This document shows, piece by piece, positions 1 to 64,000 of a stretch of 64,000 nucleotides of DNA. Both the position numbers and the translations under genes were made by a program. The stretch's first letter is position 1. The number at the start of each line of letters is the position of its first letter. Under the pieces are notes generated by a model that saw nothing but the letters and a program-made list of their open reading frames with translations, was not told the origin of the DNA and made no database searches. The DNA is from Christiangramia salexigens (GTDB lineage Bacteria; Bacteroidota; Bacteroidia; Flavobacteriales; Flavobacteriaceae): positions 1,894,501-1,958,500 of the forward strand of contig NZ_CP018153.1 in NCBI RefSeq assembly GCF_001889005.1, in the 5' to 3' direction.

Positions 1-153
1 CGGATCCTGATATAGGTGATCAATCCGGTCGGTATTGAATTGAGAAGATCTTCTTTTAAGTCCGTGTACAATGTAACCTTTATTTAAAAGAAATTCACTT
101 AGATAGGCCCCGTCTTGTCCGGTTACCCCGGTAATTAATGCTACTTTTTTCAT
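1..153 (-). CDS. gmd: GDP-mannose 4,6-dehydratase, N-terminal part (runs off left edge)
   Basis: The first 51 residues of a short-chain dehydrogenase-type nucleotide-sugar enzyme are present; the rest lies beyond the left edge. The translation begins [20 protein letters not shown], with the Rossmann NAD(P) motif [11 protein letters not shown] typical of GDP-mannose 4,6-dehydratase, followed by the family hallmark [15 protein letters not shown]. The enzyme converts GDP-mannose to GDP-4-keto-6-deoxymannose, the precursor of GDP-fucose and GDP-rhamnose. It lies directly downstream of the GDP-mannose-forming enzyme, so the two steps are consecutive. The start codon is the ATG complementary to 151-153, 54 bases after the manC stop. 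Confidence 0.9.
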
Positions 154-207
154 TTTATAAAACTCTGAACTTAAGTCAAAAATTCTTAAGCTGTTATGTA
201 TTAAATT

Positions 208-1206
208 TTAAACCAATATTGAATTAGAACTCTCAAGTTCTGAATAAACCTTCTTCACATCCTGAGACTGCTCTCTGGACAACACCAGATTAGCATCTGA
301 AGTACAAACCAAAATTGAATCTTGAAGTCCAACAAAAGCCGTATAATTCTCAGAACCAATCACCATATTGCCATTTTCATCTACCGGATGTCCCTGAGCT
401 TTCAGGTAATCATATATCGCGTCGAAACTTCCCATATCACTCCACTCAAAATCTGACTTCACTACCTTGATCTTTTCACTGCGCTCCATCACGGCATAGT
501 CCACACTGATAGAAGGGATCTTTAAGGAGGTTTCCAGATCCATCAGGCCGTTCTTATTTTGAAACCAGGCCTCCATACTTTTTGCATAAACCTCCGGCTC
601 GAATTTCTTCAACTCTTCAAGAAACACTCCTGCTTTAAAACAAAACATTCCGCTATTCCATAAAAAATTTCCTTTTTTCAGAAAGGACATGGCAGTATCC
701 AGATCAGGCTTTTCTCTAAAGGCCACAACATCTTCATCATCATGCTCTATATAACCATAGCCAGTTTCCGGCTTTTCCGGCCTAATTCCGAAACATACGA
801 TCTGCCCATCTTCAGCTAAACGGATTGCCTTCTTAATTGCTGACTCATAAGACTCACCTTCTTTGATAATATGATCTGCAGGCGTTACCAATAGAATATC
901 ATCGGGCTTTGCCTCAAGTGCTGCAAATGTGATTGCAGGAGCTGTATTTCTGGGTGTAGCCTCAACAATACTTGAATATCCTATTTTCCCCAGTTTTTTA
1001 AGAGCTGCCACAGACAAATCCTGATTATGAATATTCCCAACCACATTGAGTTTATCTGTAAATGCCGAATTTCTTTTTACTGATAATTCAAAAAGCGAAT
1101 AACCACCAAAAAGATCTATATATTGCTTGGGTCTGGACTTTCTTGAAAGTGGCCATAACCTGCTGCCTACACCACCGGTAAGCAAAACATGAATGATTTT
1201 GGACAT
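208..1206 (-). CDS. manC: Mannose-1-phosphate guanylyltransferase (GDP-mannose synthesis)
   Basis: A nucleotidyltransferase of 332 residues that makes GDP-mannose from mannose-1-phosphate and GTP in the cytoplasm. The signature loop GGVGSRLWPLSR followed by RPKQY is at residues 11-29 and binds the nucleotide and Mg2+; FREKP lies further on. It is the short form, without the phosphomannose isomerase domain fused in many ManC/AlgA proteins. The frame stays open 11 codons upstream to 1239, but I start at the ATG at 1206 because the following residues (MSKIIHVLLTGG) match the family N-terminus. It feeds gmd downstream. A 476-base gap separates it from rmlA, so it may have its own promoter. Confidence 0.93.
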   Translation of the reverse strand: MSKIIHVLLTGGVGSRLWPLSRKSRPKQYIDLFGGYSLFELSVKRNSAFTDKLNVVGNIHNQDLSVAALKKLGKIGYSSIVEATPRNTAPAITFAALEAKPDDILLVTPADHIIKEGESYESAIKKAIRLAEDGQIVCFGIRPEKPETGYGYIEHDDEDVVAFREKPDLDTAMSFLKKGNFLWNSGMFCFKAGVFLEELKKFEPEVYAKSMEAWFQNKNGLMDLETSLKIPSISVDYAVMERSEKIKVVKSDFEWSDMGSFDAIYDYLKAQGHPVDENGNMVIGSENYTAFVGLQDSILVCTSDANLVLSREQSQDVKKVYSELESSNSILV

Positions 1207-1682
1207 TGTAAATTTATAGTTAAAACAGGGCTTCGCCATTGTGAGTCACAGAAATGAACTCACAGAAAAATTTTTTTGGATATAACCTGAAGAAATTTTT
1301 GTCCCGATTGGACAAGTTGTACAAGTAGGGTTGGCCAGGTTTTTACAGGCGGCTAAATTATATCTATTAAAGGATTCGGTCAAGCCTTAAATGTTAAATT
1401 TTTAACCTAAAGACTTCTTAATCATAAACGTTGAAAGGTTTTAAAATTCCGATGAATTGCACTTTAAAGAACTAAAAGTCAAAAAATTTGACGTTTTTTC
1501 ATCTTTTTTTAACCCTGTTAAATAATTCTTAAAAATAACTTAATCGATTAGGAATTTATTAACGGCAGTTTTTGGTGAGTTTTGTGATTTTATACTCTAA
1601 AAAAGAAGCTTTGTTCCATCAAACAGAAATGAAGATAGGTTTAAATACAAGGTCATCTATTACACACAAAATAAACATTCCC
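1207..1682. other. AT-rich intergenic region between rmlA and manC
   Basis: No credible coding frame is seen in these 476 bases. Two small symmetric features are visible: a 6-base inverted repeat GTGAGT/ACTCAC at 1241-1263, which overlaps a direct repeat TCACAGAAA, and a palindrome GTCAAA-aaa-TTTGAC at 1488-1502. No clear TAnnTTTG promoter element was found on the minus strand. The region probably serves as the leader of manC, but this is inference. Confidence 0.4.
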
Positions 1683-2561
1683 TTATTTACGAGCTGCCCG
1701 CTTAAGAAGATATTGGCCGTATTCGTTCTTTTGGAGTTCATCGGCTAATTTGATCAACTGATCTTTACCAATATAAGCTTTTTCAAAGGCTATCTCTTCA
1801 AGGCAGGCGACCTTTAAACCCTGACGTTTTTCAATAGTATGTATGAAATTGGAAGCTTCAAGCATGGACTCATGTGTACCCGTATCCAGCCAGGCATATC
1901 CACGCCCCATCAATTCCACCTTAAGCTCTTTTCTTCTAAGGAATTCTTCGTTTACCGAAGTGATCTCCAGCTCCCCTCTTTTACTCGGCCTTATTTTCTT
2001 TGCTATATCCACTACCGTATTAGGATAAAAATACAGCCCGATCACCGCATAATTACTTTTTGGAGCATCAGGTTTTTCTTCTATACTGGTCACATTCCCT
2101 TCTCCATCAAAAGCAGCTACGCCATATCTTTCGGGGTCGTTCACGTAGTATCCAAAAATAGTTGCTTTCCCCTGCTCTTTTACGTTCTCAACAGACTGCT
2201 TCAGCAATGCGCTAAGACCATGACCATGAAAAATATTATCCCCAAGAACCAGGCACACATCATCATCACCAATAAAATCTTCACCAATTATAAATGCCTG
2301 AGCCAAACCATCGGGACTTGGCTGAACTTTATACTCAAATTTCATCCCGAGATCCTCTCCACTACCTAATAGCCTTTCAAAATGAGGGAGATCATCTGGC
2401 GTGGATATAATAAGCACCTCTCTGATCCCGGCCAGCATCAAAACCGACAAGGGATAATAGATCATTGGCTTATCATATATACTTAAAAGCTGTTTAGACA
2501 CACCTTTGGTAATTGGATATAAACGTGTGCCGGAACCTCCAGCGAGAACAATCCCTTTCAT
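1683..2561 (-). CDS. rmlA: Glucose-1-phosphate thymidylyltransferase
   Basis: A dTDP-glucose synthase of 292 residues, the usual family length. It makes dTDP-glucose from glucose-1-phosphate and dTTP. The nucleotide-binding signature [11 protein letters not shown] is at residues 8-18, followed by KQLL and [14 protein letters not shown] and the [11 protein letters not shown] motif are also present. The gene follows rmlB with no intervening base, so they are co-transcribed and its product is the substrate of RmlB. The rmlC and rmlD genes for dTDP-rhamnose are not in the window; they may lie further left, or the 4-keto sugar may be used for another deoxysugar. Confidence 0.95.
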
Positions 2562-3614
2562 TTATTTGTGATTATATTGTTTAGAGTAATACTCCATATA
2601 TTTTCCTGAAGTTACATTTTTAAACCAAACTTCATTACTGAGATACCAATCTATGGTTTTTTCCAGACCTTTTTCAAAACTAACGGAAGGTTTCCACCCC
2701 ATCTCTTCAGATATCTTGGATGCATCTATAGCATAGCGTTTATCATGACCCGGCCTATCCTTAATAAAACTGATCAGTTGCCGGGAATCTCCAGACTGCC
2801 TGCCAAGTTTTCTATCCATGATCTCACAGAGAAGATAAGCCAGATCTATATTCTGCCATTCATTAAGCCCGCCTATATTATAATTCTCTTTATTTCTTCC
2901 CTTATGAAAAACCAGATCAATGGCTTCGGCATGGTCCTCAACATACAACCAATCCCGCGTATATTTACCATCACCGTAAACTGGCAAGGCTTTCTTATTG
3001 ATAATATTGTTTATAAATAAGGGTATTAACTTTTCCGGAAACTGATTAGGCCCGTAGTTATTCGAGCAATTAGTAATGATATATGGAAGATCAAAGGTTT
3101 CCCCGTAGGATCTCACAAAATGATCTGAACTCGCCTTTGAAGCCGAATATGGGGAATTTGGGCTATATGAAGTTGTTTCTGTAAACAAGCCCGTCTCCCC
3201 TAAACTCCCATACACCTCATCTGTGCTAACATGATAGAATAATTTATCTTCCAAATCACTTTTCCAACTATCTCTGGCAGCATTCAGCAAATTTACAGTT
3301 CCAAAAACATTGGTTTTCACAAATGCCAATGGATCTGAAATAGAGCGATCCACATGGGATTCTGCCGCAAGATGGATTACCTTATCAAATTGATATTTTT
3401 TAAATAATTCATTTATCTCTGAAGCATCTCTAATATCAGCTTTTAAAAAGGTATAATTCGACTGATTCTCTACATCCTTCAGGTTTTCCAAATTACCGGC
3501 ATAAGTAAGAGCATCAAGATTAAAGATCTGATAATTTGGATATTTGTTTACGAATAAACGCGCTACATGGGATCCGATAAAGCCGGCACCTCCGGTAATT
3601 AATACTTTTTCCAT
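2562..3614 (-). CDS. rmlB: dTDP-glucose 4,6-dehydratase
   Basis: An extended short-chain dehydrogenase of 350 residues converting dTDP-glucose to dTDP-4-keto-6-deoxyglucose. The NAD-binding motif TGGAGFIGSHV is at residues 7-17. The catalytic acid pair is in STDEVYG, and the Tyr-x3-Lys pair is in YSASK. It starts 2 bases after the cysQ stop and abuts rmlA, so it belongs to the minus-strand polysaccharide operon headed by the UpxY-like gene. Confidence 0.95.
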   Translation of the reverse strand: MEKVLITGGAGFIGSHVARLFVNKYPNYQIFNLDALTYAGNLENLKDVENQSNYTFLKADIRDASEINELFKKYQFDKVIHLAAESHVDRSISDPLAFVKTNVFGTVNLLNAARDSWKSDLEDKLFYHVSTDEVYGSLGETGLFTETTSYSPNSPYSASKASSDHFVRSYGETFDLPYIITNCSNNYGPNQFPEKLIPLFINNIINKKALPVYGDGKYTRDWLYVEDHAEAIDLVFHKGRNKENYNIGGLNEWQNIDLAYLLCEIMDRKLGRQSGDSRQLISFIKDRPGHDKRYAIDASKISEEMGWKPSVSFEKGLEKTIDWYLSNEVWFKNVTSGKYMEYYSKQYNHK

Positions 3615-3616
3615 TT

Positions 3617-4405
3617 TTATTTTACTAAAAACCAGTTATTCAATAATTGCTCTCTGTTATAGAGCATCTCCTCCTGAGTTTTATAATCCATAACTGTTTT
3701 ACCGGCAAAGGTACAGATAGCCTGTCCGGCAGCCGTATCCCACTCCATGGTAGGTGCCAAACGAGGATATTCATCGGCCTGCCCCTCTGCCACCATACAT
3801 AGTTTCAGAGAACTTCCCTTAGAGATGGTTTCCACCTTACCATGTTCTTTTTCCAGAGACGCTATATATTCCTCCGTTTCAGGGGAAAGATGAGATTTAC
3901 TGGCCACCACCGTGAAATGCTCCTTATTCACGTTTTTAGGAAGGTTACCTGCCTTTGAAGAAATTTCTTCCAGACTGCTGAATTCTGTTATATCATCAAG
4001 CTTAAAAGCTCCGTTTTCCTTATCTGCAAAATAGAGTTGTCTTAAAGCCGGCACGTAGATCACTCCCAGGATTGGCTTCTGGTCTTCCACCAATGCAATA
4101 TTCACGGTGAATTCTCCATTTCGCTTGATAAACTCCTTGGTCCCGTCTATAGGATCAACGATCCACAGTTGTTTCCAATCTTTTCTTTCCTCATAAGAAA
4201 GGTCTTTTCCTTCTTCAGAAAGTACTGGAATCCCGGTATCCTTTAAATGCTTCATGATTATTTCATGAGAAGCTAGATCTGCTTTGGTCAGCGGAGAATC
4301 ATCTCCTTTAAAATCCACTTCAAAATCTTCATTCTCATAGATCGCCATGATGCGCTTCCCTGATTCCAGAGAGGCTTTTATAGCTATTTCTAATAATTGT
4401 TCCAT
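3617..4405 (-). CDS. cysQ: 3'(2'),5'-bisphosphate nucleotidase, inositol monophosphatase family
   Basis: A Mg2+-dependent, Li+-sensitive-type phosphatase of 262 residues that hydrolyses 3'-phosphoadenosine 5'-phosphate, a by-product of sulfate activation. The family motifs are in order: SEEGKDL (metal site 1), DPIDGTKEF (metal site 2) and EWDTAAGQAI near the C-terminus. The location in a sugar-nucleotide operon suggests a link to sulfated polysaccharide production, but that is inference. The first palindromic repeat lies 23 bases upstream of the start codon. Confidence 0.9.
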   Translation of the reverse strand: MEQLLEIAIKASLESGKRIMAIYENEDFEVDFKGDDSPLTKADLASHEIIMKHLKDTGIPVLSEEGKDLSYEERKDWKQLWIVDPIDGTKEFIKRNGEFTVNIALVEDQKPILGVIYVPALRQLYFADKENGAFKLDDITEFSSLEEISSKAGNLPKNVNKEHFTVVASKSHLSPETEEYIASLEKEHGKVETISKGSSLKLCMVAEGQADEYPRLAPTMEWDTAAGQAICTFAGKTVMDYKTQEEMLYNREQLLNNWFLVK

Positions 4406-4428
4406 GTAATAACTTGAAATTTTTCCAC

Positions 4429-4548
4429 CGTCAGTTCGAGTGATCCCGATGAAATCGGGATTGTATCGAGAACGACGGTTTTATGTACATATACTTCTCG
4501 ATACGATTTCTTCTCCGCTTCACTTCGAAGGAATCACTCGAAGTGACG
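4429..4548. repeat. Palindromic intergenic repeat, family A, copy 1
   Basis: A 120-base element, nearly identical to 4925-5042 and in the same orientation. The outer arms CGTCAGTTCGAGTGAT (4429-4444) and ATCACTCGAAGTGACG (4533-4548) are inverted repeats with one mismatch. A second inner pair is TTGTATCGAGAA and TTCTCGATACGA. The left half holds a perfect small hairpin TCCCGAT-gaa-ATCGGGA. The transcript could fold into a long cruciform. It ends 5 bases before the stop codon of the GIY-YIG gene. Confidence 0.93.
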
Positions 4549-4553
4549 CTAAC

Positions 4554-4844
4554 TTAATTAAATTTTTTCTTTGCAAGATTCGGCAGATCCGAATATCGCC
4601 CGGCGATCAGTGCCTCTTTCTTAAATTTTGACCAGTTTTTGATCTGTTTCTCCTTTGAAATAGCAATGGTTATATCGGAAAATTCAGAATACCAAACCAG
4701 TTCAACCGGTCTTCGTTTAGCAGTATAACTTTTTGGATCTTCACCCATTTGGTGATCTACCAGTCTTTTTTCAAGATTTGAAGCAACTCCTGTATAATAA
4801 GTTCCATCTGAACACCTGAGTATATATACATAGCTTAACTCCAT
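4554..4844 (-). CDS. Small GIY-YIG family endonuclease
   Basis: A free-standing GIY-YIG domain of 96 residues (YhbQ/URI-like). Visible catalytic features are the first strand YVYIL (residues 5-9), the YIG-equivalent YYTG (16-19), the catalytic Arg27 in LEKRLVDH, and Glu65 in KEKQIKNW, so the active site looks intact. Proteins of this family cut or nick DNA through a Tyr/Arg/Glu site; the target of this one is unknown. The gene lies between two copies of a 118-120 bp palindromic repeat in direct orientation, which suggests the nuclease is tied to the repeats. There is no DNA-binding domain beyond the core. Confidence 0.88.
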   Translation of the reverse strand: MELSYVYILRCSDGTYYTGVASNLEKRLVDHQMGEDPKSYTAKRRPVELVWYSEFSDITIAISKEKQIKNWSKFKKEALIAGRYSDLPNLAKKKFN

Positions 4845-4924
4845 GCTTTATAAACCTTCTTGACACATTAGTCCAAAAATCTCATTTACGAAAAACACTC
4901 AATGTGACGACCTTCGTTTGATGC

Positions 4925-5042
4925 CGTCAGTTCGAGTGATCCCGATGAAATCGGGATTGTATCGAGAACGACGGTTTTGTACACTTACTTCTCGATACGA
5001 TCTCTTCTCCGCTTCGCTTCGAAGGAATCACTCGAAGTGACG
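4925..5042. repeat. Palindromic intergenic repeat, family A, copy 2
   Basis: A 118-base element in the same orientation as 4429-4548, differing at only a handful of positions and by a two-base length change near the centre. The outer arms CGTCAGTTCGAGTGAT and ATCACTCGAAGTGACG and the inner TCCCGAT hairpin are unchanged. It lies 80 bases upstream of the GIY-YIG start codon, so the two copies frame the gene. A short stretch at 4905-4919 resembles a decayed end of the same element. Confidence 0.93.
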
Positions 5043-5193
5043 TGATGCGATAGACTTTACAAATTCATAATCCTTTCTTAGGGGAGTTATATTAAGATTC
5101 TAATCCCTTCAATATTAAAAATAAACAATTATTAGGAACTCCCCACAATCCAATAAACAGATAGAAATCAGAGTTTTTAGTGAATTTAAAACC

Positions 5194-5667
5194 TTAAATA
5201 AGATCCTTCAGACTCGCTGTTAAGGTCCAGCCCAGACCGGGAAGTAGGAGTTTTAATGTTTTATTTCCGGTTTCTTTGACGATGGCTTTATTATTGGCAA
5301 GTTTTCCGTTTTTGATCTCTACTTCGTCTCCAGGCTTAAAGTCCCTTACCTTAAAATCTTCCAGGCTGTCATTATTCAACCAGGATTTGATCACCTCGAT
5401 CTCTTCAGGTTTCACTACCGCAGGCTTCTTAAGCCAGTGAAGATAGCTCAATACCCCGGGAGCCTGAAAAACCTGATTTCGGTTCTTCTCCTCCAGTTTC
5501 ACAAAAACATAAGATTTGAATAACGGACTTGTAACTTTCCGCTTGCGATCGCTCCATTGCCGTATCTCAGTATACACCGGACAATAGACCTCAACTCCCA
5601 GACCTTCCAAAAGGGCTGCGGTTTTTATTTCATGCTGGGGCTTTGTACGAACAACATACCAATGCAT
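5194..5667 (-). CDS. UpxY/RfaH-like NusG paralogue, transcription antiterminator
   Basis: A NusG-family protein of 157 residues. The N-terminal NGN domain begins MHWYVVRTKPQHE and contains the PLFKSYVFVKL core; the C-terminal KOW-like part starts near residue 110 (FKPGDEVEIKNG). It is shorter than housekeeping NusG and matches specialised paralogues such as RfaH and Bacteroides UpxY. Those ride on RNA polymerase and allow read-through of long surface polysaccharide operons. It is the first minus-strand gene upstream of GIY-YIG, cysQ, rmlB, rmlA, manC and gmd, the position UpxY genes occupy. About 350 bases separate it from the GIY-YIG start. Confidence 0.88.
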   Translation of the reverse strand: MHWYVVRTKPQHEIKTAALLEGLGVEVYCPVYTEIRQWSDRKRKVTSPLFKSYVFVKLEEKNRNQVFQAPGVLSYLHWLKKPAVVKPEEIEVIKSWLNNDSLEDFKVRDFKPGDEVEIKNGKLANNKAIVKETGNKTLKLLLPGLGWTLTASLKDLI

Positions 5668-6100
5668 TTATATAGCTTTTTAAGCGCCTGCAAAGAAACG
5701 AAATTTTCAGACCATTTCATAAGTAGGAAGAATCAGCTACTTATTTATTATTGCAATGCTTTCTGTGATTCATACATCGATATTAAAGTAGTGATTATTA
5801 AGTTTTTATCTCACTATTTTTCAATCGACGCTGTTTGTAATTTAAAGTCGAATACTATAAATATCAATTCGTAGAAGCAAGGCGACTGAGAGATCTCATT
5901 CTGAACAACCAATTTTGAAAGGGGAAACACCAATAGCTAACCCAGATCTCTCAATACGTTCGAGATGACTATGAATCAGAAATAATGAATACCCTAAACA
6001 AAACCTTTTCAGTCCGAGATTTTCAGGCTTTACTCAGGACAAGGTTAAAAATCACTTCGACTGTGCTCAGGCTAAACTTCCCGCCCCTAATATTCAGACA
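5668..6100. other. Non-coding stretch with decayed repeats
   Basis: No credible gene is seen between the upxY-like start and the tRNA-Gln terminator. The stretch contains a degenerate palindromic element (5873-5969, listed separately) and fragments such as CACTTCGACTGTGCTCAGGC around 6053-6072 that look like remnants of another intergenic repeat. The polysaccharide operon promoter must lie near 5668-5760. I see only a weak near-match (CAAAGAAA on the plus strand, expected CAAAnnTA) at about 5691. Confidence 0.5.
5873..5969. repeat. Degenerate palindromic repeat, family B
   Basis: Inverted arms CTGAGAGATCT (5886-5896) and AGATCTCTCAA (5944-5954) match at 10 of 11 positions. The flanks GAAGCAAGGCGACT on the left and CGTTCGAGATGAC on the right resemble the flanks of the element at 22835-22913. 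The middle has decayed and forms no obvious hairpin. I read it as a non-coding member of a second dispersed intergenic repeat family. Confidence 0.6.
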
Positions 6101-6101
6101 T

Positions 6102-6132
6102 AAAAAAACCCGAACTTTTCAGTTCGGGTTTT
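6102..6132 (-). terminator. Rho-independent terminator of tRNA-Gln
   Basis: A perfect 12-bp stem AAAACCCGAACT (6104-6115) / AGTTCGGGTTTT (6121-6132) with a 5-base loop. On the minus strand it runs into a T tract, immediately downstream of the tRNA-Gln gene. Confidence 0.93.
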
Positions 6133-6140
6133 GCACTTTG

Positions 6141-6213
6141 TTGGCCTACTAGGGCTCGAACCTAGACTCTTCTGGACCAAAACCAGACGTGTTGCCAGTT
6201 ACACCATAGGCCA
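6141..6213 (-). tRNA. tRNA-Gln (anticodon TTG)
   Basis: A 73-base cloverleaf. The acceptor strands TGGCCTA and TAGGCCA pair over 7 bp, with A as discriminator and no encoded CCA. The anticodon arm TCTGG-TTTTGGT-CCAGA gives anticodon TTG (glutamine). The T arm has the standard GGTTCGAGCC core. It is a stand-alone gene with a clear promoter upstream and a terminator 9 bases downstream. Confidence 0.97.
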
Positions 6214-6230
6214 ATGCTTAAATGCGGATG

Positions 6231-6261
6231 CAAATTTAGCACAAACTTTAATTTACACAAA
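6231..6261 (-). promoter_or_regulatory. Promoter of tRNA-Gln
   Basis: On the minus strand the sequence is TTTG, 19 bases, then TAAATTTG, an exact match to the Bacteroidota consensus (TTTG at -33, TAnnTTTG at -7). The -7 element ends at 6231, 17 bases before the mature 5' end of the tRNA at 6213. Confidence 0.9.
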
Positions 6262-6425
6262 CTTTTTACTCAAATTTTCTTGCATTTTTTTCGCTTTTGC
6301 TTCAGGAATTCCGTGAGCTCTTCATTTTCAGCTTTTTCGAAAATAAATCCTTTTCCACTTCGTTTTTAAAGCATTCAGCATTTTATTATTAAATTCGCCA
6401 CTTTAGTACAACTACACTACTTTTT

Positions 6426-9400
6426 ATGACAGATTTCAATTTTAGTAAGTGGAACAAAATTCTGGGCTGGCTCGTTTTTGTTATCGCTCTTACTACTTAT
6501 ACGCTAAGCCTGGAACCAACGGCGAGTTTCTGGGACGCCGGTGAATATATTGCTACCTCAGCAAATCTTGAAGTGGGGCATCCCCCCGGAGCTCCCTTCT
6601 ATCAAATGATGGGTGCCTTTTTTGCCACCTTTGCACCAGATAATTCCCAGGTTGCTCTTATGATCAACTTTATGTCTGGATTTGCAAGCGCCATAGCTGT
6701 AATGTTCATGTTCTGGTCTATTAGCATCCTGGTTCTAAAAATAGCAGGACCCAGAGATGAATTAAGCATTTCAAAAAAAGTAGCAGTATTAGGAAGTGCT
6801 CTTGTTGGGTCACTTGCCTTTACCTTTACAGATAGTTTTTGGTTCAACGCCGTAGAAGCCGAGGTTTACGCCATGGCCGCCTGTTTCATGTCGGTAATGT
6901 TCTACCTGGGCCTATTATGGGAGAGAGACATGTTTACCCCACGTGGAAACAAATGGATCATCCTTATATCACTTATTATAGGACTCTCTTTCGGGGTGCA
7001 TTTTATGGGATTACTTACCCTGCCCGCGATAGGATTCCTATATTATTTCAAGAATTATAAGGAGGTAACAGTTAAGAACTTTATCATCGCGAATATTGTA
7101 GTGGTCGCTGTGCTGATGTTCATCTTTAAATTATTACTGCCTTATACCCTGACCTTCTTCTCTGCTTCCGAATTATTCTTCACCAATAATCTCGGAATGC
7201 CATTTAATACGGGTACCATAGTCGCCTTATTGGTGATCGTGGCCATTTTTTATTACGCCATCAACTACACCAGAAAGAAGAACCTTTATAAATACAACAC
7301 CTTACTGCTTTGCATACTGTTCGTTTTAGTAGGATTTTCCAGCTGGGTGATGCTTCCTATTCGAAGTAATGCTCCAACAGTCATTAACGAGAACAGTCCA
7401 GATAACGCCAGGGAATTACTGGCCTATTATAACAGGGAACAATATGGGGAGACCCACCTTTTCTACGGTCCTCAGTGGTCTGAAATGTATTCGGGACTTG
7501 ATGAAAACAATCCTTATGAGGATGCCAAGCCGAAATATGAAAAGGACGAAGAACTTGGCAAATATGTGATCGTAAACGATTATAAGAATGCCAAGCAAAA
7601 TCTGGATGATGATCACAAGGCACTACTCCCCAGAATGTGGAGTACAGAGCATGCCGTGAATTACATGGAATTCACGGGTCCGCTGGAATTTAAGATCAAA
7701 CCTGAATATCAGGGAGAAGAAAGATTACTTTCAGCCGTTAACGATTTCAAGTCCCAGTTCTCTAGAGGCGAACGTGATATGGAAGATTATCACAACTTCC
7801 TGAGACAATTTGGAGATTATCTGGATGTTGAAAAACCGAGTTTCGCAGATAATATCGCTTACTTACTAGAGTATCAGATAGGCTATATGTACTGGCGCTA
7901 TTTTATGTGGAATTTTACCGGACGTCAGGATGATAATCAGGGGAAATACAACGACCTGCATGGAAACTGGTTAAGCGGAATTGACTTTATAGATGAAATG
8001 CATATTGGGCCGCAGGACAATCTACCTTCAGATATTAAAAATAACAAAGCGCGAAACACCTATTATTTCCTTCCTTTCATTCTGGGAATCATCGGACTCG
8101 TATTTCATTTGAAACGAGACAAGAAGAATTTCTGGGTATTAATGGTATTCTTCCTTTTTACCGGGATCGCCTTAAAGATATACCTGAATGAAAGACCTTT
8201 CGAGCCACGTGAAAGGGATTATGCTCTGGTAGGATCCTTCTATGTTTTTGCGATGTGGATAGGTTTCGGGGTTTACGCGCTATTCGATAAACTAAGACAT
8301 TACCTAAGTCCGAAGATCGTAGCTCCCGTGGTTATTGGCGCCAGCCTATTATGTGTGCCGGTTTTACTGGCTTCAGAAAACTGGGATGATCACGACAGGT
8401 CTAAGAGAGATTCGGCATTGGTCATGGCCAAGATGTACCTTGACTCTGTAGACGAAAATGGAATTTTGTTTACCATAGGTGATAACGACACCTTCGCTCT
8501 ATGGTATGCTCAGCAGATCGAAAAATACAGAACAGACGTAAGGGTAATTAATACAAGCCTGCTCGCAACCGACTGGTATATAGACCAGATGAAGCGAAAG
8601 GCTTTTGAAAGTGATGCTGTGCCATCGCAGCTTACCAACGATTTCTATAACGGAAAGAATGATGCCATCTTCCTAAGAGAACTCACTCAGGACACATTGC
8701 GCATAGATACCTGGATGAATTATATACAGAATGAAGATCCACGAACAAAAGCGGAACTTCAAAGTGGGACTATGATCAACACGTTCCCCTCTAAACATAT
8801 TCGCATTCCCGTTAATAAACAGACGGTTCTTGAGAAGAATATTGTTGAAGAAGATGAAGCAGATCAGATCGTAGACCATATAGACGTTACCATCAAAGAT
8901 CAGGTACTATACAAAAACCGGATCCTGATGTTCGATATTATTGCAAACAATAATTGGGAAAGACCGATCTACTTTACCGGTGGAAGCTTTGGCGATGAAG
9001 ATTATTTATGGATGAAGGATTACCTTCAGCTGGACGGAGTAGCCTATAAACTGGTTCCCTTAAAAACTCCACTGAACCCAAGAAATCCTTTCGACATGGG
9101 AAGAGTGAATACAGACAAAATGTATGATATCGTGACCAATTGGGATTGGGGAAGCATGGGCTCTTCTGAGATCTATCACGATCCGGAAACCAGAAAGAAC
9201 TCCATAACCTATAGAAGCAACCTTGCGAGATTGACCGAAAATCTTCTTCAGGAAGGAGACACTACCAGAGCCGAAGAGATCCTGGATCTTGGAATGAAGA
9301 ATATGCCGGTGGAATATTATGAATATTACACCCTGCTTGAGCCATTCATAAGCGGATATTACGAGGTCAATAAACCTGAAAAAGCCATGGCATTATGGAA

Positions 9401-9737
9401 GAAAGTGGTTAAAAAATATCAGGAAAATCTGGAGTATTACAGCAGCTGGAAAGTGGACAGGCAATATATGTATGCCGATGAGATCATCACAGATATGGAA
9501 AGGTATCGCGGATTACTCGATATACTCGTGATCTACGAGGAAGAAGAAACCGCAAGGGCTAAAGCCAAAGAATTCAATTCTTATCTGAGATTGTTCAGAC
9601 ACTTTTACAGACAGGATGAAGAATTCGACACTTCAATGGAAGGCCCCGATCAGCAATTCCTACAGGAAGCGCTGGACGGAGCAGAATTACAATCAGAAGC
9701 TGCAGAGCCTAAAGAAGTTGATTCGGTTCAGCAATAA
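6426..9737 (+). CDS. DUF2723 family membrane protein, putative GT-C type glycosyltransferase
   Basis: A 1103-residue multi-pass inner-membrane protein. The N-terminal half holds many hydrophobic segments (first at about residues 11-28) and the motif FWDAGEY (residues 35-41), whose acidic residues sit where GT-C sugar transferases keep theirs; GVHFMG and EPRERDYA follow. Residues after about 680 are soluble, ending in a TPR-like helical region and an acidic tail. DUF2723 is related to protein O-mannosyltransferases and animal TMEM260, so a role in O-glycosylation of exported proteins from a lipid-linked sugar is plausible. Substrate and donor are not shown by the sequence. It is a monocistronic-looking gene before a deacetylase. 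Confidence 0.85.
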   Translation: MTDFNFSKWNKILGWLVFVIALTTYTLSLEPTASFWDAGEYIATSANLEVGHPPGAPFYQMMGAFFATFAPDNSQVALMINFMSGFASAIAVMFMFWSISILVLKIAGPRDELSISKKVAVLGSALVGSLAFTFTDSFWFNAVEAEVYAMAACFMSVMFYLGLLWERDMFTPRGNKWIILISLIIGLSFGVHFMGLLTLPAIGFLYYFKNYKEVTVKNFIIANIVVVAVLMFIFKLLLPYTLTFFSASELFFTNNLGMPFNTGTIVALLVIVAIFYYAINYTRKKNLYKYNTLLLCILFVLVGFSSWVMLPIRSNAPTVINENSPDNARELLAYYNREQYGETHLFYGPQWSEMYSGLDENNPYEDAKPKYEKDEELGKYVIVNDYKNAKQNLDDDHKALLPRMWSTEHAVNYMEFTGPLEFKIKPEYQGEERLLSAVNDFKSQFSRGERDMEDYHNFLRQFGDYLDVEKPSFADNIAYLLEYQIGYMYWRYFMWNFTGRQDDNQGKYNDLHGNWLSGIDFIDEMHIGPQDNLPSDIKNNKARNTYYFLPFILGIIGLVFHLKRDKKNFWVLMVFFLFTGIALKIYLNERPFEPRERDYALVGSFYVFAMWIGFGVYALFDKLRHYLSPKIVAPVVIGASLLCVPVLLASENWDDHDRSKRDSALVMAKMYLDSVDENGILFTIGDNDTFALWYAQQIEKYRTDVRVINTSLLATDWYIDQMKRKAFESDAVPSQLTNDFYNGKNDAIFLRELTQDTLRIDTWMNYIQNEDPRTKAELQSGTMINTFPSKHIRIPVNKQTVLEKNIVEEDEADQIVDHIDVTIKDQVLYKNRILMFDIIANNNWERPIYFTGGSFGDEDYLWMKDYLQLDGVAYKLVPLKTPLNPRNPFDMGRVNTDKMYDIVTNWDWGSMGSSEIYHDPETRKNSITYRSNLARLTENLLQEGDTTRAEEILDLGMKNMPVEYYEYYTLLEPFISGYYEVNKPEKAMALWKKVVKKYQENLEYYSSWKVDRQYMYADEIITDMERYRGLLDILVIYEEEETARAKAKEFNSYLRLFRHFYRQDEEFDTSMEGPDQQFLQEALDGAELQSEAAEPKEVDSVQQ

Positions 9738-9798
9738 AGTTGGCGTATATTTATAGTATCCGTTTATTGTAGTATTGAAGCAATTCACCGGATAGAAC

Positions 9799-10467
9799 AT
9801 GAAAATATTCCGAGCTAAATATCCGTCACTTCTAAGCTTTCTTTATCCCAAAAGAATTTCCAGAATTGATAATACCGGTTCTGTATATCTCACATTCGAT
9901 GACGGACCGGTTCCCGAGGTAACCCCCTGGGTTTTGGATCTGTTAGCCCAATATGATGCCAAAGCCACCTTCTTCTGCATTGGGGAGAATATTTCAAAAT
10001 CTCCTGAGATCTTTAAAAGAATAATAACCGAAGGCCATCAAATAGGGAATCACACTTATAATCACCTCAACGGATGGAGCACATCCAAAAAGGTGTATAT
10101 GGATAATATAAAACAGACGGAGAGAACTTTCAGAATTGAAACCGGACTAAGTGACAACACTTTATCCACTCCTATTTTTAAACTATTTCGTCCGCCTTAT
10201 GGGAAGATCAAAAACTCACAGGCAAGACTGGTGAAAAATCTGGGTTATGAAATCGTTATGTGGGATGTGATAAGCGGGGATTATGATCAGAGCTTTAGCC
10301 CGGAAAAGTGCTATAAGAATGTAATGAAAAATGTTAGGGGTGGGAGTACTATCGTTTTCCACGACAGCCAAAAAGCCTTTCCAAATCTGGAGAAGATCCT
10401 TCCTCAAATACTCGAAGACCTGAAAAACAAAGGTTTTAAATTTCGCTCCCTTAAAGATGCTCTTTAA
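9799..10467 (+). CDS. NodB-type polysaccharide deacetylase (carbohydrate esterase family 4)
   Basis: A metal-dependent deacetylase of 222 residues. The CE4 motifs are in order: TFDDGP with catalytic Asp34 and metal ligand Asp35, the metal ligands His85 and His89 in NHTYNH, RPPYG, and FHDS near the C-terminus. Such enzymes remove N-acetyl groups from peptidoglycan, chitin oligomers or capsule. No signal peptide is evident; the N-terminus is basic, so its location is uncertain. The 3' end overlaps the convergent thioredoxin-like gene by 17 bases. Confidence 0.9.
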   Translation: MKIFRAKYPSLLSFLYPKRISRIDNTGSVYLTFDDGPVPEVTPWVLDLLAQYDAKATFFCIGENISKSPEIFKRIITEGHQIGNHTYNHLNGWSTSKKVYMDNIKQTERTFRIETGLSDNTLSTPIFKLFRPPYGKIKNSQARLVKNLGYEIVMWDVISGDYDQSFSPEKCYKNVMKNVRGGSTIVFHDSQKAFPNLEKILPQILEDLKNKGFKFRSLKDAL

Positions 10468-10747
10468 GTAGACCTATCAGGGTATTGGCATCCTGTTCAC
10501 CGCTGTGTCGCCATTTCATTTCACCGGACTTATAGATCATTAGAGTAGGTAAACCCTTGACTCTTAATGCCTCGGCAAGCTGAGAGTTCTTATCCACATC
10601 AATTTTGATCACCTTAGCCTTGTCTCCCATAGCAGCCGCAACATCCCTAAGAACAGGGTGCATGGCCACGGAAGCCTCATTCCATTCGGTATAAAAATCC
10701 AGAAGCACCGGAATTTTTAAATCTACTAACTCACCAAATTTTGACAT
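10451..10747 (-). CDS. Thioredoxin-fold protein lacking the CxxC active site
   Basis: A thioredoxin-like domain of 98 residues. The fold signature is clear: LLDFYTEW before the active site, KIDVDKNSQLAEALRVKG, and the cis-proline loop LPTLMIYKSGE. However, the place of the WCGPC motif reads WNEAS (residues 22-26), so both redox cysteines are absent and it cannot act as a normal disulfide reductase. It may bind a partner protein or act as a chaperone; the function is unknown. It is cytoplasmic, with no signal peptide. The stop overlaps the deacetylase gene on the other strand. Confidence 0.85.
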   Translation of the reverse strand: MSKFGELVDLKIPVLLDFYTEWNEASVAMHPVLRDVAAAMGDKAKVIKIDVDKNSQLAEALRVKGLPTLMIYKSGEMKWRHSGEQDANTLIGLLKEHL

Positions 10748-10822
10748 AATTCAGGATTTAAAATTAGCGGACGCATTTATGCGCTTACACCAGCTATAAT
10801 CAAATATAGCAAATTCTTCTAA

Positions 10823-12049
10823 TTATGCAGGTTTCGGGCCTTTTTTCAGTTCTATGACACTTATTTCAGGCCAAATACCAACTCTGCCGGGATAGGCCAG
10901 AAAACCAAAACCACGATTTACGTTAATATACCTGCCCGCTTCTTCATAGATCCCGGCCCAGTGTTTATATCTGTATTGTACAGGACTCCATTTAAACCAG
11001 CCCGGAATCTCGATCCCAAACTGCATCCCGTGAGTATGTCCGCTAAGCGTTAAATGATAATGCTTATCATGTTTCTTCACTTCTTCCTCCCAATGGGAGG
11101 GATCATGACTTAGAAGCACCTTGAAATCTTCTTTTTGAAGACCTTCTCCGGCTTTTTCCAGGTCTCCGGCTTTTTTAAAACCTCCTATTCCCCAGTTTTC
11201 AACGCCTACAAGAGCTATTCTCTCCCCGTTCTTCTCGATAAACCTGTTCTCATTTAGCATCAGGTTCCAGCCCATCTCGGCATGCGTCTGCTTCAGCTTA
11301 TTCAGATTATCTTTCTTCGCCTGGGCAGAATCCCATTCATGATAGTCTCCATAATCATGATTTCCAAGAACAGAATACACACCATCCTTCGCATCGATTT
11401 TCGAAAAAAGAGATTTCCAGTCATCCATTTCAGAAGCCAGATTATTCACCAGGTCACCCGTAAAAACAACGAGGTCGCTCTCCTGCTCTCTTAGCAGATC
11501 CACCCCATACTCTATTTTATTCTTATTATCAAAGCTTCCACTATGCACATCGCTAATCTGACTGATCCTGTAACCATCAAAAGCCTCCGGCAGATCTTCA
11601 AAATAAAGCGTGTATTTCAAAACCCTGAAATCATATCTGCCTTTATACATTCCATATAACAGAGACGCAAATGGAATGGCTGCCAATCCAAGGGCAACAG
11701 TACTCAGGAATTTTCTTCTGGAAGGAATGGTAAAGTTTTCTGAACCACCACTCGCCTTCTGAAAAGCTGCGAAAGGAACACGGACTATATCTTCACCAAG
11801 CATAATTACAGTAAGAATGATCTTGGAAATAAAAAAGGCAAGAAAGATCCCTATTGCATATCCACGAGCACCGGTAAAGGTCCCGTCCCCGGAAGGCTGA
11901 TTAAACTGATAAATAAGATTTCCAACAACTATGGCAGAAATTATAAAATATGCGACAGCTATCCATCCGTTTTTAGACAGGCTCCTTAAGGCCTGATAGG
12001 AATAAATATCTACGATCGCATAAATAAGCAGTAAGATGATCCAACGCAT
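10823..12049 (-). CDS. Membrane-anchored metallophosphoesterase
   Basis: A 408-residue protein with about four hydrophobic segments in the first 130 residues (one near the basic RRKFLS), then a calcineurin-like phosphoesterase domain. The dinuclear metal motifs are in order: SDVHSG, TGDLVNN, GNHDYG, LLSHDP and SGHTHGMQFG. The YkuE/YaeI-type relatives dephosphorylate or cleave phosphodiesters at the membrane, in some cases lipid precursors such as UDP-diacylglucosamine; the substrate here is not known. The long terminal loop (PVQYRYKHWAGIYEEAGR) is typical of the subfamily. Confidence 0.88.
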   Translation of the reverse strand: MRWIILLLIYAIVDIYSYQALRSLSKNGWIAVAYFIISAIVVGNLIYQFNQPSGDGTFTGARGYAIGIFLAFFISKIILTVIMLGEDIVRVPFAAFQKASGGSENFTIPSRRKFLSTVALGLAAIPFASLLYGMYKGRYDFRVLKYTLYFEDLPEAFDGYRISQISDVHSGSFDNKNKIEYGVDLLREQESDLVVFTGDLVNNLASEMDDWKSLFSKIDAKDGVYSVLGNHDYGDYHEWDSAQAKKDNLNKLKQTHAEMGWNLMLNENRFIEKNGERIALVGVENWGIGGFKKAGDLEKAGEGLQKEDFKVLLSHDPSHWEEEVKKHDKHYHLTLSGHTHGMQFGIEIPGWFKWSPVQYRYKHWAGIYEEAGRYINVNRGFGFLAYPGRVGIWPEISVIELKKGPKPA

Positions 12050-12204
12050 TTATGGCAATTTTTCAGCAAAGATAAGTCTAATTGAAGGCTTTGGTTTTTA
12101 GAACTGATAATTTAAACCTATACCCATTAATAGTTTATCAATACCACGATAAGCTTTGGGATGTGAAAGTTCAAAATATTATCTTTCAAAACTCATCAGT
12201 TCTA

Positions 12205-13182
12205 ATGAAACGTCGAAAATTTATTCAGAATTCAGGTTTGCTTGGCTTAGGCCTTACGGCAAGCCTTGAGATTTACCCTCAATCTTTCTTAAAACACTCA
12301 AATATGATCAAGAATTATCCTGTTGCTGTGGCTACATGGAACTTTCAAAATGCAACCAAAATGGCAGGAACCATGCTTAGTAATGGCGCGACTGCTCTGG
12401 ATGCCGTTGAAAAAGGAGTCATGGTAGAAGAAGCCAATTTAAAAAACACCACTGTTGGGAATGGTGGAGCTCCGGACCGCGATGGGAATGTCACACTGGA
12501 TGCCTGTATCATGTCTCCGGCTGGTGATGCCGGCGCCGTAGTATATCTCAAGGAAATTGAACATCCGGTTTCTGTAGCACGAAGAGTTATGGAAAAAACA
12601 CCACATGTAATGCTTGCAGGAGAAGGTGCTTTGCAGTTTGCAATTCAGGAAGGATTTCAAAAGAAAAATCTGCTTACCGAAGAATCTGAGAAAGCCTGGA
12701 AAAAATGGCTTGAGCATAAGGAATACAAGCCTATCATCAATATCGAAAATCACGACACCATTGGCATGCTTTGCATGGATGAGAACGGCGATATTGCAGC
12801 AGCATGCACAACTTCCGGTCTATCCTATAAAATGAACGGGAGGGTTGGTGATTCACCGATCATAGGCGCCGGACTATTTATTGATAATGAAGTTGGCGGA
12901 GCAGTTGGAACGGGAATGGGCGAAGCCATAATGAAAAGTGTGGGTAGCTTCCTTATCGTTGAGCTAATGAGAAATGGAATGTCACCTCAGGAAGCCTGCA
13001 AGGAAACAGTAATGCGAACCATTAGAAAAGATCCTAAATACAAAAAGTTTCAGGTAGCCTATGTCGCGATGAACAAACAGGGGGAAATAGGCTCCTACTG
13101 CATTCATAAAGGATTTAGTTATGCTAAATTTCATAATGGAGAAAGCAGTGATAATTTAAGTGAATCTTACCTGAAAGGTTAG
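12205..13182 (+). CDS. N4-(beta-N-acetylglucosaminyl)-L-asparaginase family, exported
   Basis: An Ntn-hydrolase of the glycosylasparaginase family, 325 residues from the start chosen here. The conserved autocleavage site is NHDTIGM; the Thr (about residue 185) becomes the new N-terminus and nucleophile. GGVGTG-type glycine-rich binding motifs follow (GGAVGTGMGE). The N-terminus MKRRKFIQNSGLLGLGL looks like a Tat-type signal, so the protein is probably periplasmic or a lipid-anchored export. The frame is open 41 codons further upstream, but those residues do not resemble the family. It cleaves GlcNAc-Asn bonds or related amides, fitting degradation of glycoproteins. Confidence 0.87.
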   Translation: MKRRKFIQNSGLLGLGLTASLEIYPQSFLKHSNMIKNYPVAVATWNFQNATKMAGTMLSNGATALDAVEKGVMVEEANLKNTTVGNGGAPDRDGNVTLDACIMSPAGDAGAVVYLKEIEHPVSVARRVMEKTPHVMLAGEGALQFAIQEGFQKKNLLTEESEKAWKKWLEHKEYKPIINIENHDTIGMLCMDENGDIAAACTTSGLSYKMNGRVGDSPIIGAGLFIDNEVGGAVGTGMGEAIMKSVGSFLIVELMRNGMSPQEACKETVMRTIRKDPKYKKFQVAYVAMNKQGEIGSYCIHKGFSYAKFHNGESSDNLSESYLKG

Positions 13183-13228
13183 TTATTCCTTTTACATTAA
13201 AAACACAGTGTTTAAGGAAGAGTGATTT

Positions 13229-13236
13229 TATCTTTG
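13229..13236 (+). promoter_or_regulatory. Candidate -7 promoter element of polA
   Basis: TATCTTTG matches the Bacteroidota TAnnTTTG consensus exactly, 41 bases before the polA start codon. No clear -33 TTG is seen at the usual distance. Confidence 0.5.
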
Positions 13237-13277
13237 TAGTTTTGAAATATTCTCAATTTTATATTTAAATAATTCCA

Positions 13278-16103
13278 ATGGCCGATCAAAAACGCCTTTT
13301 TTTACTCGATGCTTACGCATTAATTTTTCGTGGTTATTATGCCTTTATTAAGAATCCAAGGATCAACTCCAAAGGTTTCAACACCTCTGCGATCATGGGG
13401 TTCACCAATTCACTCTTTGATGTGATAAGAAGAGAAAAACCAGATCACCTTGCAGTGTGTTTTGATAAGAATGGAAGCGAAGCCAGGACAGAAATGTTCA
13501 CAGAGTACAAGGCCAACAGAGATGAAACTCCCGAACCCATTAGAGAAGCCATTCCAATTATACAGGATATTCTGAGAGCCATGCATATCCCGGTGGTGGA
13601 ACTCTCTGGTATGGAAGCAGACGATATTATAGGAACCCTTGCCAAACAGGCAGAAAAGGAGGATTACAAAGTATATATGGTAACTCCAGATAAGGATTTC
13701 GCTCAGCTGGTTTCTGAAAACATCTTTATGTACCGCCCGGCACGAATGGGTAATGGCATCGAGATCTGGGGAATTCCGGAAGTTCAGAAGAAATTTGAAG
13801 TCGAAAGACCGGAACAGGTGATAGATTTCCTTGGAATGATGGGGGACTCTGTAGACAACATTCCTGGATTACCGGGGGTTGGTGAGAAAACAGCAAAAAA
13901 GTTCCTGAAGCAATTCGGCAGTATGGAAGGCCTGCTGGAAAACACCGATCAGCTTAAAGGAAAGATGAAAGAAAAGGTGATCGAGAATGCTGAACTCGGC
14001 CGTCTTTCTAAAAAACTGGCCAGGATATTTACAGATTGTGATGTCAAGTTCCATGCAGAAGATTATGAGCTTTCAATGCCCGACACCGATAAGGTTCAGG
14101 AAATATTCGAGGAACTTGAGTTTAGAAGATTAAAGGATCAGTTTATAAAATTATTCAGCGGAGAAGAAGATAAAACTCAAACCCAGGTTTCCAATTCACC
14201 TTCAGCAAAACAAAATGCAAAAACTGCCGGTGCAGGACAGTTCTCATTATTTGGAGAAGGCGGAGAATCCATCGAATCCACTTCGTCCAGAAAAAGCCTG
14301 AAAGACACGCCACATGTGTACCAGGCTGTAAACACTGAGTTATCCAGAAAGTTATTCATGGAAAAACTAATGAAGCAAAAAAGTGTTTGCTTCGATACCG
14401 AGACCACAAGTTTAAATTCGCTGGAAGCAGAACTTGTTGGGATCGCATTTTCATGGGAGGCCGGTAAAGCCTATTATATTCCGTTCCCCGAGGAAAGAAA
14501 AGAAGCTCAGGCCCTTATCGAGGAGCTGAGGGTGTTCTTTGAAGATGAAAATATTGAGAAAATAGGCCAGAACCTTAAATATGATATAGAGGTACTTAAT
14601 AAGTATGATCTAAAGGTTGAAGGCAAATTGTTTGACACCATGATAGCGCATTATCTTATAAATCCGGATATGCGCCATAATATGGATGTTCTGGCAGAGA
14701 CTTATTTGAATTATAGTCCGCAGCCTATTACAGACCTTATTGGTAAAAAAGGAAAGAATCAGGGCAGCATGCGTGATGTTGCTTTAGAGAAGGTCACCGA
14801 ATATGCTGCAGAAGATGCCGATATCACCTTTCAGCTGAAGAACTTTTTCGAAAAAGAACTGGAAGAAGCTCAGACCAGAAAATTATTCGATGAGATCGAA
14901 ATTCCATTGGTAAAGGTGCTGGCAGATATGGAAATTGAAGGAATAAATCTGGATGAGACCTATCTGAAATCACTTTCTAATGCGCTTTCTTCAGACATCA
15001 AAGAACTGGAAACAAAGATCTATGAAGATGCCGGGGAAGAATTTCTGATAAGTTCACCCAAGCAACTTGGTGTGATCTTATTTGAGAAGCTTGCTTTGGT
15101 AAGCAAACCCAAAAAGACCAAAACCGGACAATATTCCACCAGCGAAGATGTACTATCTGCACTGGCTCCAAAACATGACATTATTCAGCGTGTGCTGGAT
15201 TTTAGAGGACTTGTAAAACTACAGAACACTTATGTAGATGCCTTGCCAAATCAGGTAGAGAAAACCACCGGGAGAGTACATACAGATTATGTGCAGACCA
15301 TAGCCGCAACAGGAAGGCTTAGCTCCAATAATCCTAACCTCCAGAACATACCAATTAGAACCGAGCGAGGCCGACAGGTGAGAAAAGCATTTGTCCCAAG
15401 AGATAAGAATTTTGTTCTTCTTGCTGCAGATTATTCCCAAATAGAACTAAGGATCATCGCGGCTTTAAGTCAGGAAGAAAATATGATCAAAGCCTTTAAG
15501 GAGGGTGAAGACATTCACGCTTCTACGGCCGCTAAAGTCTTTAATGTGCCAATAGAAGAAGTGACCCGTGAGCAGCGAAGCAATGCCAAGACGGTGAATT
15601 TCGGAATCATTTATGGGGTTTCGGCATTTGGACTAAGCAATCAAACTTCACTTTCCAGAAGCGAGGCCAAAGAATTGATAGACACGTATTATAAAACTTA
15701 TCCAAAACTGAGTAACTTCATTAGCGAACAGGTAGAATTTGCCAGAGAACATGGTTATGTATCTACGGTGCTTGGAAGACGTCGTTATCTAAAAGATATC
15801 AATTCACGAAATCAGGTTGTTCGCGGTGCTGCTGAGAGGAATGCGGTTAATGCACCTATTCAGGGAAGCGCGGCAGACATCATTAAGATCGCCATGATCA
15901 ATATTCACAGAAAGCTGAAAGAAGAAAATTATAAGACAAAAATGCTGCTTCAGGTACATGATGAACTTGTGTTTGATGCACACAAGGATGAACTCGATAA
16001 GGTAAAAGCCATGATCAAACAGGAAATGGAAAACGCCTATAAACTGGATGTTCCATTAGATGTAGATATGGGAACGGGAGAAAACTGGCTGGAGGCGCAT
16101 TAA
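13278..16103 (+). CDS. polA: DNA polymerase I
   Basis: A 941-residue replication and repair polymerase that removes RNA primers and fills gaps. It has three domains: 5'-3' exonuclease (about 1-290, with GMEADDIIG and the helix-hairpin-helix IPGLPGVGEKTA), 3'-5' proofreading exonuclease (about 365-540, with an intact FDTETTSL motif near residue 370), and the family A polymerase (from about 600; motif A DYSQIELR near 717, the RSNAKTVNFGIIYG O-helix, motif C HDELVFD). Unlike Taq-type enzymes the proofreading residues are present. A Gln/Ser-rich linker (about 300-345) joins the first two domains. Confidence 0.97.
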   Translation: MADQKRLFLLDAYALIFRGYYAFIKNPRINSKGFNTSAIMGFTNSLFDVIRREKPDHLAVCFDKNGSEARTEMFTEYKANRDETPEPIREAIPIIQDILRAMHIPVVELSGMEADDIIGTLAKQAEKEDYKVYMVTPDKDFAQLVSENIFMYRPARMGNGIEIWGIPEVQKKFEVERPEQVIDFLGMMGDSVDNIPGLPGVGEKTAKKFLKQFGSMEGLLENTDQLKGKMKEKVIENAELGRLSKKLARIFTDCDVKFHAEDYELSMPDTDKVQEIFEELEFRRLKDQFIKLFSGEEDKTQTQVSNSPSAKQNAKTAGAGQFSLFGEGGESIESTSSRKSLKDTPHVYQAVNTELSRKLFMEKLMKQKSVCFDTETTSLNSLEAELVGIAFSWEAGKAYYIPFPEERKEAQALIEELRVFFEDENIEKIGQNLKYDIEVLNKYDLKVEGKLFDTMIAHYLINPDMRHNMDVLAETYLNYSPQPITDLIGKKGKNQGSMRDVALEKVTEYAAEDADITFQLKNFFEKELEEAQTRKLFDEIEIPLVKVLADMEIEGINLDETYLKSLSNALSSDIKELETKIYEDAGEEFLISSPKQLGVILFEKLALVSKPKKTKTGQYSTSEDVLSALAPKHDIIQRVLDFRGLVKLQNTYVDALPNQVEKTTGRVHTDYVQTIAATGRLSSNNPNLQNIPIRTERGRQVRKAFVPRDKNFVLLAADYSQIELRIIAALSQEENMIKAFKEGEDIHASTAAKVFNVPIEEVTREQRSNAKTVNFGIIYGVSAFGLSNQTSLSRSEAKELIDTYYKTYPKLSNFISEQVEFAREHGYVSTVLGRRRYLKDINSRNQVVRGAAERNAVNAPIQGSAADIIKIAMINIHRKLKEENYKTKMLLQVHDELVFDAHKDELDKVKAMIKQEMENAYKLDVPLDVDMGTGENWLEAH

Positions 16104-16126
16104 GCTCCAGCCAATAATCTTTCTTG

Positions 16127-18775
16127 CTACATCATAAATCTGTAAGTAGCCTTTATAAGGAATGTATTTTGTGGTTTTTGTCTTAAAAGCTGATGATCTA
16201 TAATGGTATTGAAGTCATCATCTCCATTCCCAAATCCATTAATACCCTGAGACCAGACCAGAAATATTTCAGAACCCGGAATATATTCCCATCGCGCGAC
16301 CAGATTTGAGCGAAACTGAACAAATGAGAAATCGGGATTTAAAACAGTATAGTCCACACTTCCATTCCTGTCCTCATCTATTCTATAGACATTTCCGTCA
16401 AAATCGATCTGATCATCGCTATACCAGGTCACTCTGTTATTCAGATCTGCAGCTACCGGATCGTTCACATAATTAAGGGAGGAATAATCTGCCTTAAAAA
16501 TAAATGGTTGTCCATAATACTGAAGTGTAAGATTGGGATTAATACTGTAATTAAGTCGAAAAGTGGTACTCAGCATTTTTTGATCGATCTCCCCTAATAT
16601 ATATCTGTCCTGCCCATCAAAATTCTTTTGAGTAACATACTGGGTCTTATTCGGATTCTCGGTATACTGAACATCCAGACTCATGTTCAGGGAATTAAAG
16701 GGCTGATAGGTAAAAGTTGTACGATATAACCTAAAATCAAAGTTATCCTGCTTTGCCATCGAGTTTACATGACCAGCTTTAACAGAGAAGGCTTTTCGCT
16801 GATCTGTTCCGGAAAACAGATATACATAATTCTCTTCATTATATCGCCACCTTGGCCCTCCCCTAAGAAATGAATTGATAAAGATCCTCGGCTTATGTGC
16901 TCCTCCAAACTCAGACCACCAGTTATTTTTATAATTCACAAAAGCCTGTAGTTCATACTGTATACGGTTATAATTCCCTTCAAAGTCGTAAGCCGAAAAC
17001 TGATCCAGACTTATAGATGCTCTTCTATACCAGTTTGTAGGCTTATTGAACAACCTTCTAACCTGGGCGTACTGCCTTACTTCATCTGCCTGTCTTAGAA
17101 ACCCAATATCATTTAGTTCCAGTTCCGGCGAGATCCATTTAGCACCTAATTGATATCTCCAGTTTCCAACGCTGCTTTTTCCAAATTCGAATTTTCCTCC
17201 GGTTCCTGTTAAACTGGTTCTATCACCATCTACATCTACATGGTCTGCATCTGCCCTTTGAAAAAGGTGAACGATAGAATTCTGAGTAGCTTCTATGGCC
17301 TCCTCGCTTCCCTTTACATGGCTAAGCACTGCATTTCCTTCTATATAATATTTTCGGTCATTCCAGTTATGTCTAAAATCGAGTCCACCGGAATAAGCCT
17401 GAGTATGAAGGCTCGGAAAACTGTTTTCCAAATTTCTGTGTACCCCTGTAAATATTCCACCTATATAACTATTCCTTTCATTGAAATCCTTTTGAACTCT
17501 CCCAACAAAATAATTGGTAAGAGGTTCTACCAGAACTTCTTCCTCCTTTTCGTTGTTCATGATCACATCGGCGTATTCGCGACCCGTAACCGATTCTAGT
17601 ATTCCAAGTGTCCATCCATTCCGGGTTTTCCCACTAAACTTTGCCGCTCCAAGTATAGTTGTATTTTGAGGCTGATCCACATAAGCCACGTTTGGCCCGT
17701 ATGCATTGCCCTGAGGATTCCTTCCAATTCGTCGTGAAAAGAATAGATTATCCTGAGAGTCGGTAAAGCTGTAATCAAAAACACTCTTATTTTCAACAAA
17801 GAAAGGTCTTCTTTCTTCAAAGAATATTTCAAACCCATCCAGTGCTACTGCTCCGGGATCGGCATCCACCTGACCAAAGTCGGGGTTAATGGTAAGGTCC
17901 ACTGTTAGATCATTGGTTACACCGATCTTGGCATCTAGTCCAGCGGTTAGATCACCATCCCGACCATCACGGAAGGGATTCCCTTTTTCACTCTCATAAG
18001 AATTATATCGACCAACGGTATAAGGTTGTATCTCAAGTTGTTTTTGTGGTTTTAGATCCTTCAGGCCTCGAAGCTCTCCAAATTCACTAACCCAACCCGC
18101 GGGATTTGGTGGCACAGGTTGCCAGGTAGACCTTTCCTCTTTATTAAAATATCTTCGGGTAGATTGGATCCCCCACACCTGGTCCTTTTCATTACTAAAC
18201 CTTAACTGACTTAAAGGGATCTTTACTTCGGCGGTCCAGCCTTCTTCATCGATATTGGTCTTAAGATACCAGATTGGGTTCCAGCTTGAATCAAAATTGC
18301 TGTTATTGGAAACGAATTCATCACCTTTCACACCACTGGCAGAAATCGTAAATGAGAATGCCGTACGGTCATCATTATAGCTATCTATATTAAGTTCAAC
18401 CCAATCTCCTGGAAAATCATCCCTTCGCCCCATCCGCTGAACAATATTTTCTGGATTAGATTCATAACAACGAAAAGCAACATACAGGTTACTATCGTCA
18501 TATACGATCTTCATTTTCGTTTGCTGTGTAGGATGTGTGTTATTATCCGGTTGAAATTCAACATAATCTGAAGTCCATTCCACCGCATCCCATGCTGCGT
18601 CATCTATAAGACCATCTATTTTTATGGATTCTTTTCCCTCTACCGAGGTGGTCGTGTAGCTTCGTTTAGCAAAACCAAGATCCAGATCTGGTTTTGAATT
18701 TGCCTGTGAAAAGAGCTGAGAACAGATTAACAAAGAAAATAAGAGTAGCGAAAACCTTTTACCGGGTAGTGACAT
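16127..18775 (-). CDS. DUF5916 outer-membrane protein with CBM9-like domain
   Basis: An 882-residue exported protein with a signal peptide (about 1-25, ending LFSQA). Residues about 45-230 form a CBM9-like beta-sandwich (IDGLIDDAAWDAVEW, RRDDFPGDWVELNIDSYND), and the remainder is the DUF5916 region, rich in alternating aromatic and polar residues and ending in FLIKATYRFMM, as an outer-membrane beta-barrel would. The family is common in Bacteroidota and sometimes annotated as membrane-associated hydrolase or binding protein. The function is unproven; the N-terminal domain suggests binding of a carbohydrate or peptide at the cell surface. Confidence 0.85.
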   Translation of the reverse strand: MSLPGKRFSLLLFSLLICSQLFSQANSKPDLDLGFAKRSYTTTSVEGKESIKIDGLIDDAAWDAVEWTSDYVEFQPDNNTHPTQQTKMKIVYDDSNLYVAFRCYESNPENIVQRMGRRDDFPGDWVELNIDSYNDDRTAFSFTISASGVKGDEFVSNNSNFDSSWNPIWYLKTNIDEEGWTAEVKIPLSQLRFSNEKDQVWGIQSTRRYFNKEERSTWQPVPPNPAGWVSEFGELRGLKDLKPQKQLEIQPYTVGRYNSYESEKGNPFRDGRDGDLTAGLDAKIGVTNDLTVDLTINPDFGQVDADPGAVALDGFEIFFEERRPFFVENKSVFDYSFTDSQDNLFFSRRIGRNPQGNAYGPNVAYVDQPQNTTILGAAKFSGKTRNGWTLGILESVTGREYADVIMNNEKEEEVLVEPLTNYFVGRVQKDFNERNSYIGGIFTGVHRNLENSFPSLHTQAYSGGLDFRHNWNDRKYYIEGNAVLSHVKGSEEAIEATQNSIVHLFQRADADHVDVDGDRTSLTGTGGKFEFGKSSVGNWRYQLGAKWISPELELNDIGFLRQADEVRQYAQVRRLFNKPTNWYRRASISLDQFSAYDFEGNYNRIQYELQAFVNYKNNWWSEFGGAHKPRIFINSFLRGGPRWRYNEENYVYLFSGTDQRKAFSVKAGHVNSMAKQDNFDFRLYRTTFTYQPFNSLNMSLDVQYTENPNKTQYVTQKNFDGQDRYILGEIDQKMLSTTFRLNYSINPNLTLQYYGQPFIFKADYSSLNYVNDPVAADLNNRVTWYSDDQIDFDGNVYRIDEDRNGSVDYTVLNPDFSFVQFRSNLVARWEYIPGSEIFLVWSQGINGFGNGDDDFNTIIDHQLLRQKPQNTFLIKATYRFMM

Positions 18776-18875
18776 GATTGATGATTTTAAAAGATGATGT
18801 ATTTAATAGACCAATGCAAATGATCATTGTGACACCTCTTAAACATTTTAGCATTTTTTTAACACTCTTAGATAT

Positions 18876-18912
18876 AAAAAAAACCTCACAGCTTAGCACC
18901 TGCGAGGTTTTT
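18876..18912 (-). terminator. Rho-independent terminator of the lipoprotein gene
   Basis: A stem with arms AAAAACCTC (18879-18887) and GAGGTTTTT (18904-18912), with A and T tracts at either end, so it can work in both directions. It lies 34 bases downstream of the lipoprotein stop on the minus strand. Confidence 0.75.
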
Positions 18913-18945
18913 CTAACTAACACTAAAAACTACATTTGGATCGGC

Positions 18946-19521
18946 TTATTCCGCTCTGGTATATCCCAATTCCAAAATTCTTATTTCAGATGCCTGAGTA
19001 TTCCCCGGATCATCCACATATTGATCAGATTCAATTTTCGTAACATCAAATCCAAAAGTATTCGCCTGCATATTAATAGCCTTTTTATGTGTATACATAT
19101 AAGTATCTATCATCATGGTAAGGATCAAACTATCATTTCTCACTTCCCAATCGCCACCATCCATCCGACTTGAAATACATGAAAACTCATTATTCCCGGC
19201 TCCCTCTTCAAAACTCATGGTCGCATTATTAGTATTAAACGTTCCATCGTTGAAAAAAGTTATGTTCATTGTGTTAAAACATGAAGTCTCATCCAATAAA
19301 TTTGTGCTGCTTTGATCATCCCCATCCAGATCAACCGGAGCATCGGCAATCATTTGGCTAAGATCCCATTGCCCAACCATATCATTTGGACTTATGGCAG
19401 TGGCATTACTTACCTTTATAAGCTCCGATTCCTCAACCATATCCTCCGCGTTACAACTTATAACTAATCCCGCTATAGAAAGTCCCAATATGAGACCATT
19501 AATTTTTAAAAACCTTTTCAT
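18946..19521 (-). CDS. Lipocalin-like lipoprotein of unknown function
   Basis: A 191-residue protein with a lipoprotein signal: hydrophobic segment then LVISC, giving a lipidated Cys23. The mature part contains MVGQWDLSQM, ITFFNDGTFNTN and GGDWEVRNDSLIL, a pattern seen in Bacteroidota lipocalin-like lipoproteins (DUF4923/DUF5004-type). It should be anchored in a membrane facing the periplasm or outside. The ligand is unknown. A candidate promoter lies at 19543-19550 and a terminator follows the gene, so it is monocistronic. Confidence 0.8.
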   Translation of the reverse strand: MKRFLKINGLILGLSIAGLVISCNAEDMVEESELIKVSNATAISPNDMVGQWDLSQMIADAPVDLDGDDQSSTNLLDETSCFNTMNITFFNDGTFNTNNATMSFEEGAGNNEFSCISSRMDGGDWEVRNDSLILTMMIDTYMYTHKKAINMQANTFGFDVTKIESDQYVDDPGNTQASEIRILELGYTRAE

Positions 19522-19542
19522 CTTGTCATTCTTATTAGGCTA

Positions 19543-19550
19543 CAAAAATA
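19543..19550 (-). promoter_or_regulatory. Candidate -7 element of the lipoprotein gene
   Basis: TATTTTTG on the minus strand fits TAnnTTTG. It lies 21 bases upstream of the lipoprotein start codon. Confidence 0.5.
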
Positions 19551-19662
19551 AGCCAATCAACAAGAATTTTATGACTTTATTAACATAAATATTAACTTTT
19601 ATCGATTTTAAAGTGCTTTTCACCGATGCACCACAAGTTGTTTCAAATGAAAGAATTATGTT

Positions 19663-19758
19663 ATGACGCCTCTTAGCTCTAATGAAAAAGAATGGATTTT
19701 GGTATTAAAAAAGAGCGGCTTAGATTTGACTGAAAATCAGCTTCTTCAGGCCAAATAA
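19663..19758 (+). CDS. Possible 31-residue small protein before rplM (uncertain)
   Basis: A complete short frame starting at ATG 19663. The peptide reads MTPLSSNEKEWILVLKKSGL and continues for 11 more residues (LDLTENQLLQAK). It is balanced in composition and could fold as two short helices. It ends 17 bases before the -33 element of the rplM promoter. I do not recognise it. It may be a genuine small protein, a decayed gene end, or chance. Confidence 0.25.
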   Translation: MTPLSSNEKEWILVLKKSGLDLTENQLLQAK

Positions 19759-19774
19759 AATTATCTTTCCCGTA

Positions 19775-19805
19775 TTTGCTATATGAATTTATAATTGTAC
19801 ATTTG
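19775..19805 (+). promoter_or_regulatory. Promoter of the rplM-rpsI operon
   Basis: TTTG (19775-19778), 19 bases, then TACATTTG (19798-19805): an exact match to the Bacteroidota housekeeping promoter. Transcription should begin near 19812, giving a leader of about 67 bases before the rplM GTG. The promoter rules out any rplM start at 19795. Confidence 0.9.
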
Positions 19806-19811
19806 CACCCC

Positions 19812-19878
19812 TGTTTTCCCGATTGAGAGTCGGGCGAATGGGATTGGAATGTTTAATAATATAGTAAAATCAATTGGT
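19812..19878 (+). promoter_or_regulatory. Leader of the rplM-rpsI transcript (possible autoregulatory site)
   Basis: The expected 5' untranslated region contains the near-palindrome CCCGATTGAGAGTCGGG (19818-19834), which can form a CCCGA/TCGGG stem. Ribosomal protein operons are often autoregulated at such leaders. Whether this hairpin binds L13 or S9 is unknown. Confidence 0.35.
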
Positions 19879-20334
19879 GTGGACACATTAAGTTACAAAA
19901 CAGTATCGGCTAATAAAGCCACCAGAACCAAAGAATGGGTTGTGGTAGATGCTGACGGACAAAATTTAGGTCGTCTTGCTTCTAAAGTAGCATACCTACT
20001 TAGAGGAAAGCACAAGCCTAACTTCACCCCACATGTTGATTGCGGAGACAATGTAATTGTATTGAATGCGCAAGGAATCAACTTGACAGGAAAGAAATGG
20101 GACGCGAAAGAATACATCCGTCACACAGGCTTCCCGGGTGGACAAAAAAGTCTAACAGCTGCCGAATTATTCGAAAAAAGTCCTGAGAGACTTGTCGAAA
20201 AGGCCATTAAAGGAATGCTTCCAAAGAACAAACTTGGAGCAGACTTATTCAGAAATTTAAAGGTTTATGTAGGATCAGATCACGATCACGAAGCTCAAAA
20301 ACCTAAAACTATTAACTTAAACGACGTTAAGTAA
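19879..20334 (+). CDS. rplM: 50S ribosomal protein L13
   Basis: Ribosomal protein of 151 residues from a GTG start; the initial residues are (M)[14 protein letters not shown]. The L13 core is clear: [36 protein letters not shown] and RHTGFPGG. I start at GTG 19879 because it gives the usual Bacteroidota length and because the open frame upstream (to 19795) lies within the promoter and expected leader. The stop codon overlaps the rpsI start (TAATG), so the two are translationally coupled. Confidence 0.95.
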
Positions 20335-20720
20335 TGGAGGTAATTCACAAAATTGGCCGTAGAAAAACAGCTGTGGCCCGTGTATATGTTTCAGAAGGAA
20401 AAGGAAACATTACCGTAAACAAGAAAGACCTTAAAGATTACTTCACAACTGGTACACTTTTATACAAAGTAAACCAGCCAATGATGCTTACCGAGAACGA
20501 AGGAAACTTCGACGTTAAAATTAACGTATACGGTGGTGGTATCACTGGACAGGCTGAAGCGATCCGTCTTGCACTTTCCAGAGCTATGGTAGCGCTAGAC
20601 GAAGAAAACCATGGCGCTCTTAAGCCAGAAGGTCTTCTTACTAGAGATCCACGTATGGTAGAACGTAAGAAATACGGTCAGAAGAAAGCCCGTAAGAAAT
20701 TCCAGTTCTCTAAACGTTAA
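20334..20720 (+). CDS. rpsI: 30S ribosomal protein S9
   Basis: Ribosomal protein of 128 residues. It has the S9 features IGRRKTAVARVYVSEGKG at the N-terminus, GGGITGQAEAIRLALSRA in the middle and the basic tail ending KARKKFQFSKR, whose last Arg reaches the P site in other bacteria. The start codon overlaps the rplM stop by one base. Confidence 0.97.
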   Translation: MEVIHKIGRRKTAVARVYVSEGKGNITVNKKDLKDYFTTGTLLYKVNQPMMLTENEGNFDVKINVYGGGITGQAEAIRLALSRAMVALDEENHGALKPEGLLTRDPRMVERKKYGQKKARKKFQFSKR

Positions 20721-20777
20721 TCTTATTACCGGATTGATTTCCGGGGAGTTCATAAAAAAATTAATTTTTTGTTGTTA

Positions 20778-20887
20778 TTCTGTTCATGCCGGGCAGAAGT
20801 TAGTTTAGCATCTAAACAGTCAGGGCCGTACTTAATAAGTAGCCACCTGAATGTTGCTATCTCAACAGAACGTAAACTATTACAAAA
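20778..20887 (+). promoter_or_regulatory. Structured leader upstream of rpsB (candidate S2 leader)
   Basis: This non-coding region before rpsB contains several small hairpins: GTTTAG-cat-CTAAAC (20803-20817), the TACTTA-a-TAAGTA palindrome around 20829-20841, and GTTG-ctatct-CAAC (20854-20867). Upstream, at 20730-20745, CCGGA-TTGATT-TCCGG may close off rpsI transcription. Stacked hairpins ahead of a ribosomal gene suggest S2 autoregulation, but I cannot match it to a known RNA family by eye. Confidence 0.4.
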
Positions 20888-21769
20888 ATGGCAAACAAAG
20901 TAGAAGTAAAAGAATTACTTGATGCTGGTGTTCATTTTGGACACTTAACCAGACGTTGGAATCCAAATATGGCCCCATATATCTATATGGAGCGTAACGG
21001 GATCCACATCATCAACTTATATAAAAGTGCTGCTAAAATGCAGGAAGCTGGTGAAGCTCTTGCAAAGATCGCAGCAAGCGGAAGAAAGATCCTTTTCGTA
21101 GCTACTAAAAAACAAGCGAAAGAGATCGTTGCTGAACAGGCTGAAAAGGCTAATATGCCTTATATCACCGAGCGTTGGCCTGGTGGTATGCTTACAAACT
21201 TCGTTACTATCCGTAAAGCTGTTAAGAAAATGGCTTCTATTGACAGAATGAAGAAAGACGGAACTTTTAACTCTCTTTCTAAAAAAGAGCGTCTTCAGGT
21301 AGATCGTCTTAGAGCTAAGCTAGAGAAGAACTTAGGTTCAATCTCAGACATGTCTAGACTTCCAGCTGCGCTTTTCGTTGTAGATACCACACGTGAGCAC
21401 ATTGCGATCAAAGAAGCACAAAAACTAAACATTCCAATTTTTGCGATGGTAGATACAAATTCAGACCCACGTGAGGTTGAATACGTAATCCCATCTAACG
21501 ACGATGCCTCTAAATCTATTGGTAAAGTTGTTTCTTATGTTGCAGATTCTATCGTAGAAGGTCTTTCTGAAAGAAAATCGACTAAAGATAAAGATTCTAA
21601 GAAGAAAGATGAAACTTCAGACAAAGCTCCTAAAGCAAAAAAGGAGAAAGCTGAAGCTCCTTCTAAAGATGCCGAGGATAAAAAGGCAATGAAAGAAGCT
21701 AAAAAAGATGTTAAGCTTGAATCTAAAAAAGAAACTTTAGATAAAGCTGGATCTAACGAAGAAGAATAA
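20888..21769 (+). CDS. rpsB: 30S ribosomal protein S2 with long charged C-terminal tail
   Basis: Ribosomal protein of 293 residues. The S2 core spans about residues 1-225 (ELLDAGVHFGHLTRRWNP, RWPGGMLTNF, ADSIVEGL). It is followed by a tail of about 65 residues made almost entirely of Lys, Asp, Glu, Ala and Ser, likely disordered. E. coli S2 is about 240 residues, so the tail is extra. A strong terminator separates rpsB from tsf, implying partial read-through or a separate tsf promoter. Confidence 0.96.
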   Translation: MANKVEVKELLDAGVHFGHLTRRWNPNMAPYIYMERNGIHIINLYKSAAKMQEAGEALAKIAASGRKILFVATKKQAKEIVAEQAEKANMPYITERWPGGMLTNFVTIRKAVKKMASIDRMKKDGTFNSLSKKERLQVDRLRAKLEKNLGSISDMSRLPAALFVVDTTREHIAIKEAQKLNIPIFAMVDTNSDPREVEYVIPSNDDASKSIGKVVSYVADSIVEGLSERKSTKDKDSKKKDETSDKAPKAKKEKAEAPSKDAEDKKAMKEAKKDVKLESKKETLDKAGSNEEE

Positions 21770-21791
21770 AAAATAAGGTTCTAATAAATTT

Positions 21792-21842
21792 AAAAGTCGT
21801 TTAGTTTCTTTCTTAAAAGTGAGTCTCTAAACGACTTTTTTT
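21792..21842 (+). terminator. Terminator/attenuator between rpsB and tsf
   Basis: A perfect 13-bp stem AAAAGTCGTTTAG (21792-21804) / CTAAACGACTTTT (21827-21839) with a 22-base loop and a T tract running to 21842. It is placed 23 bases after the rpsB stop and 18 before the tsf start. Confidence 0.9.
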
Positions 21843-21859
21843 AAATAAAAGACAATATT

Positions 21860-22684
21860 ATGGCTAAGATAACCGCCGCTGAAGTAAATAAATTAAGAAA
21901 AGCTACCGGTGCAGGAATGATGGACTGCAAGAAAGCATTGGTTGAAGCTGATGGTGATTTTGATCAGGCAATCGAATTGCTACGTAAAAAAGGTCAGAAA
22001 GTTGCTGCAAAGAGAGCCGACAGAGAATCTTCTGAAGGAGCTGCAATTGCAAATGTAAACTCTGACAATTCTAAAGGTGTTATCATTTCTTTGAACTGTG
22101 AGACCGACTTCGTTGCAAAGAATGATGATTTCATCAAACTTGCTAATGATTTTGCTGAATTAGCTCTTAATTACTCAACTAAAGAAGAGTTATTGGCAGC
22201 AGATTATAACGGGATCACTGTAGAAGATAAGTTAACTGAGCAAACCGGAGTTATCGGTGAAAAGATCGAGATCGGTGCTTTCAGAACTTTAGAGGCTCCA
22301 TTCGTAGGATCTTACATCCACGCTGGTAACAAGATCGCTGTTCTTACAGGACTTTCTAAGAATGTAGACGGAGCTGAAGAAGCTGCTAAGAATGTATCTA
22401 TGCAGGCTGCGGCAATGAACCCGGTTGCATTGAATGAAGAAGGTGTAGACCAGGCTACTATAGATAAAGAAATTGAGATCGCTAAGGATACACTTCGTGA
22501 AGAAGGTAAGCCAGAGAATATGTTAGACAAGATCGCTCAAGGTAAAATTCAGCGTTTCTTTAAAGACAATACTTTGGTACACCAAGCTTACATTAAAGAC
22601 AACAAACAAAGTATCGCACAGTACGTTAAGTCTGTAGACAGCGAGCTAGAGGTTGTTGCTTTTGAGCGTGTAGCTTTAGGATAA
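21860..22684 (+). CDS. tsf: Translation elongation factor Ts
   Basis: A nucleotide exchange factor for EF-Tu, 274 residues. It starts with the UBA-like N-terminal domain containing the EF-Ts signature VNKLRKATGAGMMDCKKAL (about residues 9-27), then the TDFVAKNDDF core loop (Asp/Phe insert into EF-Tu), and ends FERVALG. Start at ATG 21860, immediately after the rpsB terminator. Confidence 0.97.
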   Translation: MAKITAAEVNKLRKATGAGMMDCKKALVEADGDFDQAIELLRKKGQKVAAKRADRESSEGAAIANVNSDNSKGVIISLNCETDFVAKNDDFIKLANDFAELALNYSTKEELLAADYNGITVEDKLTEQTGVIGEKIEIGAFRTLEAPFVGSYIHAGNKIAVLTGLSKNVDGAEEAAKNVSMQAAAMNPVALNEEGVDQATIDKEIEIAKDTLREEGKPENMLDKIAQGKIQRFFKDNTLVHQAYIKDNKQSIAQYVKSVDSELEVVAFERVALG

Positions 22685-22706
22685 TTCAATCCTCATAAAT
22701 TATATT

Positions 22707-22740
22707 AAAGAGGTCTTATTAATTTGAGACCTCTTTTTTT
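22707..22740 (+). terminator. Rho-independent terminator of tsf
   Basis: A perfect 10-bp stem AAAGAGGTCT / AGACCTCTTT with a 10-base loop, followed by T residues; it begins 22 bases after the tsf stop. Confidence 0.9.
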
Positions 22741-22834
22741 ATACGCTAATTAGCAAGTTCAGGCTAACTTTGAAGTATGGGTAAAATACTTTGCTAGCAG
22801 GATTTTCGAATAACCAGAGCATCTGAGAATTCCA

Positions 22835-22913
22835 AAGAGATCTCTTCCGCTGGTCGAAATGACAATTGAAATTTCATTGTCATTTTAAAAAAGCGGAGCG
22901 ACTCAGAAATCTT
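22835..22913. repeat. Palindromic intergenic repeat, family B
   Basis: A 79-base imperfect palindrome. The core arms AAATGACAAT (22857-22866) and ATTGTCATTT (22876-22885) are perfect with a 9-base loop. The outer arms AAGAGATCT and AGAAATCTT match at 7 of 9. The outer parts (AGATCTCTTCCGCT, GCGGAGCGACTCAG) resemble the element at 5873-5969. It is between tsf and trmN6 with no gene inside. Confidence 0.75.
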
Positions 22914-22998
22914 ATTTTTAATAAATTAATGCATAAGAGATCATTTTCCTCAGTAGGAATGTGTCTCAGTACATCATTAATTTTCTATATATCAATTT

Positions 22999-23721
22999 AT
23001 GTCCAATAAACCATTCAAATTCAAACAGTTTAGTGTATCACAAGATCGCTGTGCGATGAAAATCGGGACAGACGGTGTTCTGCTCGGCGCCTGGTCTTCA
23101 TTGAAGCATCAACCCGAAAGCATATTAGACATAGGCACCGGGACAGGAGTGATCGCACTAATGTTGGCACAGAGATCTGACGCGGGACTTATAGACGCAC
23201 TGGAGATCGAAGAAAATGCCTATGAGCAGGCTGTAGAGAATTTTGAACAAAGTGACTGGGGTGACAGGCTCTTTTGCTACCACGCAGGTTTTGATGAATT
23301 TGTGGATGAAATGAAAGATGAGGAAGCATATGATCTCATCATCTCCAATCCACCATTCTATTCCGAAGATTATAAATCAGGAAATGACAATCGCGACCAG
23401 GCCAGATTTGCAGATGCCCTTCCTTTAACTGAACTGATAGAAGGGGCCTCCCTCCTGCTTTCAGACAATGGCCATTTTGACCTCATTATCCCATTTGGTG
23501 AAGAAAAAACTGCGCTCCAGATAGCTGCCTCATTCAATTTATTCCCCAGAAGGATCACAAGAGTCAAAGGAACAGAATCTTCTCCTGTAAAAAGAAGTCT
23601 TATCAGTTTTAGTTTCGATGAAACCAGGACAGCAATAGATGAACTCGTTCTTGAGGTATCCAGACATAATTATACCGAAGAATTTAAAAATCTCGTTTCA
23701 GATTTCTACCTGAAATTATAA
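22999..23721 (+). CDS. trmN6: tRNA1(Val) (adenine-N6)-methyltransferase, TrmN6/YfiC family
   Basis: An SAM-dependent methyltransferase of 240 residues. The opening FKFKQFSVSQDRCAMKIGTDG is typical of the family. DIGTGTGVIALMLAQ (about residues 42-56) binds SAM, and NPPFY (about 117-121) is the N6-adenine catalytic motif. It modifies A37 of tRNA-Val in E. coli. It is a single gene between a repeat and an acyl-CoA dehydrogenase. Confidence 0.9.
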   Translation: MSNKPFKFKQFSVSQDRCAMKIGTDGVLLGAWSSLKHQPESILDIGTGTGVIALMLAQRSDAGLIDALEIEENAYEQAVENFEQSDWGDRLFCYHAGFDEFVDEMKDEEAYDLIISNPPFYSEDYKSGNDNRDQARFADALPLTELIEGASLLLSDNGHFDLIIPFGEEKTALQIAASFNLFPRRITRVKGTESSPVKRSLISFSFDETRTAIDELVLEVSRHNYTEEFKNLVSDFYLKL

Positions 23722-23752
23722 TTGTTTCCAATAAAAGACTTGGTTACATTTG
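23722..23752 (+). promoter_or_regulatory. Promoter of the glutaryl-CoA dehydrogenase-like gene
   Basis: TTG (23722-23724), 20 bases, then TACATTTG (23745-23752), a close match to the Bacteroidota consensus. The start codon follows at 23772. Confidence 0.75.
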
Positions 23753-23771
23753 TTAGAAACTAACTACACAG

Positions 23772-24947
23772 ATGAAACCAGATCTTTTTCAGTCTCCTGA
23801 TTATTACAATCTTGACGAGCTTTTAAGCGACGAACATAAAATGGTGCGCGACGCTACCAGAGAATGGGTTAAGCGTGAAGTTTCCCCAATTATTGAAGAA
23901 GCGGCGCAGGAAGCTAAATTTCCAAAACAACTTATTAATGGTCTTGCCGAAATAGGCGCTTTTGGACCATATATACCTGAAGAATACGGAGGCGCCGGTC
24001 TTGACCAGATCTCTTACGGACTGATCATGCAGGAAATTGAACGCGGTGACAGCGGTATTCGCTCTACGGCTTCAGTTCAGTCCTCTTTGGTAATGTATCC
24101 CATATTTAAATACGGAACAGAAGAACAAAGAAAAAAATACCTGCCCAAATTGGCTTCCGGAGAAATGATAGGGTGCTTCGGATTAACAGAGCCCGATTTT
24201 GGTTCCAATCCGGGAGGGATGGTTACTAATTTTAAAGACAAAGGCGACCATTACCTTTTAAACGGAGCGAAAATGTGGATATCAAACTCACCATTTGCTG
24301 ATATCGCCATTGTATGGGCCAAAAATGAGGAAGGCAGAATACACGGATTAATAGTTGAGCGTGGAATGAAAGGACTTTCAACTCCCGAAACCCATAATAA
24401 ATGGTCCCTAAGAGCCAGTGCAACCGGAGAACTTATCTTCGATAATGTAAAAGTTCCTAAGGAAAACCTAATGCCAAACAAATCGGGACTTGGAGCTCCA
24501 TTAGGATGTCTTGACTCTGCTCGCTATGGTATCGCCTGGGGAGCAATTGGAGCTGCCATGGACTGTTATGATACAGCACTAAGATATGCTCAGGAACGCA
24601 TTCAATTCGACAAACCAATCGCCTCAAAACAGCTTCAGCAAAAGAAACTGGCAGAGATGATCACCGAGATCACAAAAGCGCAATTGATGGCATGGCGACT
24701 TGGAGTCTTAAGAAATGAAGGAAAAGCAACTTCGGCTCAAATATCCATGGCTAAAAGAAACAATGTGGAAATGGCTATTAAGATCGCCAGAGAAGCACGC
24801 CAGATCCTGGGAGGTATGGGTATTACCGGAGAATATAGCATTATGCGCCATATGATGAACCTGGAAAGTGTGATCACCTATGAAGGTACTCATGATATTC
24901 ACTTGCTAATTACCGGGATGGATATTACGGGGCATGCAGCTTTCTAA
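23772..24947 (+). CDS. gcdH: Acyl-CoA dehydrogenase, glutaryl-CoA dehydrogenase type
   Basis: A FAD flavoenzyme of 391 residues. Features typical of glutaryl-CoA dehydrogenase include RSTASVQSSLVMYPI (substrate-carboxylate pocket), GCFGLTEPDFGSNP (FAD site), the TYEGTHDIH motif with the catalytic base Glu371, and a C-terminal ITG. It would oxidise and decarboxylate glutaryl-CoA to crotonyl-CoA in lysine/tryptophan catabolism. This fits with the saccharopine dehydrogenase at 44525-45898. A hairpin with a T tract follows at 25046-25072. Confidence 0.85.
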   Translation: MKPDLFQSPDYYNLDELLSDEHKMVRDATREWVKREVSPIIEEAAQEAKFPKQLINGLAEIGAFGPYIPEEYGGAGLDQISYGLIMQEIERGDSGIRSTASVQSSLVMYPIFKYGTEEQRKKYLPKLASGEMIGCFGLTEPDFGSNPGGMVTNFKDKGDHYLLNGAKMWISNSPFADIAIVWAKNEEGRIHGLIVERGMKGLSTPETHNKWSLRASATGELIFDNVKVPKENLMPNKSGLGAPLGCLDSARYGIAWGAIGAAMDCYDTALRYAQERIQFDKPIASKQLQQKKLAEMITEITKAQLMAWRLGVLRNEGKATSAQISMAKRNNVEMAIKIAREARQILGGMGITGEYSIMRHMMNLESVITYEGTHDIHLLITGMDITGHAAF

Positions 24948-25296
24948 CCACTATGTCATAATTTGCAAAAAATAGAGATCTTTCGTTTTTAATAGCAAAG
25001 ATTAAAAATGACAATATATTACAAGAGATCAAAACAAGGGCAGCGTTTACAGCGATTGCCCTTTTTATATTTATCAAAACAGGCCTTTTTCAAGCCTTTT
25101 TTTGTTTTAGAAACAACTCCATCTACCAAGAGGTAATCTTTTGACCTATTTGAATAGAACACTATGATATTACTGGAAATCATATTATTAAGATAGCCAG
25201 ATTATCAAAAAACCTTAGTTAAACAAGCTTTAAAAAGCTTTTAAAGATTTTCATTTTCCTGTATCAGAATTTATCTTTGCAGGAAATATAATTATA
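24948..25296. other. Intergenic region with two terminator-like hairpins and a promoter
   Basis: No gene is seen. Around 25046-25072 AAGGGCA and TGCCCTT pair around a short loop and run into T residues, a likely terminator of gcdH. Around 25080-25108 AGGC-ctttttcaa-GCCT plus a T tract repeats the pattern. Just before the DUF3050 gene TATCTTTG (25272-25279) fits the -7 consensus, 17 bases ahead of the start codon. Confidence 0.6.
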
Positions 25297-26082
25297 ATGA
25301 TAAAAGAGATAAACGAAAGTTTAAAGCCTCTAACCAACCAGTTAATTAATCATTCATTATATCAAAAAATCAATACTCCGGAGCAACTTCAAATCTTCAT
25401 GGAGCATCACGTCTTTGCAGTATGGGATTTCATGTCCCTTTTAACCGCATTGCAGGAGAGATTGACGAAAACCACGAATCCATGGTTGCCGATTGGAAAT
25501 CCGGAAACGCGCTACCTTATTAATGAGATCGTACTTGCCGAAGAAACCGACATCAATATTAACAATCAGCGGCAGAGCCATTTTGAAATGTATCTGGACG
25601 CGATGTCTGCTGCCGGAGCTGAAAAAAAGAAGATCGAAGATTTTCTAATGCAGGTTACTCATGGGACAGATATTTTTTTGATCATTGCCGCAAGCAAATT
25701 ACCTGTGAGCATTAAGCAGTTCCTGAAAAACACTTTTGAGGTGGTATATAGTGGTGAGCCTCATAAGATCGCAGCGGCATTCACTTTTGGACGAGAAGGA
25801 TTGATCCCGGATATGTTCTCCTCTATTATTGGAAAGATCCAGAAGAACTTTCCTGAAGACGATCTAAGCCTCTTTAAATACTATTTTGACCGACATATTG
25901 AGTTGGATGGAGATGAACATGGTCCCATGGCTTTTAGAATGGTAGAAGAGCTTTGTGGAAACGATGAGAGAAAATGGGCTGAAGCTAAAGCAACATCAGA
26001 AACTGCACTTAGAAGCCGAATTGAGCTTTGGGATGGAATTGAGTCAGAGATCTTGAAAAAAGCAGATAAGCAATATGCTTAG
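25297..26082 (+). CDS. DUF3050 protein, probable haem-oxygenase-like diiron protein
   Basis: A 261-residue, all-helical soluble protein. It carries MEHHVFAVWDFM (Glu36, His37), NEIVLAEETD (Glu77, Glu82/83), FGREGLIPDMF (Glu167) and the ligand-rich RHIELDGDEHGP (His200, Asp204, His208). These residues are spaced like the metal ligands of haem-oxygenase-like diiron oxidases, so a diiron oxygenase or oxidase activity is likely. The substrate is unknown. Expressed from its own promoter; a terminator at 26101-26136 separates it from the convergent ferredoxin operon. Confidence 0.8.
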   Translation: MIKEINESLKPLTNQLINHSLYQKINTPEQLQIFMEHHVFAVWDFMSLLTALQERLTKTTNPWLPIGNPETRYLINEIVLAEETDININNQRQSHFEMYLDAMSAAGAEKKKIEDFLMQVTHGTDIFLIIAASKLPVSIKQFLKNTFEVVYSGEPHKIAAAFTFGREGLIPDMFSSIIGKIQKNFPEDDLSLFKYYFDRHIELDGDEHGPMAFRMVEELCGNDERKWAEAKATSETALRSRIELWDGIESEILKKADKQYA

Positions 26083-26100
26083 AATAAAACAAACCTAAAT

Positions 26101-26136
26101 AAAAAATCCTGAACCGATGGTTCAGGATTTTTTTTT
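26101..26136. terminator. Bidirectional terminator between DUF3050 and the ferredoxin operon
   Basis: An 11-bp perfect stem AATCCTGAACC (26105-26115) / GGTTCAGGATT (26119-26129) with a GAT loop. A's lie on the left and T's to 26136 on the right, so it serves both convergent transcripts. Confidence 0.92.
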
Positions 26137-26139
26137 GAT

Positions 26140-26475
26140 TTATTCTGATGCCGGAGCGATCTTTACTTCCAGACCCTCCAGGTCTTCAGTGATCGGAATC
26201 TGACAGCTTAATCGGCTATTGTCTTCAACAAAAAATGCCTGATCCAGCATATCTTCCTCCTCGTAGCTTTTCTCGGGAAGCATATGTTCAAAGTTATGTA
26301 TATAGCACTGGCAGGAAGCACACATCGCCATCCCTCCGCAAATACCAATAGTTCCTTCAGGAGCCAGCTCATAAGAACGGATCACCTCCATAAGGTTCAT
26401 ATTCATATCTGTCGGGGCATCGATGGTATGCGCTTCACCCTCTCTGTCTATAATGGTAATCTTTACGTCCGCCAT
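26140..26475 (-). CDS. [2Fe-2S] ferredoxin, adrenodoxin type
   Basis: An electron carrier of 111 residues. The four iron ligands have vertebrate/putidaredoxin-type spacing: Cys46, Cys52, Cys55 and Cys91 (C-x5-C-x2-C-x35-C; GICGGMAMCASC and RLSCQIP). It is the last gene of the mrp-nfu-reductase-ferredoxin operon; the start codon overlaps the reductase stop by one base, so the reductase is its probable electron donor. Confidence 0.93.
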   Translation of the reverse strand: MADVKITIIDREGEAHTIDAPTDMNMNLMEVIRSYELAPEGTIGICGGMAMCASCQCYIHNFEHMLPEKSYEEEDMLDQAFFVEDNSRLSCQIPITEDLEGLEVKIAPASE

Positions 26476-27536
26476 TAATTTATGCTTTTTACTACTTCTC
26501 TTTTTGCTTCTTTTTTACTTCCGTCAAATCCACTTACCCCACTTACAGTGGTATATTTCATCACGTATTTTTTATCAGGATTAATACGCTGATACGCACT
26601 TTGACACATAATGGCCGCTTCATGGAAACCACAAAGAATAAGCTTTAATTTACCCTTATAGGTATTCACATCACCAATAGCATAAATACCGGGTATATTG
26701 GTTTGATAATCGTAAGTATTATCAACTTTAATCGCGTTCTTTTCAATCTCCAGACCCCAATTGGCAATTGGACCAAGTTTTGGAGAAAGCCCGAACAGAG
26801 GTATAAAATTATCGGTCTCTTTAAACTCTTCACCTCTAGCCTCATCTTTATGCCTTATCATTACAGCATCCAGCTTATCCTCACCTTTCAGGTCTACTAC
26901 CTCAGCGTCTGTAATAAGATTGATCTTACCAACCTTAGAAAGCTCTTCAACTTTTTCTACCGAATCCAGGGCGCCACGGAAATCTTTCCTTCTGTGAACC
27001 AGAGATACTTCTTTAGCCACGTCTGCAAGATATATACTCCAGTCCAGAGCAGAATCACCCCCTCCGGCTACCACCACACGTTTATCACGGTAAACCTCAG
27101 GATCGCGAATTATATAGGCTACACCCTTATCCTCAAAATCCTGAATACCAGGAATAGGTGGTTTTCTTGGCTCAAAACTACCAAGGCCACCCGCAATAAC
27201 AACAACAGGAGCATGATGCTTAGTTCCCTTACTGGTAGTTACTATAAAACTTCCATCCTCTTGCTTATCTATGGTTTCTGCCCTTTCCCCGAGTGTGAAT
27301 CCAGGCTCAAAAGGCTTGATTTGTTCCATAAGATTATCTACAAGGTCTCCTGCCAAAACTTCGGGGAAACCTGGGATATCATAGATAGGTTTTTTAGGAT
27401 ATATCTCTGAGCATTGCCCTCCCGGTTGAGGAAGTGCATCTATCAGATGACATTTAAGTTTTAATAATCCCGCTTCAAATACGGCGAAAAGGCCGGTAGG
27501 CCCTGCACCAATAATAAGTATATCAGTTTTAATCAT
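26475..27536 (-). CDS. NAD(P)/FAD-dependent oxidoreductase, thioredoxin-reductase-like (probable ferredoxin reductase)
   Basis: A flavoprotein of 353 residues with two Rossmann motifs: GAGPTGLFAVFEAG (about residues 8-21, FAD) and VVAGGGDSALDWSIYLA (about 150-165, NAD(P)H), and the FAD-binding GIYAIGDVNTY near the C-terminus. The redox CxxC of thioredoxin reductase is missing, as in YumC-type ferredoxin-NADP reductases. Its ferredoxin partner gene overlaps it. Role: electron delivery from NAD(P)H to ferredoxin. Confidence 0.88.
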   Translation of the reverse strand: MIKTDILIIGAGPTGLFAVFEAGLLKLKCHLIDALPQPGGQCSEIYPKKPIYDIPGFPEVLAGDLVDNLMEQIKPFEPGFTLGERAETIDKQEDGSFIVTTSKGTKHHAPVVVIAGGLGSFEPRKPPIPGIQDFEDKGVAYIIRDPEVYRDKRVVVAGGGDSALDWSIYLADVAKEVSLVHRRKDFRGALDSVEKVEELSKVGKINLITDAEVVDLKGEDKLDAVMIRHKDEARGEEFKETDNFIPLFGLSPKLGPIANWGLEIEKNAIKVDNTYDYQTNIPGIYAIGDVNTYKGKLKLILCGFHEAAIMCQSAYQRINPDKKYVMKYTTVSGVSGFDGSKKEAKREVVKSIN

Positions 27537-27564
27537 GAATTAGTTCATTAGAGATAAGGCAAGC

Positions 27565-27807
27565 CTATTTTTCAACATTTACCACCTTTTCAATTTGTGG
27601 TACATATTTTTTAATAGTCATCTCCACCCCGCTTTTTAAAGTCATCTGGTTAACCGTGCATCCTACACAGGCACCCTCAAGCTGAACCTTTACAAGGCGA
27701 TCATCCTCTATAGAAACCAGGGAAATGTTCCCACCATCGCTTTCCAGGAAAGGGCGAATCTCGGCTAAGGCCTTTTCAACATTGAATTTTACTTCTTCGC
27801 TTGTCAT
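27565..27807 (-). CDS. nfu: NifU C-terminal (Nfu) domain iron-sulfur carrier
   Basis: An 80-residue stand-alone Nfu domain. The CxxC motif (Cys47 and Cys50 in GACVGCTVNQMTLKSG) bridges a labile Fe-S cluster between two subunits. LESDGGNISLV is the family opening. Nfu delivers [4Fe-4S] clusters to apoproteins. It immediately follows mrp (no gap), consistent with Fe-S trafficking. Confidence 0.92.
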   Translation of the reverse strand: MTSEEVKFNVEKALAEIRPFLESDGGNISLVSIEDDRLVKVQLEGACVGCTVNQMTLKSGVEMTIKKYVPQIEKVVNVEK

Positions 27808-28941
27808 TTATTTCTTTTTAACCGCGCTACACCCAGCCATGGTTGTGATCTTAATGGCTTCTGTTGGAGGCAGATGTTTATTTCTATTTACAGTTTCCTG
27901 CACCATATTTCTTGTAATATCTTCAAAAGCTGCTTCCAGCGGTGTTGCTGTTTGAAGTGCTGCCGGTCTTCCAATATCGCCCGATTCTCTTAAGCTTTGT
28001 ACCAATGGGATTTCACCAAGGAATGGAACTTTAAGATCCTGCGAAAGGTTTCTTGCGCCTTCCTGTCCGAAGATATAATATTTGTTTTCAGGTAATTCCT
28101 CAGGTGTGAAATAGGCCATATTCTCTATGATTCCCAAAACAGGAACATTTATACTTTCCTGCTGGAACATAGCGACACCTTTTTTAGCATCGGCTAATGC
28201 CACATTTTGTGGTGTACTTACGATAACTGAACCTGTAATAGGCAGAGATTGCATTATAGACAGGTGAATATCACCCGTTCCCGGAGGAAGATCTATCAAT
28301 AAGAAATCCAGCTCTCCCCAGGCAGCATCAAAGATCATTTGATTAAGCGCCTTTGCAGCCATCGGTCCTCTCCATACCACAGCCTGATTAGGCTTGGTGA
28401 AAAATCCTATAGACAGTACTTTAACACCATAATTCTCTACCGGCTTCATTTTAGATTTACCATCTACAGTTACCGAAAGAGGTCTTTCAGCCTCAACATC
28501 GAACATGATTGGAACAGATGGTCCATATATATCGGCATCAAGAATACCTACCTTAAAGCCCATCTTAGACAAGGTAACCGCCAGGTTGGCCGTCACTGTA
28601 GATTTACCCACGCCTCCTTTACCAGATGCAACAGCAATAATATTATTGATACCCGGAATTTGCTTTCCTTTTATCTCAGGCTTTTTTTCTGAGGCCTGCA
28701 CTTTGATATTTACTTTAACCTTGGCTTTTTCATAAACCTTTTCATGGATAGCTTTCATCACATCCACTTCGGCACGTTTCTTAATATGAAGGGCCGGAGT
28801 ACTTAACACAAGGTCTACAACCACTTCATCTCCAAAGGTCATTACATTTTGCACTGCACCACTCTCCACCATATTGCTACCTTCTCCTGCTACCGTGATG
28901 CTTTCCAGTGCCTGTAAAATTTCTTTTCTGTTCAATTTCAT
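27808..28941 (-). CDS. mrp: Mrp/ApbC/NBP35-family ATPase, iron-sulfur carrier
   Basis: A 377-residue protein with an N-terminal MIP18/DUF59-like domain (about residues 1-90) and a ParA-type P-loop ATPase (SGKGGVGKST at 106-115, then DADIYGPS and DLPPGTGD). It uses ATP to load Fe-S clusters on target proteins. The segment where most members have the cluster-binding CxxC (after IIENMAYF) reads TPEELPENKYYIFG with no cysteine. The ATG at 28941 is chosen over the one at 28974 because the protein aligns from MKLNRKEIL. Nfu follows directly. Confidence 0.92.
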   Translation of the reverse strand: MKLNRKEILQALESITVAGEGSNMVESGAVQNVMTFGDEVVVDLVLSTPALHIKKRAEVDVMKAIHEKVYEKAKVKVNIKVQASEKKPEIKGKQIPGINNIIAVASGKGGVGKSTVTANLAVTLSKMGFKVGILDADIYGPSVPIMFDVEAERPLSVTVDGKSKMKPVENYGVKVLSIGFFTKPNQAVVWRGPMAAKALNQMIFDAAWGELDFLLIDLPPGTGDIHLSIMQSLPITGSVIVSTPQNVALADAKKGVAMFQQESINVPVLGIIENMAYFTPEELPENKYYIFGQEGARNLSQDLKVPFLGEIPLVQSLRESGDIGRPAALQTATPLEAAFEDITRNMVQETVNRNKHLPPTEAIKITTMAGCSAVKKK

Positions 28942-29068
28942 CTCTTCCTGTTTATCTGTTTTTCTGACTACCAATAACTTATGATTCTTTCAAAAAAGGC
29001 AAAGAACGAAAAGTAAAAAAGTCAGTATCTAATCAGATTTCTTAGCTTATATAGATTGATTCTAAATG

Positions 29069-29076
29069 CAAATATA
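29069..29076 (-). promoter_or_regulatory. Candidate -7 element of the mrp operon
   Basis: TATATTTG on the minus strand fits TAnnTTTG. It would give a leader of about 120 bases before mrp. No matching -33 element is evident. Confidence 0.35.
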
Positions 29077-29163
29077 GGTTGAAAAGCTAAGAATACGAAG
29101 TATTTATAGATTTTAGATTTATGCCGAAATAACCGAAAATTATAGTGAAAAGACTGGTATAAA

Positions 29164-29496
29164 TCAGGAAAGCTCCTGAACCGGATCCCAGAAAAGATCC
29201 TTGAAATTCTCAACCTGTAAGCCCTCGACCTTGACATTTTCTGCTTCTAGTAATTGTTTCATGGCATCACTCCCTCCAAAATGATGTTTCCCGGTAAGAA
29301 CTCCATTACGATTTACTACGCGATGCGCCGGGACATCTTCTAAGTTATGAGACGCATTCATTGCCCATCCAACCATTCGAGCACTTCTGGCTGCTCCAAG
29401 ATATTTGGCGATAGCTCCATAGGAGGTCACTCTGCCATATGGGATCTTTCGACAAACTTCATATACTCTTTCAAAAAATCCCTGATTATCGGACAT
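29164..29496 (-). CDS. Alkyltransferase-like protein (ATL), MGMT/Ogt fold without catalytic Cys
   Basis: A 110-residue protein of the O6-alkylguanine-DNA alkyltransferase fold. The helix-turn-helix part (YGRVTSYGAIAKYLG, ARSARMVGWAMNAS) is intact. The active-site motif that is PCHRV in repair enzymes is PAHRV (residues 56-60), so the acceptor Cys is replaced by Ala57. Such proteins (E. coli YbaZ-type eATL) bind O6-alkylguanine without transferring the alkyl group and hand the lesion to nucleotide excision repair. It abuts the LysE gene with a one-base gap. Confidence 0.92.
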   Translation of the reverse strand: MSDNQGFFERVYEVCRKIPYGRVTSYGAIAKYLGAARSARMVGWAMNASHNLEDVPAHRVVNRNGVLTGKHHFGGSDAMKQLLEAENVKVEGLQVENFKDLFWDPVQELS

Positions 29497-29497
29497 C

Positions 29498-30121
29498 TTA
29501 AAAATTATACATTCTAATAAGGGTGATCACTATAAGAATAAGCATAAGTCCGGCCATGAAGTAATTGGAGTACTTCGCAAAGGACTCGACTTTCTCTTCG
29601 ATCTTAGCAAAAGAGAATACATATAAATAAAGTGTAGTAAAACTTCCCAGACAAGCAGCAAGAGCAAATGCTATACTTACAGACCAGTCATAGGTCATTT
29701 CATGATTTACGTTCATCGCACCGGCAATGGCCACAAAATAAGGTATAGGAAATACATTCAGTACAGCAACGAGCATACCCTTAAGGATACTATTTGCATT
29801 TGCTTTCTTAGCAGATGGCCGGATTGCCTTTTTACTTTTCGCTTTTATAAAAAAATAAATCCCAAGAATTATAAAAATCACTAAGCCTGCTCGAAGAAAA
29901 ATTCGCCGAACCAGAGGATGATCAAAAATATATTTTGCGAGCAATACAGCGATCAAAGCCTGGATAAGAACAACAAGTGCTGCTCCAACGGCGACATAGA
30001 TTCCGTTCTTTTTACCCCGCTCTACGCAGGTTTTTGCCACCGTCATATTGACCAGCCCCGGAGGAATCACACCAAGGAATGCCGCAAAATAAGTTATGAG
30101 GAAAAGTTTTGTTTCTTCCAA
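29498..30121 (-). CDS. LysE family amino acid exporter
   Basis: A 207-residue inner-membrane protein with about six hydrophobic segments and the family motif GVIPPGLVNMTVAK in the first loop. LysE/RhtB exporters remove amino acids or derivatives using the proton gradient. The substrate cannot be told from the sequence. It sits between trmB and the ATL gene in one minus-strand block. Confidence 0.85.
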   Translation of the reverse strand: MEETKLFLITYFAAFLGVIPPGLVNMTVAKTCVERGKKNGIYVAVGAALVVLIQALIAVLLAKYIFDHPLVRRIFLRAGLVIFIILGIYFFIKAKSKKAIRPSAKKANANSILKGMLVAVLNVFPIPYFVAIAGAMNVNHEMTYDWSVSIAFALAACLGSFTTLYLYVFSFAKIEEKVESFAKYSNYFMAGLMLILIVITLIRMYNF

Positions 30122-30127
30122 TATCCC

Positions 30128-30802
30128 TTAATTAATCTTGAACTGAATATAAGTAATAGGTTTACCTTTTTCAAGATACTGTTTTTCGTAAAATGTCTGT
30201 ATCCCGGTCACCTCTTTTGGCGAATATTCATTGCTATAAATATCGTGATGCGCATAAAGCACCTCATGTCCGGCGCCATGCAACAGACCTAAAGTATAGC
30301 CATGCATGAATTCTGAATCGGTTTTAAGATGCATTAAACCATCTTCATTCAGAATCGTTTTATACTTTCTTAGAAAATCTGAATTCGTAAGTCGGTGCTT
30401 GGTTCTCTTATACTTTATCTGCGGATCTGGAAAAGTGATCCATATCTCACTCACCTCACCCTGAGTAAAAACACCTTCTATAAGCTCTATCTGAGTCCTT
30501 ACAAAAGCAACATTTTCGAGGCCTTCTTCCAAAGCTGTTTTCGCTCCTCGCCAGAATCTGGCTCCTTTGATATCTACTCCAATAAAATTCTTTTCCGGAT
30601 ACTTCCTTGCGAGTTCCACGGTATATTCACCTTTTCCACAACCAAGTTCCAGTACAATTGGATTATCGTTATTAAAGAATTCCCGACTCCATTCTCCTTT
30701 TAATTCAAATGAATCGTCCAGTAATTCCTCTCTTGAAGGTTGAATTACATTTTCAAACTTTTCGTTTTCCCTAAAGCGCTTGAGTTTATTCTTGCTTCCC
30801 AC
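30128..30802 (-). CDS. trmB: tRNA (guanine-N7)-methyltransferase
   Basis: An SAM-dependent enzyme of 224 residues that makes m7G46 in tRNA. The SAM loop LELGCGKGEYTVELA is at residues 51-65, FIGVDIKGARFWRGAK follows, and the TrmB signature TFPDPQIKYKRTKHRL is at about 123-138. The gene is divergent from the glycosyltransferase at 30869 and leads the trmB-lysE-ATL block. Confidence 0.93.
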   Translation of the reverse strand: MGSKNKLKRFRENEKFENVIQPSREELLDDSFELKGEWSREFFNNDNPIVLELGCGKGEYTVELARKYPEKNFIGVDIKGARFWRGAKTALEEGLENVAFVRTQIELIEGVFTQGEVSEIWITFPDPQIKYKRTKHRLTNSDFLRKYKTILNEDGLMHLKTDSEFMHGYTLGLLHGAGHEVLYAHHDIYSNEYSPKEVTGIQTFYEKQYLEKGKPITYIQFKIN

Positions 30803-30868
30803 TAAAAAATTGATATTTTGGTAAAATTAAATAAAATAGACCACCTGCCGGTAAGATATGATCGTATT

Positions 30869-31930
30869 ATGACAAAGAAAAGGATTTTGGTGGCCCCATT
30901 GAACTGGGGATTGGGACATGCCACCAGATGCATCCCGATCATTAATGAACTTCAAAGAAGTGGTTTTGAAACACTTATAGCTTCAGACGGAGCCGCCCTC
31001 GAACTTCTGAAAAAAGAGTTCCCGGATTTAATTCATTTTGAACTTCCTTCCTATAATATTCAGTATTCCAGAAAAGCAACTTTTCTCAAATGGAAAATAA
31101 TGAGACAATTACCTCATCTCTATAAAACAATCCAGGCTGAAAAAAAGAGGACTGAAGTACTGGTAGAAAAACATTCAATTACCGGTATTATTTCAGATAA
31201 CCGACTGGGGGTAAGAAGTAAAAACTTAAATAAGAATATCTATATCACGCATCAACTAAATGTTCTGAATGGTATATTCACAAATATAAGCAGCTACCTA
31301 CACCAGAGATATATTCAAAATTTTGATCAATGCTGGGTACCTGACCTTGAAGGTGAAATTAATTTAAGCGGAAAGTTGGGACACCCGGCAACGAAACCTG
31401 AAAATTTAAGATATACAGGAGTTTTAAGCAGGCTAAGGAAGAAAGCTGTACCAGTCAAGTATGATTTCCTGATCATTTTAAGCGGACCGGAACCTCAGCG
31501 AGGTATTCTGGAAGAAATTCTTTTGAAGGAGTTTCAACATTCAGATCATAAAATTCTTTTTATAAGAGGTGTGATCAATGATGAAGTTCTAAACACTGTA
31601 AACCCCAATATTGATATCAGAAACTATATGTTCGGGAGTGATCTTGAGGAAGCCTTTAATGGAAGTAAACACATTATTTCAAGATCGGGATACACCAGTT
31701 TGATGGATATGGCCGAAATGGATAAGAAAGCTTTTTTAATCCCTACACCCGGACAGCCAGAACAGACCTACCTGGCTAAAAGGCTTGAAAAGTTAAATAT
31801 TGCTCCTTATTGTATGCAGGAAGATTTTAAACTTGATAAGTTAAAGGTGATCTCACATTACAAGGGTCTAGGAGGTTTTGGTGGACAAAGGATCAACAGC
31901 ACTCTCTTTACTTTTTTCGAGGGTGAATGA
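30869..31930 (+). CDS. Glycosyltransferase, MurG/family 28-like
   Basis: A 353-residue protein with the N-terminal GT-B motif LNWGLGHATRCIPI and the C-terminal donor-binding region ISRSGYTSLMDMAEMDKKAFLIPTPGQPEQ as in MurG-like enzymes. I start at ATG 30869; the frame is open 17 codons upstream, but those residues do not fit the fold. The acceptor is unknown; it resembles Bacteroidota proteins annotated as UDP-GlcNAc transferases. The last 63 bases overlap the end of the convergent histidine kinase gene. Confidence 0.75.
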   Translation: MTKKRILVAPLNWGLGHATRCIPIINELQRSGFETLIASDGAALELLKKEFPDLIHFELPSYNIQYSRKATFLKWKIMRQLPHLYKTIQAEKKRTEVLVEKHSITGIISDNRLGVRSKNLNKNIYITHQLNVLNGIFTNISSYLHQRYIQNFDQCWVPDLEGEINLSGKLGHPATKPENLRYTGVLSRLRKKAVPVKYDFLIILSGPEPQRGILEEILLKEFQHSDHKILFIRGVINDEVLNTVNPNIDIRNYMFGSDLEEAFNGSKHIISRSGYTSLMDMAEMDKKAFLIPTPGQPEQTYLAKRLEKLNIAPYCMQEDFKLDKLKVISHYKGLGGFGGQRINSTLFTFFEGE

Positions 31931-32947
31931 AAATTCGCTACCCACTCCATAAACACTTTCCACATAGATCTTTTCTCCATGCGCCTCCAGAATATGTTTC
32001 ACTATAGAAAGTCCAAGTCCTGATCCACCTTCCTTGCGCGAACCACTTTTATCTACCCTGTAGAAACGTTCAAATAAGCGTGGGATGTTCTCTTTTTCTA
32101 TTCCTTCACCGTTATCGGTCACCCTAACGATCACCTTATTCTTAATTAGGTTTTCAATACTGATCTCGGTGGTCCCGCCTTTCTTACCGTATTTAATAGA
32201 ATTCACAATAAGATTAGAAAGCACTTGTTGGATGCGGTCTTTATCGGCACTAACCATTATAGGCTTTTCATATTCCATATCGAATGTTAGGGTGATGTTC
32301 TTCTTAGCGGCCTTCATTTCCAGAAGATCAAAAGCTCCCTGAATAAGTTCGATAATATTAAACTTCTCATGATTAAGGTGGAGATCGCCTACTTCAAGTT
32401 TAGTGATCATATCAAGATCACGCACTATATATATAAGCCTCTCAACTCCCTTGCTGGCCCGCATAAGATATTTTTTCCTTACTGCTTTATCCTTATAAGC
32501 CCCATCCAATAAGGTTAAAATATAACCCTGAACTGTAAACAGAGGGGTTTTCAGCTCATGCGACACATTGCCCATAAATTCCTTTCTGTAGGCTTCGCGA
32601 ACTTTTAAGGATTCAATCTCGATCTTTTTATCTTCAGCAAACTTTTCAACTTCCCGGGTGAGAGTGGACATATCTGTAGTCACCTGACTTGGATTCAGGG
32701 TCTTCGAATCCAAAAGTGACACATCATCATATATCTTTTTTATACGCCTGTAGATAAAGCGTTCTACGCGATATTGTATAATAAAGAAGGAAAATAAATA
32801 ACTCAGTATAATAAAAGACCCCAGTAACAGGAAGCTGAAGTTTAGATCGAAAAACATATAGGCACCCATAAGAGCACCAAGTATTATACTTTGATATAAT
32901 GATGTTCGTAATGCAAAGCGATATGAACGTTTAAATTTCTTTGCCAT
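31868..32947 (-). CDS. Sensor histidine kinase, PhoR-like
   Basis: A 359-residue kinase with two N-terminal membrane segments (about 16-34 and 36-58), a short linker without an obvious PAS or HAMP domain, the phospho-acceptor motif NVSHELKTPLF (His130) and the HATPase motifs (VLSNLIVNSIKYG, DNGEGI, GSGLGLSIVKHI). It pairs with the response regulator upstream, overlapping by one base. The missing periplasmic domain argues for sensing in the membrane or through a partner such as the Pst system. The stop lies inside the convergent glycosyltransferase. Confidence 0.88.
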   Translation of the reverse strand: MAKKFKRSYRFALRTSLYQSIILGALMGAYMFFDLNFSFLLLGSFIILSYLFSFFIIQYRVERFIYRRIKKIYDDVSLLDSKTLNPSQVTTDMSTLTREVEKFAEDKKIEIESLKVREAYRKEFMGNVSHELKTPLFTVQGYILTLLDGAYKDKAVRKKYLMRASKGVERLIYIVRDLDMITKLEVGDLHLNHEKFNIIELIQGAFDLLEMKAAKKNITLTFDMEYEKPIMVSADKDRIQQVLSNLIVNSIKYGKKGGTTEISIENLIKNKVIVRVTDNGEGIEKENIPRLFERFYRVDKSGSRKEGGSGLGLSIVKHILEAHGEKIYVESVYGVGSEFSFTLEKSKESAVDPLSTKTS

Positions 32948-33630
32948 TAAATCACAAACTTATAACCTACACCTTTTACGGTTTTAATTTTATCGTCTCC
33001 TATTTTCTCTCTTAACTTTCTAATATGAACATCTATGGTCCTACCTCCTACGACAATATCATTCCCCCAAACTGTATTGAGTATATCCTCTCTTTTAAAC
33101 ACTTTTCCGGGTCTTGAGGTTAGCAATGAAAGTAGTTCAAATTCCTTTCTTGGTAATACCATTTCATTATCATCCTGTAAGATCTTATACTCTTCATGAT
33201 CTATGGTAATATCACCGATATTCACAACATTACCTGCTGAATCATCCTTTCTATAACGCCTTAGTAAAGCTTTCACCTTACTTAATAATACTTTAGGCTT
33301 GATAGGTTTAGTGATATAGTCATCGGCTCCGGCATCATAACCTGCCATTTGCGAATAATCCTCGCCACGCGCTGTAAAGAAGGTAATGATCGTATTTTCC
33401 AAATCTGGCACACTCCTTATCTGCTCGCAAGCCTCCATCCCGTCCATTCCCGGCATCATCACATCCAGAATTATGAGGTGAGGTTTGTTGTGCTTAGCAA
33501 GCTCTACGGCGTCCCTACCATTTTCGGCAGTTATAACCTGATAGCCTTCAGAAGAAAGGTTATAACCAACAATTTCAAGGATATCTGGTTCATCATCTAC
33601 CAGTAATATTAATATGTCCTTTTTCTTCAT
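32947..33630 (-). CDS. OmpR/PhoB-family response regulator
   Basis: A 227-residue regulator: receiver domain with Asp56 (LIILDVMMPGMDG), acidic pocket DDEPD at 12-16, and Lys in the TKPIKPKVLL loop; then a winged-helix DNA-binding domain (residues about 130-227, FKREDILNTVWG, RTIDVHIRKLREKIG). It is transcribed with the kinase. Targets are unknown; I see no PhoB box that I could call with confidence. Confidence 0.92.
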   Translation of the reverse strand: MKKKDILILLVDDEPDILEIVGYNLSSEGYQVITAENGRDAVELAKHNKPHLIILDVMMPGMDGMEACEQIRSVPDLENTIITFFTARGEDYSQMAGYDAGADDYITKPIKPKVLLSKVKALLRRYRKDDSAGNVVNIGDITIDHEEYKILQDDNEMVLPRKEFELLSLLTSRPGKVFKREDILNTVWGNDIVVGGRTIDVHIRKLREKIGDDKIKTVKGVGYKFVI

Positions 33631-34096
33631 AATTCGGTGTAAGGTGGTTTAGCTGGTATAAAATTAACCATTAATTTGAATTAGCCCTGCCTCCTAGCAA
33701 ATGGTAACGTTAAGCTAACATTTTAATCACGAAGACATAAAAGCGCCATAACAGTTTCCAAAAAATAAAAAGCTTCTTATTTAGACGGAAAACAATACCT
33801 ATAAATACTCATTGCAAACTAAGAACAGTATTTCTTCTGAAAATTATGAACCAATTAGGATCTACCGGTTCAGGAAGAACCGGTATTTGATCAACAAAAC
33901 AGGAACCATAATAAGAGATAGGTCAACACTGAAAAATTAAGACACAATATCTTGATTGTCAGTAATTAGTCAATTAAATGCACTCTAAAGCCCAGCTACA
34001 TATATTTATTTAAATTATTTTTTATTCCTACAAAATAATTGGCAAGATTTTTGAAAATTTATTTGTAAGTTTGTTATTAATTATCTAACGTTCAGC
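33631..34096. other. Intergenic region with a perfect 9-bp hairpin and a promoter
   Basis: No credible gene is seen. TACCGGTTC (33863-33871) and GAACCGGTA (33877-33885) form a perfect stem with a 5-base loop, not followed by a T tract strong enough to be an obvious terminator. Before the T9SS-domain gene, TAAGTTTG (34066-34073) fits the -7 consensus, 23 bases ahead of the start codon. Confidence 0.5.
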
Positions 34097-34435
34097 ATGA
34101 AGCAAAAGTACCTATTCACTTTTTTATTGGTTGGTTTCCTGATGATTGCCTCACCGGTATTCTCTCAGGACACTGCTTCTTTGCCGCAACGAACCGAGCT
34201 TCCAATTGATGGCCTTTCCATATATCCTAACCCCGCAACCGGTGGTAAGGTTTATATTTCCTCTACCAGGAACCAGGATAAGATCATAGAAGTTTACAAT
34301 GTTCTAGGGAAGTCTGTTTACAAAACTAGAATTAGGGGAAGAGAAATGGATGTTTCCACATTAACTCCCGGAATTTATATTCTTAAGATACAAGAGGGTA
34401 AAGCTAAGGCTACGAGAAAACTCGTGATAAAATAA
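34097..34435 (+). CDS. Small secreted protein consisting mainly of a T9SS type A sorting domain
   Basis: A 112-residue protein with a signal peptide (about 1-23, ending VFSQ) and then, after a linker of about 15 residues, a type A C-terminal sorting domain: LSIYPNPATGGKVYIS, VYNVLGKSVY, LTPGIYILKI and the terminal KATRKLVIK. This domain directs export across the outer membrane by the type IX system and is then usually cleaved. Here there is almost no cargo between the signal and sorting domain. A candidate promoter and a terminator (34459-34483) show it is a discrete gene. Confidence 0.88.
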   Translation: MKQKYLFTFLLVGFLMIASPVFSQDTASLPQRTELPIDGLSIYPNPATGGKVYISSTRNQDKIIEVYNVLGKSVYKTRIRGREMDVSTLTPGIYILKIQEGKAKATRKLVIK

Positions 34436-34458
34436 ATTCTTACACTGTATTTTTCAAT

Positions 34459-34483
34459 AGCTTCTGTTTCAGAGGCTTTTTTT
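34459..34483 (+). terminator. Rho-independent terminator after the T9SS-domain gene
   Basis: An 8-bp stem AGCTTCTG / CAGAGGCT (one G-U pair) with a TTT loop followed by seven T residues. It lies 24 bases after the stop. Confidence 0.85.
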
Positions 34484-34489
34484 ATTCCT

Positions 34490-34497
34490 TAATTTTG
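34490..34497 (+). promoter_or_regulatory. Candidate -7 element of the LuxE-like gene
   Basis: TAATTTTG fits TAnnTTTG and lies 20 bases before the start codon at 34518, after the terminator of the upstream gene. Confidence 0.55.
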
Positions 34498-34517
34498 GGC
34501 AAATTTCCTCTTGCTAT

Positions 34518-35492
34518 ATGATCAAAGAAAGGATCTTTCAAATTAAAAATCACAAAGATTTCACCGATGTATGTCTGGAGGTTTTTGATTATCAATTTCA
34601 TAATAACCCGGTATATCATAAATTCTGTTCCCTACTTGACCGCACTCCGGATAAAATTAACCACTACAGGGAAATTCCATTCCTCCCGATAGAATTTTTC
34701 AAATCCAAAGAAATTATTAGCGGAGATCTTTTACCTCAAATCACTTTTACAAGTAGCGGTACTACCGGAAGTAATACCAGCAAACATCATGTAACAGATC
34801 TGGATATATACGAACATAGTTTTTTGGATGCTTTTGAAAACTTCTACGGCGACCCAAAAGATTATACCATTCTGGCACTTCTGCCATCATATCTAGAGCG
34901 TACAGGCTCCTCGCTGATCTATATGGTAGATAGTCTTATCAAGAATTCAGAAAACAAGGATAGTGGATTCTACCTCAACAATCTAAAGGAGTTATCCCAA
35001 AAACTAGAAGAACTAGACAAAGGTGGGAAAAAAGTATTTCTCATTGGAGTCTCTTTTGCTTTGCTTGATCTTGTAGAGAAAAAAAGCCTTCAGTTAAATA
35101 ATACCATAGTTATGGAAACCGGAGGCATGAAAGGCAGACGTAAAGAAATGATAAGAACCGAGCTACATGCTCATCTTAAAAAAGGTTTTGGTGTGGATGC
35201 CATTCATAGTGAATATGGCATGACCGAACTTTTATCTCAGGCGTACTCAAACGGCCACGGTATCTTTAAATGTCCAGCCTGGATGGAGATCCTCATTCGT
35301 GATCCCGAAGATGCTCTTAGTTTACAGCCTGATGGAAAAACCGGAGGAATCAACGTAATAGATCTTGCAAACATCAACTCTTGTTCTTTTATAGCAACAC
35401 AAGACTTAGGCAAAAAAAATAATGATGAAATAGAAATCCTGGGAAGGTTTGATAACAGTGACCTTCGAGGCTGTAATTTGCTTATATTATAG
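34518..35492 (+). CDS. LuxE/PaaK-like acyl-adenylate-forming protein
   Basis: A 324-residue relative of the acyl-protein synthetase LuxE. The AMP-binding loop TFTSSGTTGSNTSKH (about 90-104) is intact, as are HSEYGMTELLSQAY and the terminal GRFDNSDLRGCN. Such enzymes activate a fatty acid as the acyl-AMP. No LuxC (acyl-CoA reductase) or luciferase gene lies nearby, so it is not a luminescence enzyme. In Bacteroidota relatives are called acyl transferases; acyl chain and acceptor are unknown. Confidence 0.8.
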   Translation: MIKERIFQIKNHKDFTDVCLEVFDYQFHNNPVYHKFCSLLDRTPDKINHYREIPFLPIEFFKSKEIISGDLLPQITFTSSGTTGSNTSKHHVTDLDIYEHSFLDAFENFYGDPKDYTILALLPSYLERTGSSLIYMVDSLIKNSENKDSGFYLNNLKELSQKLEELDKGGKKVFLIGVSFALLDLVEKKSLQLNNTIVMETGGMKGRRKEMIRTELHAHLKKGFGVDAIHSEYGMTELLSQAYSNGHGIFKCPAWMEILIRDPEDALSLQPDGKTGGINVIDLANINSCSFIATQDLGKKNNDEIEILGRFDNSDLRGCNLLIL

Positions 35493-35634
35493 TAATTAGA
35501 AAAAAAAGTAAAACATTTTTGTAAAGAATTACTTTTAATTACGACGTAATTTATGCAGAAGAAAAAATGCCACTTAAACCATTGATCTTCTGCGGCTAAG
35601 TGAAATTTTTCATATTAGATTGGTTAGTTAGTTG

Positions 35635-35672
35635 AAAAGCCTTCAGGATCTCTCCTGAAGGCTTTCTCTTTA
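35635..35672. terminator. Bidirectional terminator between the LuxE-like gene and tyrS
   Basis: A perfect 13-bp stem AAAGCCTTCAGGA (35636-35648) / TCCTGAAGGCTTT (35653-35665) with a TCTC loop lies between the two convergent genes. The flanking T tracts are short. Confidence 0.85.
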
Positions 35673-35693
35673 TACTTATTAAAGGCTATGATC

Positions 35694-36989
35694 TTAAATC
35701 GCCCGAATAATAAATGTGTTCTTTTTCCCTTTATTCAGAATAACAAACTTGTCATTTATTAAGTCTGAAGTTGTAATGGTATAATCCTCCTTTACCTTTT
35801 CTTTATTCACAGAAACTGAATTCTCTTTTAAAGCTCTTCTGGCTTCCCCATTAGACTTTAAAAAGTCGGTTTTGGCAGAAAGGGCCGCGATCATATCCAA
35901 ACCGTTCTCTATTTCCCCTCTTTCTACCTCAGCTTGTGGAACGCCTTCAAACACATCTAAGAAGGTCGCTTCGTTCAGTTTTCTGAAATCATCTGCTGTA
36001 CTTTTCCCAAATAAGACTTCAGAAGCAGTAAGAGCATTCTCGTATTCCTCTTCATTATGCACCGTTATGGTCACTTCCTTAGCCAAACGTTTCTGAAGCA
36101 CTCTTAAATGTGGTGCTTCTTTATGCTCTTCTATAAGAGCTTCTATCTCTTGGCGATCAAGAAAAGTGAAGATCTTGATATATTTCTCAGCATCTTCATC
36201 ACTGGTATTCAACCAATATTGGTAAAACTTATATGGAGAAGTACGCTTTGCATCCAACCAGATATTCCCCCCTTCACTTTTCCCAAATTTACTTCCATCA
36301 CTTTTAGTGATTAAAGGACAAGTTAAGGCATAAGCCTTACCTCCGGCCTTTCTCCTCACGAGTTCTGTTCCGGTTGTGATATTCCCCCATTGATCGCTGC
36401 CTCCCATTTGAAGACTACAGTCCATTTCTTTATACAAATGATAAAAATCGTAACCCTGAACCAGTTGATAAGTAAACTCTGTAAAAGACATTCCTTCTGT
36501 CCCTTCACCCGATATACGGTTCTTTACAGAATCCTTAGCCATCATATAATTCACGGTAATATGTTTACCAACGTCCCTTATGAATTCAAGAAAACTGATT
36601 TCCTTCATCCAGTCATAATTATTAACCAGAACAGCATCGTTTTCTTTTCCACTTTTAAAATTGAGAAATTGCGAAAGTTGATTTTTTACACATTCCTGAT
36701 TATGTCTTAGCGTTTCCTCATCAAGTAGATTTCTTTCACTGGATTTCCCGCTAGGATCACCAATCATTCCCGTTGCTCCACCAACAAGTGCAAAAGGCTT
36801 ATGCCCGCATCGCTGTAAGTGCGCCAACAACATAATAGGCACAAGATTCCCTATATGTAAAGAATCGGCAGTTGGATCAAAACCAACATAGGCCGCTCTC
36901 ATTTTTTCGTTTAAGTGCTCTTCTGTTCCAGGCATGCTATCATGCAACATCCCTCGCCATTTCAATTCTTCTACAAGATTCTTTATCAT
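35694..36989 (-). CDS. tyrS: Tyrosyl-tRNA synthetase
   Basis: A class I aminoacyl-tRNA synthetase of 431 residues. The HIGN motif is at residues 45-48, the KMSKS-like loop is KFGKS (about 235), and an S4-type RNA-binding domain occupies the C-terminus (about 360-431). MSFTEF and [10 protein letters not shown] form the tyrosine pocket. It is the only gene of its transcript, followed by the 35635-35672 terminator. Confidence 0.97.
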
Positions 36990-37151
36990 CTTTAGCTATT
37001 TATATCATTTCTGTGTGATTTTGGACAAATCCACCCTTGGTTATGAATCTTCGAACAAACAATTTCATTCGAGATTCTCATCTTTTTAAAAGCAGGCGTA
37101 AAGATACCATTTACAGTTATTTTTCCTAAGTGCTTTAGTTATATTTACCAC

Positions 37152-38162
37152 ATGATACTCGTTACAGGTGGAACAGGTTTAATTGGCGCGCATCTTTTAT
37201 TTGATCTTGCTTTAAAACAAGACAGAATAAGGGCTACGAAAAGAGCTTCCAGCGATATTCTACTTACCCGAAAAATATTTGGTTATTATACAAGCCCTGA
37301 AAATGCAGATCTTTTGTTTGAAAAGATCGAATGGGTCACCGCAGATCTAAATGATGTTCCCGCGCTGAGTGAGGCATTTAATGGCGTTGACTTTGTTTAT
37401 CATTGTGCCGCTTTGATATCTTTTGATCCTTCAGATGAAAAAGCACTTAGAAAGACCAATATCGAAGGCACCGCGAACCTGGTAAACCTTTGCATTTCCA
37501 ATAGCATAAAAAAACTTTGTTATGTTAGCAGTGTTGCGGCTATTGGCACTGCGAATATGCCGGATGAGAATACTAAATGGAATCCAGAAGAAAATCATAA
37601 TGATTACGCGATCTCTAAATACGGCGCCGAAATAGAAGTTTGGCGAAGCAGTCAGGAGGGCATTGATGTCGTTATTGCAAACCCGGGAATTGTTATTGGA
37701 CCGGGGATCTGGGATGCCGGATCGGGTAAGATATTTTCAAAGGTTGATAATGGTTTAAATTACCACTTCCCAAAAGTTAGCGGATTCATTGGAGTACAAG
37801 ATGTGGTAAAATCGATGATTGGCCTTATGGAAACCAATGTGATAAATGAAAAGTTCATTTTGGTTGCCGAAAATTTAAGTTTTGAAACGGTATTAAAAAT
37901 CACGGCAAAAGCCCTGGAGAAACCTCTACCCAAAAAGCAACTGAAAAAATGGATGATCGCCCTTGGTTGGGTAGTTCAGAAAGCAGGAAGCTGGTTTGGA
38001 GGCAAAAGACAAATTACCCGCGAATCTATAAATGGGTTATATCAGGAAACCTATTATAACAATTCGAAGATCAAAGAATATCTGGACTTTGAGTTTACCC
38101 CGGTCTCTAAGGTAATTCAAGATACCGCCTTATACTATAAAAAAGAACAAACTAAAGAATAG
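37152..38162 (+). CDS. NAD-dependent epimerase/dehydratase family protein
   Basis: An extended SDR protein of 336 residues. The NAD-binding motif TGGTGLIGAHLL is at residues 5-16, and the catalytic Tyr-x3-Lys (DYAISK) is at about 150-155, with CYVSSVAAIG before it. It resembles dihydroflavonol reductase-like and 3-beta-HSD-like SDRs rather than sugar epimerases of the rmlB type. The substrate is unknown. The last 11 bases overlap the convergent DUF4296 gene. Confidence 0.83.
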   Translation: MILVTGGTGLIGAHLLFDLALKQDRIRATKRASSDILLTRKIFGYYTSPENADLLFEKIEWVTADLNDVPALSEAFNGVDFVYHCAALISFDPSDEKALRKTNIEGTANLVNLCISNSIKKLCYVSSVAAIGTANMPDENTKWNPEENHNDYAISKYGAEIEVWRSSQEGIDVVIANPGIVIGPGIWDAGSGKIFSKVDNGLNYHFPKVSGFIGVQDVVKSMIGLMETNVINEKFILVAENLSFETVLKITAKALEKPLPKKQLKKWMIALGWVVQKAGSWFGGKRQITRESINGLYQETYYNNSKIKEYLDFEFTPVSKVIQDTALYYKKEQTKE

Positions 38163-38718
38163 TATCTCTTTTTTTAAGTCTTTTCACCGATGGTGGAGCT
38201 ATTAAACAGTCCTGAATATTTTCATTAACCTTACGTAATTTTTTCTTACTGGCTTCTCTCTTCATATATAATGAATCGCCACCAGCTTTTTTAATTGAAT
38301 CTAGTGTCTTTAGAGAATCCTGTCTCGCCGTTCTTAAACTGTCCTCTATACGAACTTCGATCTCCCTTAGCGAATCAAGCCTGATTTTCATGATCTGAAC
38401 CCGGGCTTTTACGCTATCATAGATCCTATCGTATTGGGAGTATTGCTCTGCGTAGTAATCACTGCTTTGCTGAAACTGAAGACTATCAATACCAAATTTG
38501 TCAAATATATACTGATCCGGTTTGATACCGGTTTTTTCAAGTTTGGATTTGTTATAATTCCGCGCAGCATGAACCAGAGATAGTTCAGTTAAAATATCTA
38601 TCATTTCTGCTTCCGGAATAAGATTAGCTGGCTTCTCCATCTTTTCCAGGTCCTGGCAGGAATAGGAAAAGATGAGAACAGCAATAAGGAAAAACCTTTT
38701 AAAATCGTTACCTGTCAA
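38152..38718 (-). CDS. DUF4296 lipoprotein
   Basis: A 188-residue protein with a lipoprotein signal (LIFSYSC, lipid-modified Cys21). The mature part is highly charged, with PAEMIDILTELSLVHAARN near the start as in DUF4296, then a long coiled-coil-like stretch (about 95-165) rich in Ser, Leu and Arg, and a basic tail. Function is unknown. Its start overlaps the end of dihydroorotase by 11 bases, so the two are probably co-translated. Confidence 0.83.
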   Translation of the reverse strand: MTGNDFKRFFLIAVLIFSYSCQDLEKMEKPANLIPEAEMIDILTELSLVHAARNYNKSKLEKTGIKPDQYIFDKFGIDSLQFQQSSDYYAEQYSQYDRIYDSVKARVQIMKIRLDSLREIEVRIEDSLRTARQDSLKTLDSIKKAGGDSLYMKREASKKKLRKVNENIQDCLIAPPSVKRLKKRDTIL

Positions 38719-40051
38719 AACTTAATCTTTCAGCATTTTTTGTTAATGGCTGATGTTTGAAATTCTTATAAACCAGTTTTCCATTCACAAATGTGTGGGT
38801 TACACGCGACTTAAAGGTAGTACCTTCAAATGGTGACCAGTTACATTTAGAGAATATATTATCTGGCTGTACAGCCCAGGGAGAATTGATATCCACCAAA
38901 ACAAGATCAGCTTTATAACCTTCCCTGATAAATCCACGTTTTTCGATTTGAAAAAGTATAGCAGGATTGTGGCACATTTTCTCCACGATCTTTTCTATAG
39001 ATATCTTACCCTGATGATGCATTTGTAATAATGCCGGCAAGGCATGTTGAACCAAGGGGCCACCACTAGGAGCCTTTGTATAAACGTTATTCTTTTCCTC
39101 TTTGGTATGAGGTGCATGATCTGTAGCGATCACATCAATTCTGTTATCCAATACAGCAGCAAGTAAAGCTTCCTGATCTTTTTTGGTTTTCACAGCAGGA
39201 TTCCACTTTATCAAGGTGCCTTTTTTAGCATAATCTGAATCATTGAACCAAAGATGATGTATACAAACCTCGGCAGTAATCTTCTTATCCTTTAATGCTT
39301 TTTTATTGCTAAAAAGCCCTAATTCTTTTGCGGTGGAAATATGAAATACGTGAAGTCTTGCTCCCGTTTTCTTTGCGAGGCTAACAGCTTTTGAAGAGGA
39401 CTTATAGCAAGCCTCGGCACTCCTAATCTTTGGGTGTAACTCAATAGGAATATCATCACCATATCGTTCTACACATTCCTGCAGATTATCCTTTATGGTC
39501 TGCTCATCCTCACAATGAACGGCGATCATAACCGGAGACTTCTTAAAGATCTGCTCCAGAACTTTTTCATCATCTACAAGCATATTTCCGGTTGAAGACC
39601 CCAGAAACAACTTTAATGCAGCCACCTTTTTTGGATCTATCTTTTCTATTTCCTCAAGGTTATCATTAGTCCCTCCAAACATAAAGGAATAATTGGCATA
39701 AGACGTTTCAGCTGCGATCGCAAACTTCTTCTCCAGCTCTTCTGCCGTAGTTGTTTGAGGCAAAGTGTTGGGCATCTCAATAAATGAGGTTATCCCTCCA
39801 GCAACTGCTGCCTTAGAACCAGTCCCGATATTCTCCTTATGCGTAAGCCCAGGCTCCCTAAAATGCACCTGGTCATCTATAAGACCCGGCAACAAATAGG
39901 TGCCTTCAGCATCATAGATATTTACATCTGGAGATTTGGCACTTATACTTTCAGCAATTTCTGAAATGATTCCGTCTTCAATAAAAACGTCACCTTCCTG
40001 GATTTTGCCTTCGTTTACAATTTTCGCGTTTTTGATTAAAACTTTTTTCAT
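38708..40051 (-). CDS. pyrC: Dihydroorotase
   Basis: An amidohydrolase of 447 residues in pyrimidine biosynthesis. The metal site reads DDQVHFREPG (about 61-70), where most class I enzymes have a HxH pair, so the first His is a Gln. The remaining ligands are present: Lys of ALKLFLGSS (carboxylated), His of VHCEDE, His of FHIS and Asp of ATDHAPHT. The DDQVH form is, as I recall, common in Bacteroidota enzymes, including a Porphyromonas structure. It overlaps the GT2 stop by one base and the DUF4296 start by 11. Confidence 0.92.
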   Translation of the reverse strand: MKKVLIKNAKIVNEGKIQEGDVFIEDGIISEIAESISAKSPDVNIYDAEGTYLLPGLIDDQVHFREPGLTHKENIGTGSKAAVAGGITSFIEMPNTLPQTTTAEELEKKFAIAAETSYANYSFMFGGTNDNLEEIEKIDPKKVAALKLFLGSSTGNMLVDDEKVLEQIFKKSPVMIAVHCEDEQTIKDNLQECVERYGDDIPIELHPKIRSAEACYKSSSKAVSLAKKTGARLHVFHISTAKELGLFSNKKALKDKKITAEVCIHHLWFNDSDYAKKGTLIKWNPAVKTKKDQEALLAAVLDNRIDVIATDHAPHTKEEKNNVYTKAPSGGPLVQHALPALLQMHHQGKISIEKIVEKMCHNPAILFQIEKRGFIREGYKADLVLVDINSPWAVQPDNIFSKCNWSPFEGTTFKSRVTHTFVNGKLVYKNFKHQPLTKNAERLSFDR

Positions 40052-40782
40052 CAGACTTTTATCCTGTTTAACAGACTTTTCAGCTTCATTTTTATAACTC
40101 CAAAAGCGGCTTCAGAAATGATAGATCCGCTCATTTTAGAAGTCCCTCTTGTTCTATCGGTAAAAATAACTGGAACTTCAACAATATTAAAATTAAGAAG
40201 GTAAGATTTAAACTTCATTTCAATCTGAAATGCATAGCCAATAAACTGAATATTATCCAGATCTATAGCCTCCAGCACTTCCCTTTTATAGCAAACAAAA
40301 CCGGCGGTGGTATCTTCTATTTCCATTCCGGTAATAAATCTTACATATCTTGAGGCCAGCCAGGACATCAATACCCTGTTCATTGGCCAGTTTATCACAT
40401 TCACTCCGGTTATATACCTTGAACCAATAGCTACATCTGCGCCATCTCTTTTACAAGAATTATATAAACGGGCCAGATCGTTAGGATTGTGGGAAAAATC
40501 GGCATCCATTTCAAAAATATAATCATACTCTCTCTTGAGCGCCCACTTGAAACCATGAATATAAGCTGTTCCAAGGCCCTGTTTTCCCATTCTTTCCTCA
40601 ATGAACAATCTTTCTGGAAACTCAGCCTGCAAGGTTCTCACCCTGGTAGCTGTTCCGTCTGGAGAATTATCATCCACCACCAGTATATGAAATTTACGTC
40701 TTTGAGAAAACACATTACGAATAATTCGCTCTATGTTCTCAATTTCATTATAAGTGGGTATAATAATTATCCCATTTACCAT
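40051..40782 (-). CDS. Polyprenol-phosphate mannosyltransferase-like GT2 enzyme
   Basis: A GT-A glycosyltransferase of 243 residues. IIIPTYNEIENI at the N-terminus, DDNSPDGT and the metal-binding DADFSHNP are typical of dolichol-phosphate mannose synthase homologues; SRY and the DTTAGFVCYKREVLE motif follow. It transfers mannose or another sugar from the nucleotide donor to a lipid phosphate. A lipid-linked sugar of this kind is the type of donor GT-C enzymes such as the DUF2723 protein would use. I chose the second ATG (40782). It overlaps pyrC by one base. Confidence 0.88.
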   Translation of the reverse strand: MVNGIIIIPTYNEIENIERIIRNVFSQRRKFHILVVDDNSPDGTATRVRTLQAEFPERLFIEERMGKQGLGTAYIHGFKWALKREYDYIFEMDADFSHNPNDLARLYNSCKRDGADVAIGSRYITGVNVINWPMNRVLMSWLASRYVRFITGMEIEDTTAGFVCYKREVLEAIDLDNIQFIGYAFQIEMKFKSYLLNFNIVEVPVIFTDRTRGTSKMSGSIISEAAFGVIKMKLKSLLNRIKV

Positions 40783-40862
40783 TGCTAATTTTTTGCACAA
40801 ATGTATGCAAATTAAATCTTCAAATCTTTATCCTGAGCTTACCTTATAAAGGGCATTAATTT

Positions 40863-40870
40863 TACATTTG
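40863..40870 (+). promoter_or_regulatory. Candidate -7 element of the DUF4271 gene
   Basis: TACATTTG matches TAnnTTTG exactly, 14 bases before the start codon. A -33 TTTG is not evident. Confidence 0.5.
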
Positions 40871-40884
40871 TAAAAAAATAATTC

Positions 40885-41538
40885 ATGCAAGCCTTAGATA
40901 GAATTTTAGATTACCAGGACTGGATCACGATCCTTTTTCTGGTTTGCTTCATTCTACTGGTGATTGCAAGAACCCAGTTCCCCCAGAGATTTGAAGAATT
41001 CATTTCTTTAATGAGTTCAGGTAAATTTATAGCCTTTAAAGGAAAGGAGAACAGGGCTTTTCATCCTTTTAACATTTTATTGTTAGGAATACAGACTGCC
41101 GGGATATCAATGTTTATTTTTATTGCTTACCGGTATTTTTTTGAAACCAGCCTTCCTCCCCTAATCCTGTTCATACGGATCTTTACAGCCTATATTTGTT
41201 TTATACTTATTAAGGCCGGAGTAGAAAAAATAATTGGAAATATCTTTGATCTTGATGAAAAGATGGATTACTATCTTTTTCAAAAATTAAGCTACCGAAA
41301 TTTCATTTCCTTATTTTTACTTTTTATCTCATTGTTCCTCATATATAGTGTTCCTCCAAACGGAGTGATCATATGGAGTACAGCAGCTATCACTATTTTC
41401 GCAAATATTATAGGTCTTGTAATTATTTATAAAAGAAATCAAAGTCTGCTCAGCGCACATTGGTTCTATTTTATTTTGTACCTTTGCGCACTTGAAATTG
41501 CCCCTTATATTATTTTGTACAAGCTTATTACAATATAA
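40885..41538 (+). CDS. DUF4271 membrane protein
   Basis: A 217-residue integral membrane protein with about six hydrophobic segments (for example 15-27, 60-83, 92-112, 139-155, 160-180 and 190-210). It has the size and pattern of DUF4271 proteins, which in Bacteroidota often lie next to the hemD-type gene, as here (24-base gap). No catalytic motif is evident. Function unknown. Confidence 0.82.
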   Translation: MQALDRILDYQDWITILFLVCFILLVIARTQFPQRFEEFISLMSSGKFIAFKGKENRAFHPFNILLLGIQTAGISMFIFIAYRYFFETSLPPLILFIRIFTAYICFILIKAGVEKIIGNIFDLDEKMDYYLFQKLSYRNFISLFLLFISLFLIYSVPPNGVIIWSTAAITIFANIIGLVIIYKRNQSLLSAHWFYFILYLCALEIAPYIILYKLITI

Positions 41539-41562
41539 AAAGGACCTAATAACGCATAATCT

Positions 41563-42309
41563 ATGAAAGTGAAAACAATTTTGGTTTCTCAGCCAGAACC
41601 TAAGGTTGAAAACTCACCTTATTTTGAGCTGGAGGAAAAGCAAAAAGTTAAAATTGATTTCATCCCTTTTATCCATGTTGAAGGTGTTCCTTCTAAAGAA
41701 GTAAGACAACAAAAAATTGATCTTGCGAATTTTTCAGCTATTATACTTACCAGCCGTAATGCTGTAGATCATTTCTTTAGAATCGCCGATGAGATGAGAT
41801 ATAAGGTGCCAGACACTCTTAAGTATTTCTGTCTGAGTGAAGCCGTTGCCTATTATCTTCAAAAATATGTGGTTTACCGAAAAAGGAAAATCTATGTTGG
41901 TAAAAGAACTTTCGCCGAACTTGCTCCTCTGATCAAGAAGTATAAGAATGAAAAATTCCTTCTTCCATCTTCTGACATGCTTAAGCCTGATGTTCCGAAA
42001 ACATTGAACAAGCTTGGTGTAGATTGGAAAAAAGCGATTTTTTACAGGACAGTCGTTAGTGACCTTTCACATCTGAAAGATGTAACTTATGATATTCTTG
42101 TGTTCTTTAGTCCAAGTGGAATTAAATCATTATTTGAAAACTTCCCGGATTTTAAACAAAATAATACCAGAATAGCTGTTTTTGGTAACACTACCATTAA
42201 AGCTGCAAAGGAACATGGTCTTGTGGCAAATATAAAGGCTCCTACACCGGAAACCCCAAGTATGACCATGGCCATTAGCAAATATATTAGCGAAGTAAAT
42301 AAGAAATAA
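41563..42309 (+). CDS. hemD: Uroporphyrinogen-III synthase
   Basis: A 248-residue protein of the HemD family, which closes hydroxymethylbilane to uroporphyrinogen III in haem biosynthesis. HemD is weakly conserved, but ILTSRNAVDHFF, the LLPSSDMLKP segment, VFFSPSGIKSLFE and GNTTIKAAKEHG fit the two-domain pattern. In Bacteroidota it is commonly beside DUF4271, as seen. A terminator follows at 42338-42366. Confidence 0.83.
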   Translation: MKVKTILVSQPEPKVENSPYFELEEKQKVKIDFIPFIHVEGVPSKEVRQQKIDLANFSAIILTSRNAVDHFFRIADEMRYKVPDTLKYFCLSEAVAYYLQKYVVYRKRKIYVGKRTFAELAPLIKKYKNEKFLLPSSDMLKPDVPKTLNKLGVDWKKAIFYRTVVSDLSHLKDVTYDILVFFSPSGIKSLFENFPDFKQNNTRIAVFGNTTIKAAKEHGLVANIKAPTPETPSMTMAISKYISEVNKK

Positions 42310-42337
42310 TCACTTATTTCAAATCGCTTTCAAAAAC

Positions 42338-42366
42338 AAAAAATCCGGTCTGAGACCGGATTTTTT
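42338..42366. terminator. Bidirectional terminator between hemD and pckA
   Basis: A perfect stem AAAATCCGGTC / GACCGGATTTT with a TGA loop, flanked by A and T tracts, between convergent genes. Confidence 0.93.
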
Positions 42367-42389
42367 AATTCCAACTATTAAACTATTTA

Positions 42390-43988
42390 TTACTCTACAG
42401 GAGCTCCCTGCATGATCTCATCATTAGCATACTCTTCAAATTTTCTGAAGTTCTTTCTAAAGAATTCAGATAATTGCTTTGCTTTAAGATCATAGGACTC
42501 CTTATCCTTCCATGTATTCTTTGGATTCAATATTTCAGATGGGACTCCATCGCACGTTTTAGGCATTTGAAGGCCAAAAATTTCGTGCTTTTCGAATTCC
42601 ACATCTTCCAGTTTACCTTCTAAGGCATCACTTATCATTTTCCTCGTATACTTAAGCTTCATCCTGCTACCGGTTCCATAAGGACCTCCCGTCCAGCCAG
42701 TATTCACCAACCAAACATTTACATTGGAAGCTTTCATTTTTCGACTAAGCATTTCAGCATACTTCGTTGGATGTAATGGCATAAACGGCGCACCAAAACA
42801 TGCAGAAAAACTTGGAACCGGCTCATCCACACCAGCTTCTGTACCGGCAACCTTGGCCGTGTACCCACTAATGAAGTGATAGGCTGCCTGGCCTGGAGTA
42901 AGCTTACTAATAGGAGGCAAAACTCCGAAAGCATCTGCAGTTAAGAAAAATATATTCTTAGGATTCTCACCAATAGATGGTTGCTGCGTGTTATCTATAT
43001 GCTCTAAAGGATAGCTTACACGAGTATTTTGTGTAATACTAACATCCTCAAAATCTACTACACCTTTTTTATCCATGATCACATTTTCCAGAATTGCTCC
43101 CGGCTTAATGGCATGATAGATTTCAGGCTCGTTTTCTTCTGTTAGATTAATGACCTTAGCATAACATCCACCTTCAAAATTAAAGATGGTATCTTCAGCT
43201 GTCCAGCCATGCTCATCATCTCCTATCAATCTTCTGTCAGGATCTGCAGATAAAGTGGTTTTACCTGTTCCAGATAATCCGAAGAAAATAGCAGTATCCC
43301 CAGACTCTCCAACATTTGCTGAACAGTGCATAGGAAGCGTATTCTTATATACCGGCAAAATAAAATTAAGAGCAGAAAAAATACCTTTCTTGATCTCTCC
43401 TGTATAACCGGTTCCTCCAATTAGAGCTATTTTTTTACTAAAATTAAGGATGGCAAAATTTTCCTGACGAGTTCCATCTGTTTCAGGATCTGCTTTGAAG
43501 CCAGGTGCATTTACAACCAACCAGTCTTCTTTGAAATTTTCTATTTCAGAAACATCTGGTCTTAAGAACATATTATATGCAAACATATTAGACCATGGAT
43601 ATTCATTGATCACCCGTATGTTTAAACGGTAAGACTCCTCGGCGCATGCATAGGCATCCCTGGCATAAATCTCTTTACCTCCAAGGTAATCGACTACCTT
43701 ATTGTAAAGTTTATCAAACTTCTCTGGATCAAAAGGAAGATTTATATCTCCCCACCAAACTTTGTCTTTGGTGACCTCATCTTTTACAATGAATCTGTCT
43801 TTTGGAGATCTACCGGTAAATTCTCCGGTATTAATCGCTAAGGCTCCAGAAGAGCTTTCTACCCCCTGTTTTAGCCTTAATGTTTCTTCCTGAAGTTCCT
43901 TTGAAGTTAACTGATAGTGTACTTTGGCGCCCTTGATCCCGTAATTCTCTAACGAAATCGTTTTCGTAATTTGGGTGTTATCGACCAT
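42390..43988 (-). CDS. pckA: Phosphoenolpyruvate carboxykinase (ATP)
   Basis: An ATP-type PEP carboxykinase of 532 residues that converts oxaloacetate and ATP to PEP for gluconeogenesis. The nucleotide loop GLSGTGKTTLS is at residues 237-247, preceded by HCSANVGESGD and followed by GDDEHGW; the GRSPKDRF substrate loop is at about 59-66. Length matches the family. Minus-strand promoter element TACTTTTG lies at 44022-44029. Confidence 0.97.
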   Translation of the reverse strand: MVDNTQITKTISLENYGIKGAKVHYQLTSKELQEETLRLKQGVESSSGALAINTGEFTGRSPKDRFIVKDEVTKDKVWWGDINLPFDPEKFDKLYNKVVDYLGGKEIYARDAYACAEESYRLNIRVINEYPWSNMFAYNMFLRPDVSEIENFKEDWLVVNAPGFKADPETDGTRQENFAILNFSKKIALIGGTGYTGEIKKGIFSALNFILPVYKNTLPMHCSANVGESGDTAIFFGLSGTGKTTLSADPDRRLIGDDEHGWTAEDTIFNFEGGCYAKVINLTEENEPEIYHAIKPGAILENVIMDKKGVVDFEDVSITQNTRVSYPLEHIDNTQQPSIGENPKNIFFLTADAFGVLPPISKLTPGQAAYHFISGYTAKVAGTEAGVDEPVPSFSACFGAPFMPLHPTKYAEMLSRKMKASNVNVWLVNTGWTGGPYGTGSRMKLKYTRKMISDALEGKLEDVEFEKHEIFGLQMPKTCDGVPSEILNPKNTWKDKESYDLKAKQLSEFFRKNFRKFEEYANDEIMQGAPVE

Positions 43989-44021
43989 AAAAAAATCAAT
44001 TCTGTGGTTTGTATAGGGCTA

Positions 44022-44029
44022 CAAAAGTA
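44022..44029 (-). promoter_or_regulatory. Candidate -7 element of pckA
   Basis: TACTTTTG on the minus strand fits TAnnTTTG, 33 bases upstream of the pckA start codon. Confidence 0.5.
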
Positions 44030-44066
44030 GAAATCTTAGTTATAACTATTGTTATTCTGAGTTAAT

Positions 44067-44456
44067 TTATTTCGATTTTAACTTTATAAAATTCAGAAGA
44101 AGAACAGCCCATGCAATAATTAACAGGCTTCCCCCAAGCGGAGTGACCAAGGCTATGCTGGTATAATCAAAGCTTGTCAAAGCATTGGTCGCCAGTAAAT
44201 ATATAGAACCCGAAAAAAATAGCACCCCAGTAAGCAGCAGGAAGAAGATCCAGTTTTGTATTTTTTTTAAGATCTTCGAAGAAGCACCGATTATCATGAA
44301 TAAAAACGCATGATACATTTGAAATCTAATTCCAGTTTCAAAGGATTCCAAAGCATCACCGGAGATTATAGATTTTAAACCATGCGCAGCAAATGCCCCT
44401 AATATCACGGCGGTTAATCCAAAACTTGCACCAGTAATTAAATATCGTCTGCTCAT
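44067..44456 (-). CDS. DUF423 membrane protein (YgdD-like)
   Basis: A 129-residue protein with four hydrophobic segments. The family motif GAFAAHGLKSIISGDALESFETGIRF is at about residues 21-46 (in pieces: GAFAAHGL, then FETGIRFQMYHA). Function unknown; YgdD-like proteins are widespread small inner-membrane proteins. It lies upstream of pckA on the same strand, with 78 bases between. Confidence 0.88.
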   Translation of the reverse strand: MSRRYLITGASFGLTAVILGAFAAHGLKSIISGDALESFETGIRFQMYHAFLFMIIGASSKILKKIQNWIFFLLLTGVLFFSGSIYLLATNALTSFDYTSIALVTPLGGSLLIIAWAVLLLNFIKLKSK

Positions 44457-44524
44457 ACTTTCAATTTTATTTATATCAAAGTTTTAATACTTTCGTTTCC
44501 AACTACACAAAACTAACTTAATTT

Positions 44525-45898
44525 ATGCGAGAAATTTTAATTGTGGGAGCAGGAAAGTCTACCTCCGTTCTCATTAATTACCTGTTAGATCAGGCCGAAA
44601 CCGAACAACTTTTTTTACGAATTGGAGACCTTGACCTGTCTAATGCTAAAAAAGCCTGCGGAAACCATCCAAAATGCGAGGCTTTTGAATTAGATGTATT
44701 TAATTCAGAAAGCAGGGAACCAGCAATAAAAAGAGCAGATATTGTGATCTCAATGCTACCGGCGAGATTTCATATAGAAGTTGCCAAGGACTGTGTGAAA
44801 TATGGTAAAAATATGGTTACGGCTTCTTATATAAGCGATGAATTGAAGGCTCTGGATCCACAGGTAAAAGAAAAAGGCCTTGTGTTCATGAACGAAATAG
44901 GCGTGGATCCCGGAATAGACCATATGAGCGCCATGCAGGTGATAGACCGAATTAGAGACAAGGGCGGAAAAATACTTTTATTTGAATCGTTCACCGGCGG
45001 CCTTGTAGCTCCCGAAAGCGATAATAACCTGTGGAATTACAAATTTACCTGGAACCCCAGAAATGTGGTTGTTGCTGGTCAGGGAGGTGTTGCAGAATTC
45101 ATACAAGAAGGAAAATACAAATACATCCCTTATCACAGATTGTTCAGAAGAACTGAATTTCTCGAAATACAGGACTATGGCAAATTTGAAGGTTTAGCCA
45201 ACAGGAATTCACTGAAATATCAAAGTATCTATGGATTGGAAAATGCCCTTACCTTATATAGAGGAACCATTAGAAAAGTAGGTTTCAGCAGAGCTTGGAA
45301 TATGTTCGTTCAGCTTGGAATGACCGATGACAGTTTTACAATGAAAGATTCTGAGTCTATGAGTTACCGGGATTTTATCAATTCCTTTTTACCTTATTCC
45401 CCAAGTGACTCTGTAGAATTAAAGGTGCGGCATAATCTTAAAATAGACCAGGATGATATTATGTGGGAAAAACTTATAGAATTGGACCTGTTCAACCCCG
45501 ATAAAAAAATAGGCATCAAAGACGCTACCCCGGCACAGGCACTGCAAAAAATCCTAATGGAGAAATGGTCGCTTTCTAAAGATGATAAAGATATGATCGT
45601 TATGTATCACAAATTTGGCTACGAGTTGAACGGCGAAAAAAAGCAGATAGATTCAACCATGGTACATATAGGGAAAAATCAAACAGAGACAGCGATGGCA
45701 AAGACCGTAGGTTTACCTGTTGCCATGGCCACCATTATGATCTTAAACGGAGAGATAAAAAACCCAGGCGTTCAGCTTCCTATACAAAAAGAGGTTTACG
45801 GGCCAATATTAAAGAAACTTGAATCCCATGATATCAAATTTAAAGAAAAAGAGACCGAATACTTAGGATACAATCCATTTGGGGAAGTAGGGAATTAA
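44525..45898 (+). CDS. Saccharopine dehydrogenase family protein
   Basis: A 457-residue oxidoreductase with an N-terminal Rossmann fold (MREILIVGAGKSTSVL), ISMLPARFH, NEIGVDPGIDHMSAM and a substrate domain like the glutamate-forming saccharopine dehydrogenase of the LKR/SDH pathway. It would oxidise saccharopine to aminoadipate semialdehyde and glutamate in lysine breakdown; the glutaryl-CoA dehydrogenase in the window fits the same route. An Lrp/AsnC regulator lies 51 bases downstream in the same direction. Confidence 0.85.
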   Translation: MREILIVGAGKSTSVLINYLLDQAETEQLFLRIGDLDLSNAKKACGNHPKCEAFELDVFNSESREPAIKRADIVISMLPARFHIEVAKDCVKYGKNMVTASYISDELKALDPQVKEKGLVFMNEIGVDPGIDHMSAMQVIDRIRDKGGKILLFESFTGGLVAPESDNNLWNYKFTWNPRNVVVAGQGGVAEFIQEGKYKYIPYHRLFRRTEFLEIQDYGKFEGLANRNSLKYQSIYGLENALTLYRGTIRKVGFSRAWNMFVQLGMTDDSFTMKDSESMSYRDFINSFLPYSPSDSVELKVRHNLKIDQDDIMWEKLIELDLFNPDKKIGIKDATPAQALQKILMEKWSLSKDDKDMIVMYHKFGYELNGEKKQIDSTMVHIGKNQTETAMAKTVGLPVAMATIMILNGEIKNPGVQLPIQKEVYGPILKKLESHDIKFKEKETEYLGYNPFGEVGN

Positions 45899-45917
45899 TA
45901 TTGAGAAGCATTTTGCG

Positions 45918-45925
45918 TATTTTTG
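45918..45925 (+). promoter_or_regulatory. Candidate -7 element of the Lrp-type regulator gene
   Basis: TATTTTTG fits TAnnTTTG and overlaps an in-frame upstream ATG at 45923, which argues that translation starts at 45950. Confidence 0.5.
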
Positions 45926-45949
45926 CTTAATATTTTTAAAAAATATCCG

Positions 45950-46420
45950 ATGAAAATCGAAAATGAGAATGTTAAGCTGGACGGAATAGATAAGACCATT
46001 TTAAACTTTTTAATGGAAGATGCGAAAAAACCTATTCTGGAAATCGCGAAGAATATTGGAATTACAGGTGCAGCGGTTCACCAGAGATTAAGAAAGCTTG
46101 AAAAGTCTGGTCTCATTGAAGGATCAAAAATGATGCTGGACGCCAGGTTATTAGGCTATAAAACGATGGCTTTCGTTGGAGTGTATCTGGATAAAGCCGT
46201 GAGCAATCCTCAGGCCGTTAAACAGTTAAGCCAAATTCCTGAAGTTATTGAGTGCCATTACACCACCGGAAACTGGTCTATATTCATTAAGATCCTGTGC
46301 AGGGACAATGAGCATTTAATGATGGTTTTGAATAAAAATATTCAGGCTATAGATGGAGTATCCAGAACAGAAACTTTCATCTCTCTTAATCAGCAAATTA
46401 ATCGTCAAATTAAGATATAA
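45950..46420 (+). CDS. Lrp/AsnC family transcriptional regulator
   Basis: A 156-residue regulator: winged helix-turn-helix (DKTILNFLMEDAKKPILEIA, GITGAAVHQRLRKLEKSGLIEG) at about 10-60 and a RAM ligand-binding domain (about 70-150). The start ATG 45950 avoids the promoter; the frame is open 9 codons upstream. Next to the saccharopine dehydrogenase gene it is a good candidate for lysine or related amino acid control; Lrp-type proteins sense such metabolites. A terminator follows. Confidence 0.88.
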   Translation: MKIENENVKLDGIDKTILNFLMEDAKKPILEIAKNIGITGAAVHQRLRKLEKSGLIEGSKMMLDARLLGYKTMAFVGVYLDKAVSNPQAVKQLSQIPEVIECHYTTGNWSIFIKILCRDNEHLMMVLNKNIQAIDGVSRTETFISLNQQINRQIKI

Positions 46421-46452
46421 AAAAAGCTGCCTCACTTGAGGCAGCTTTTTTA
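46419..46452. terminator. Bidirectional terminator between the Lrp gene and the zinc peptidase gene
   Basis: A perfect stem AAAAAGCTGCCTC / GAGGCAGCTTTTT with an ACTT loop, with A and T tracts on both sides, between convergent genes. Confidence 0.93.
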
Positions 46453-46469
46453 TTCTGATCTATTTAAGA

Positions 46470-47162
46470 TTAATCTCTTCCCATATAAATACTCAGGAAA
46501 TAAAGCAAAGTTGCAAGAGAACCTACAGCTGCGACAACATATGTTCTTGCCGCCCACTTTAAAGAATCTTCTGCGGCATCGTGCTCTGTAGAGCTAAGCA
46601 TTCTTTCGTTCTCCAGCCAGACCAATGCACGCTTACTTGCGTCATATTCCACCGGCAAAGTCACGAAACTGAACAAAGTACCCGCTCCATACATAATAAT
46701 ACCAGCCAGTAATACAGTTTGTCCAATTCCAGCACCAACCATAGACATAAGAATTAAACCTCCAAATATGGCCCACTGGGAGAATTTGGAAGCAACACTT
46801 ACCACAGGCACCAATTTACTTCTCATTTGCAACCAACTATAAGAATTCGCATGCTGTATGGCATGACCACATTCGTGAGCAGCAACCGCTGCCGCCGCAG
46901 CATTTCTCTGTGTATACACAGCTTCACTAAGATTAACTGTTTTCTTTGCAGGATTATAGTGATCTGTTAATTGTCCCGGTGTAGAAATCACCTTAACATC
47001 ATGTATCCCATTATCACTAAGCATACGCTCGGCGATCTCCTTTCCGCTCATCCCATTCTGAAGATGAACCTTGGAGTATTTTTTGAATTTGCTTTTAAGC
47101 CTGTTACTAACATACATGCTTACAATAAAAATAAGCCCGGCTATTATATAATATCCCATCAT
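46470..47162 (-). CDS. Membrane zinc metallopeptidase (YugP-like)
   Basis: A 230-residue membrane protein of the zinc-peptidase YugP/DUF2229-like group (Pfam Zn_peptidase_2). An N-terminal membrane segment (about 3-20) is followed by NGMSGKEIAERML, the zinc-binding motif HECGH (96-100), and three further membrane segments. The family is believed to be an integral membrane protease; the substrate is unknown. A -7 candidate (TATATTTG, minus strand) lies at 47192-47199. Confidence 0.87.
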   Translation of the reverse strand: MMGYYIIAGLIFIVSMYVSNRLKSKFKKYSKVHLQNGMSGKEIAERMLSDNGIHDVKVISTPGQLTDHYNPAKKTVNLSEAVYTQRNAAAAAVAAHECGHAIQHANSYSWLQMRSKLVPVVSVASKFSQWAIFGGLILMSMVGAGIGQTVLLAGIIMYGAGTLFSFVTLPVEYDASKRALVWLENERMLSSTEHDAAEDSLKWAARTYVVAAVGSLATLLYFLSIYMGRD

Positions 47163-47191
47163 AGGTGTTTAATTTTATCTGTTTTAGATTT

Positions 47192-47199
47192 CAAATATA
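47192..47199 (-). promoter_or_regulatory. Candidate -7 element of the zinc peptidase gene
   Basis: TATATTTG on the minus strand fits TAnnTTTG, 29 bases upstream of the start codon. Confidence 0.45.
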
Positions 47200-47326
47200 T
47201 CAAAAATCCGGCCACAACTTTGCCATGTCATTGCTTATAAACGCAACTGACAGGAACATAATAATTTCTTAAATCACCGGGCATTTCAAATTAATGACTT
47301 TATATTTCCGAAATTGAGATAATGCC

Positions 47327-47334
47327 TATATTTG
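47327..47334 (+). promoter_or_regulatory. Candidate -7 element of pyrH-frr
   Basis: TATATTTG fits TAnnTTTG; a TTTC sits near the -33 position. The start codon of pyrH follows 23 bases later. Confidence 0.6.
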
Positions 47335-47357
47335 CAACGATTATCTAAAAATTTACT

Positions 47358-48065
47358 ATGCATTACAAAAGAATACTTTTAAAACTATCTGGAGAAGCAC
47401 TAATGGGAAAACGCCAATATGGCATTGATCCCGAGCGTTTGGCAGAATATGCCGCTGAAATTAAGACGGTAGTTGATCAAGGTGTTGAACTTGCAATAGT
47501 AATTGGAGGAGGTAATATCTTTAGAGGTGTGGCCGGCGCAAGCCGAGGAATGGATCGCGTACAGGGAGATCATATGGGAATGCTTGCAACCGTGATCAAT
47601 GGTTTAGCTTTACAGAGCGCACTTGAGGATGCCGATATACAAACAAGACTACAGTCTGCAATAAAAATAAATGAAGTAGCCGAACCTTTTATTAGAAGAA
47701 AAGCCATCAGGCATCTGGAGAAAGGAAGAGTTGTAATCTTTGGTGGAGGAACAGGAAATCCATATTTCACTACAGATTCAGCTGCAGTTCTACGTGCTAT
47801 CGAGATCAAAGCTGATGTCATTCTGAAAGGAACAAGAGTAGACGGGATCTATACTTCAGACCCTGAAAAAGATAAGGACGCTACAAAGTTCGATTTTATT
47901 ACATTTGAAGACGTACTCAAAAAAGGCCTGAAAGTTATGGATACAACCGCTTTCACGCTGAGCCAGGAGAATGAATTACCAATTGTGGTATTTGATATGA
48001 ACAAGCCGGGCAACCTTTTAAAGGTAGCAACCGGTGAACAAGTAGGAACAAAAGTGAATCTATAA
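47358..48065 (+). CDS. pyrH: Uridylate kinase (UMP kinase)
   Basis: A 235-residue amino-acid-kinase-fold enzyme that phosphorylates [16 protein letters not shown] at the start binds phosphate, GGGNIFRG the substrate, and [20 protein letters not shown] near the C-terminus closes the active site. It is in an operon with frr (18-base gap), the standard bacterial arrangement. Confidence 0.97.
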
Positions 48066-48083
48066 AACTGAAATTATATAAAA

Positions 48084-48635
48084 ATGGATGAAGTCGAATT
48101 TATTCTAGAGGAAGCTAAAGAAGGTATGGAGAAGGCTATTGGCCACCTTAAAAAGCAACTTTCAAATATACGTGCCGGTAAAGCAAGTCCAAATATGCTG
48201 GGAAGCGTTATGGTTGAATACTACGGCGCTGCAACTCCTTTGAATCAGGTTGCAAATGTTAATACTCCCGATGCCAGAACACTTTCCATACAGCCTTTTG
48301 AAAAAAGCATGATCCAGGAAATTGAAAAAGGTATCATGATGGCAAATCTTGGATTTAATCCTATGAATAACGGTGAAAGCGTTATCATTAACGTACCGCC
48401 GCTTACAGAGGAAAGAAGAAAGCAACTTTCAAAACAGGCAAAGGCAGAAGCCGAAGATGCAAAAGTTGGTGTGCGTAACGATAGAAAACAAGCCAATCAG
48501 GAATTAAAAAAACTTGATATCTCTGAAGACCTTTTAAAAGGAGCCGAAGATGATGTTCAGGAATTGACAGATACATATATTGAAAGAATAGATAATATTC
48601 TTGCCATCAAGGAAAAAGAAATTATGACAGTATAA
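48084..48635 (+). CDS. frr: Ribosome recycling factor
   Basis: A 183-residue factor that, with EF-G, splits the ribosome after termination. The canonical core is IRAGKASPNML (about 31-41), YYGAATPLNQVANV, and PPLTEERRKQLSKQAK (about 111-126). A terminator follows at 48657-48706. Confidence 0.97.
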   Translation: MDEVEFILEEAKEGMEKAIGHLKKQLSNIRAGKASPNMLGSVMVEYYGAATPLNQVANVNTPDARTLSIQPFEKSMIQEIEKGIMMANLGFNPMNNGESVIINVPPLTEERRKQLSKQAKAEAEDAKVGVRNDRKQANQELKKLDISEDLLKGAEDDVQELTDTYIERIDNILAIKEKEIMTV

Positions 48636-48656
48636 TGTCATTTATATAGTTTTTAT

Positions 48657-48706
48657 AAAAATGCCGTTGAGCTTAATATTTATTAAGATTTCAACGGCAT
48701 TTTTTA
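48657..48706 (+). terminator. Rho-independent terminator of pyrH-frr
   Basis: A perfect stem AAAATGCCGTTGA / TCAACGGCATTTT with a 20-base loop and a short T tract; it starts 21 bases after the frr stop. Confidence 0.9.
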
Positions 48707-48744
48707 ATTAGACCTTATCAATAAAAAAATTAAATTTCGGTTGC

Positions 48745-51204
48745 ATGAAATCCATGTCTTTCCTTTTTTTCTTTCTGGTTAACCTATGTGTTTTTGCTCA
48801 AAAAACGATCCCTGGAAGAATTATCAATCAGCAAACCAAAGCACCTTTGGCCTATGCTGAGATACAGATTTCAGACACGCAACAAATCTTAACAAATATA
48901 GACGGTAGTTTTTCTCTAAAGCTAACCTCAGATTCACAGATGATCACCGTTTCCTATGTGGGTTTTGAAACCAAGCAAGTCGAGGTGAATAAGGCTATCC
49001 AGTATTTACAAATTGGTCTTAATCCAAAATTTGAACAGCTGGAAACGGTTGTTGTATCCGGTAAACAAAATACGGTTGAAGACCTTATCAGGTTGGCCAT
49101 TAACAAAAGATCAGAAAACGATCCGGAAAAGGCTCTTGAAGGTTTTAAATATTCCTCCTACTCAAAATTCATCATTGATAATGAGTCCGGAAACATAAGC
49201 CTTTCTGCCGACTCCACGTCTGCGGAGATGAAAACTATCATGAATGAAGGAAGGGGATATTTATCAGAAAAGGTTTCTGAACACTATTACACAAAGCAGG
49301 CGGGAAACAAAGAAATAGTCACCGGTATAGAAACTGCAGGTTTTAATAAACCCGTCTATAATGTGCTTTCTCTGGAGGTAAATCCACTTTCGCTTTATAA
49401 GGAAGATTATAAACTGTATAAAACCGAATATGCAGGTCCACTGGGCAAACAAGCCCTGCGCAATTACCAGTATAAGATCCTTGATACGACCGGTGGGGAA
49501 AGACCGGCCTATATGATCTATTTCAAGCCTAAACGTGAAAAAATCGTGGCAGGTCTTGAAGGCATACTTTATATGGACACAAAAAGCCTGGCCATTCAAA
49601 AAGCAAAGGCTCAGCTTTTAGGTGCCGTTAAACTCGAAGTAATACACAACTACAAATACTTCCCGGAAAAGGACATATGGTTTCCTTCAGACCAAACCAC
49701 TACCATAAAACCCGGTAGAGGTGGAAAAGAGGTTGCCGTTTTTGGCGGAACCATATCTATAGGAGCTGTTCAAAAGAAAAAGGGCGCATTGGATCTACTG
49801 TTCCCTTCTGAAGAGATTTCAAGAGATCTCTATTTGACTTCGAGCATTACAAATTTTGATATCAGCCTCGATTATGATGAAGAGATCAATAAACCACATT
49901 CTGAGATCTCAGTAATACAAGAGGCCATTCAAAGAGATTCAATGTTTTGGCAGAAGAACAGGCAAATTAAATTTGATTCCAGAGACAGGATTACCCGGAA
50001 AAAAGTAGACAGCCTCATAAAATTCAGAAATATTGACCGTCGTATCGAAAAGAAAAATGCCCTTGCCTCCGGTTCTTATCCCATTGGCTTCTGGGATCTT
50101 GACCTTAGCAAGGTATTTAAATTCAATAATTATGAAGGCATAAGGCTTGGATTTGGGGGTAAAACCAATGACCGCTTTTCAGAGCAATTCAACTTCAATG
50201 CTTATACCACCTATGGTTTTAAAGACGAAGCGGTTAAATATGGCGTAGGAACCCAGTTTTATTTAAATAAATCCACAGGAACCAATCTGAATTTCTATTT
50301 TTCAAAGGATATTCGGGAAACCGCTTCATTTCAATATTTAAAAGGGCAAAATACCTTTGCCATTCTGGAGCCAAGGTTTGTGAACATCAATTTCTTTTAC
50401 AATTACCGCACCTACTGGAGCAGTCTGGAACACAGAATAACTCCAAAAATAAAATCAGAATTAAGAATTGGCAGAGAAGAAATCTCACAGTTATTTGACT
50501 ATAGTTTTCTGAATAATGGTAAAGCCTACAGCGATTACCAGCTAAGCACCGCAACATTTTCCTTTTTGTGGCGGCCATTTTCAAAATTCCTGAGCACTCC
50601 AGAGGATAATATTCTTATTGAAAAAGGTTTTCCTCAGTTCACAGGTCAGATTCAGCAGTCTTTCGCAACATTAGGCGGAGATTTCACATTCACAAGGATA
50701 GGATTAAAGGTTGAGCACGAAATTAAACGACTTGATAATTCAAGAACTGAGATCATATTTGAAGGGAATTATGGATTTGGTGACCTTCCTCTCACCCATT
50801 CCTTTCATGCAAATCCCAACAATCCAAACAGACCCAAGATATTCAAACGTTTCTCTATTGCAGGAAGGAACAGTTTTGAAACCATGTATTTCAATGAATT
50901 TTTTAGTGACCGCCAGGCGATGTTGCACTTAAGACATCAATTTCGGCCAATTAGGATCACAAATAATTTTCAGCCAGAACTGGTCATAATATCCAGACAT
51001 GCGATTGGAGATATGGAAAATTATGAAAAACACCTTTATCGAGATTTCGCTACTTTAGAACATGGTTTTTCCGAAGCCGGACTCGAACTGAACAAACTTT
51101 TTGGTGGTTTTGGACTAAGTACGGCCTATAGATACGGGGCTTACCACCTACCGGAGTTTATTCAAAACTTTTCATTTAAATTCACTTTACAACTGCAGTT
51201 ATAA
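48745..51204 (+). CDS. DUF5686 outer-membrane protein with carboxypeptidase-regulatory-like domain
   Basis: An 819-residue exported protein with a signal peptide (about 1-19), a CarboxypepD_reg-like beta-sandwich (about 20-105: GRIINQQTKAPLAYAEI, VSYVGFETKQVEV), and the DUF5686 region, which ends in a strand-rich C-terminus with alternating aromatics (YGAYHLPEFI, SFKFTLQLQL) as in a beta-barrel. The N-terminal domain is like that of TonB-dependent SusC-type receptors, but no plug domain is seen. Function unknown. An RND-type transporter follows in the same direction. Confidence 0.83.
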   Translation: MKSMSFLFFFLVNLCVFAQKTIPGRIINQQTKAPLAYAEIQISDTQQILTNIDGSFSLKLTSDSQMITVSYVGFETKQVEVNKAIQYLQIGLNPKFEQLETVVVSGKQNTVEDLIRLAINKRSENDPEKALEGFKYSSYSKFIIDNESGNISLSADSTSAEMKTIMNEGRGYLSEKVSEHYYTKQAGNKEIVTGIETAGFNKPVYNVLSLEVNPLSLYKEDYKLYKTEYAGPLGKQALRNYQYKILDTTGGERPAYMIYFKPKREKIVAGLEGILYMDTKSLAIQKAKAQLLGAVKLEVIHNYKYFPEKDIWFPSDQTTTIKPGRGGKEVAVFGGTISIGAVQKKKGALDLLFPSEEISRDLYLTSSITNFDISLDYDEEINKPHSEISVIQEAIQRDSMFWQKNRQIKFDSRDRITRKKVDSLIKFRNIDRRIEKKNALASGSYPIGFWDLDLSKVFKFNNYEGIRLGFGGKTNDRFSEQFNFNAYTTYGFKDEAVKYGVGTQFYLNKSTGTNLNFYFSKDIRETASFQYLKGQNTFAILEPRFVNINFFYNYRTYWSSLEHRITPKIKSELRIGREEISQLFDYSFLNNGKAYSDYQLSTATFSFLWRPFSKFLSTPEDNILIEKGFPQFTGQIQQSFATLGGDFTFTRIGLKVEHEIKRLDNSRTEIIFEGNYGFGDLPLTHSFHANPNNPNRPKIFKRFSIAGRNSFETMYFNEFFSDRQAMLHLRHQFRPIRITNNFQPELVIISRHAIGDMENYEKHLYRDFATLEHGFSEAGLELNKLFGGFGLSTAYRYGAYHLPEFIQNFSFKFTLQLQL

Positions 51205-51255
51205 ATATTCGGAAGATTAATCCCTTAATAACAAAGCATTTATTTCTGCTTTTTT

Positions 51256-51263
51256 TACCTTTG
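51256..51263 (+). promoter_or_regulatory. Candidate -7 element of the RND/MMPL gene
   Basis: TACCTTTG fits TAnnTTTG, 18 bases before the start codon. Confidence 0.5.
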
Positions 51264-51281
51264 CGCCGCTAAAAACAAGCC

Positions 51282-53696
51282 ATGCATAAGATTTTCAGCT
51301 TTGGATTTTGGAACTCCATCGCCCGACTCATTCTAAGGAACCGAATAGTAATAATCGTGTTAATAGCGATCATCACTTTTCTTCTTTCCACCCAATGGAA
51401 GAACATGCGTTTTTCCTATACCGAGGCGAACCTCATGCCAGATGACCATCCGGTAAATCAATCCTATAACGATTTTCTGGATAAATTCGGTGAAGAAGGA
51501 AATCTTATACTTCTTGGAGTACAGGATTCTGCGCTTTTCACTCCTGAAAAATTTAAAGCCTGGAACCGGCTAACTACTAAATTAACTTCATTCCCCGAAG
51601 TTGATCATATTATTTCACCGGCAAGTCTGAAGGAACTTAAAAAATTCGAAGATCCAAAGAGATTCGAAATGCTCCCAATACTGGAAAGTGAATCTCCCAA
51701 CGCCAGTGAATTAAAGGAATTTGAAAACAAGCTGTTTTCCGGACTTCCTTTTTATGAAAATCTGGTTTACAGTTCGCATTCCAATACTATTCAATCTGCT
51801 CTCTATCTCAATAAGGAGCTGGTAAACACAAAGGCCAGAAAGATCTTTGTACTCGAAGAATTAGATCCGCTCGTCAAGGAATTTGAGGAAAAATATGATA
51901 TTGAAGTCAGAGTTTCCGGGATGCCTTATATACGCACCCTGAATTCCCAAAATATCATCGATGAGATAAGCCTCTTCATATTAGCGGCTTTAATTGTTAC
52001 ATCTATCATATTTTTTTTCTTTTTCAGATCGATCAGAGCTACCCTGATTTCTATGCTCACGGTTTGTATCGGGGTAATGTGGGCCTTTGGTGTGATCGGG
52101 CTTTTAAGATATGAGATCACGATCTTAACTGCACTTATACCGCCACTAATTATCGTGATTGGTATCCCTAACTGTATCTTCCTGATCAATAAATATCAGC
52201 AGGAAATAAAAAATCACGGGAATCAGGCGAAATCCCTCCAAAGAGTGATCACCAAAGTAGGTAACGCCACTCTTATGACCAATGTAACCACGGCTTCCGG
52301 CTTCGCCACATTTATATTAACCGATAGCCAGTTACTTCGAGAATTTGGTGTTGTAGCCTCCATAAATATTCTTGCAATTTTCATTTTGAGTTTATTGATC
52401 ATACCAGTGATCTACAGCTACTTAAAGATTCCGCGAGACCGGCATCTTAAGCATTTAAACAAAAGATGGATAGGAGGTTTCGTGAACTGGATGGAGAATA
52501 TGGTTCGCAATCACAGGATCGCCATATATATTTCTTCAATATTACTGCTTACAGCGAGTATCATTGGGATCTATACTATTAGAATTTCCGGAAGCATTCT
52601 GGAAGATATGCCTAAAAACACTCAGTTCTTTAAAGATGTAAAATTCTTTGAGAGGGAATTTGACGGGGTAATGCCATTAGAAATATTGGTAGACACAAAA
52701 CGACCAAAAGGTGTTTTAAAACTGTCCACCTTAAAACGAATGGATAAACTGGAAAACTTTATTGATGATATCCCTGAGCTTTCCAAACCACTTTCAATCA
52801 CCCGTCTGGTAAAATATTCCAAGCAGGCTTATTACAACGGCAACCCCAAATATTATCAATTGCCCTCTTCGCAGGAGCAGAACTTTATTATGCCTTACGC
52901 GAAGAATCTTGAGTCTCAGGGTAGCCTAATGTCCTCATATATCGATTCCACAGGACAGTATGCTCGTATCACAACCTTTATGCAGGATGTTGGCACAGAA
53001 AAGATGGAAGAAATTGAGGCCGATCTTATCCCACAAATTCAAAAGATCTTTCCAGAAGAACGATATGAGGTTGCTCTTACAGGGAAGGCTTTACTATTTC
53101 AGAAAGGGACAAATTATCTGGTTAGGAACTTAATCGTCTCGCTGGGACTTGCAATTTTATTGATAGCCGGTCTAATGGCCTGGATGTTCAGAAGTTTTAG
53201 AATGATCATAATCTCACTGGTCCCAAATTTACTTCCACTATTGGTTACCGCCGGAATGATGGGCTTTTTAGGTGTACCTATAAAACCTTCAACAATTCTG
53301 GTATTCAGTATCGCTTTCGGGATCTCTGTAGATGATACGATCCACTTCCTTGCTAAATACAGGCAGGAACTAAAAGCGAATAACTGGAAAATCAAACGTT
53401 CAGTTTATGCTGCACTGCGTGAAACCGGAGTAAGTATGTTCTATACAAGTATAGTTCTGTTCTTTGGTTTCTCGGTATTTATGATAAGTAGCTTTGGCGG
53501 AACAGTTGCTCTAGGAGGCTTAGTCTCGGCCACCCTGCTTTTCGCAATGCTGGCCAATCTATTATTACTGCCATCTTTGCTATTATCTCTGGAAAGAAAT
53601 ATCGCAAATAAAAAGGTGCTTAAAGAACCGGCCATGCGAATCATTGAGACCGATGAGGACGATCTGGAACTGGACTCCGATAATAAAAAGAATTAA
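51282..53696 (+). CDS. RND/MMPL family transporter (sterol-sensing-domain type)
   Basis: An 804-residue inner-membrane protein with an N-terminal hydrophobic segment, a periplasmic loop, five more membrane segments, a second loop and six C-terminal segments. Proton-relay-like acidic residues are in FGISVDDTIHFLAKYRQE near the C-terminus. RND proteins of this type (HpnN/MMPL/SecDF-like) export lipids or hydrophobic compounds using proton flow. The substrate is unknown. The C-terminus is acidic (DEDDLELD). Confidence 0.87.
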   Translation: MHKIFSFGFWNSIARLILRNRIVIIVLIAIITFLLSTQWKNMRFSYTEANLMPDDHPVNQSYNDFLDKFGEEGNLILLGVQDSALFTPEKFKAWNRLTTKLTSFPEVDHIISPASLKELKKFEDPKRFEMLPILESESPNASELKEFENKLFSGLPFYENLVYSSHSNTIQSALYLNKELVNTKARKIFVLEELDPLVKEFEEKYDIEVRVSGMPYIRTLNSQNIIDEISLFILAALIVTSIIFFFFFRSIRATLISMLTVCIGVMWAFGVIGLLRYEITILTALIPPLIIVIGIPNCIFLINKYQQEIKNHGNQAKSLQRVITKVGNATLMTNVTTASGFATFILTDSQLLREFGVVASINILAIFILSLLIIPVIYSYLKIPRDRHLKHLNKRWIGGFVNWMENMVRNHRIAIYISSILLLTASIIGIYTIRISGSILEDMPKNTQFFKDVKFFEREFDGVMPLEILVDTKRPKGVLKLSTLKRMDKLENFIDDIPELSKPLSITRLVKYSKQAYYNGNPKYYQLPSSQEQNFIMPYAKNLESQGSLMSSYIDSTGQYARITTFMQDVGTEKMEEIEADLIPQIQKIFPEERYEVALTGKALLFQKGTNYLVRNLIVSLGLAILLIAGLMAWMFRSFRMIIISLVPNLLPLLVTAGMMGFLGVPIKPSTILVFSIAFGISVDDTIHFLAKYRQELKANNWKIKRSVYAALRETGVSMFYTSIVLFFGFSVFMISSFGGTVALGGLVSATLLFAMLANLLLLPSLLLSLERNIANKKVLKEPAMRIIETDEDDLELDSDNKKN

Positions 53697-53717
53697 ATTA
53701 TTAATGAACAGGCCTTC

Positions 53718-53748
53718 TTGCTAAGCTTAGGCCTAAAAACTATCTTTG
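53718..53748 (+). promoter_or_regulatory. Promoter of asnS
   Basis: TTG (53718-53720), 20 bases, then TATCTTTG (53741-53748), a good match to the Bacteroidota consensus; the asnS start codon is at 53771. Confidence 0.7.
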
Positions 53749-53770
53749 TTTTTTTTAAAATTTCAAATTC

Positions 53771-55213
53771 ATGATACAGGCAAAAATCGCTGAAATACTG
53801 GAAAGCGATCAGTTTTTACAGGAGTTTCATATTAACGGCTGGGTACGCTCATTTAGAAGCAACAGATTTATAGCCCTTAACGACGGATCCACTATAAAAA
53901 ACCTCCAATGCGTTATAGATTTTGAGAATACTGATGAGGAAATTTTAAAAAGAATCACCGTTGGTGCTGCGATCTGTGTAAAAGGAACTCTGGTAGAGAG
54001 TAAAGGAAGCCAGCAACGTGTTGAAATTGAAGTATCAGAAATTAAGATCCTGGGAGATGCCAATCCTGAAGAGGTTAAACTAACCATATTATCTCCTAAG
54101 AAACACAGCCTTGAGAAACTTCGCGAGCAGGCTCATTTAAGAGTTAGAACAAATACGTTCAGTGCGGTAATGAGAGTTCGAAGCAAACTGTCTTTTGCGG
54201 TACATAAATATTTTCAGGAAAAGAATTTCCACTATGTGAACACTCCTATCATTACAGGTAGTGATGCCGAAGGTGCAGGCGAGATGTTCCAGGTGAGTTC
54301 TTTAGACATGAAAGATCCCCCAAGGAACGAGGATGGAAGCATTAACTACAAAGAAGATTTCTTTGGCAAAGAAACCAACCTAACTGTATCTGGTCAACTG
54401 GAAGCAGAAACTTATGCGATGGGACTTGGTCAGGTATATACTTTTGGACCAACTTTTAGAGCCGAGAATTCCAATACCTCCAGACACCTTGCAGAATTCT
54501 GGATGATCGAGCCTGAAGTCGCTTTTTGCGATCTGGATGGAAATATGGATCTAGCTGAGGAATTCATTAAATATGTTCTTAAATATATATTGAAGCACTG
54601 TAAGGATGATCTTGAATTCCTTAATGAGAGGCAGATCAATGAGGATAAGCTGAAACCAAAGAACGAGAGAAGTGACATGAGCCTTCTGGAAAAACTTAAT
54701 TTCGTATTGGAGAATAATTTCCAGCGAGTGAGTTACACCGAAGCGATCGAGATCCTTAAGAATTCAAAGCCAAATAAAAAGAAGAAATTCAATTATATCA
54801 TTGAAGAGTGGGGTGCCGATCTCCAAAGCGAGCATGAGCGCTATCTTGTAGAGAAGCACTTTAAGTGTCCGGTGATTTTATTCGATTATCCGGCTAAGAT
54901 CAAAGCCTTCTACATGAGACTTAACGAGGATAAGAAAACGGTTCGCGCGATGGACATCTTATTCCCAGGAATTGGAGAGATCGTTGGAGGTAGCCAGAGA
55001 GAGGAACGTCTGGACGTACTTAAGGAGAAAATGAAAGAATTGAATATTCCTGAAGACGAACTATGGTGGTACCTGGATACCCGTAAATTTGGAACTTGCG
55101 TACACAGTGGTTTCGGTCTAGGTTTTGAAAGACTGGTACAGTTCACAACCGGAATGGGTAACATTAGAGACGTGATCCCTTTCCCAAGAACACCACAGAA
55201 CGCCGAATTTTAA
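53771..55213 (+). CDS. asnS: Asparaginyl-tRNA synthetase
   Basis: A class II synthetase of 480 residues. An N-terminal OB-fold (about 15-105, [16 protein letters not shown]) binds the anticodon. The catalytic core shows [15 protein letters not shown], motif 2 [21 protein letters not shown] and motif 3 [12 protein letters not shown]. The AsnS-type FRAENSNT reading distinguishes it from AspS. The RluA-type gene begins 4 bases after the stop. Confidence 0.97.
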
Positions 55214-55217
55214 TTCA

Positions 55218-56078
55218 TTGAAAATAATAGAAAGCCATATAGTACCTGCAGTCTCAGATAAAATAAGACTGCAGGAATATGCGGCTACTATCTTCTCCTC
55301 TATCACTTCCCGAAGTGGAATCAAAAAAGCAATAAAAAGGGAATTAATACTACTTAATGGTGTTCCCGCTAAAACTTCAGACTGGATTTCTGAAGGTCAG
55401 CGCATAGATCTTTTAAAAAGTTCTTCAGATAAAAAGATCTTTGAACTAGGCCTTGAAGTGCTTTATGAAGATCAGGATCTGGCGATTATCAAAAAACCTT
55501 CCGGATATCCCACCAGCGGAAACTTTTTTAAGACCATTGAAAATGCACTTCCTTATAATCTGGAGGAATCTAAACATCTGGATACTTTAAGTGCAGCTTT
55601 ACCCGTGCATAGACTGGATAGCCCAACCTCTGGCATCTTACTGTGTGCAAAGACTAACACTGCTCTGGTAGGCCTGCAGGCCGGTTTCGAAAAAAAAGAG
55701 ATCAGAAAAATTTATACCGCATTGGTGCATGGAGAATTAAGGGAATCCAAGCATATTAAACTCCCAATCGATTTCAAGTCTTCAGAGACACTTATTGAAA
55801 AGCTGGAACTATTTAAAATAGATTCCTCCAACTACAGCCTGGTAAAAGCCACTCCATTAACAGGCAGAACCCACCAGATAAGGATACACCTTTCAAAATC
55901 GGGATATCCAATTGTTGGAGACAAAATTTACGGAGTGGAAGAAAGAGGAGTATTTAAAAACAGACAACTGTACCTTTTCGCCTCTGGAATAGTATTTGAT
56001 CATCCCAGAAATGGAAGTGTATTAAAATTCGATTTACCGCTTCCGAAGAAATTCAGAAATCTGAAGAATTTAGGATAA
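55218..56078 (+). CDS. RluA family pseudouridine synthase
   Basis: A 286-residue RNA pseudouridine synthase with an N-terminal S4-like RNA-binding part (about 1-70) and a catalytic domain containing HRLDSPTSGILL (catalytic Asp about 135) and the GRTHQIRIHLSKSGYPIVGD signature. Which rRNA or tRNA uridine it modifies cannot be told. The start codon is TTG at 55218: the only possible start between the in-frame stop at 55173 and the S4 domain. It is 4 bases after asnS and most likely co-transcribed. Confidence 0.88.
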   Translation: MKIIESHIVPAVSDKIRLQEYAATIFSSITSRSGIKKAIKRELILLNGVPAKTSDWISEGQRIDLLKSSSDKKIFELGLEVLYEDQDLAIIKKPSGYPTSGNFFKTIENALPYNLEESKHLDTLSAALPVHRLDSPTSGILLCAKTNTALVGLQAGFEKKEIRKIYTALVHGELRESKHIKLPIDFKSSETLIEKLELFKIDSSNYSLVKATPLTGRTHQIRIHLSKSGYPIVGDKIYGVEERGVFKNRQLYLFASGIVFDHPRNGSVLKFDLPLPKKFRNLKNLG

Positions 56079-56141
56079 TCCTTAACAAAAATTTACCACA
56101 AACATCTACCATGCCAAAGGAAGTATGGCCTCTATTTTCCT

Positions 56142-56149
56142 TATTTTTG
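56142..56149 (+). promoter_or_regulatory. Candidate -7 element of rpoN
   Basis: TATTTTTG fits TAnnTTTG, 19 bases before the rpoN start codon. Confidence 0.5.
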
Positions 56150-56168
56150 TAGTAAAGCACCCCTATTT

Positions 56169-57626
56169 ATGCTTAAACAACAATTAAATTTAAAATTATC
56201 GCAGAAGCTTTCTCCTCAGCAAATCCAGCTGATGAAACTTATTCAGTTGCCAACACAGGCTTTTGAACAGCGCATTAAGCAGGAGTTGGAAGAAAATCCG
56301 GCCTTAGATGAGGGAAGAGAAGAGAAAGTCGACGAATATGATGATATCGGGAATGAGAATACGGCTGATGAATATGAAAGTGAAACCATAGAGACCGAAA
56401 TTGATGTAGATGAGTACCTGAGCGACGATGAAATTCCAAGCTACAGGCTACAGGCCAATAATTACAGTTCAGATGATGAAGAAAGAAGTATTCCATACGC
56501 TGCAGGAACTTCTTTTACACAACATTTAAAAACACAGTTAAGTACAATAAGACTTGAAGAGACCGAACAACAAATCGCGGAGTTTCTTGTGGGAAGTGTG
56601 GATGAAAGCGGATATATCAGAAGGAATGTACAGGATATTGTAGATGATCTGGCTTTTACGCAGAATATTTATACCGACGAAGAAACTGTTGAGAAGGTCC
56701 TGCAAAAGGTCCAAAAACTGGATCCTGCAGGGGTTGGAGCAAGAAGCCTTCAGGAATGTCTTGTAATACAATTAAACAGAAGAGAGCCTACCAAACAGGT
56801 CACCCTTGCAAAAGACATCATGGTACGGTCATTTGACCAGTTCAGCAAAAAGCATTATAAGAAATTATTATCTCGCCACGATATTACAGAAGATGAACTA
56901 AGAGAGGCCATAGATGTAATAGAACATCTTAACCCAAAACCAGGTGGCGCCTATGCAGGGAATACACGTATCGTAGAGCATGTAATCCCAGATTTTACGA
57001 TCAAGATCGAAGATGGAGACCTGCAGTTAAGCCTTAATGGCAGAAACGCTCCCGAAATGCATATTTCCAGGGACTATAGCAATATGCTTAAGGGTTATAA
57101 GGAATCCAAGGAAAAGACCAAGGCTCAAAAGGATGCTGTAATGTTCATTAAACAGAAACTGGATGCCGCAAAATGGTTTATTGAAGCCATAAAGCAACGT
57201 CAGCAGACTCTAATGGTCACAATGAGTTCCATAATGAATTATCAAAAGGAATACTTCCTAACCGGTGATGAAAGGAATCTAAGACCAATGATCCTTAAAG
57301 ATATTGCCGATGAAATTGATATGGACGTCTCCACAGTATCCCGGGTGGCAAATTCAAAATATGTGGATACGCCTTACGGCACCAAACTGATAAAGGAGTT
57401 TTTCTCTGAATCTATGAAGAATGATCAAGGAGAGGATGTTTCTACTCGTGAGATCAAGAAGATCCTTGAGATGTCTATAGAGGAAGAAGACAAAAGAAAG
57501 CCTCTAACAGACGAAAAGCTTGCAAAAGTACTGAAGGATAAAGGTTACCCGATCGCGCGAAGAACGGTAGCTAAATACAGAGAGCAATTGGATATTCCTG
57601 TCGCCCGCTTACGCAAAGAAATATAA
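56169..57626 (+). CDS. rpoN: RNA polymerase sigma-54 factor
   Basis: A 485-residue alternative sigma factor. The Gln/Leu-rich region I (LSQKLSPQQIQLMKLIQLP) is at about 7-25. The acidic region II (about 40-100, Asp/Glu-rich) follows, then the core-binding domain and the DNA-binding domain with the RpoN box ARRTVAKYRE at about 463-472. It needs enhancer-binding AAA+ activators, none of which are encoded in this window. The stop overlaps the next gene's start (AATGA) by one base. Confidence 0.96.
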   Translation: MLKQQLNLKLSQKLSPQQIQLMKLIQLPTQAFEQRIKQELEENPALDEGREEKVDEYDDIGNENTADEYESETIETEIDVDEYLSDDEIPSYRLQANNYSSDDEERSIPYAAGTSFTQHLKTQLSTIRLEETEQQIAEFLVGSVDESGYIRRNVQDIVDDLAFTQNIYTDEETVEKVLQKVQKLDPAGVGARSLQECLVIQLNRREPTKQVTLAKDIMVRSFDQFSKKHYKKLLSRHDITEDELREAIDVIEHLNPKPGGAYAGNTRIVEHVIPDFTIKIEDGDLQLSLNGRNAPEMHISRDYSNMLKGYKESKEKTKAQKDAVMFIKQKLDAAKWFIEAIKQRQQTLMVTMSSIMNYQKEYFLTGDERNLRPMILKDIADEIDMDVSTVSRVANSKYVDTPYGTKLIKEFFSESMKNDQGEDVSTREIKKILEMSIEEEDKRKPLTDEKLAKVLKDKGYPIARRTVAKYREQLDIPVARLRKEI

Positions 57627-58231
57627 TGAAGTTAATTCTTAAGCTTGCTTCCTACCTTTTTCATCCGTTATGGATGCCTTTTGCAGGAAGCCTTTTCTAT
57701 TTTTTATTAACGCCGAGATATTTTCCGATGCCTATCATCAAGGCTAAATTGATGGCCATTGCGATAATTACGATCTTTATCCCTATTGTATTTTATTTTC
57801 TGCTGAAGAATTTAGGAAAAGCAAAAACTATATTTTTAGAAAAACCGAAGGAAAGAAAATGGCCTTTATTTTTCTTTATGCTTTTATCCCTGATGGTCTT
57901 AAACCAAATCCTGAATGTTTATAATTACCCTGCTCTGTTTTATTATTTTCTGGGTATACTTATTTCCTCAGGCATAGCTTTCATGCTAACCTGGTTAAAG
58001 TTCAAAGCAAGCTTACATATGGTTGGGATGGCAGGATTGCTCATGTTCGTGACAGGATTCTCTATTCACTTCCACCTCTACTTTATTTACACGATCTGTT
58101 TCCTTATGATAGCAACGGGCCTTACCGCCTCATCCCGGTTATATTATAAAGCTCATACCCCACAAGAGCTATTTGCCGGATTCTTAATTGGCCTTATCCC
58201 ACAAATAATTGTTTTGAATTTCTGGCTATAG
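57626..58231 (+). CDS. PAP2-like membrane protein
   Basis: A 201-residue membrane protein with about six hydrophobic segments. The C-terminal part has SSRLYYKAHTPQELFAG, which matches the SRx5HxxxD motif of PAP2 phosphatases except that the final Asp is Glu; an upstream His in SLHMVGMAGL could be the second catalytic His. The KxxxxxxRP motif may be KPKERKWP at about 73-80. A lipid phosphatase or a diverged relative is likely. It is coupled to rpoN and overlaps the convergent barrel gene by 6 bases. Confidence 0.7.
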   Translation: MKLILKLASYLFHPLWMPFAGSLFYFLLTPRYFPMPIIKAKLMAIAIITIFIPIVFYFLLKNLGKAKTIFLEKPKERKWPLFFFMLLSLMVLNQILNVYNYPALFYYFLGILISSGIAFMLTWLKFKASLHMVGMAGLLMFVTGFSIHFHLYFIYTICFLMIATGLTASSRLYYKAHTPQELFAGFLIGLIPQIIVLNFWL

Positions 58232-58939
58232 AATAAAGAAGGTTAACCCAATTTTAAGCGTGGATATTCCAAATTCGGATTCATCCACAACAGCCTTATC
58301 GAAAAATGGGTTTAAGGCATAGTAAAATTGAAAATTAAAGGTGTTATAACCAAAGGTGAAGGTAGCTCCCGCCCTGAATCGATTTAATTCAGGCAGATCA
58401 TTAATGATCACCTGCTCATTCGCATCTTTGTAATTACTGCGAAAATGGTAGATATAACCGAATTTCACACCCGTATAGATCCTCCAGAACTTATAGGATT
58501 CAGGAGTTGAAGTTCTCCAGCGAAATTCAAGCGGAGCTTCAATTAACTGGGTGCTGAAACGATTGGTTTCATAATTAATAGTATTATCAAGGCTCAAAAA
58601 CCGGGTGTCTCCATTAGCCTCTTTTCCTATGAACAAATTTTGGCCATAACTGCTAATTGCCCAACCAAGGCCAAGACCTAATGACACATTCCGTCTTTCA
58701 TTAAGAGGCATATCTCTAATGAAACCCAAATGCAAACCACCGGAAAATCCTTCCTGAGATATACTTGGCGGTCTTTTGGTGATCAAATTAAAGCTAAAAC
58801 CTATATAAAATTGATCTTCTCTGTAAAGACTATCTATGCTAAATGGGACCGTATCTGGGATATTATAGCGATCTTCTTCCTGCGAATGAAGGAATAAAGG
58901 AAAGAGAGGTATAAGCAATAGTAGTTTTCTGAGTCTCAT
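58226..58939 (-). CDS. Outer-membrane beta-barrel protein, PorT-like family
   Basis: A 237-residue exported protein. The signal peptide ends near residue 19 (FLHSQ). The mature part has eight or so amphipathic strands (FYIGFSFNL, GGLHLGF, VSLGLGLGWA, APLEFRWR, FGYIYHFRS, AGATFTFGYN, FQFYYALN) and ends LKIGLTFFIL, an outer-membrane terminal strand. It fits the outer-membrane beta-barrel family that includes PorT/SprT, a T9SS component. Whether it is the true T9SS PorT or just a family member is open. Confidence 0.8.
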   Translation of the reverse strand: MRLRKLLLLIPLFPLFLHSQEEDRYNIPDTVPFSIDSLYREDQFYIGFSFNLITKRPPSISQEGFSGGLHLGFIRDMPLNERRNVSLGLGLGWAISSYGQNLFIGKEANGDTRFLSLDNTINYETNRFSTQLIEAPLEFRWRTSTPESYKFWRIYTGVKFGYIYHFRSNYKDANEQVIINDLPELNRFRAGATFTFGYNTFNFQFYYALNPFFDKAVVDESEFGISTLKIGLTFFIL

Positions 58940-58973
58940 ATAAGCAAAGCAAGATCTGAGGTTTAAATATAAA

Positions 58974-59010
58974 AAAACATCCTGTCTGGATTACCCAAAC
59001 AGGATGTTTT
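58974..59010 (-). terminator. Rho-independent terminator of the exb operon
   Basis: A perfect stem AAAACATCCTGT / ACAGGATGTTTT with a 13-base loop. On the minus strand it runs into seven T residues, 18 bases after the stop of the second exbD. Confidence 0.92.
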
Positions 59011-59028
59011 ATTATAAATCAGAAAAGA

Positions 59029-59511
59029 TTATTCAATATTACGCTTCGCGTCCCCTACAAGTGTTGTATAGTTGATCTTAAGGGCTTCAGCTTTTCTCAA
59101 TTCCTGTTTAATATCAGAAACAAGGCCCATGTTTGTCTCAGAGTCCACTTTTAATGCAGTGGTTAGATAAGGAATTAATTCCTCTCTCTTAGACTCACGC
59201 TCAGAGTAGATAAATTGCTGCACTTCTTCAACGCTTGCAAATTTATCATTCAACTGAATACGAGCTTCTGTTCCATATTTAGACTGGTATCTTTGACTTG
59301 GTTTACCTGCATAGATATACATGATCAAATCTTTCTTATCAAGTTTCTCAACCTGGTCTGCATACGGTAACTGGTTTTGCACCATCAATGTATTTTGACG
59401 CATTACAGTAGCAACCATAAAGAAAAATAAAAGCATGAAAACGATATCAGGTAAAGATGCCGTACTAATGGCAGGCAAATCTCCAGACTTTTTCTTTTTA
59501 AATTTAGACAT
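59029..59511 (-). CDS. exbD: ExbD/TolR family protein, second copy
   Basis: A 160-residue inner-membrane energy transducer. After a basic N-terminus comes a single membrane helix (about 24-44) with the essential Asp in LPDIVFMLLFFFMVATV; the remainder is a periplasmic domain. With ExbB it uses the proton gradient to drive TonB. It is the last gene of the exbB-TM-exbD-exbD operon. It differs strongly from the other ExbD, so the pair probably forms a heteromeric complex. Confidence 0.92.
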   Translation of the reverse strand: MSKFKKKKSGDLPAISTASLPDIVFMLLFFFMVATVMRQNTLMVQNQLPYADQVEKLDKKDLIMYIYAGKPSQRYQSKYGTEARIQLNDKFASVEEVQQFIYSERESKREELIPYLTTALKVDSETNMGLVSDIKQELRKAEALKINYTTLVGDAKRNIE

Positions 59512-59541
59512 AATTAAAGTCGTTTTCGGTTTTTAAAAGCT

Positions 59542-60150
59542 CTAGCTTGTTGGTTCGGCTTCAGATAATTTCTGCGGAATCATCCCGGAAACTACATCGA
59601 TCTTTTCTTTTAACGCGTCTTTATCGCCATTATAGTTAGGATCGTTGTAATTCTTTTCCATTTGGGTAAAGGTCATTCCATACATACGCTGAGCTTCACG
59701 ATCTCTTAGCTCATTATAAGCAGCTACAAGCTCGTTTTGAACAGCGATATAAGTACCATACTCAGTTCCACGGTTGTTCACTAAGGAAATAATCGCCTTT
59801 TGTGGATTTACCGATGAACCTGGGTCTTTAGCACCCTGGCAAAAGTTACAAGCTTCTTCACCTGTACCAGCGCCATTGTCCAGAAATTTCACAGCAGCTT
59901 CCCTCAATTCTGAAAGCTCCATCTCCTCATCTTCTACAAGTAGTTGGTTATTACTGTTAACCAATACCGTAAAGATGTTTCTTTGTTTAATAACCGGCGG
60001 CTCCTGCTCTTCAGGTTGCCATGGCGGTAACTTCCTGCTTATCCCCTTGTCTGTCTCAATGGTAGTTGTTACCAGGAAGAAGATCAAAAGTAAGAAGGCG
60101 ATATCTGCCATAGACCCGGCATTCACTTCCGGTGCTGATCTCTTTGCCAT
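59542..60150 (-). CDS. exbD: ExbD/TolR family protein, first copy
   Basis: A 202-residue energy transducer: MAKRSAPEVNAGSMADIAFLLLIFFLVTTTI with the proton-pathway Asp in the membrane helix, then a periplasmic domain longer than usual, containing an extra segment with two cysteines (EACNFC) at about residues 95-100 that could bind metal or form a disulfide. It starts 2 bases after the unknown membrane gene. Confidence 0.92.
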   Translation of the reverse strand: MAKRSAPEVNAGSMADIAFLLLIFFLVTTTIETDKGISRKLPPWQPEEQEPPVIKQRNIFTVLVNSNNQLLVEDEEMELSELREAAVKFLDNGAGTGEEACNFCQGAKDPGSSVNPQKAIISLVNNRGTEYGTYIAVQNELVAAYNELRDREAQRMYGMTFTQMEKNYNDPNYNGDKDALKEKIDVVSGMIPQKLSEAEPTS

Positions 60151-60152
60151 AA

Positions 60153-60590
60153 TTATTTAGCCAATTTTTTTACTCCCGAGAATACCATGGATAAAATAGC
60201 TATCCCGGCAAGGATATAAAATGTTATTAGACCCGCTCCAACCCAGTGGTCTCCAGATGCTGAAAGCATAGAACCATCTTTAAGCTCTTTGGCGGTACCG
60301 TCACTAAGGACGTATGCTACAACAATGATCAATAAGAATGATCCAATAGCAATTATCGTATTCTTTATATTACCTCTGAATAAACCTACGATCACAAATA
60401 TTGACACTAGCACAATAACCGCTAGTAAAACCAAGTATGCGATCCACATGTATGGATCCAGGTGGCTTCCCTGTAGGTCGGCCGAGGCTTTTATGGCATC
60501 GTCTCCGGTGGCGATAATCCTTCCAAGAAGGATCATTCCTACCACACCTACAACGAGTGCCAGATATTTTAATATTTTATGTAAGGTCAT
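60153..60590 (-). CDS. Conserved membrane protein in the exb operon (unknown)
   Basis: A 145-residue protein with four hydrophobic segments at about 7-25, 48-70, 76-92 and 115-138. No catalytic motif is seen. It lies between exbB (13-base gap) and the first exbD (2-base gap), so it is probably a partner in the energiser complex, but I cannot name it. Confidence 0.75.
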   Translation of the reverse strand: MTLHKILKYLALVVGVVGMILLGRIIATGDDAIKASADLQGSHLDPYMWIAYLVLLAVIVLVSIFVIVGLFRGNIKNTIIAIGSFLLIIVVAYVLSDGTAKELKDGSMLSASGDHWVGAGLITFYILAGIAILSMVFSGVKKLAK

Positions 60591-60603
60591 AATTTAGTTT
60601 GTC

Positions 60604-61404
60604 TTAGATTCTTTTTTTATTCTTATAAGCTACTAACATATCGATTAACAGGATAGATGCATCTTCCATATCATTAACGATACTGTCTATCTTAGCGATA
60701 ATGTAGTTGTAAAAAATCTGAAGAATAATCGCAACGATCAAACCAAATACAGTAGTAAGAAGTGCTACTTTAATACCTCCTGCCACAAGTGACGGCTGCA
60801 TATCTCCAGCTGCTTCAATACGGTCAAAAGCCTGAATCATCCCGATTACAGTACCCATGAAACCAAGCATAGGAGCTAATGCGATAAATAGAGATACCCA
60901 AGAAACGTTCTTCTCAAGTTGTCCCATTTGTACACCACCATAAGCAACAACTGCTTTTTCTGCAGCTTCGATGCTTTCATCTGCTCTATCAAGACCTTGA
61001 TAGTAGATAGATGCAACAGGACCTTTTGTGTTACGGCAAACTTCCTTTGCAGCTTCGATCCCACCACTATTTAAGGCATCCTCAACATTCTGAGCAAGCT
61101 TTTTAGTATTGGTAGTAGATAGGTTTAAAAAGATAATTCTCTCAATGGCTATTGCCAAACCAAGAATTAAACACAATAGAACAATCCCCATAAAGGCCGG
61201 ACCACCCTCGATGAAACGTTTTTTAAGTTCCTGGTGAAAACCAAGTTCTTCTTCTTCAATTTCATCGCCTGCAGTTGCTTCCTCGTCTTGTACAAAGGTC
61301 ACAATCGTTCCTGGCAAAGTATTCGCGCTGTTAGCCGCCTTTAGATTGTAGGCCCCAAGAACCGTAATCGCGGCGATTACCAAAATAGAAAATAATCTTT
61401 TCAT
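60604..61404 (-). CDS. exbB: MotA/TolQ/ExbB proton channel family protein
   Basis: A 266-residue membrane protein. A signal-like N-terminus is followed by a linker rich in Glu/Asp (about 35-55), then three membrane helices typical of ExbB/TolQ. The proton-channel motifs are in MGFMGTVIGMIQAFDRI (about 175-195) and LLTTVFGLIVAIILQIFYN. Paired with two ExbD proteins it powers TonB-dependent uptake. It begins an operon after the tRNA-Ser gene. Confidence 0.94.
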   Translation of the reverse strand: MKRLFSILVIAAITVLGAYNLKAANSANTLPGTIVTFVQDEEATAGDEIEEEELGFHQELKKRFIEGGPAFMGIVLLCLILGLAIAIERIIFLNLSTTNTKKLAQNVEDALNSGGIEAAKEVCRNTKGPVASIYYQGLDRADESIEAAEKAVVAYGGVQMGQLEKNVSWVSLFIALAPMLGFMGTVIGMIQAFDRIEAAGDMQPSLVAGGIKVALLTTVFGLIVAIILQIFYNYIIAKIDSIVNDMEDASILLIDMLVAYKNKKRI

Positions 61405-61471
61405 TACTGTTTGTCTTAATTTAATTAGTTAAAGGGTTAAAGATATAAATTATTTTTAATAAAACACTTAG

Positions 61472-61559
61472 CAGAGAGGAAGGGATTCGAACCCTCGATA
61501 CGCTTGTGACGTATACACACTTTCCAGGCGTGCGCCTTCGACCACTCGGCCACCTCTCT
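61472..61559 (-). tRNA. tRNA-Ser (anticodon GGA)
   Basis: An 88-base tRNA with a long variable arm, as class II tRNAs have. Acceptor strands AGAGAGG and CCTCTCT pair over 7 bp with G as discriminator and no encoded CCA. The anticodon stem-loop CACGC-CTGGAAA-GTGTG gives anticodon GGA (serine). The T arm is GGGTTCGAATCCC. Confidence 0.97.
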
Positions 61560-61622
61560 GTTTGTTTCGGGGCGGCAAATAACAAAAAAAAAGCTTTCCC
61601 GTCAAGTAAGACCACGTTAATT

Positions 61623-62651
61623 TTAGGACATTTCGCCTCGAAGTGATGTTTCAAAGATGGTTCTGAACACTTTAGGCGACAAGTCCTTCCCTAATAAATA
61701 CATCAGTTTAGAGATCGCAGCCTCGGTTGTGATATCCTTTCCAGACACCACTCCTACCCGTTTAAGCCCAACACTGGTCTCATATTGCCCCATCATTACA
61801 CTACCTCCAATACACTGGGTTACATTAACGATTCTAAGATCATTTTTTATTTTTTCACGGATTATATCCAGAAACCAGGAATAGTTAGGCGCATTTCCAC
61901 TTCCATAGGTTTCTAGGACGACGCCCTTAAGATCTTTTCTTGAAAGCATATGCTCTACAGTAGCCTCATTTATTCCAGGAAACATTTTAAGAACCAGTAC
62001 ATCGTCGTTAAAATTGGTATGCAATTTTGTCTTCTGTTTTCGGTTTGGCTTCCATAAAGCTTTATGATTAACAGATAGATACACTCCAGATTCTGCGAGT
62101 GGAGGATGGTTCATCGATGCAAAAGCCTGAAAATGCTCGGCGTTTACCTTAGTCGTCCTATTCGCTCTGTACAACTTGTATTCAAAATAAAGTCCTACTT
62201 CAGAGATCACTGGTCTGCCATTTTTTTGAAGGCCGGCGATCTGAATACTTGTAATTAGGTTCTCCTTGGCATCGGTTCTCAAATCACCGATAGGTAATTG
62301 AGACCCGGTAAAAATGACTGGCTTTGTAAGATTCTCAAACATAAAGCTTAAAGCAGATGCCGTGTAAGACATCGTATCGCTCCCGTGCAAGACCACGAAG
62401 CCGTCATAATCATGATAATTTTCATCTATGGTACTGGCAATTTTCAGCCAGCATTCCGGATTCATATTGGAAGAATCAATAGGATCATCAAAACTCAGGG
62501 TTTCGATCTCATGTTCCAGGATTTTAAGTTCAGGGATATTTTGAAGCAATTCATCGAAATTGAATGCCTTAAGAGCCCCACTTTCATAATCCTTGATCAT
62601 ACCAATGGTACCACCGGTATAAATGAGCAGTATTCTTGAACTATTCTTCAT
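61623..62651 (-). CDS. ansA: Type I L-asparaginase
   Basis: A 342-residue cytoplasmic asparaginase. The two asparaginase motifs are YTGGTIGM at about 11-18 with the nucleophilic Thr, and LHGSDTMSYTASALSF (about 86-101) with the Asp/Thr pair; the usual HGTDTM reads HGSDTM. ETYGSGNAP fits the C-terminal part. It hydrolyses asparagine to aspartate and ammonia. There is no signal peptide, consistent with type I. The start overlaps the PlsC-like gene by 11 bases. Confidence 0.92.
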   Translation of the reverse strand: MKNSSRILLIYTGGTIGMIKDYESGALKAFNFDELLQNIPELKILEHEIETLSFDDPIDSSNMNPECWLKIASTIDENYHDYDGFVVLHGSDTMSYTASALSFMFENLTKPVIFTGSQLPIGDLRTDAKENLITSIQIAGLQKNGRPVISEVGLYFEYKLYRANRTTKVNAEHFQAFASMNHPPLAESGVYLSVNHKALWKPNRKQKTKLHTNFNDDVLVLKMFPGINEATVEHMLSRKDLKGVVLETYGSGNAPNYSWFLDIIREKIKNDLRIVNVTQCIGGSVMMGQYETSVGLKRVGVVSGKDITTEAAISKLMYLLGKDLSPKVFRTIFETSLRGEMS

Positions 62652-63777
62652 TTAAAGACAGTTTATTAATCACCGGATTCGCGTACATCAACAAATAACT
62701 ATTGAGCGCTAAAGGGTTTTTAACATCAACTCTTCGGCTGATCCGTCTATCAAATTGTCTCTTTTCCTTATCGGTATATTTATCGGCAAACTTATCACTG
62801 TTCTTCAGGATATCGTAAGCTATATAATTTGCAGGCCATAATTTAAAGTTCCTATGAATGGCACGATCTATAAGATTTGCAACTTCCTTAAGCTGATCGT
62901 TAACTGAAAGACCCATCTCTCTAATTCTGTCAAAATCCTCTTTTTTAAGGATCTCACCTGCGGTAAGCTGAATTCTTCCTTTTTGCCCCATTGCGCCCTG
63001 CATGATACTGTTAAAATCCTCATTTGCGCTTTTCTTATACTCTTCCTTCATTCGCTTGGCAAGCACTTCAGGCATTTTAAGCATATCGGTAGGATCGAAT
63101 TCATATGAAATGGCAACCGGCACGATCTTCAGCTTAGACAAATAATCGAGGATATCCATATCCCCCTTTGCCATTGCCAGCATTTTAAGAACCCCCTGCT
63201 GTGTATGATCATTTCCATCTTTGGTACGGCCTTCGCGTTGTGCCATCCAGACTGACCGTCCTTCATCCATCAACAGATTACGGATATATTCAGACAGCTT
63301 AAGAGAGCTCTTCAACATCTCGCGGGGAGATTGATTACGAAGCACCAGGAAATTCCTATTCAGTTTGGATAAAGCCAACAAAAAAGGCTTCTGCACAAGA
63401 TTATCCCCAATAGCCGAAGCCGTCATCACAAGATCGTGGTTATACAAGGTATAATTGATCAATGAAGTGTCCAGAATAATATCGCGGTGATTACTTATGT
63501 AGAAATAGGATTCTGATGGATTGAGTTTTTCAAAACCAACATCATTAAGGCCTTCACTGGTCTTTTCCAGTACCTTTTCAACGCTGTAGTAGATGATTTT
63601 AGACTGGAAGTCCTGAATGGATTTACATTCAAACACTTTTTCCTCGATCTCCTGAAATTCAAGATCAGGAAAAGTAAATTGAAGCAGAGCTTTCACCATA
63701 GGATGTTTTACATAATCCCTGAGAGCTATCTCAACTTCCTTATCACTATAAAACCTTATATCATCAAAATTTTGCAC
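62641..63777 (-). CDS. PlsC-like 1-acylglycerol-3-phosphate acyltransferase
   Basis: A 378-residue acyltransferase of the PlsC superfamily. The catalytic block is YISNHRDIILDTS (His about 114), where the usual HxxxxD spacing has one extra residue. VWMAQREGRTKDG (the second motif) and the KIVPVAISYEFDPTDMLKMPE phosphate-binding motif follow in pieces. It would acylate lysophosphatidate or another lipid at the inner membrane. It overlaps the asparaginase start by 11 bases and lies downstream of tatD. Confidence 0.8.
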   Translation of the reverse strand: MQNFDDIRFYSDKEVEIALRDYVKHPMVKALLQFTFPDLEFQEIEEKVFECKSIQDFQSKIIYYSVEKVLEKTSEGLNDVGFEKLNPSESYFYISNHRDIILDTSLINYTLYNHDLVMTASAIGDNLVQKPFLLALSKLNRNFLVLRNQSPREMLKSSLKLSEYIRNLLMDEGRSVWMAQREGRTKDGNDHTQQGVLKMLAMAKGDMDILDYLSKLKIVPVAISYEFDPTDMLKMPEVLAKRMKEEYKKSANEDFNSIMQGAMGQKGRIQLTAGEILKKEDFDRIREMGLSVNDQLKEVANLIDRAIHRNFKLWPANYIAYDILKNSDKFADKYTDKEKRQFDRRISRRVDVKNPLALNSYLLMYANPVINKLSLNEE

Positions 63778-63826
63778 CAGCTTCTAATTTAGTTTAACAA
63801 ATGAACAAAAATTAAGCTTAACAGCT

Positions 63827-64000
63827 TTAAATTCCGAAAACTTCCTTTGAGTTTTGAGTGGTAATCTCAGCTACCTCCTCTAGTGAAATATCGTAGATCT
63901 TTGATATTTTCTTTGCGATCTCAAGTATATAAACAGGGTCGTTTCTTTTACCGCGATATGGGGTTGGAGCAAGATATGGCGAGTCTGTTTCCAGAACGAT
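63827..64000 (-). CDS. TatD family metal-dependent nuclease, C-terminal part (runs off right edge)
   Basis: The last 57 residues of a TatD/YcfH-like DNase are present. The visible part reads IVLETDSPYLAPTPYRGKRN, with the metal-binding Asp in LETDSPYLAP and the substrate motif PYRGKRNDP, then a helical C-terminus ending SKEVFGI. TatD enzymes are 3'-5' exonucleases involved in DNA repair. The upstream part of the gene lies beyond the right edge. Its stop is 49 bases before the acyltransferase start. Confidence 0.9.
   Translation of the reverse strand: MVLETDSPYLAPTPYRGKRNDPVYILEIAKKISKIYDISLEEVAEITTQNSKEVFGI

Follow-up and report, generated by a model that had tools for sequence, protein, structure and literature searches.

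We analyzed a 64,000-nucleotide stretch of the Christiangramia salexigens genome (the window) and found that a gene for a small GIY-YIG nuclease lies between two copies of a hairpin repeat. On our best reading, the locus is a REP/RAYT-like system in which a GIY-YIG nuclease stands in place of the HUH transposase. Repeats bracket the relatives of this gene non-randomly in three lineages of the nuclease and beyond Bacteroidota, and the type of repeat differs with the nuclease lineage. The repeats form covarying hairpins with a fixed head and mismatch, both occupied and empty sites exist in related genomes, and the genes sit in scattered neighborhoods. From these patterns in the DNA, we consider it probable that the GIY-YIG protein cuts and mobilizes its own hairpin. 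The original prediction had proposed such an arrangement, and it is supported by the bracketing, by the enrichment of the motif, by the empty sites, and by lineage-specific stems in 6 of 7 genomes.

A GIY-YIG gene lies between two dimeric repeats

The gene and the repeats are listed in Table 1. As predicted, a GIY-YIG gene lies between two near-identical palindromic copies: the protein matches PF01541 with 63.2 bits (cut-off, 22.6), and copies 1 and 2 are in direct orientation with 95% identity across 121 columns. Four bases separate copy 1 from the stop codon and 79 bases separate copy 2 from the start codon. The prediction had described each copy as nested inverted repeats with a hairpin, a description that can now be refined, as the nested repeats are the heads and tails of two REP-like units. 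When the complete genome, a single contig of 2.98 Mb, was searched with a 141-base repeat query, the only two copies were those at the window locus. The exact class-1 unit pattern occurs five times in this genome, with four of the five units at the genome's own GIY-YIG gene. No Rfam family matched positions 4300-5200 of the window at the gathering score.

Table 1. Features of the window locus (window positions)
Feature	Positions	Strand	Remarks
GIY-YIG nuclease gene, 96 aa, single domain, class 1	4554..4844	-	PF01541, E=2.9e-17
Repeat copy 1 (dimer 1a+1b)	4428..4549	.	Sequence comparison
Repeat copy 2 (dimer 2a+2b)	4924..5042	.	95% identity to copy 1
REP-like unit 1a	4430..4473	+	C before it (CGTC head); GTTC/GAAC stem
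REP-like unit 1b	4494..4547	-	CTTC/GAAG stem; tail to tail with 1a; head towards gene 3′ end
REP-like unit 2a	4926..4969	+	Head towards gene 5′ end
REP-like unit 2b	4988..5041	-	Tail to tail with 2a
Flanking host gene, inositol monophosphatase family	3617..4405	-	Presumably CysQ-like
Flanking host gene, NusG-like protein of polysaccharide locus	5194..5667	-	

The predicted polysaccharide setting holds for the window, where the NusG-like gene flanks the locus, but is not general. Genomic settings are scattered: only 27 of 1770 pairs of 60 class-1 loci share a gene within 4 kb.

The active site, predicted to be intact, appears to be so from the PF01541 match and from the residues Y7, Y17, G19, R27, H31, E65, and N89, which are invariant in 28 aligned sequences; we take the Y, Y, R, H, E, and N among them to be the catalytic residues. 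Wherever dS was measurable between relatives, dN was far lower. Between the two gene copies of a genome of the same genus (G001), dN was 0.060 and dS 0.406, and the pair with the highest ratio observed had values of 0.066 and 0.221. A structure model of the window protein (pLDDT 81, pTM 0.71) had as its best fold match a UPF0213 NMR structure (3.2e-5), followed by a second UPF0213 structure (2.1e-3) and by Slx1-Slx4 entries at 0.025 and weaker, whose titles mention branched DNA. At E≤0.01, the only sequence relatives in the PDB were UPF0213 proteins, 1zg2 (3.5e-16) and 1ywl (1.7e-12). UPF0213, which we take to be COG2827, consists of stand-alone GIY-YIG proteins and is kin to the window protein in both sequence and fold. 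Unlike the window gene, the three Firmicute loci that we examined (Radiobacillus, Acetoanaerobium, and Subdoligranulum) lack a bracket, and the Radiobacillus gene lies beside rsmI.

The repeat units share a code

Each copy contains two units, arranged tail to tail, with the layout GTCA-STTC-GAG...hairpin...CGA-GAAS. The window units, which are 44 and 54 nt long, have a 4-bp outer stem, a GA/GA mismatch, and an apical hairpin; the GAG...CGA portion could pair as two G.A mismatches and one G-C pair. Common to repeats of varying sequence are the GTCA head, a covarying stem, the GA...GA mismatch, and a covarying apical hairpin. The exact unit pattern is present in 113 of 299 genomes of the family and the read-backwards control gave 0 in every row, so the pattern is not due to chance. 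The outermost stem pair is Watson-Crick in 275 of 304 distinct class-1 units, compared to 141.5 expected from composition. Over 292 units, the first six apical-stem pairs make up 1752 cells, of which 1520 are Watson-Crick; when 3′ halves were swapped between units in 500 draws, the mean was 47.8% and the maximum 51.3%.

The mispairs in the apical stem comprise 72 G.T, 17 A.C, and 143 others. The excess of G.T over A.C suggests that the GTCA-first strand is the one that folds, as DNA or RNA. GTCA is preceded by C or T in 284 of 288 class-1, 44 of 51 class-2, and 81 of 106 class-3 units. The preceding base is C in the window units, which gives the unpaired CGTC head that defines a superfamily of REPs. 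Two other traits of that superfamily, a stem of 8-9 bp with a loop of 4-5 nt and a short CCA-type tail, are missing from the window units and from unit 1a (which is followed by GACGG), respectively.

Repeats bracket relatives of the nuclease gene

To define class-1 loci, we took the best 79 of 548 confirmed candidates, picked by protein similarity only; 77 had enough flanking sequence. A bracket was scored when repeats matched at E≤1e-4 between the two 400-bp flanks, and other ORFs of 80-400 amino acids at the same loci served as controls. Direct repeats bracketed 63 of the 77 genes from these best 79 of 548, compared to 21 of 498 control ORFs (Fisher p=1.4e-51, ignoring relatedness, as related genomes are not independent). 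Counting direct or inverted repeats raised the number to 71 of 77; 14 loci lacked a direct bracket and 6 of these also lacked an inverted one. Relatives of the gene therefore do carry repeats, the outcome on which the original prediction had staked itself.

Also as predicted, repeats are enriched beside GIY-YIG genes. Among the best 79 of 548 loci, the density of the motif GTCA-N4-GAG...CGA-N4′ is 2.80 per kb up to 500 bp from the gene and 0.12 per kb in the rest of the loci. The true motif had 307 near matches at these loci, compared to 0 to 5 for patterns in which heads or loops were scrambled (0 to 1 when heads alone were). A control with the motif complemented without reversal gave 134 near matches and is uninformative, because the CTTC stem reads alike either way. 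On the basis of the control ORFs and scrambled patterns, we rejected chance or repeat-rich gaps as the source of the bracketing.

These controls bear on a passive explanation, in which the repeats are terminators or RNA stability elements beside many genes and the small GIY-YIG gene lies between them by coincidence, in gaps rich in repeats. Such a role is consistent with the preponderance of G.T over A.C mispairs, as for a transcribed hairpin, and with the location of REPs mostly downstream of coding regions that one survey reports (PMC3733652). Yet control ORFs were bracketed in only 21 of 498 cases by direct repeats and, in a second set described below, in 6 of 69 by direct or inverted repeats; moreover, repeats also lie upstream of the gene, and their type goes with the nuclease lineage. 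We regard this explanation as very unlikely, while a side role of the repeats as terminators is possible.

Repeats also occur without a nearby gene. A search with the repeat DNA alone yielded matches in 10 other genomes of 58. Among 28 loci from those 10 genomes, taken with 1.5-kb flanks, the gene was detected at 1e-3 only in G001 and G029; wider stretches of G030 and G031 contained weaker GIY-YIG relatives. We then compared whole genomes, counting a class-1 gene as close at identity ≥54% and E≤1.9e-28, a cut of our choosing that 48 of 299 family genomes pass. The exact unit was present in 45 of these 48 and in 68 of the 251 others (p=8e-19, with related genomes not independent), leaving 3 class-1 genomes that lack it. 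The 68 genomes with units and no close class-1 gene are only partly explained: of 20 unit-bearing genomes that we re-searched with the alignment, 14 had some relative and 6 had none at E≤0.001, including G116 with its 17 units. The repeats thus persist or spread without a resident nuclease.

In G116 and G241, which lack a close nuclease, most units are solitary and their apical hairpins mostly differ; the search pattern had required exact heads and loops. Solitary units with diverse hairpins in genomes without the gene might be relics or elements moved in trans. One locus (L042, in G047) contains a tandem array of units with 113-bp spacing and no GIY-YIG match at 1e-3 within 10 kb.

The repeat type differs with the nuclease lineage

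Two further lineages in Bacteroidota have repeats of their own. At 20 picked class-2 loci, stems include CACT, GTCT, and TGCT; 16 of the 20 are bracketed and the motif is on some side in 17. Class 3 was sampled at 30 loci that came from searching 296 genomes across the phylum; its stems are of types such as TTTC, TCCT, and TTCC, 24 of the 30 loci are bracketed, and the motif is on at least one side in 27. Seven genomes provided loci of two lineages each, and in 6 of them each gene is accompanied by stems of a different type; in the seventh (G203), the motif is absent at the second gene. The class-2 gene of G078 has one stem of the class-1 type, CTTC. The window genome itself carries a class-3 gene (1490398-1490688), and 9 of the genome's 12 exact TTTC-type units lie within about 400 bp of it.

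We mapped the stems on a protein tree (126 proteins, 95 columns), which is poorly resolved, with 14 of 122 inner branches starred. On this tree, the inner stem dinucleotide required 15 changes, compared to 28.6 when shuffled and 20.9 when shuffled within class (minimum 18). Within class, neither the full stem (52 changes versus 57.2 in the within-class shuffle, minimum 51) nor the outer dinucleotide (44 versus 48.9, minimum 43) tracked the tree to any great extent.

A bracket of a different kind was seen at G000:C1:2634442-2635031 (L433 and L434), where a tRNA-Phe gene (L433 1767-1841) has as its neighbors two tandem GIY-YIG genes of a different type. One of the two is flanked by a 61-bp direct repeat (98%) that includes a terminator-like hairpin; the outer copy of this repeat and the end of the tRNA-Phe gene overlap.

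Bracketing extends beyond Bacteroidota

We also examined 25 loci from plasmid-collection records, mostly from Proteobacteria and hand-picked for variety. Direct or inverted repeats (E≤1e-4) bracketed 16 of the 25, compared to 6 of 69 control ORFs. Short palindromes with CGTC, TGTC, or CCTC heads, many with a CCA tail, accompany the gene in Rhizobium, Sinorhizobium, Shinella, Neorhizobium, Aeromonas, Azospirillum, Novosphingobium, and Sphingobium; those of Sphingobium and Novosphingobium lack the CCA tail. In S. meliloti and Shinella, the repeat beside the gene is CGTC-ATCCTCGGG-CTTGA-CCCGAGGAT-CCA, with the head, the 8-9 bp stem, the 4-5 nt loop, and the CCA tail all present. In Planktothrix, GTCATTCTGAGTGAAACGAAGAA flanks the gene on both sides. 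A strict search for the head and an 8-bp stem gave 2.73 matches per kb near the gene versus 0.38 far from it, with matches on both sides at 13 of 25 loci. Other heads gave 0.00 to 0.27 per kb near the gene, and CAGC was on both sides at 2 of 25.

The remaining loci varied. Two Methylobacterium loci have longer repeats of a different look, and in Rhizobium tumorigenes and Photobacterium, palindromes were on the 3′ side only. No bracket at E≤1e-4 was found at the loci from Legionella lytica, Radiobacillus, Acetoanaerobium, Subdoligranulum, Spirosoma, Sphingomonas paeninsulae, or S. parapaucimobilis, the last of which has a weak bracket or none depending on the gene ends chosen and was counted as unbracketed. 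As 9 of the 25 loci are unbracketed, the bracketing rule holds for some lineages only. Among 46 viral-contig loci encoding distant GIY-YIG relatives, the GAG/CGA motif was absent.

In one Neisseria gonorrhoeae record, the GIY-YIG gene lies inside an array of dRS3 repeats, which are classified as CGTC-1 in PMC3733652. Meningococcal genomes contain 646 to 725 copies of dRS3 each, and a phage integrase has been proposed to act on them, according to PMC3898611. Because the repeat is so frequent there, this bracketing may be due to chance and carries little weight.

Related genomes contain occupied and empty sites

Empty sites, which the original prediction suggested seeking in relatives, were found in several genera. 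The gene of Azospirillum lipoferum 4B sits, together with its repeats, between sufB and sufC. This junction is free of both in A. ramasamyi and strain B510, whose aligned flanks are 95-96% identical. These two relatives were read base by base, and nine further matches at 72-74% query cover were set aside. REPs flank the gene at the filled site and are absent from the two empty ones, so the unit and its repeats seem to arrive together. In Sphingobium TomTYG46, the gene lies between fnrL and a regulator gene; it is absent from TomTYG72 and TomTYG74, also read base by base. Another pair of genomes belongs to a single genus. In G114, the gene sits between the first two of three dimer copies, the last of which is degenerate. 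In G327, the corresponding place has one dimer and, to one side of it, 1.26 kb of other sequence; no window-type GIY-YIG gene was found in this genome. In the window's own genus, the NusG-like and CysQ-like genes of G009 are 54 bp apart with no repeat or GIY-YIG gene between them, a comparison whose orthology is uncertain because the NusG-like proteins are 50% identical. No TSD was readable, as the intergenic flanks have diverged between filled and empty sites.

Several of these loci have further features. In Shinella sp. PSBB067 (L458; NZ_CP069303.1), a GIY-YIG gene 48% identical to that of A. lipoferum also lies at the sufB-sufC junction, with a different CGTC repeat, which suggests independent insertion of the two genes at one operon junction. 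The empty site of Sphingobium TomTYG74 (L495, from 1034) holds a CGTCAC...GTGACG near-palindrome that could be a scar in which two flanking REP halves were fused. G001, of the same genus as the window, has two gene copies, 89% identical, in one polysaccharide locus, each within a repeat array. Many repeat units lie at 14500-20000 of this locus (L033), where rmlA, rmlB, and cysQ are arranged in a different order than in the window, as if the arrays were points of rearrangement.

GIY-YIG homing endonucleases of the I-TevI type combine a GIY-YIG catalytic domain with the self-spread of their own gene. The main rival to our reading follows this model: a selfish GIY-YIG gene would cut existing REPs that spread by other means, and repair would copy the gene in to give repeat-gene-repeat. 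The window gene resembles these endonucleases in its domain and its proposed self-spread, and differs from them in the flanking hairpin repeats, in having no separate DNA-binding domain, and in that no intron or intein was found at the window. Homing would fit the single dimer without a gene in G327 beside the three dimers (third degenerate) and gene between first and second in G114, the direct orientation of the copies, the repeats in genomes where no gene was detected, and the REP-like palindrome at one Sphingobium empty site. Against it are the two Azospirillum empty sites, which lack the REPs found on either side of the gene at the filled site, and the G009 gap between the NusG-like and CysQ-like genes, which also lacks a repeat. 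In addition, nuclease lineages differ in repeat type even inside one genome, and Y1 transposases, the sole other mobilizer tested, do not fit. We consider homing into pre-existing REPs unlikely.

Discussion

The arrangement resembles that of GTAG REPs and REPINs with their RAYT (TnpA-REP), as described in PMC3733652 and PMC6006769, in that a gene for a small nuclease is flanked by hairpins with a 5′ tetranucleotide, the hairpins form dimers, and copies without the gene exist. It differs in its catalytic chemistry and in its head: RAYTs are HUH proteins with a catalytic tyrosine, whereas the window has a GIY-YIG protein, a CGTC/TGTC head, and no Y1 match. At the window, a nuclease gene is indeed flanked by its own hairpin type, but the gene between the repeats is GIY-YIG and not an HUH Y1 gene, and the head is (C)GTCA and not GTAG.

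That these are ordinary REPs moved by an IS200-like Y1 transposase, with the GIY-YIG gene as a passenger, is extremely improbable: although the hairpins, with their unpaired 5′ tetranucleotide and inverted dimers, look like GTAG REPs and 13 of 28 repeat-bearing genomes have Y1 genes, the other 15, including the complete genome of the window and genomes with 44 to 72 exact units, have no PF01797 (Y1) match, and of 30 Y1 loci that we fetched, 1 had the motif within 500 bp and 0 had it on both sides. On these two results, we rejected RAYT mobilization as the main reading. Likewise, a Y1 gene flanked by CGTC REPs was not found in the 2013 survey (PMC3733652).

In that survey (Di Nocera, De Gregorio and Rocco 2013, BMC Genomics 14:522), CGTC REPs constitute one of two REP superfamilies and occur in five phyla; its text states that they "apparently lack a dedicated transposase" and names G. 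forsetii as CGTC-positive. The term "GIY" is absent from the text of PMC3733652. Among the matches listed from the open-licence PMC literature, we found no paper linking GIY-YIG nucleases to such repeats; PMC9465073 names a GIY-YIG gene and makes no link to repeats.

Our repeats share with the CGTC REPs, as the survey (PMC3733652) describes them, the unpaired CGTC, TGTC, or CCTC head, the palindrome, the head-to-head and tail-to-tail dimers, and the occurrence in several phyla, including Bacteroidetes and Alphaproteobacteria. The stem, loop, and CCA tail described there fit the repeats at the GIY-YIG genes of Rhizobium, S. meliloti, Shinella, A. lipoferum, and Aeromonas. By contrast, the window units are longer (44 and 54 nt), with the GA...GA mismatch and apical hairpin and without the CCA tail. 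We therefore call the window units a longer variant and do not file them as a member of the CGTC REPs, while many of the proteobacterial repeats fit.

The reading that we prefer, a GIY-YIG nuclease in the role of a RAYT, can be put as a mechanism. The compact mobile unit would consist of a gene for a nuclease with a single GIY-YIG domain and, on either side, copies of the hairpin repeat that the nuclease recognizes. It would be the GIY-YIG counterpart of the REP/RAYT pair ("REPtron"), of a kind that may include the partner for CGTC-tagged REPs in Proteobacteria. The nuclease would bind the folded GTCA-first strand, either single-stranded on the lagging strand or in an extruded cruciform, and cut at or beside the CGTC head or the hairpin foot. 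The break or the released strand could then lead to copying or insertion of repeat-gene-repeat and, in trans, of repeats without the gene. Recombination between the direct flanking dimers could also delete the gene and leave a solo dimer.

More broadly, we lean towards the view that stand-alone GIY-YIG nucleases drive a distinct class of mobile DNA, with lineage-specific CGTC-headed hairpin codes, in which the nucleases mobilize both themselves and hairpins without the gene; this would be a second REP system alongside GTAG/RAYT. A cognate GIY-YIG nuclease would give the CGTC REPs a candidate partner, which is testable with one 96-residue protein and short oligonucleotides. If true, it would also mean a second catalytic chemistry for REP mobilization, assign a function to genes annotated merely as "GIY-YIG nuclease family protein", and supply many natural nuclease/hairpin pairs for studies of structure-specific recognition. 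Such a system would account for the CGTC REPs, perhaps including neisserial and rickettsial repeats, as well as for the GTCA...GA...GA repeats found in Bacteroidota and in Planktothrix.
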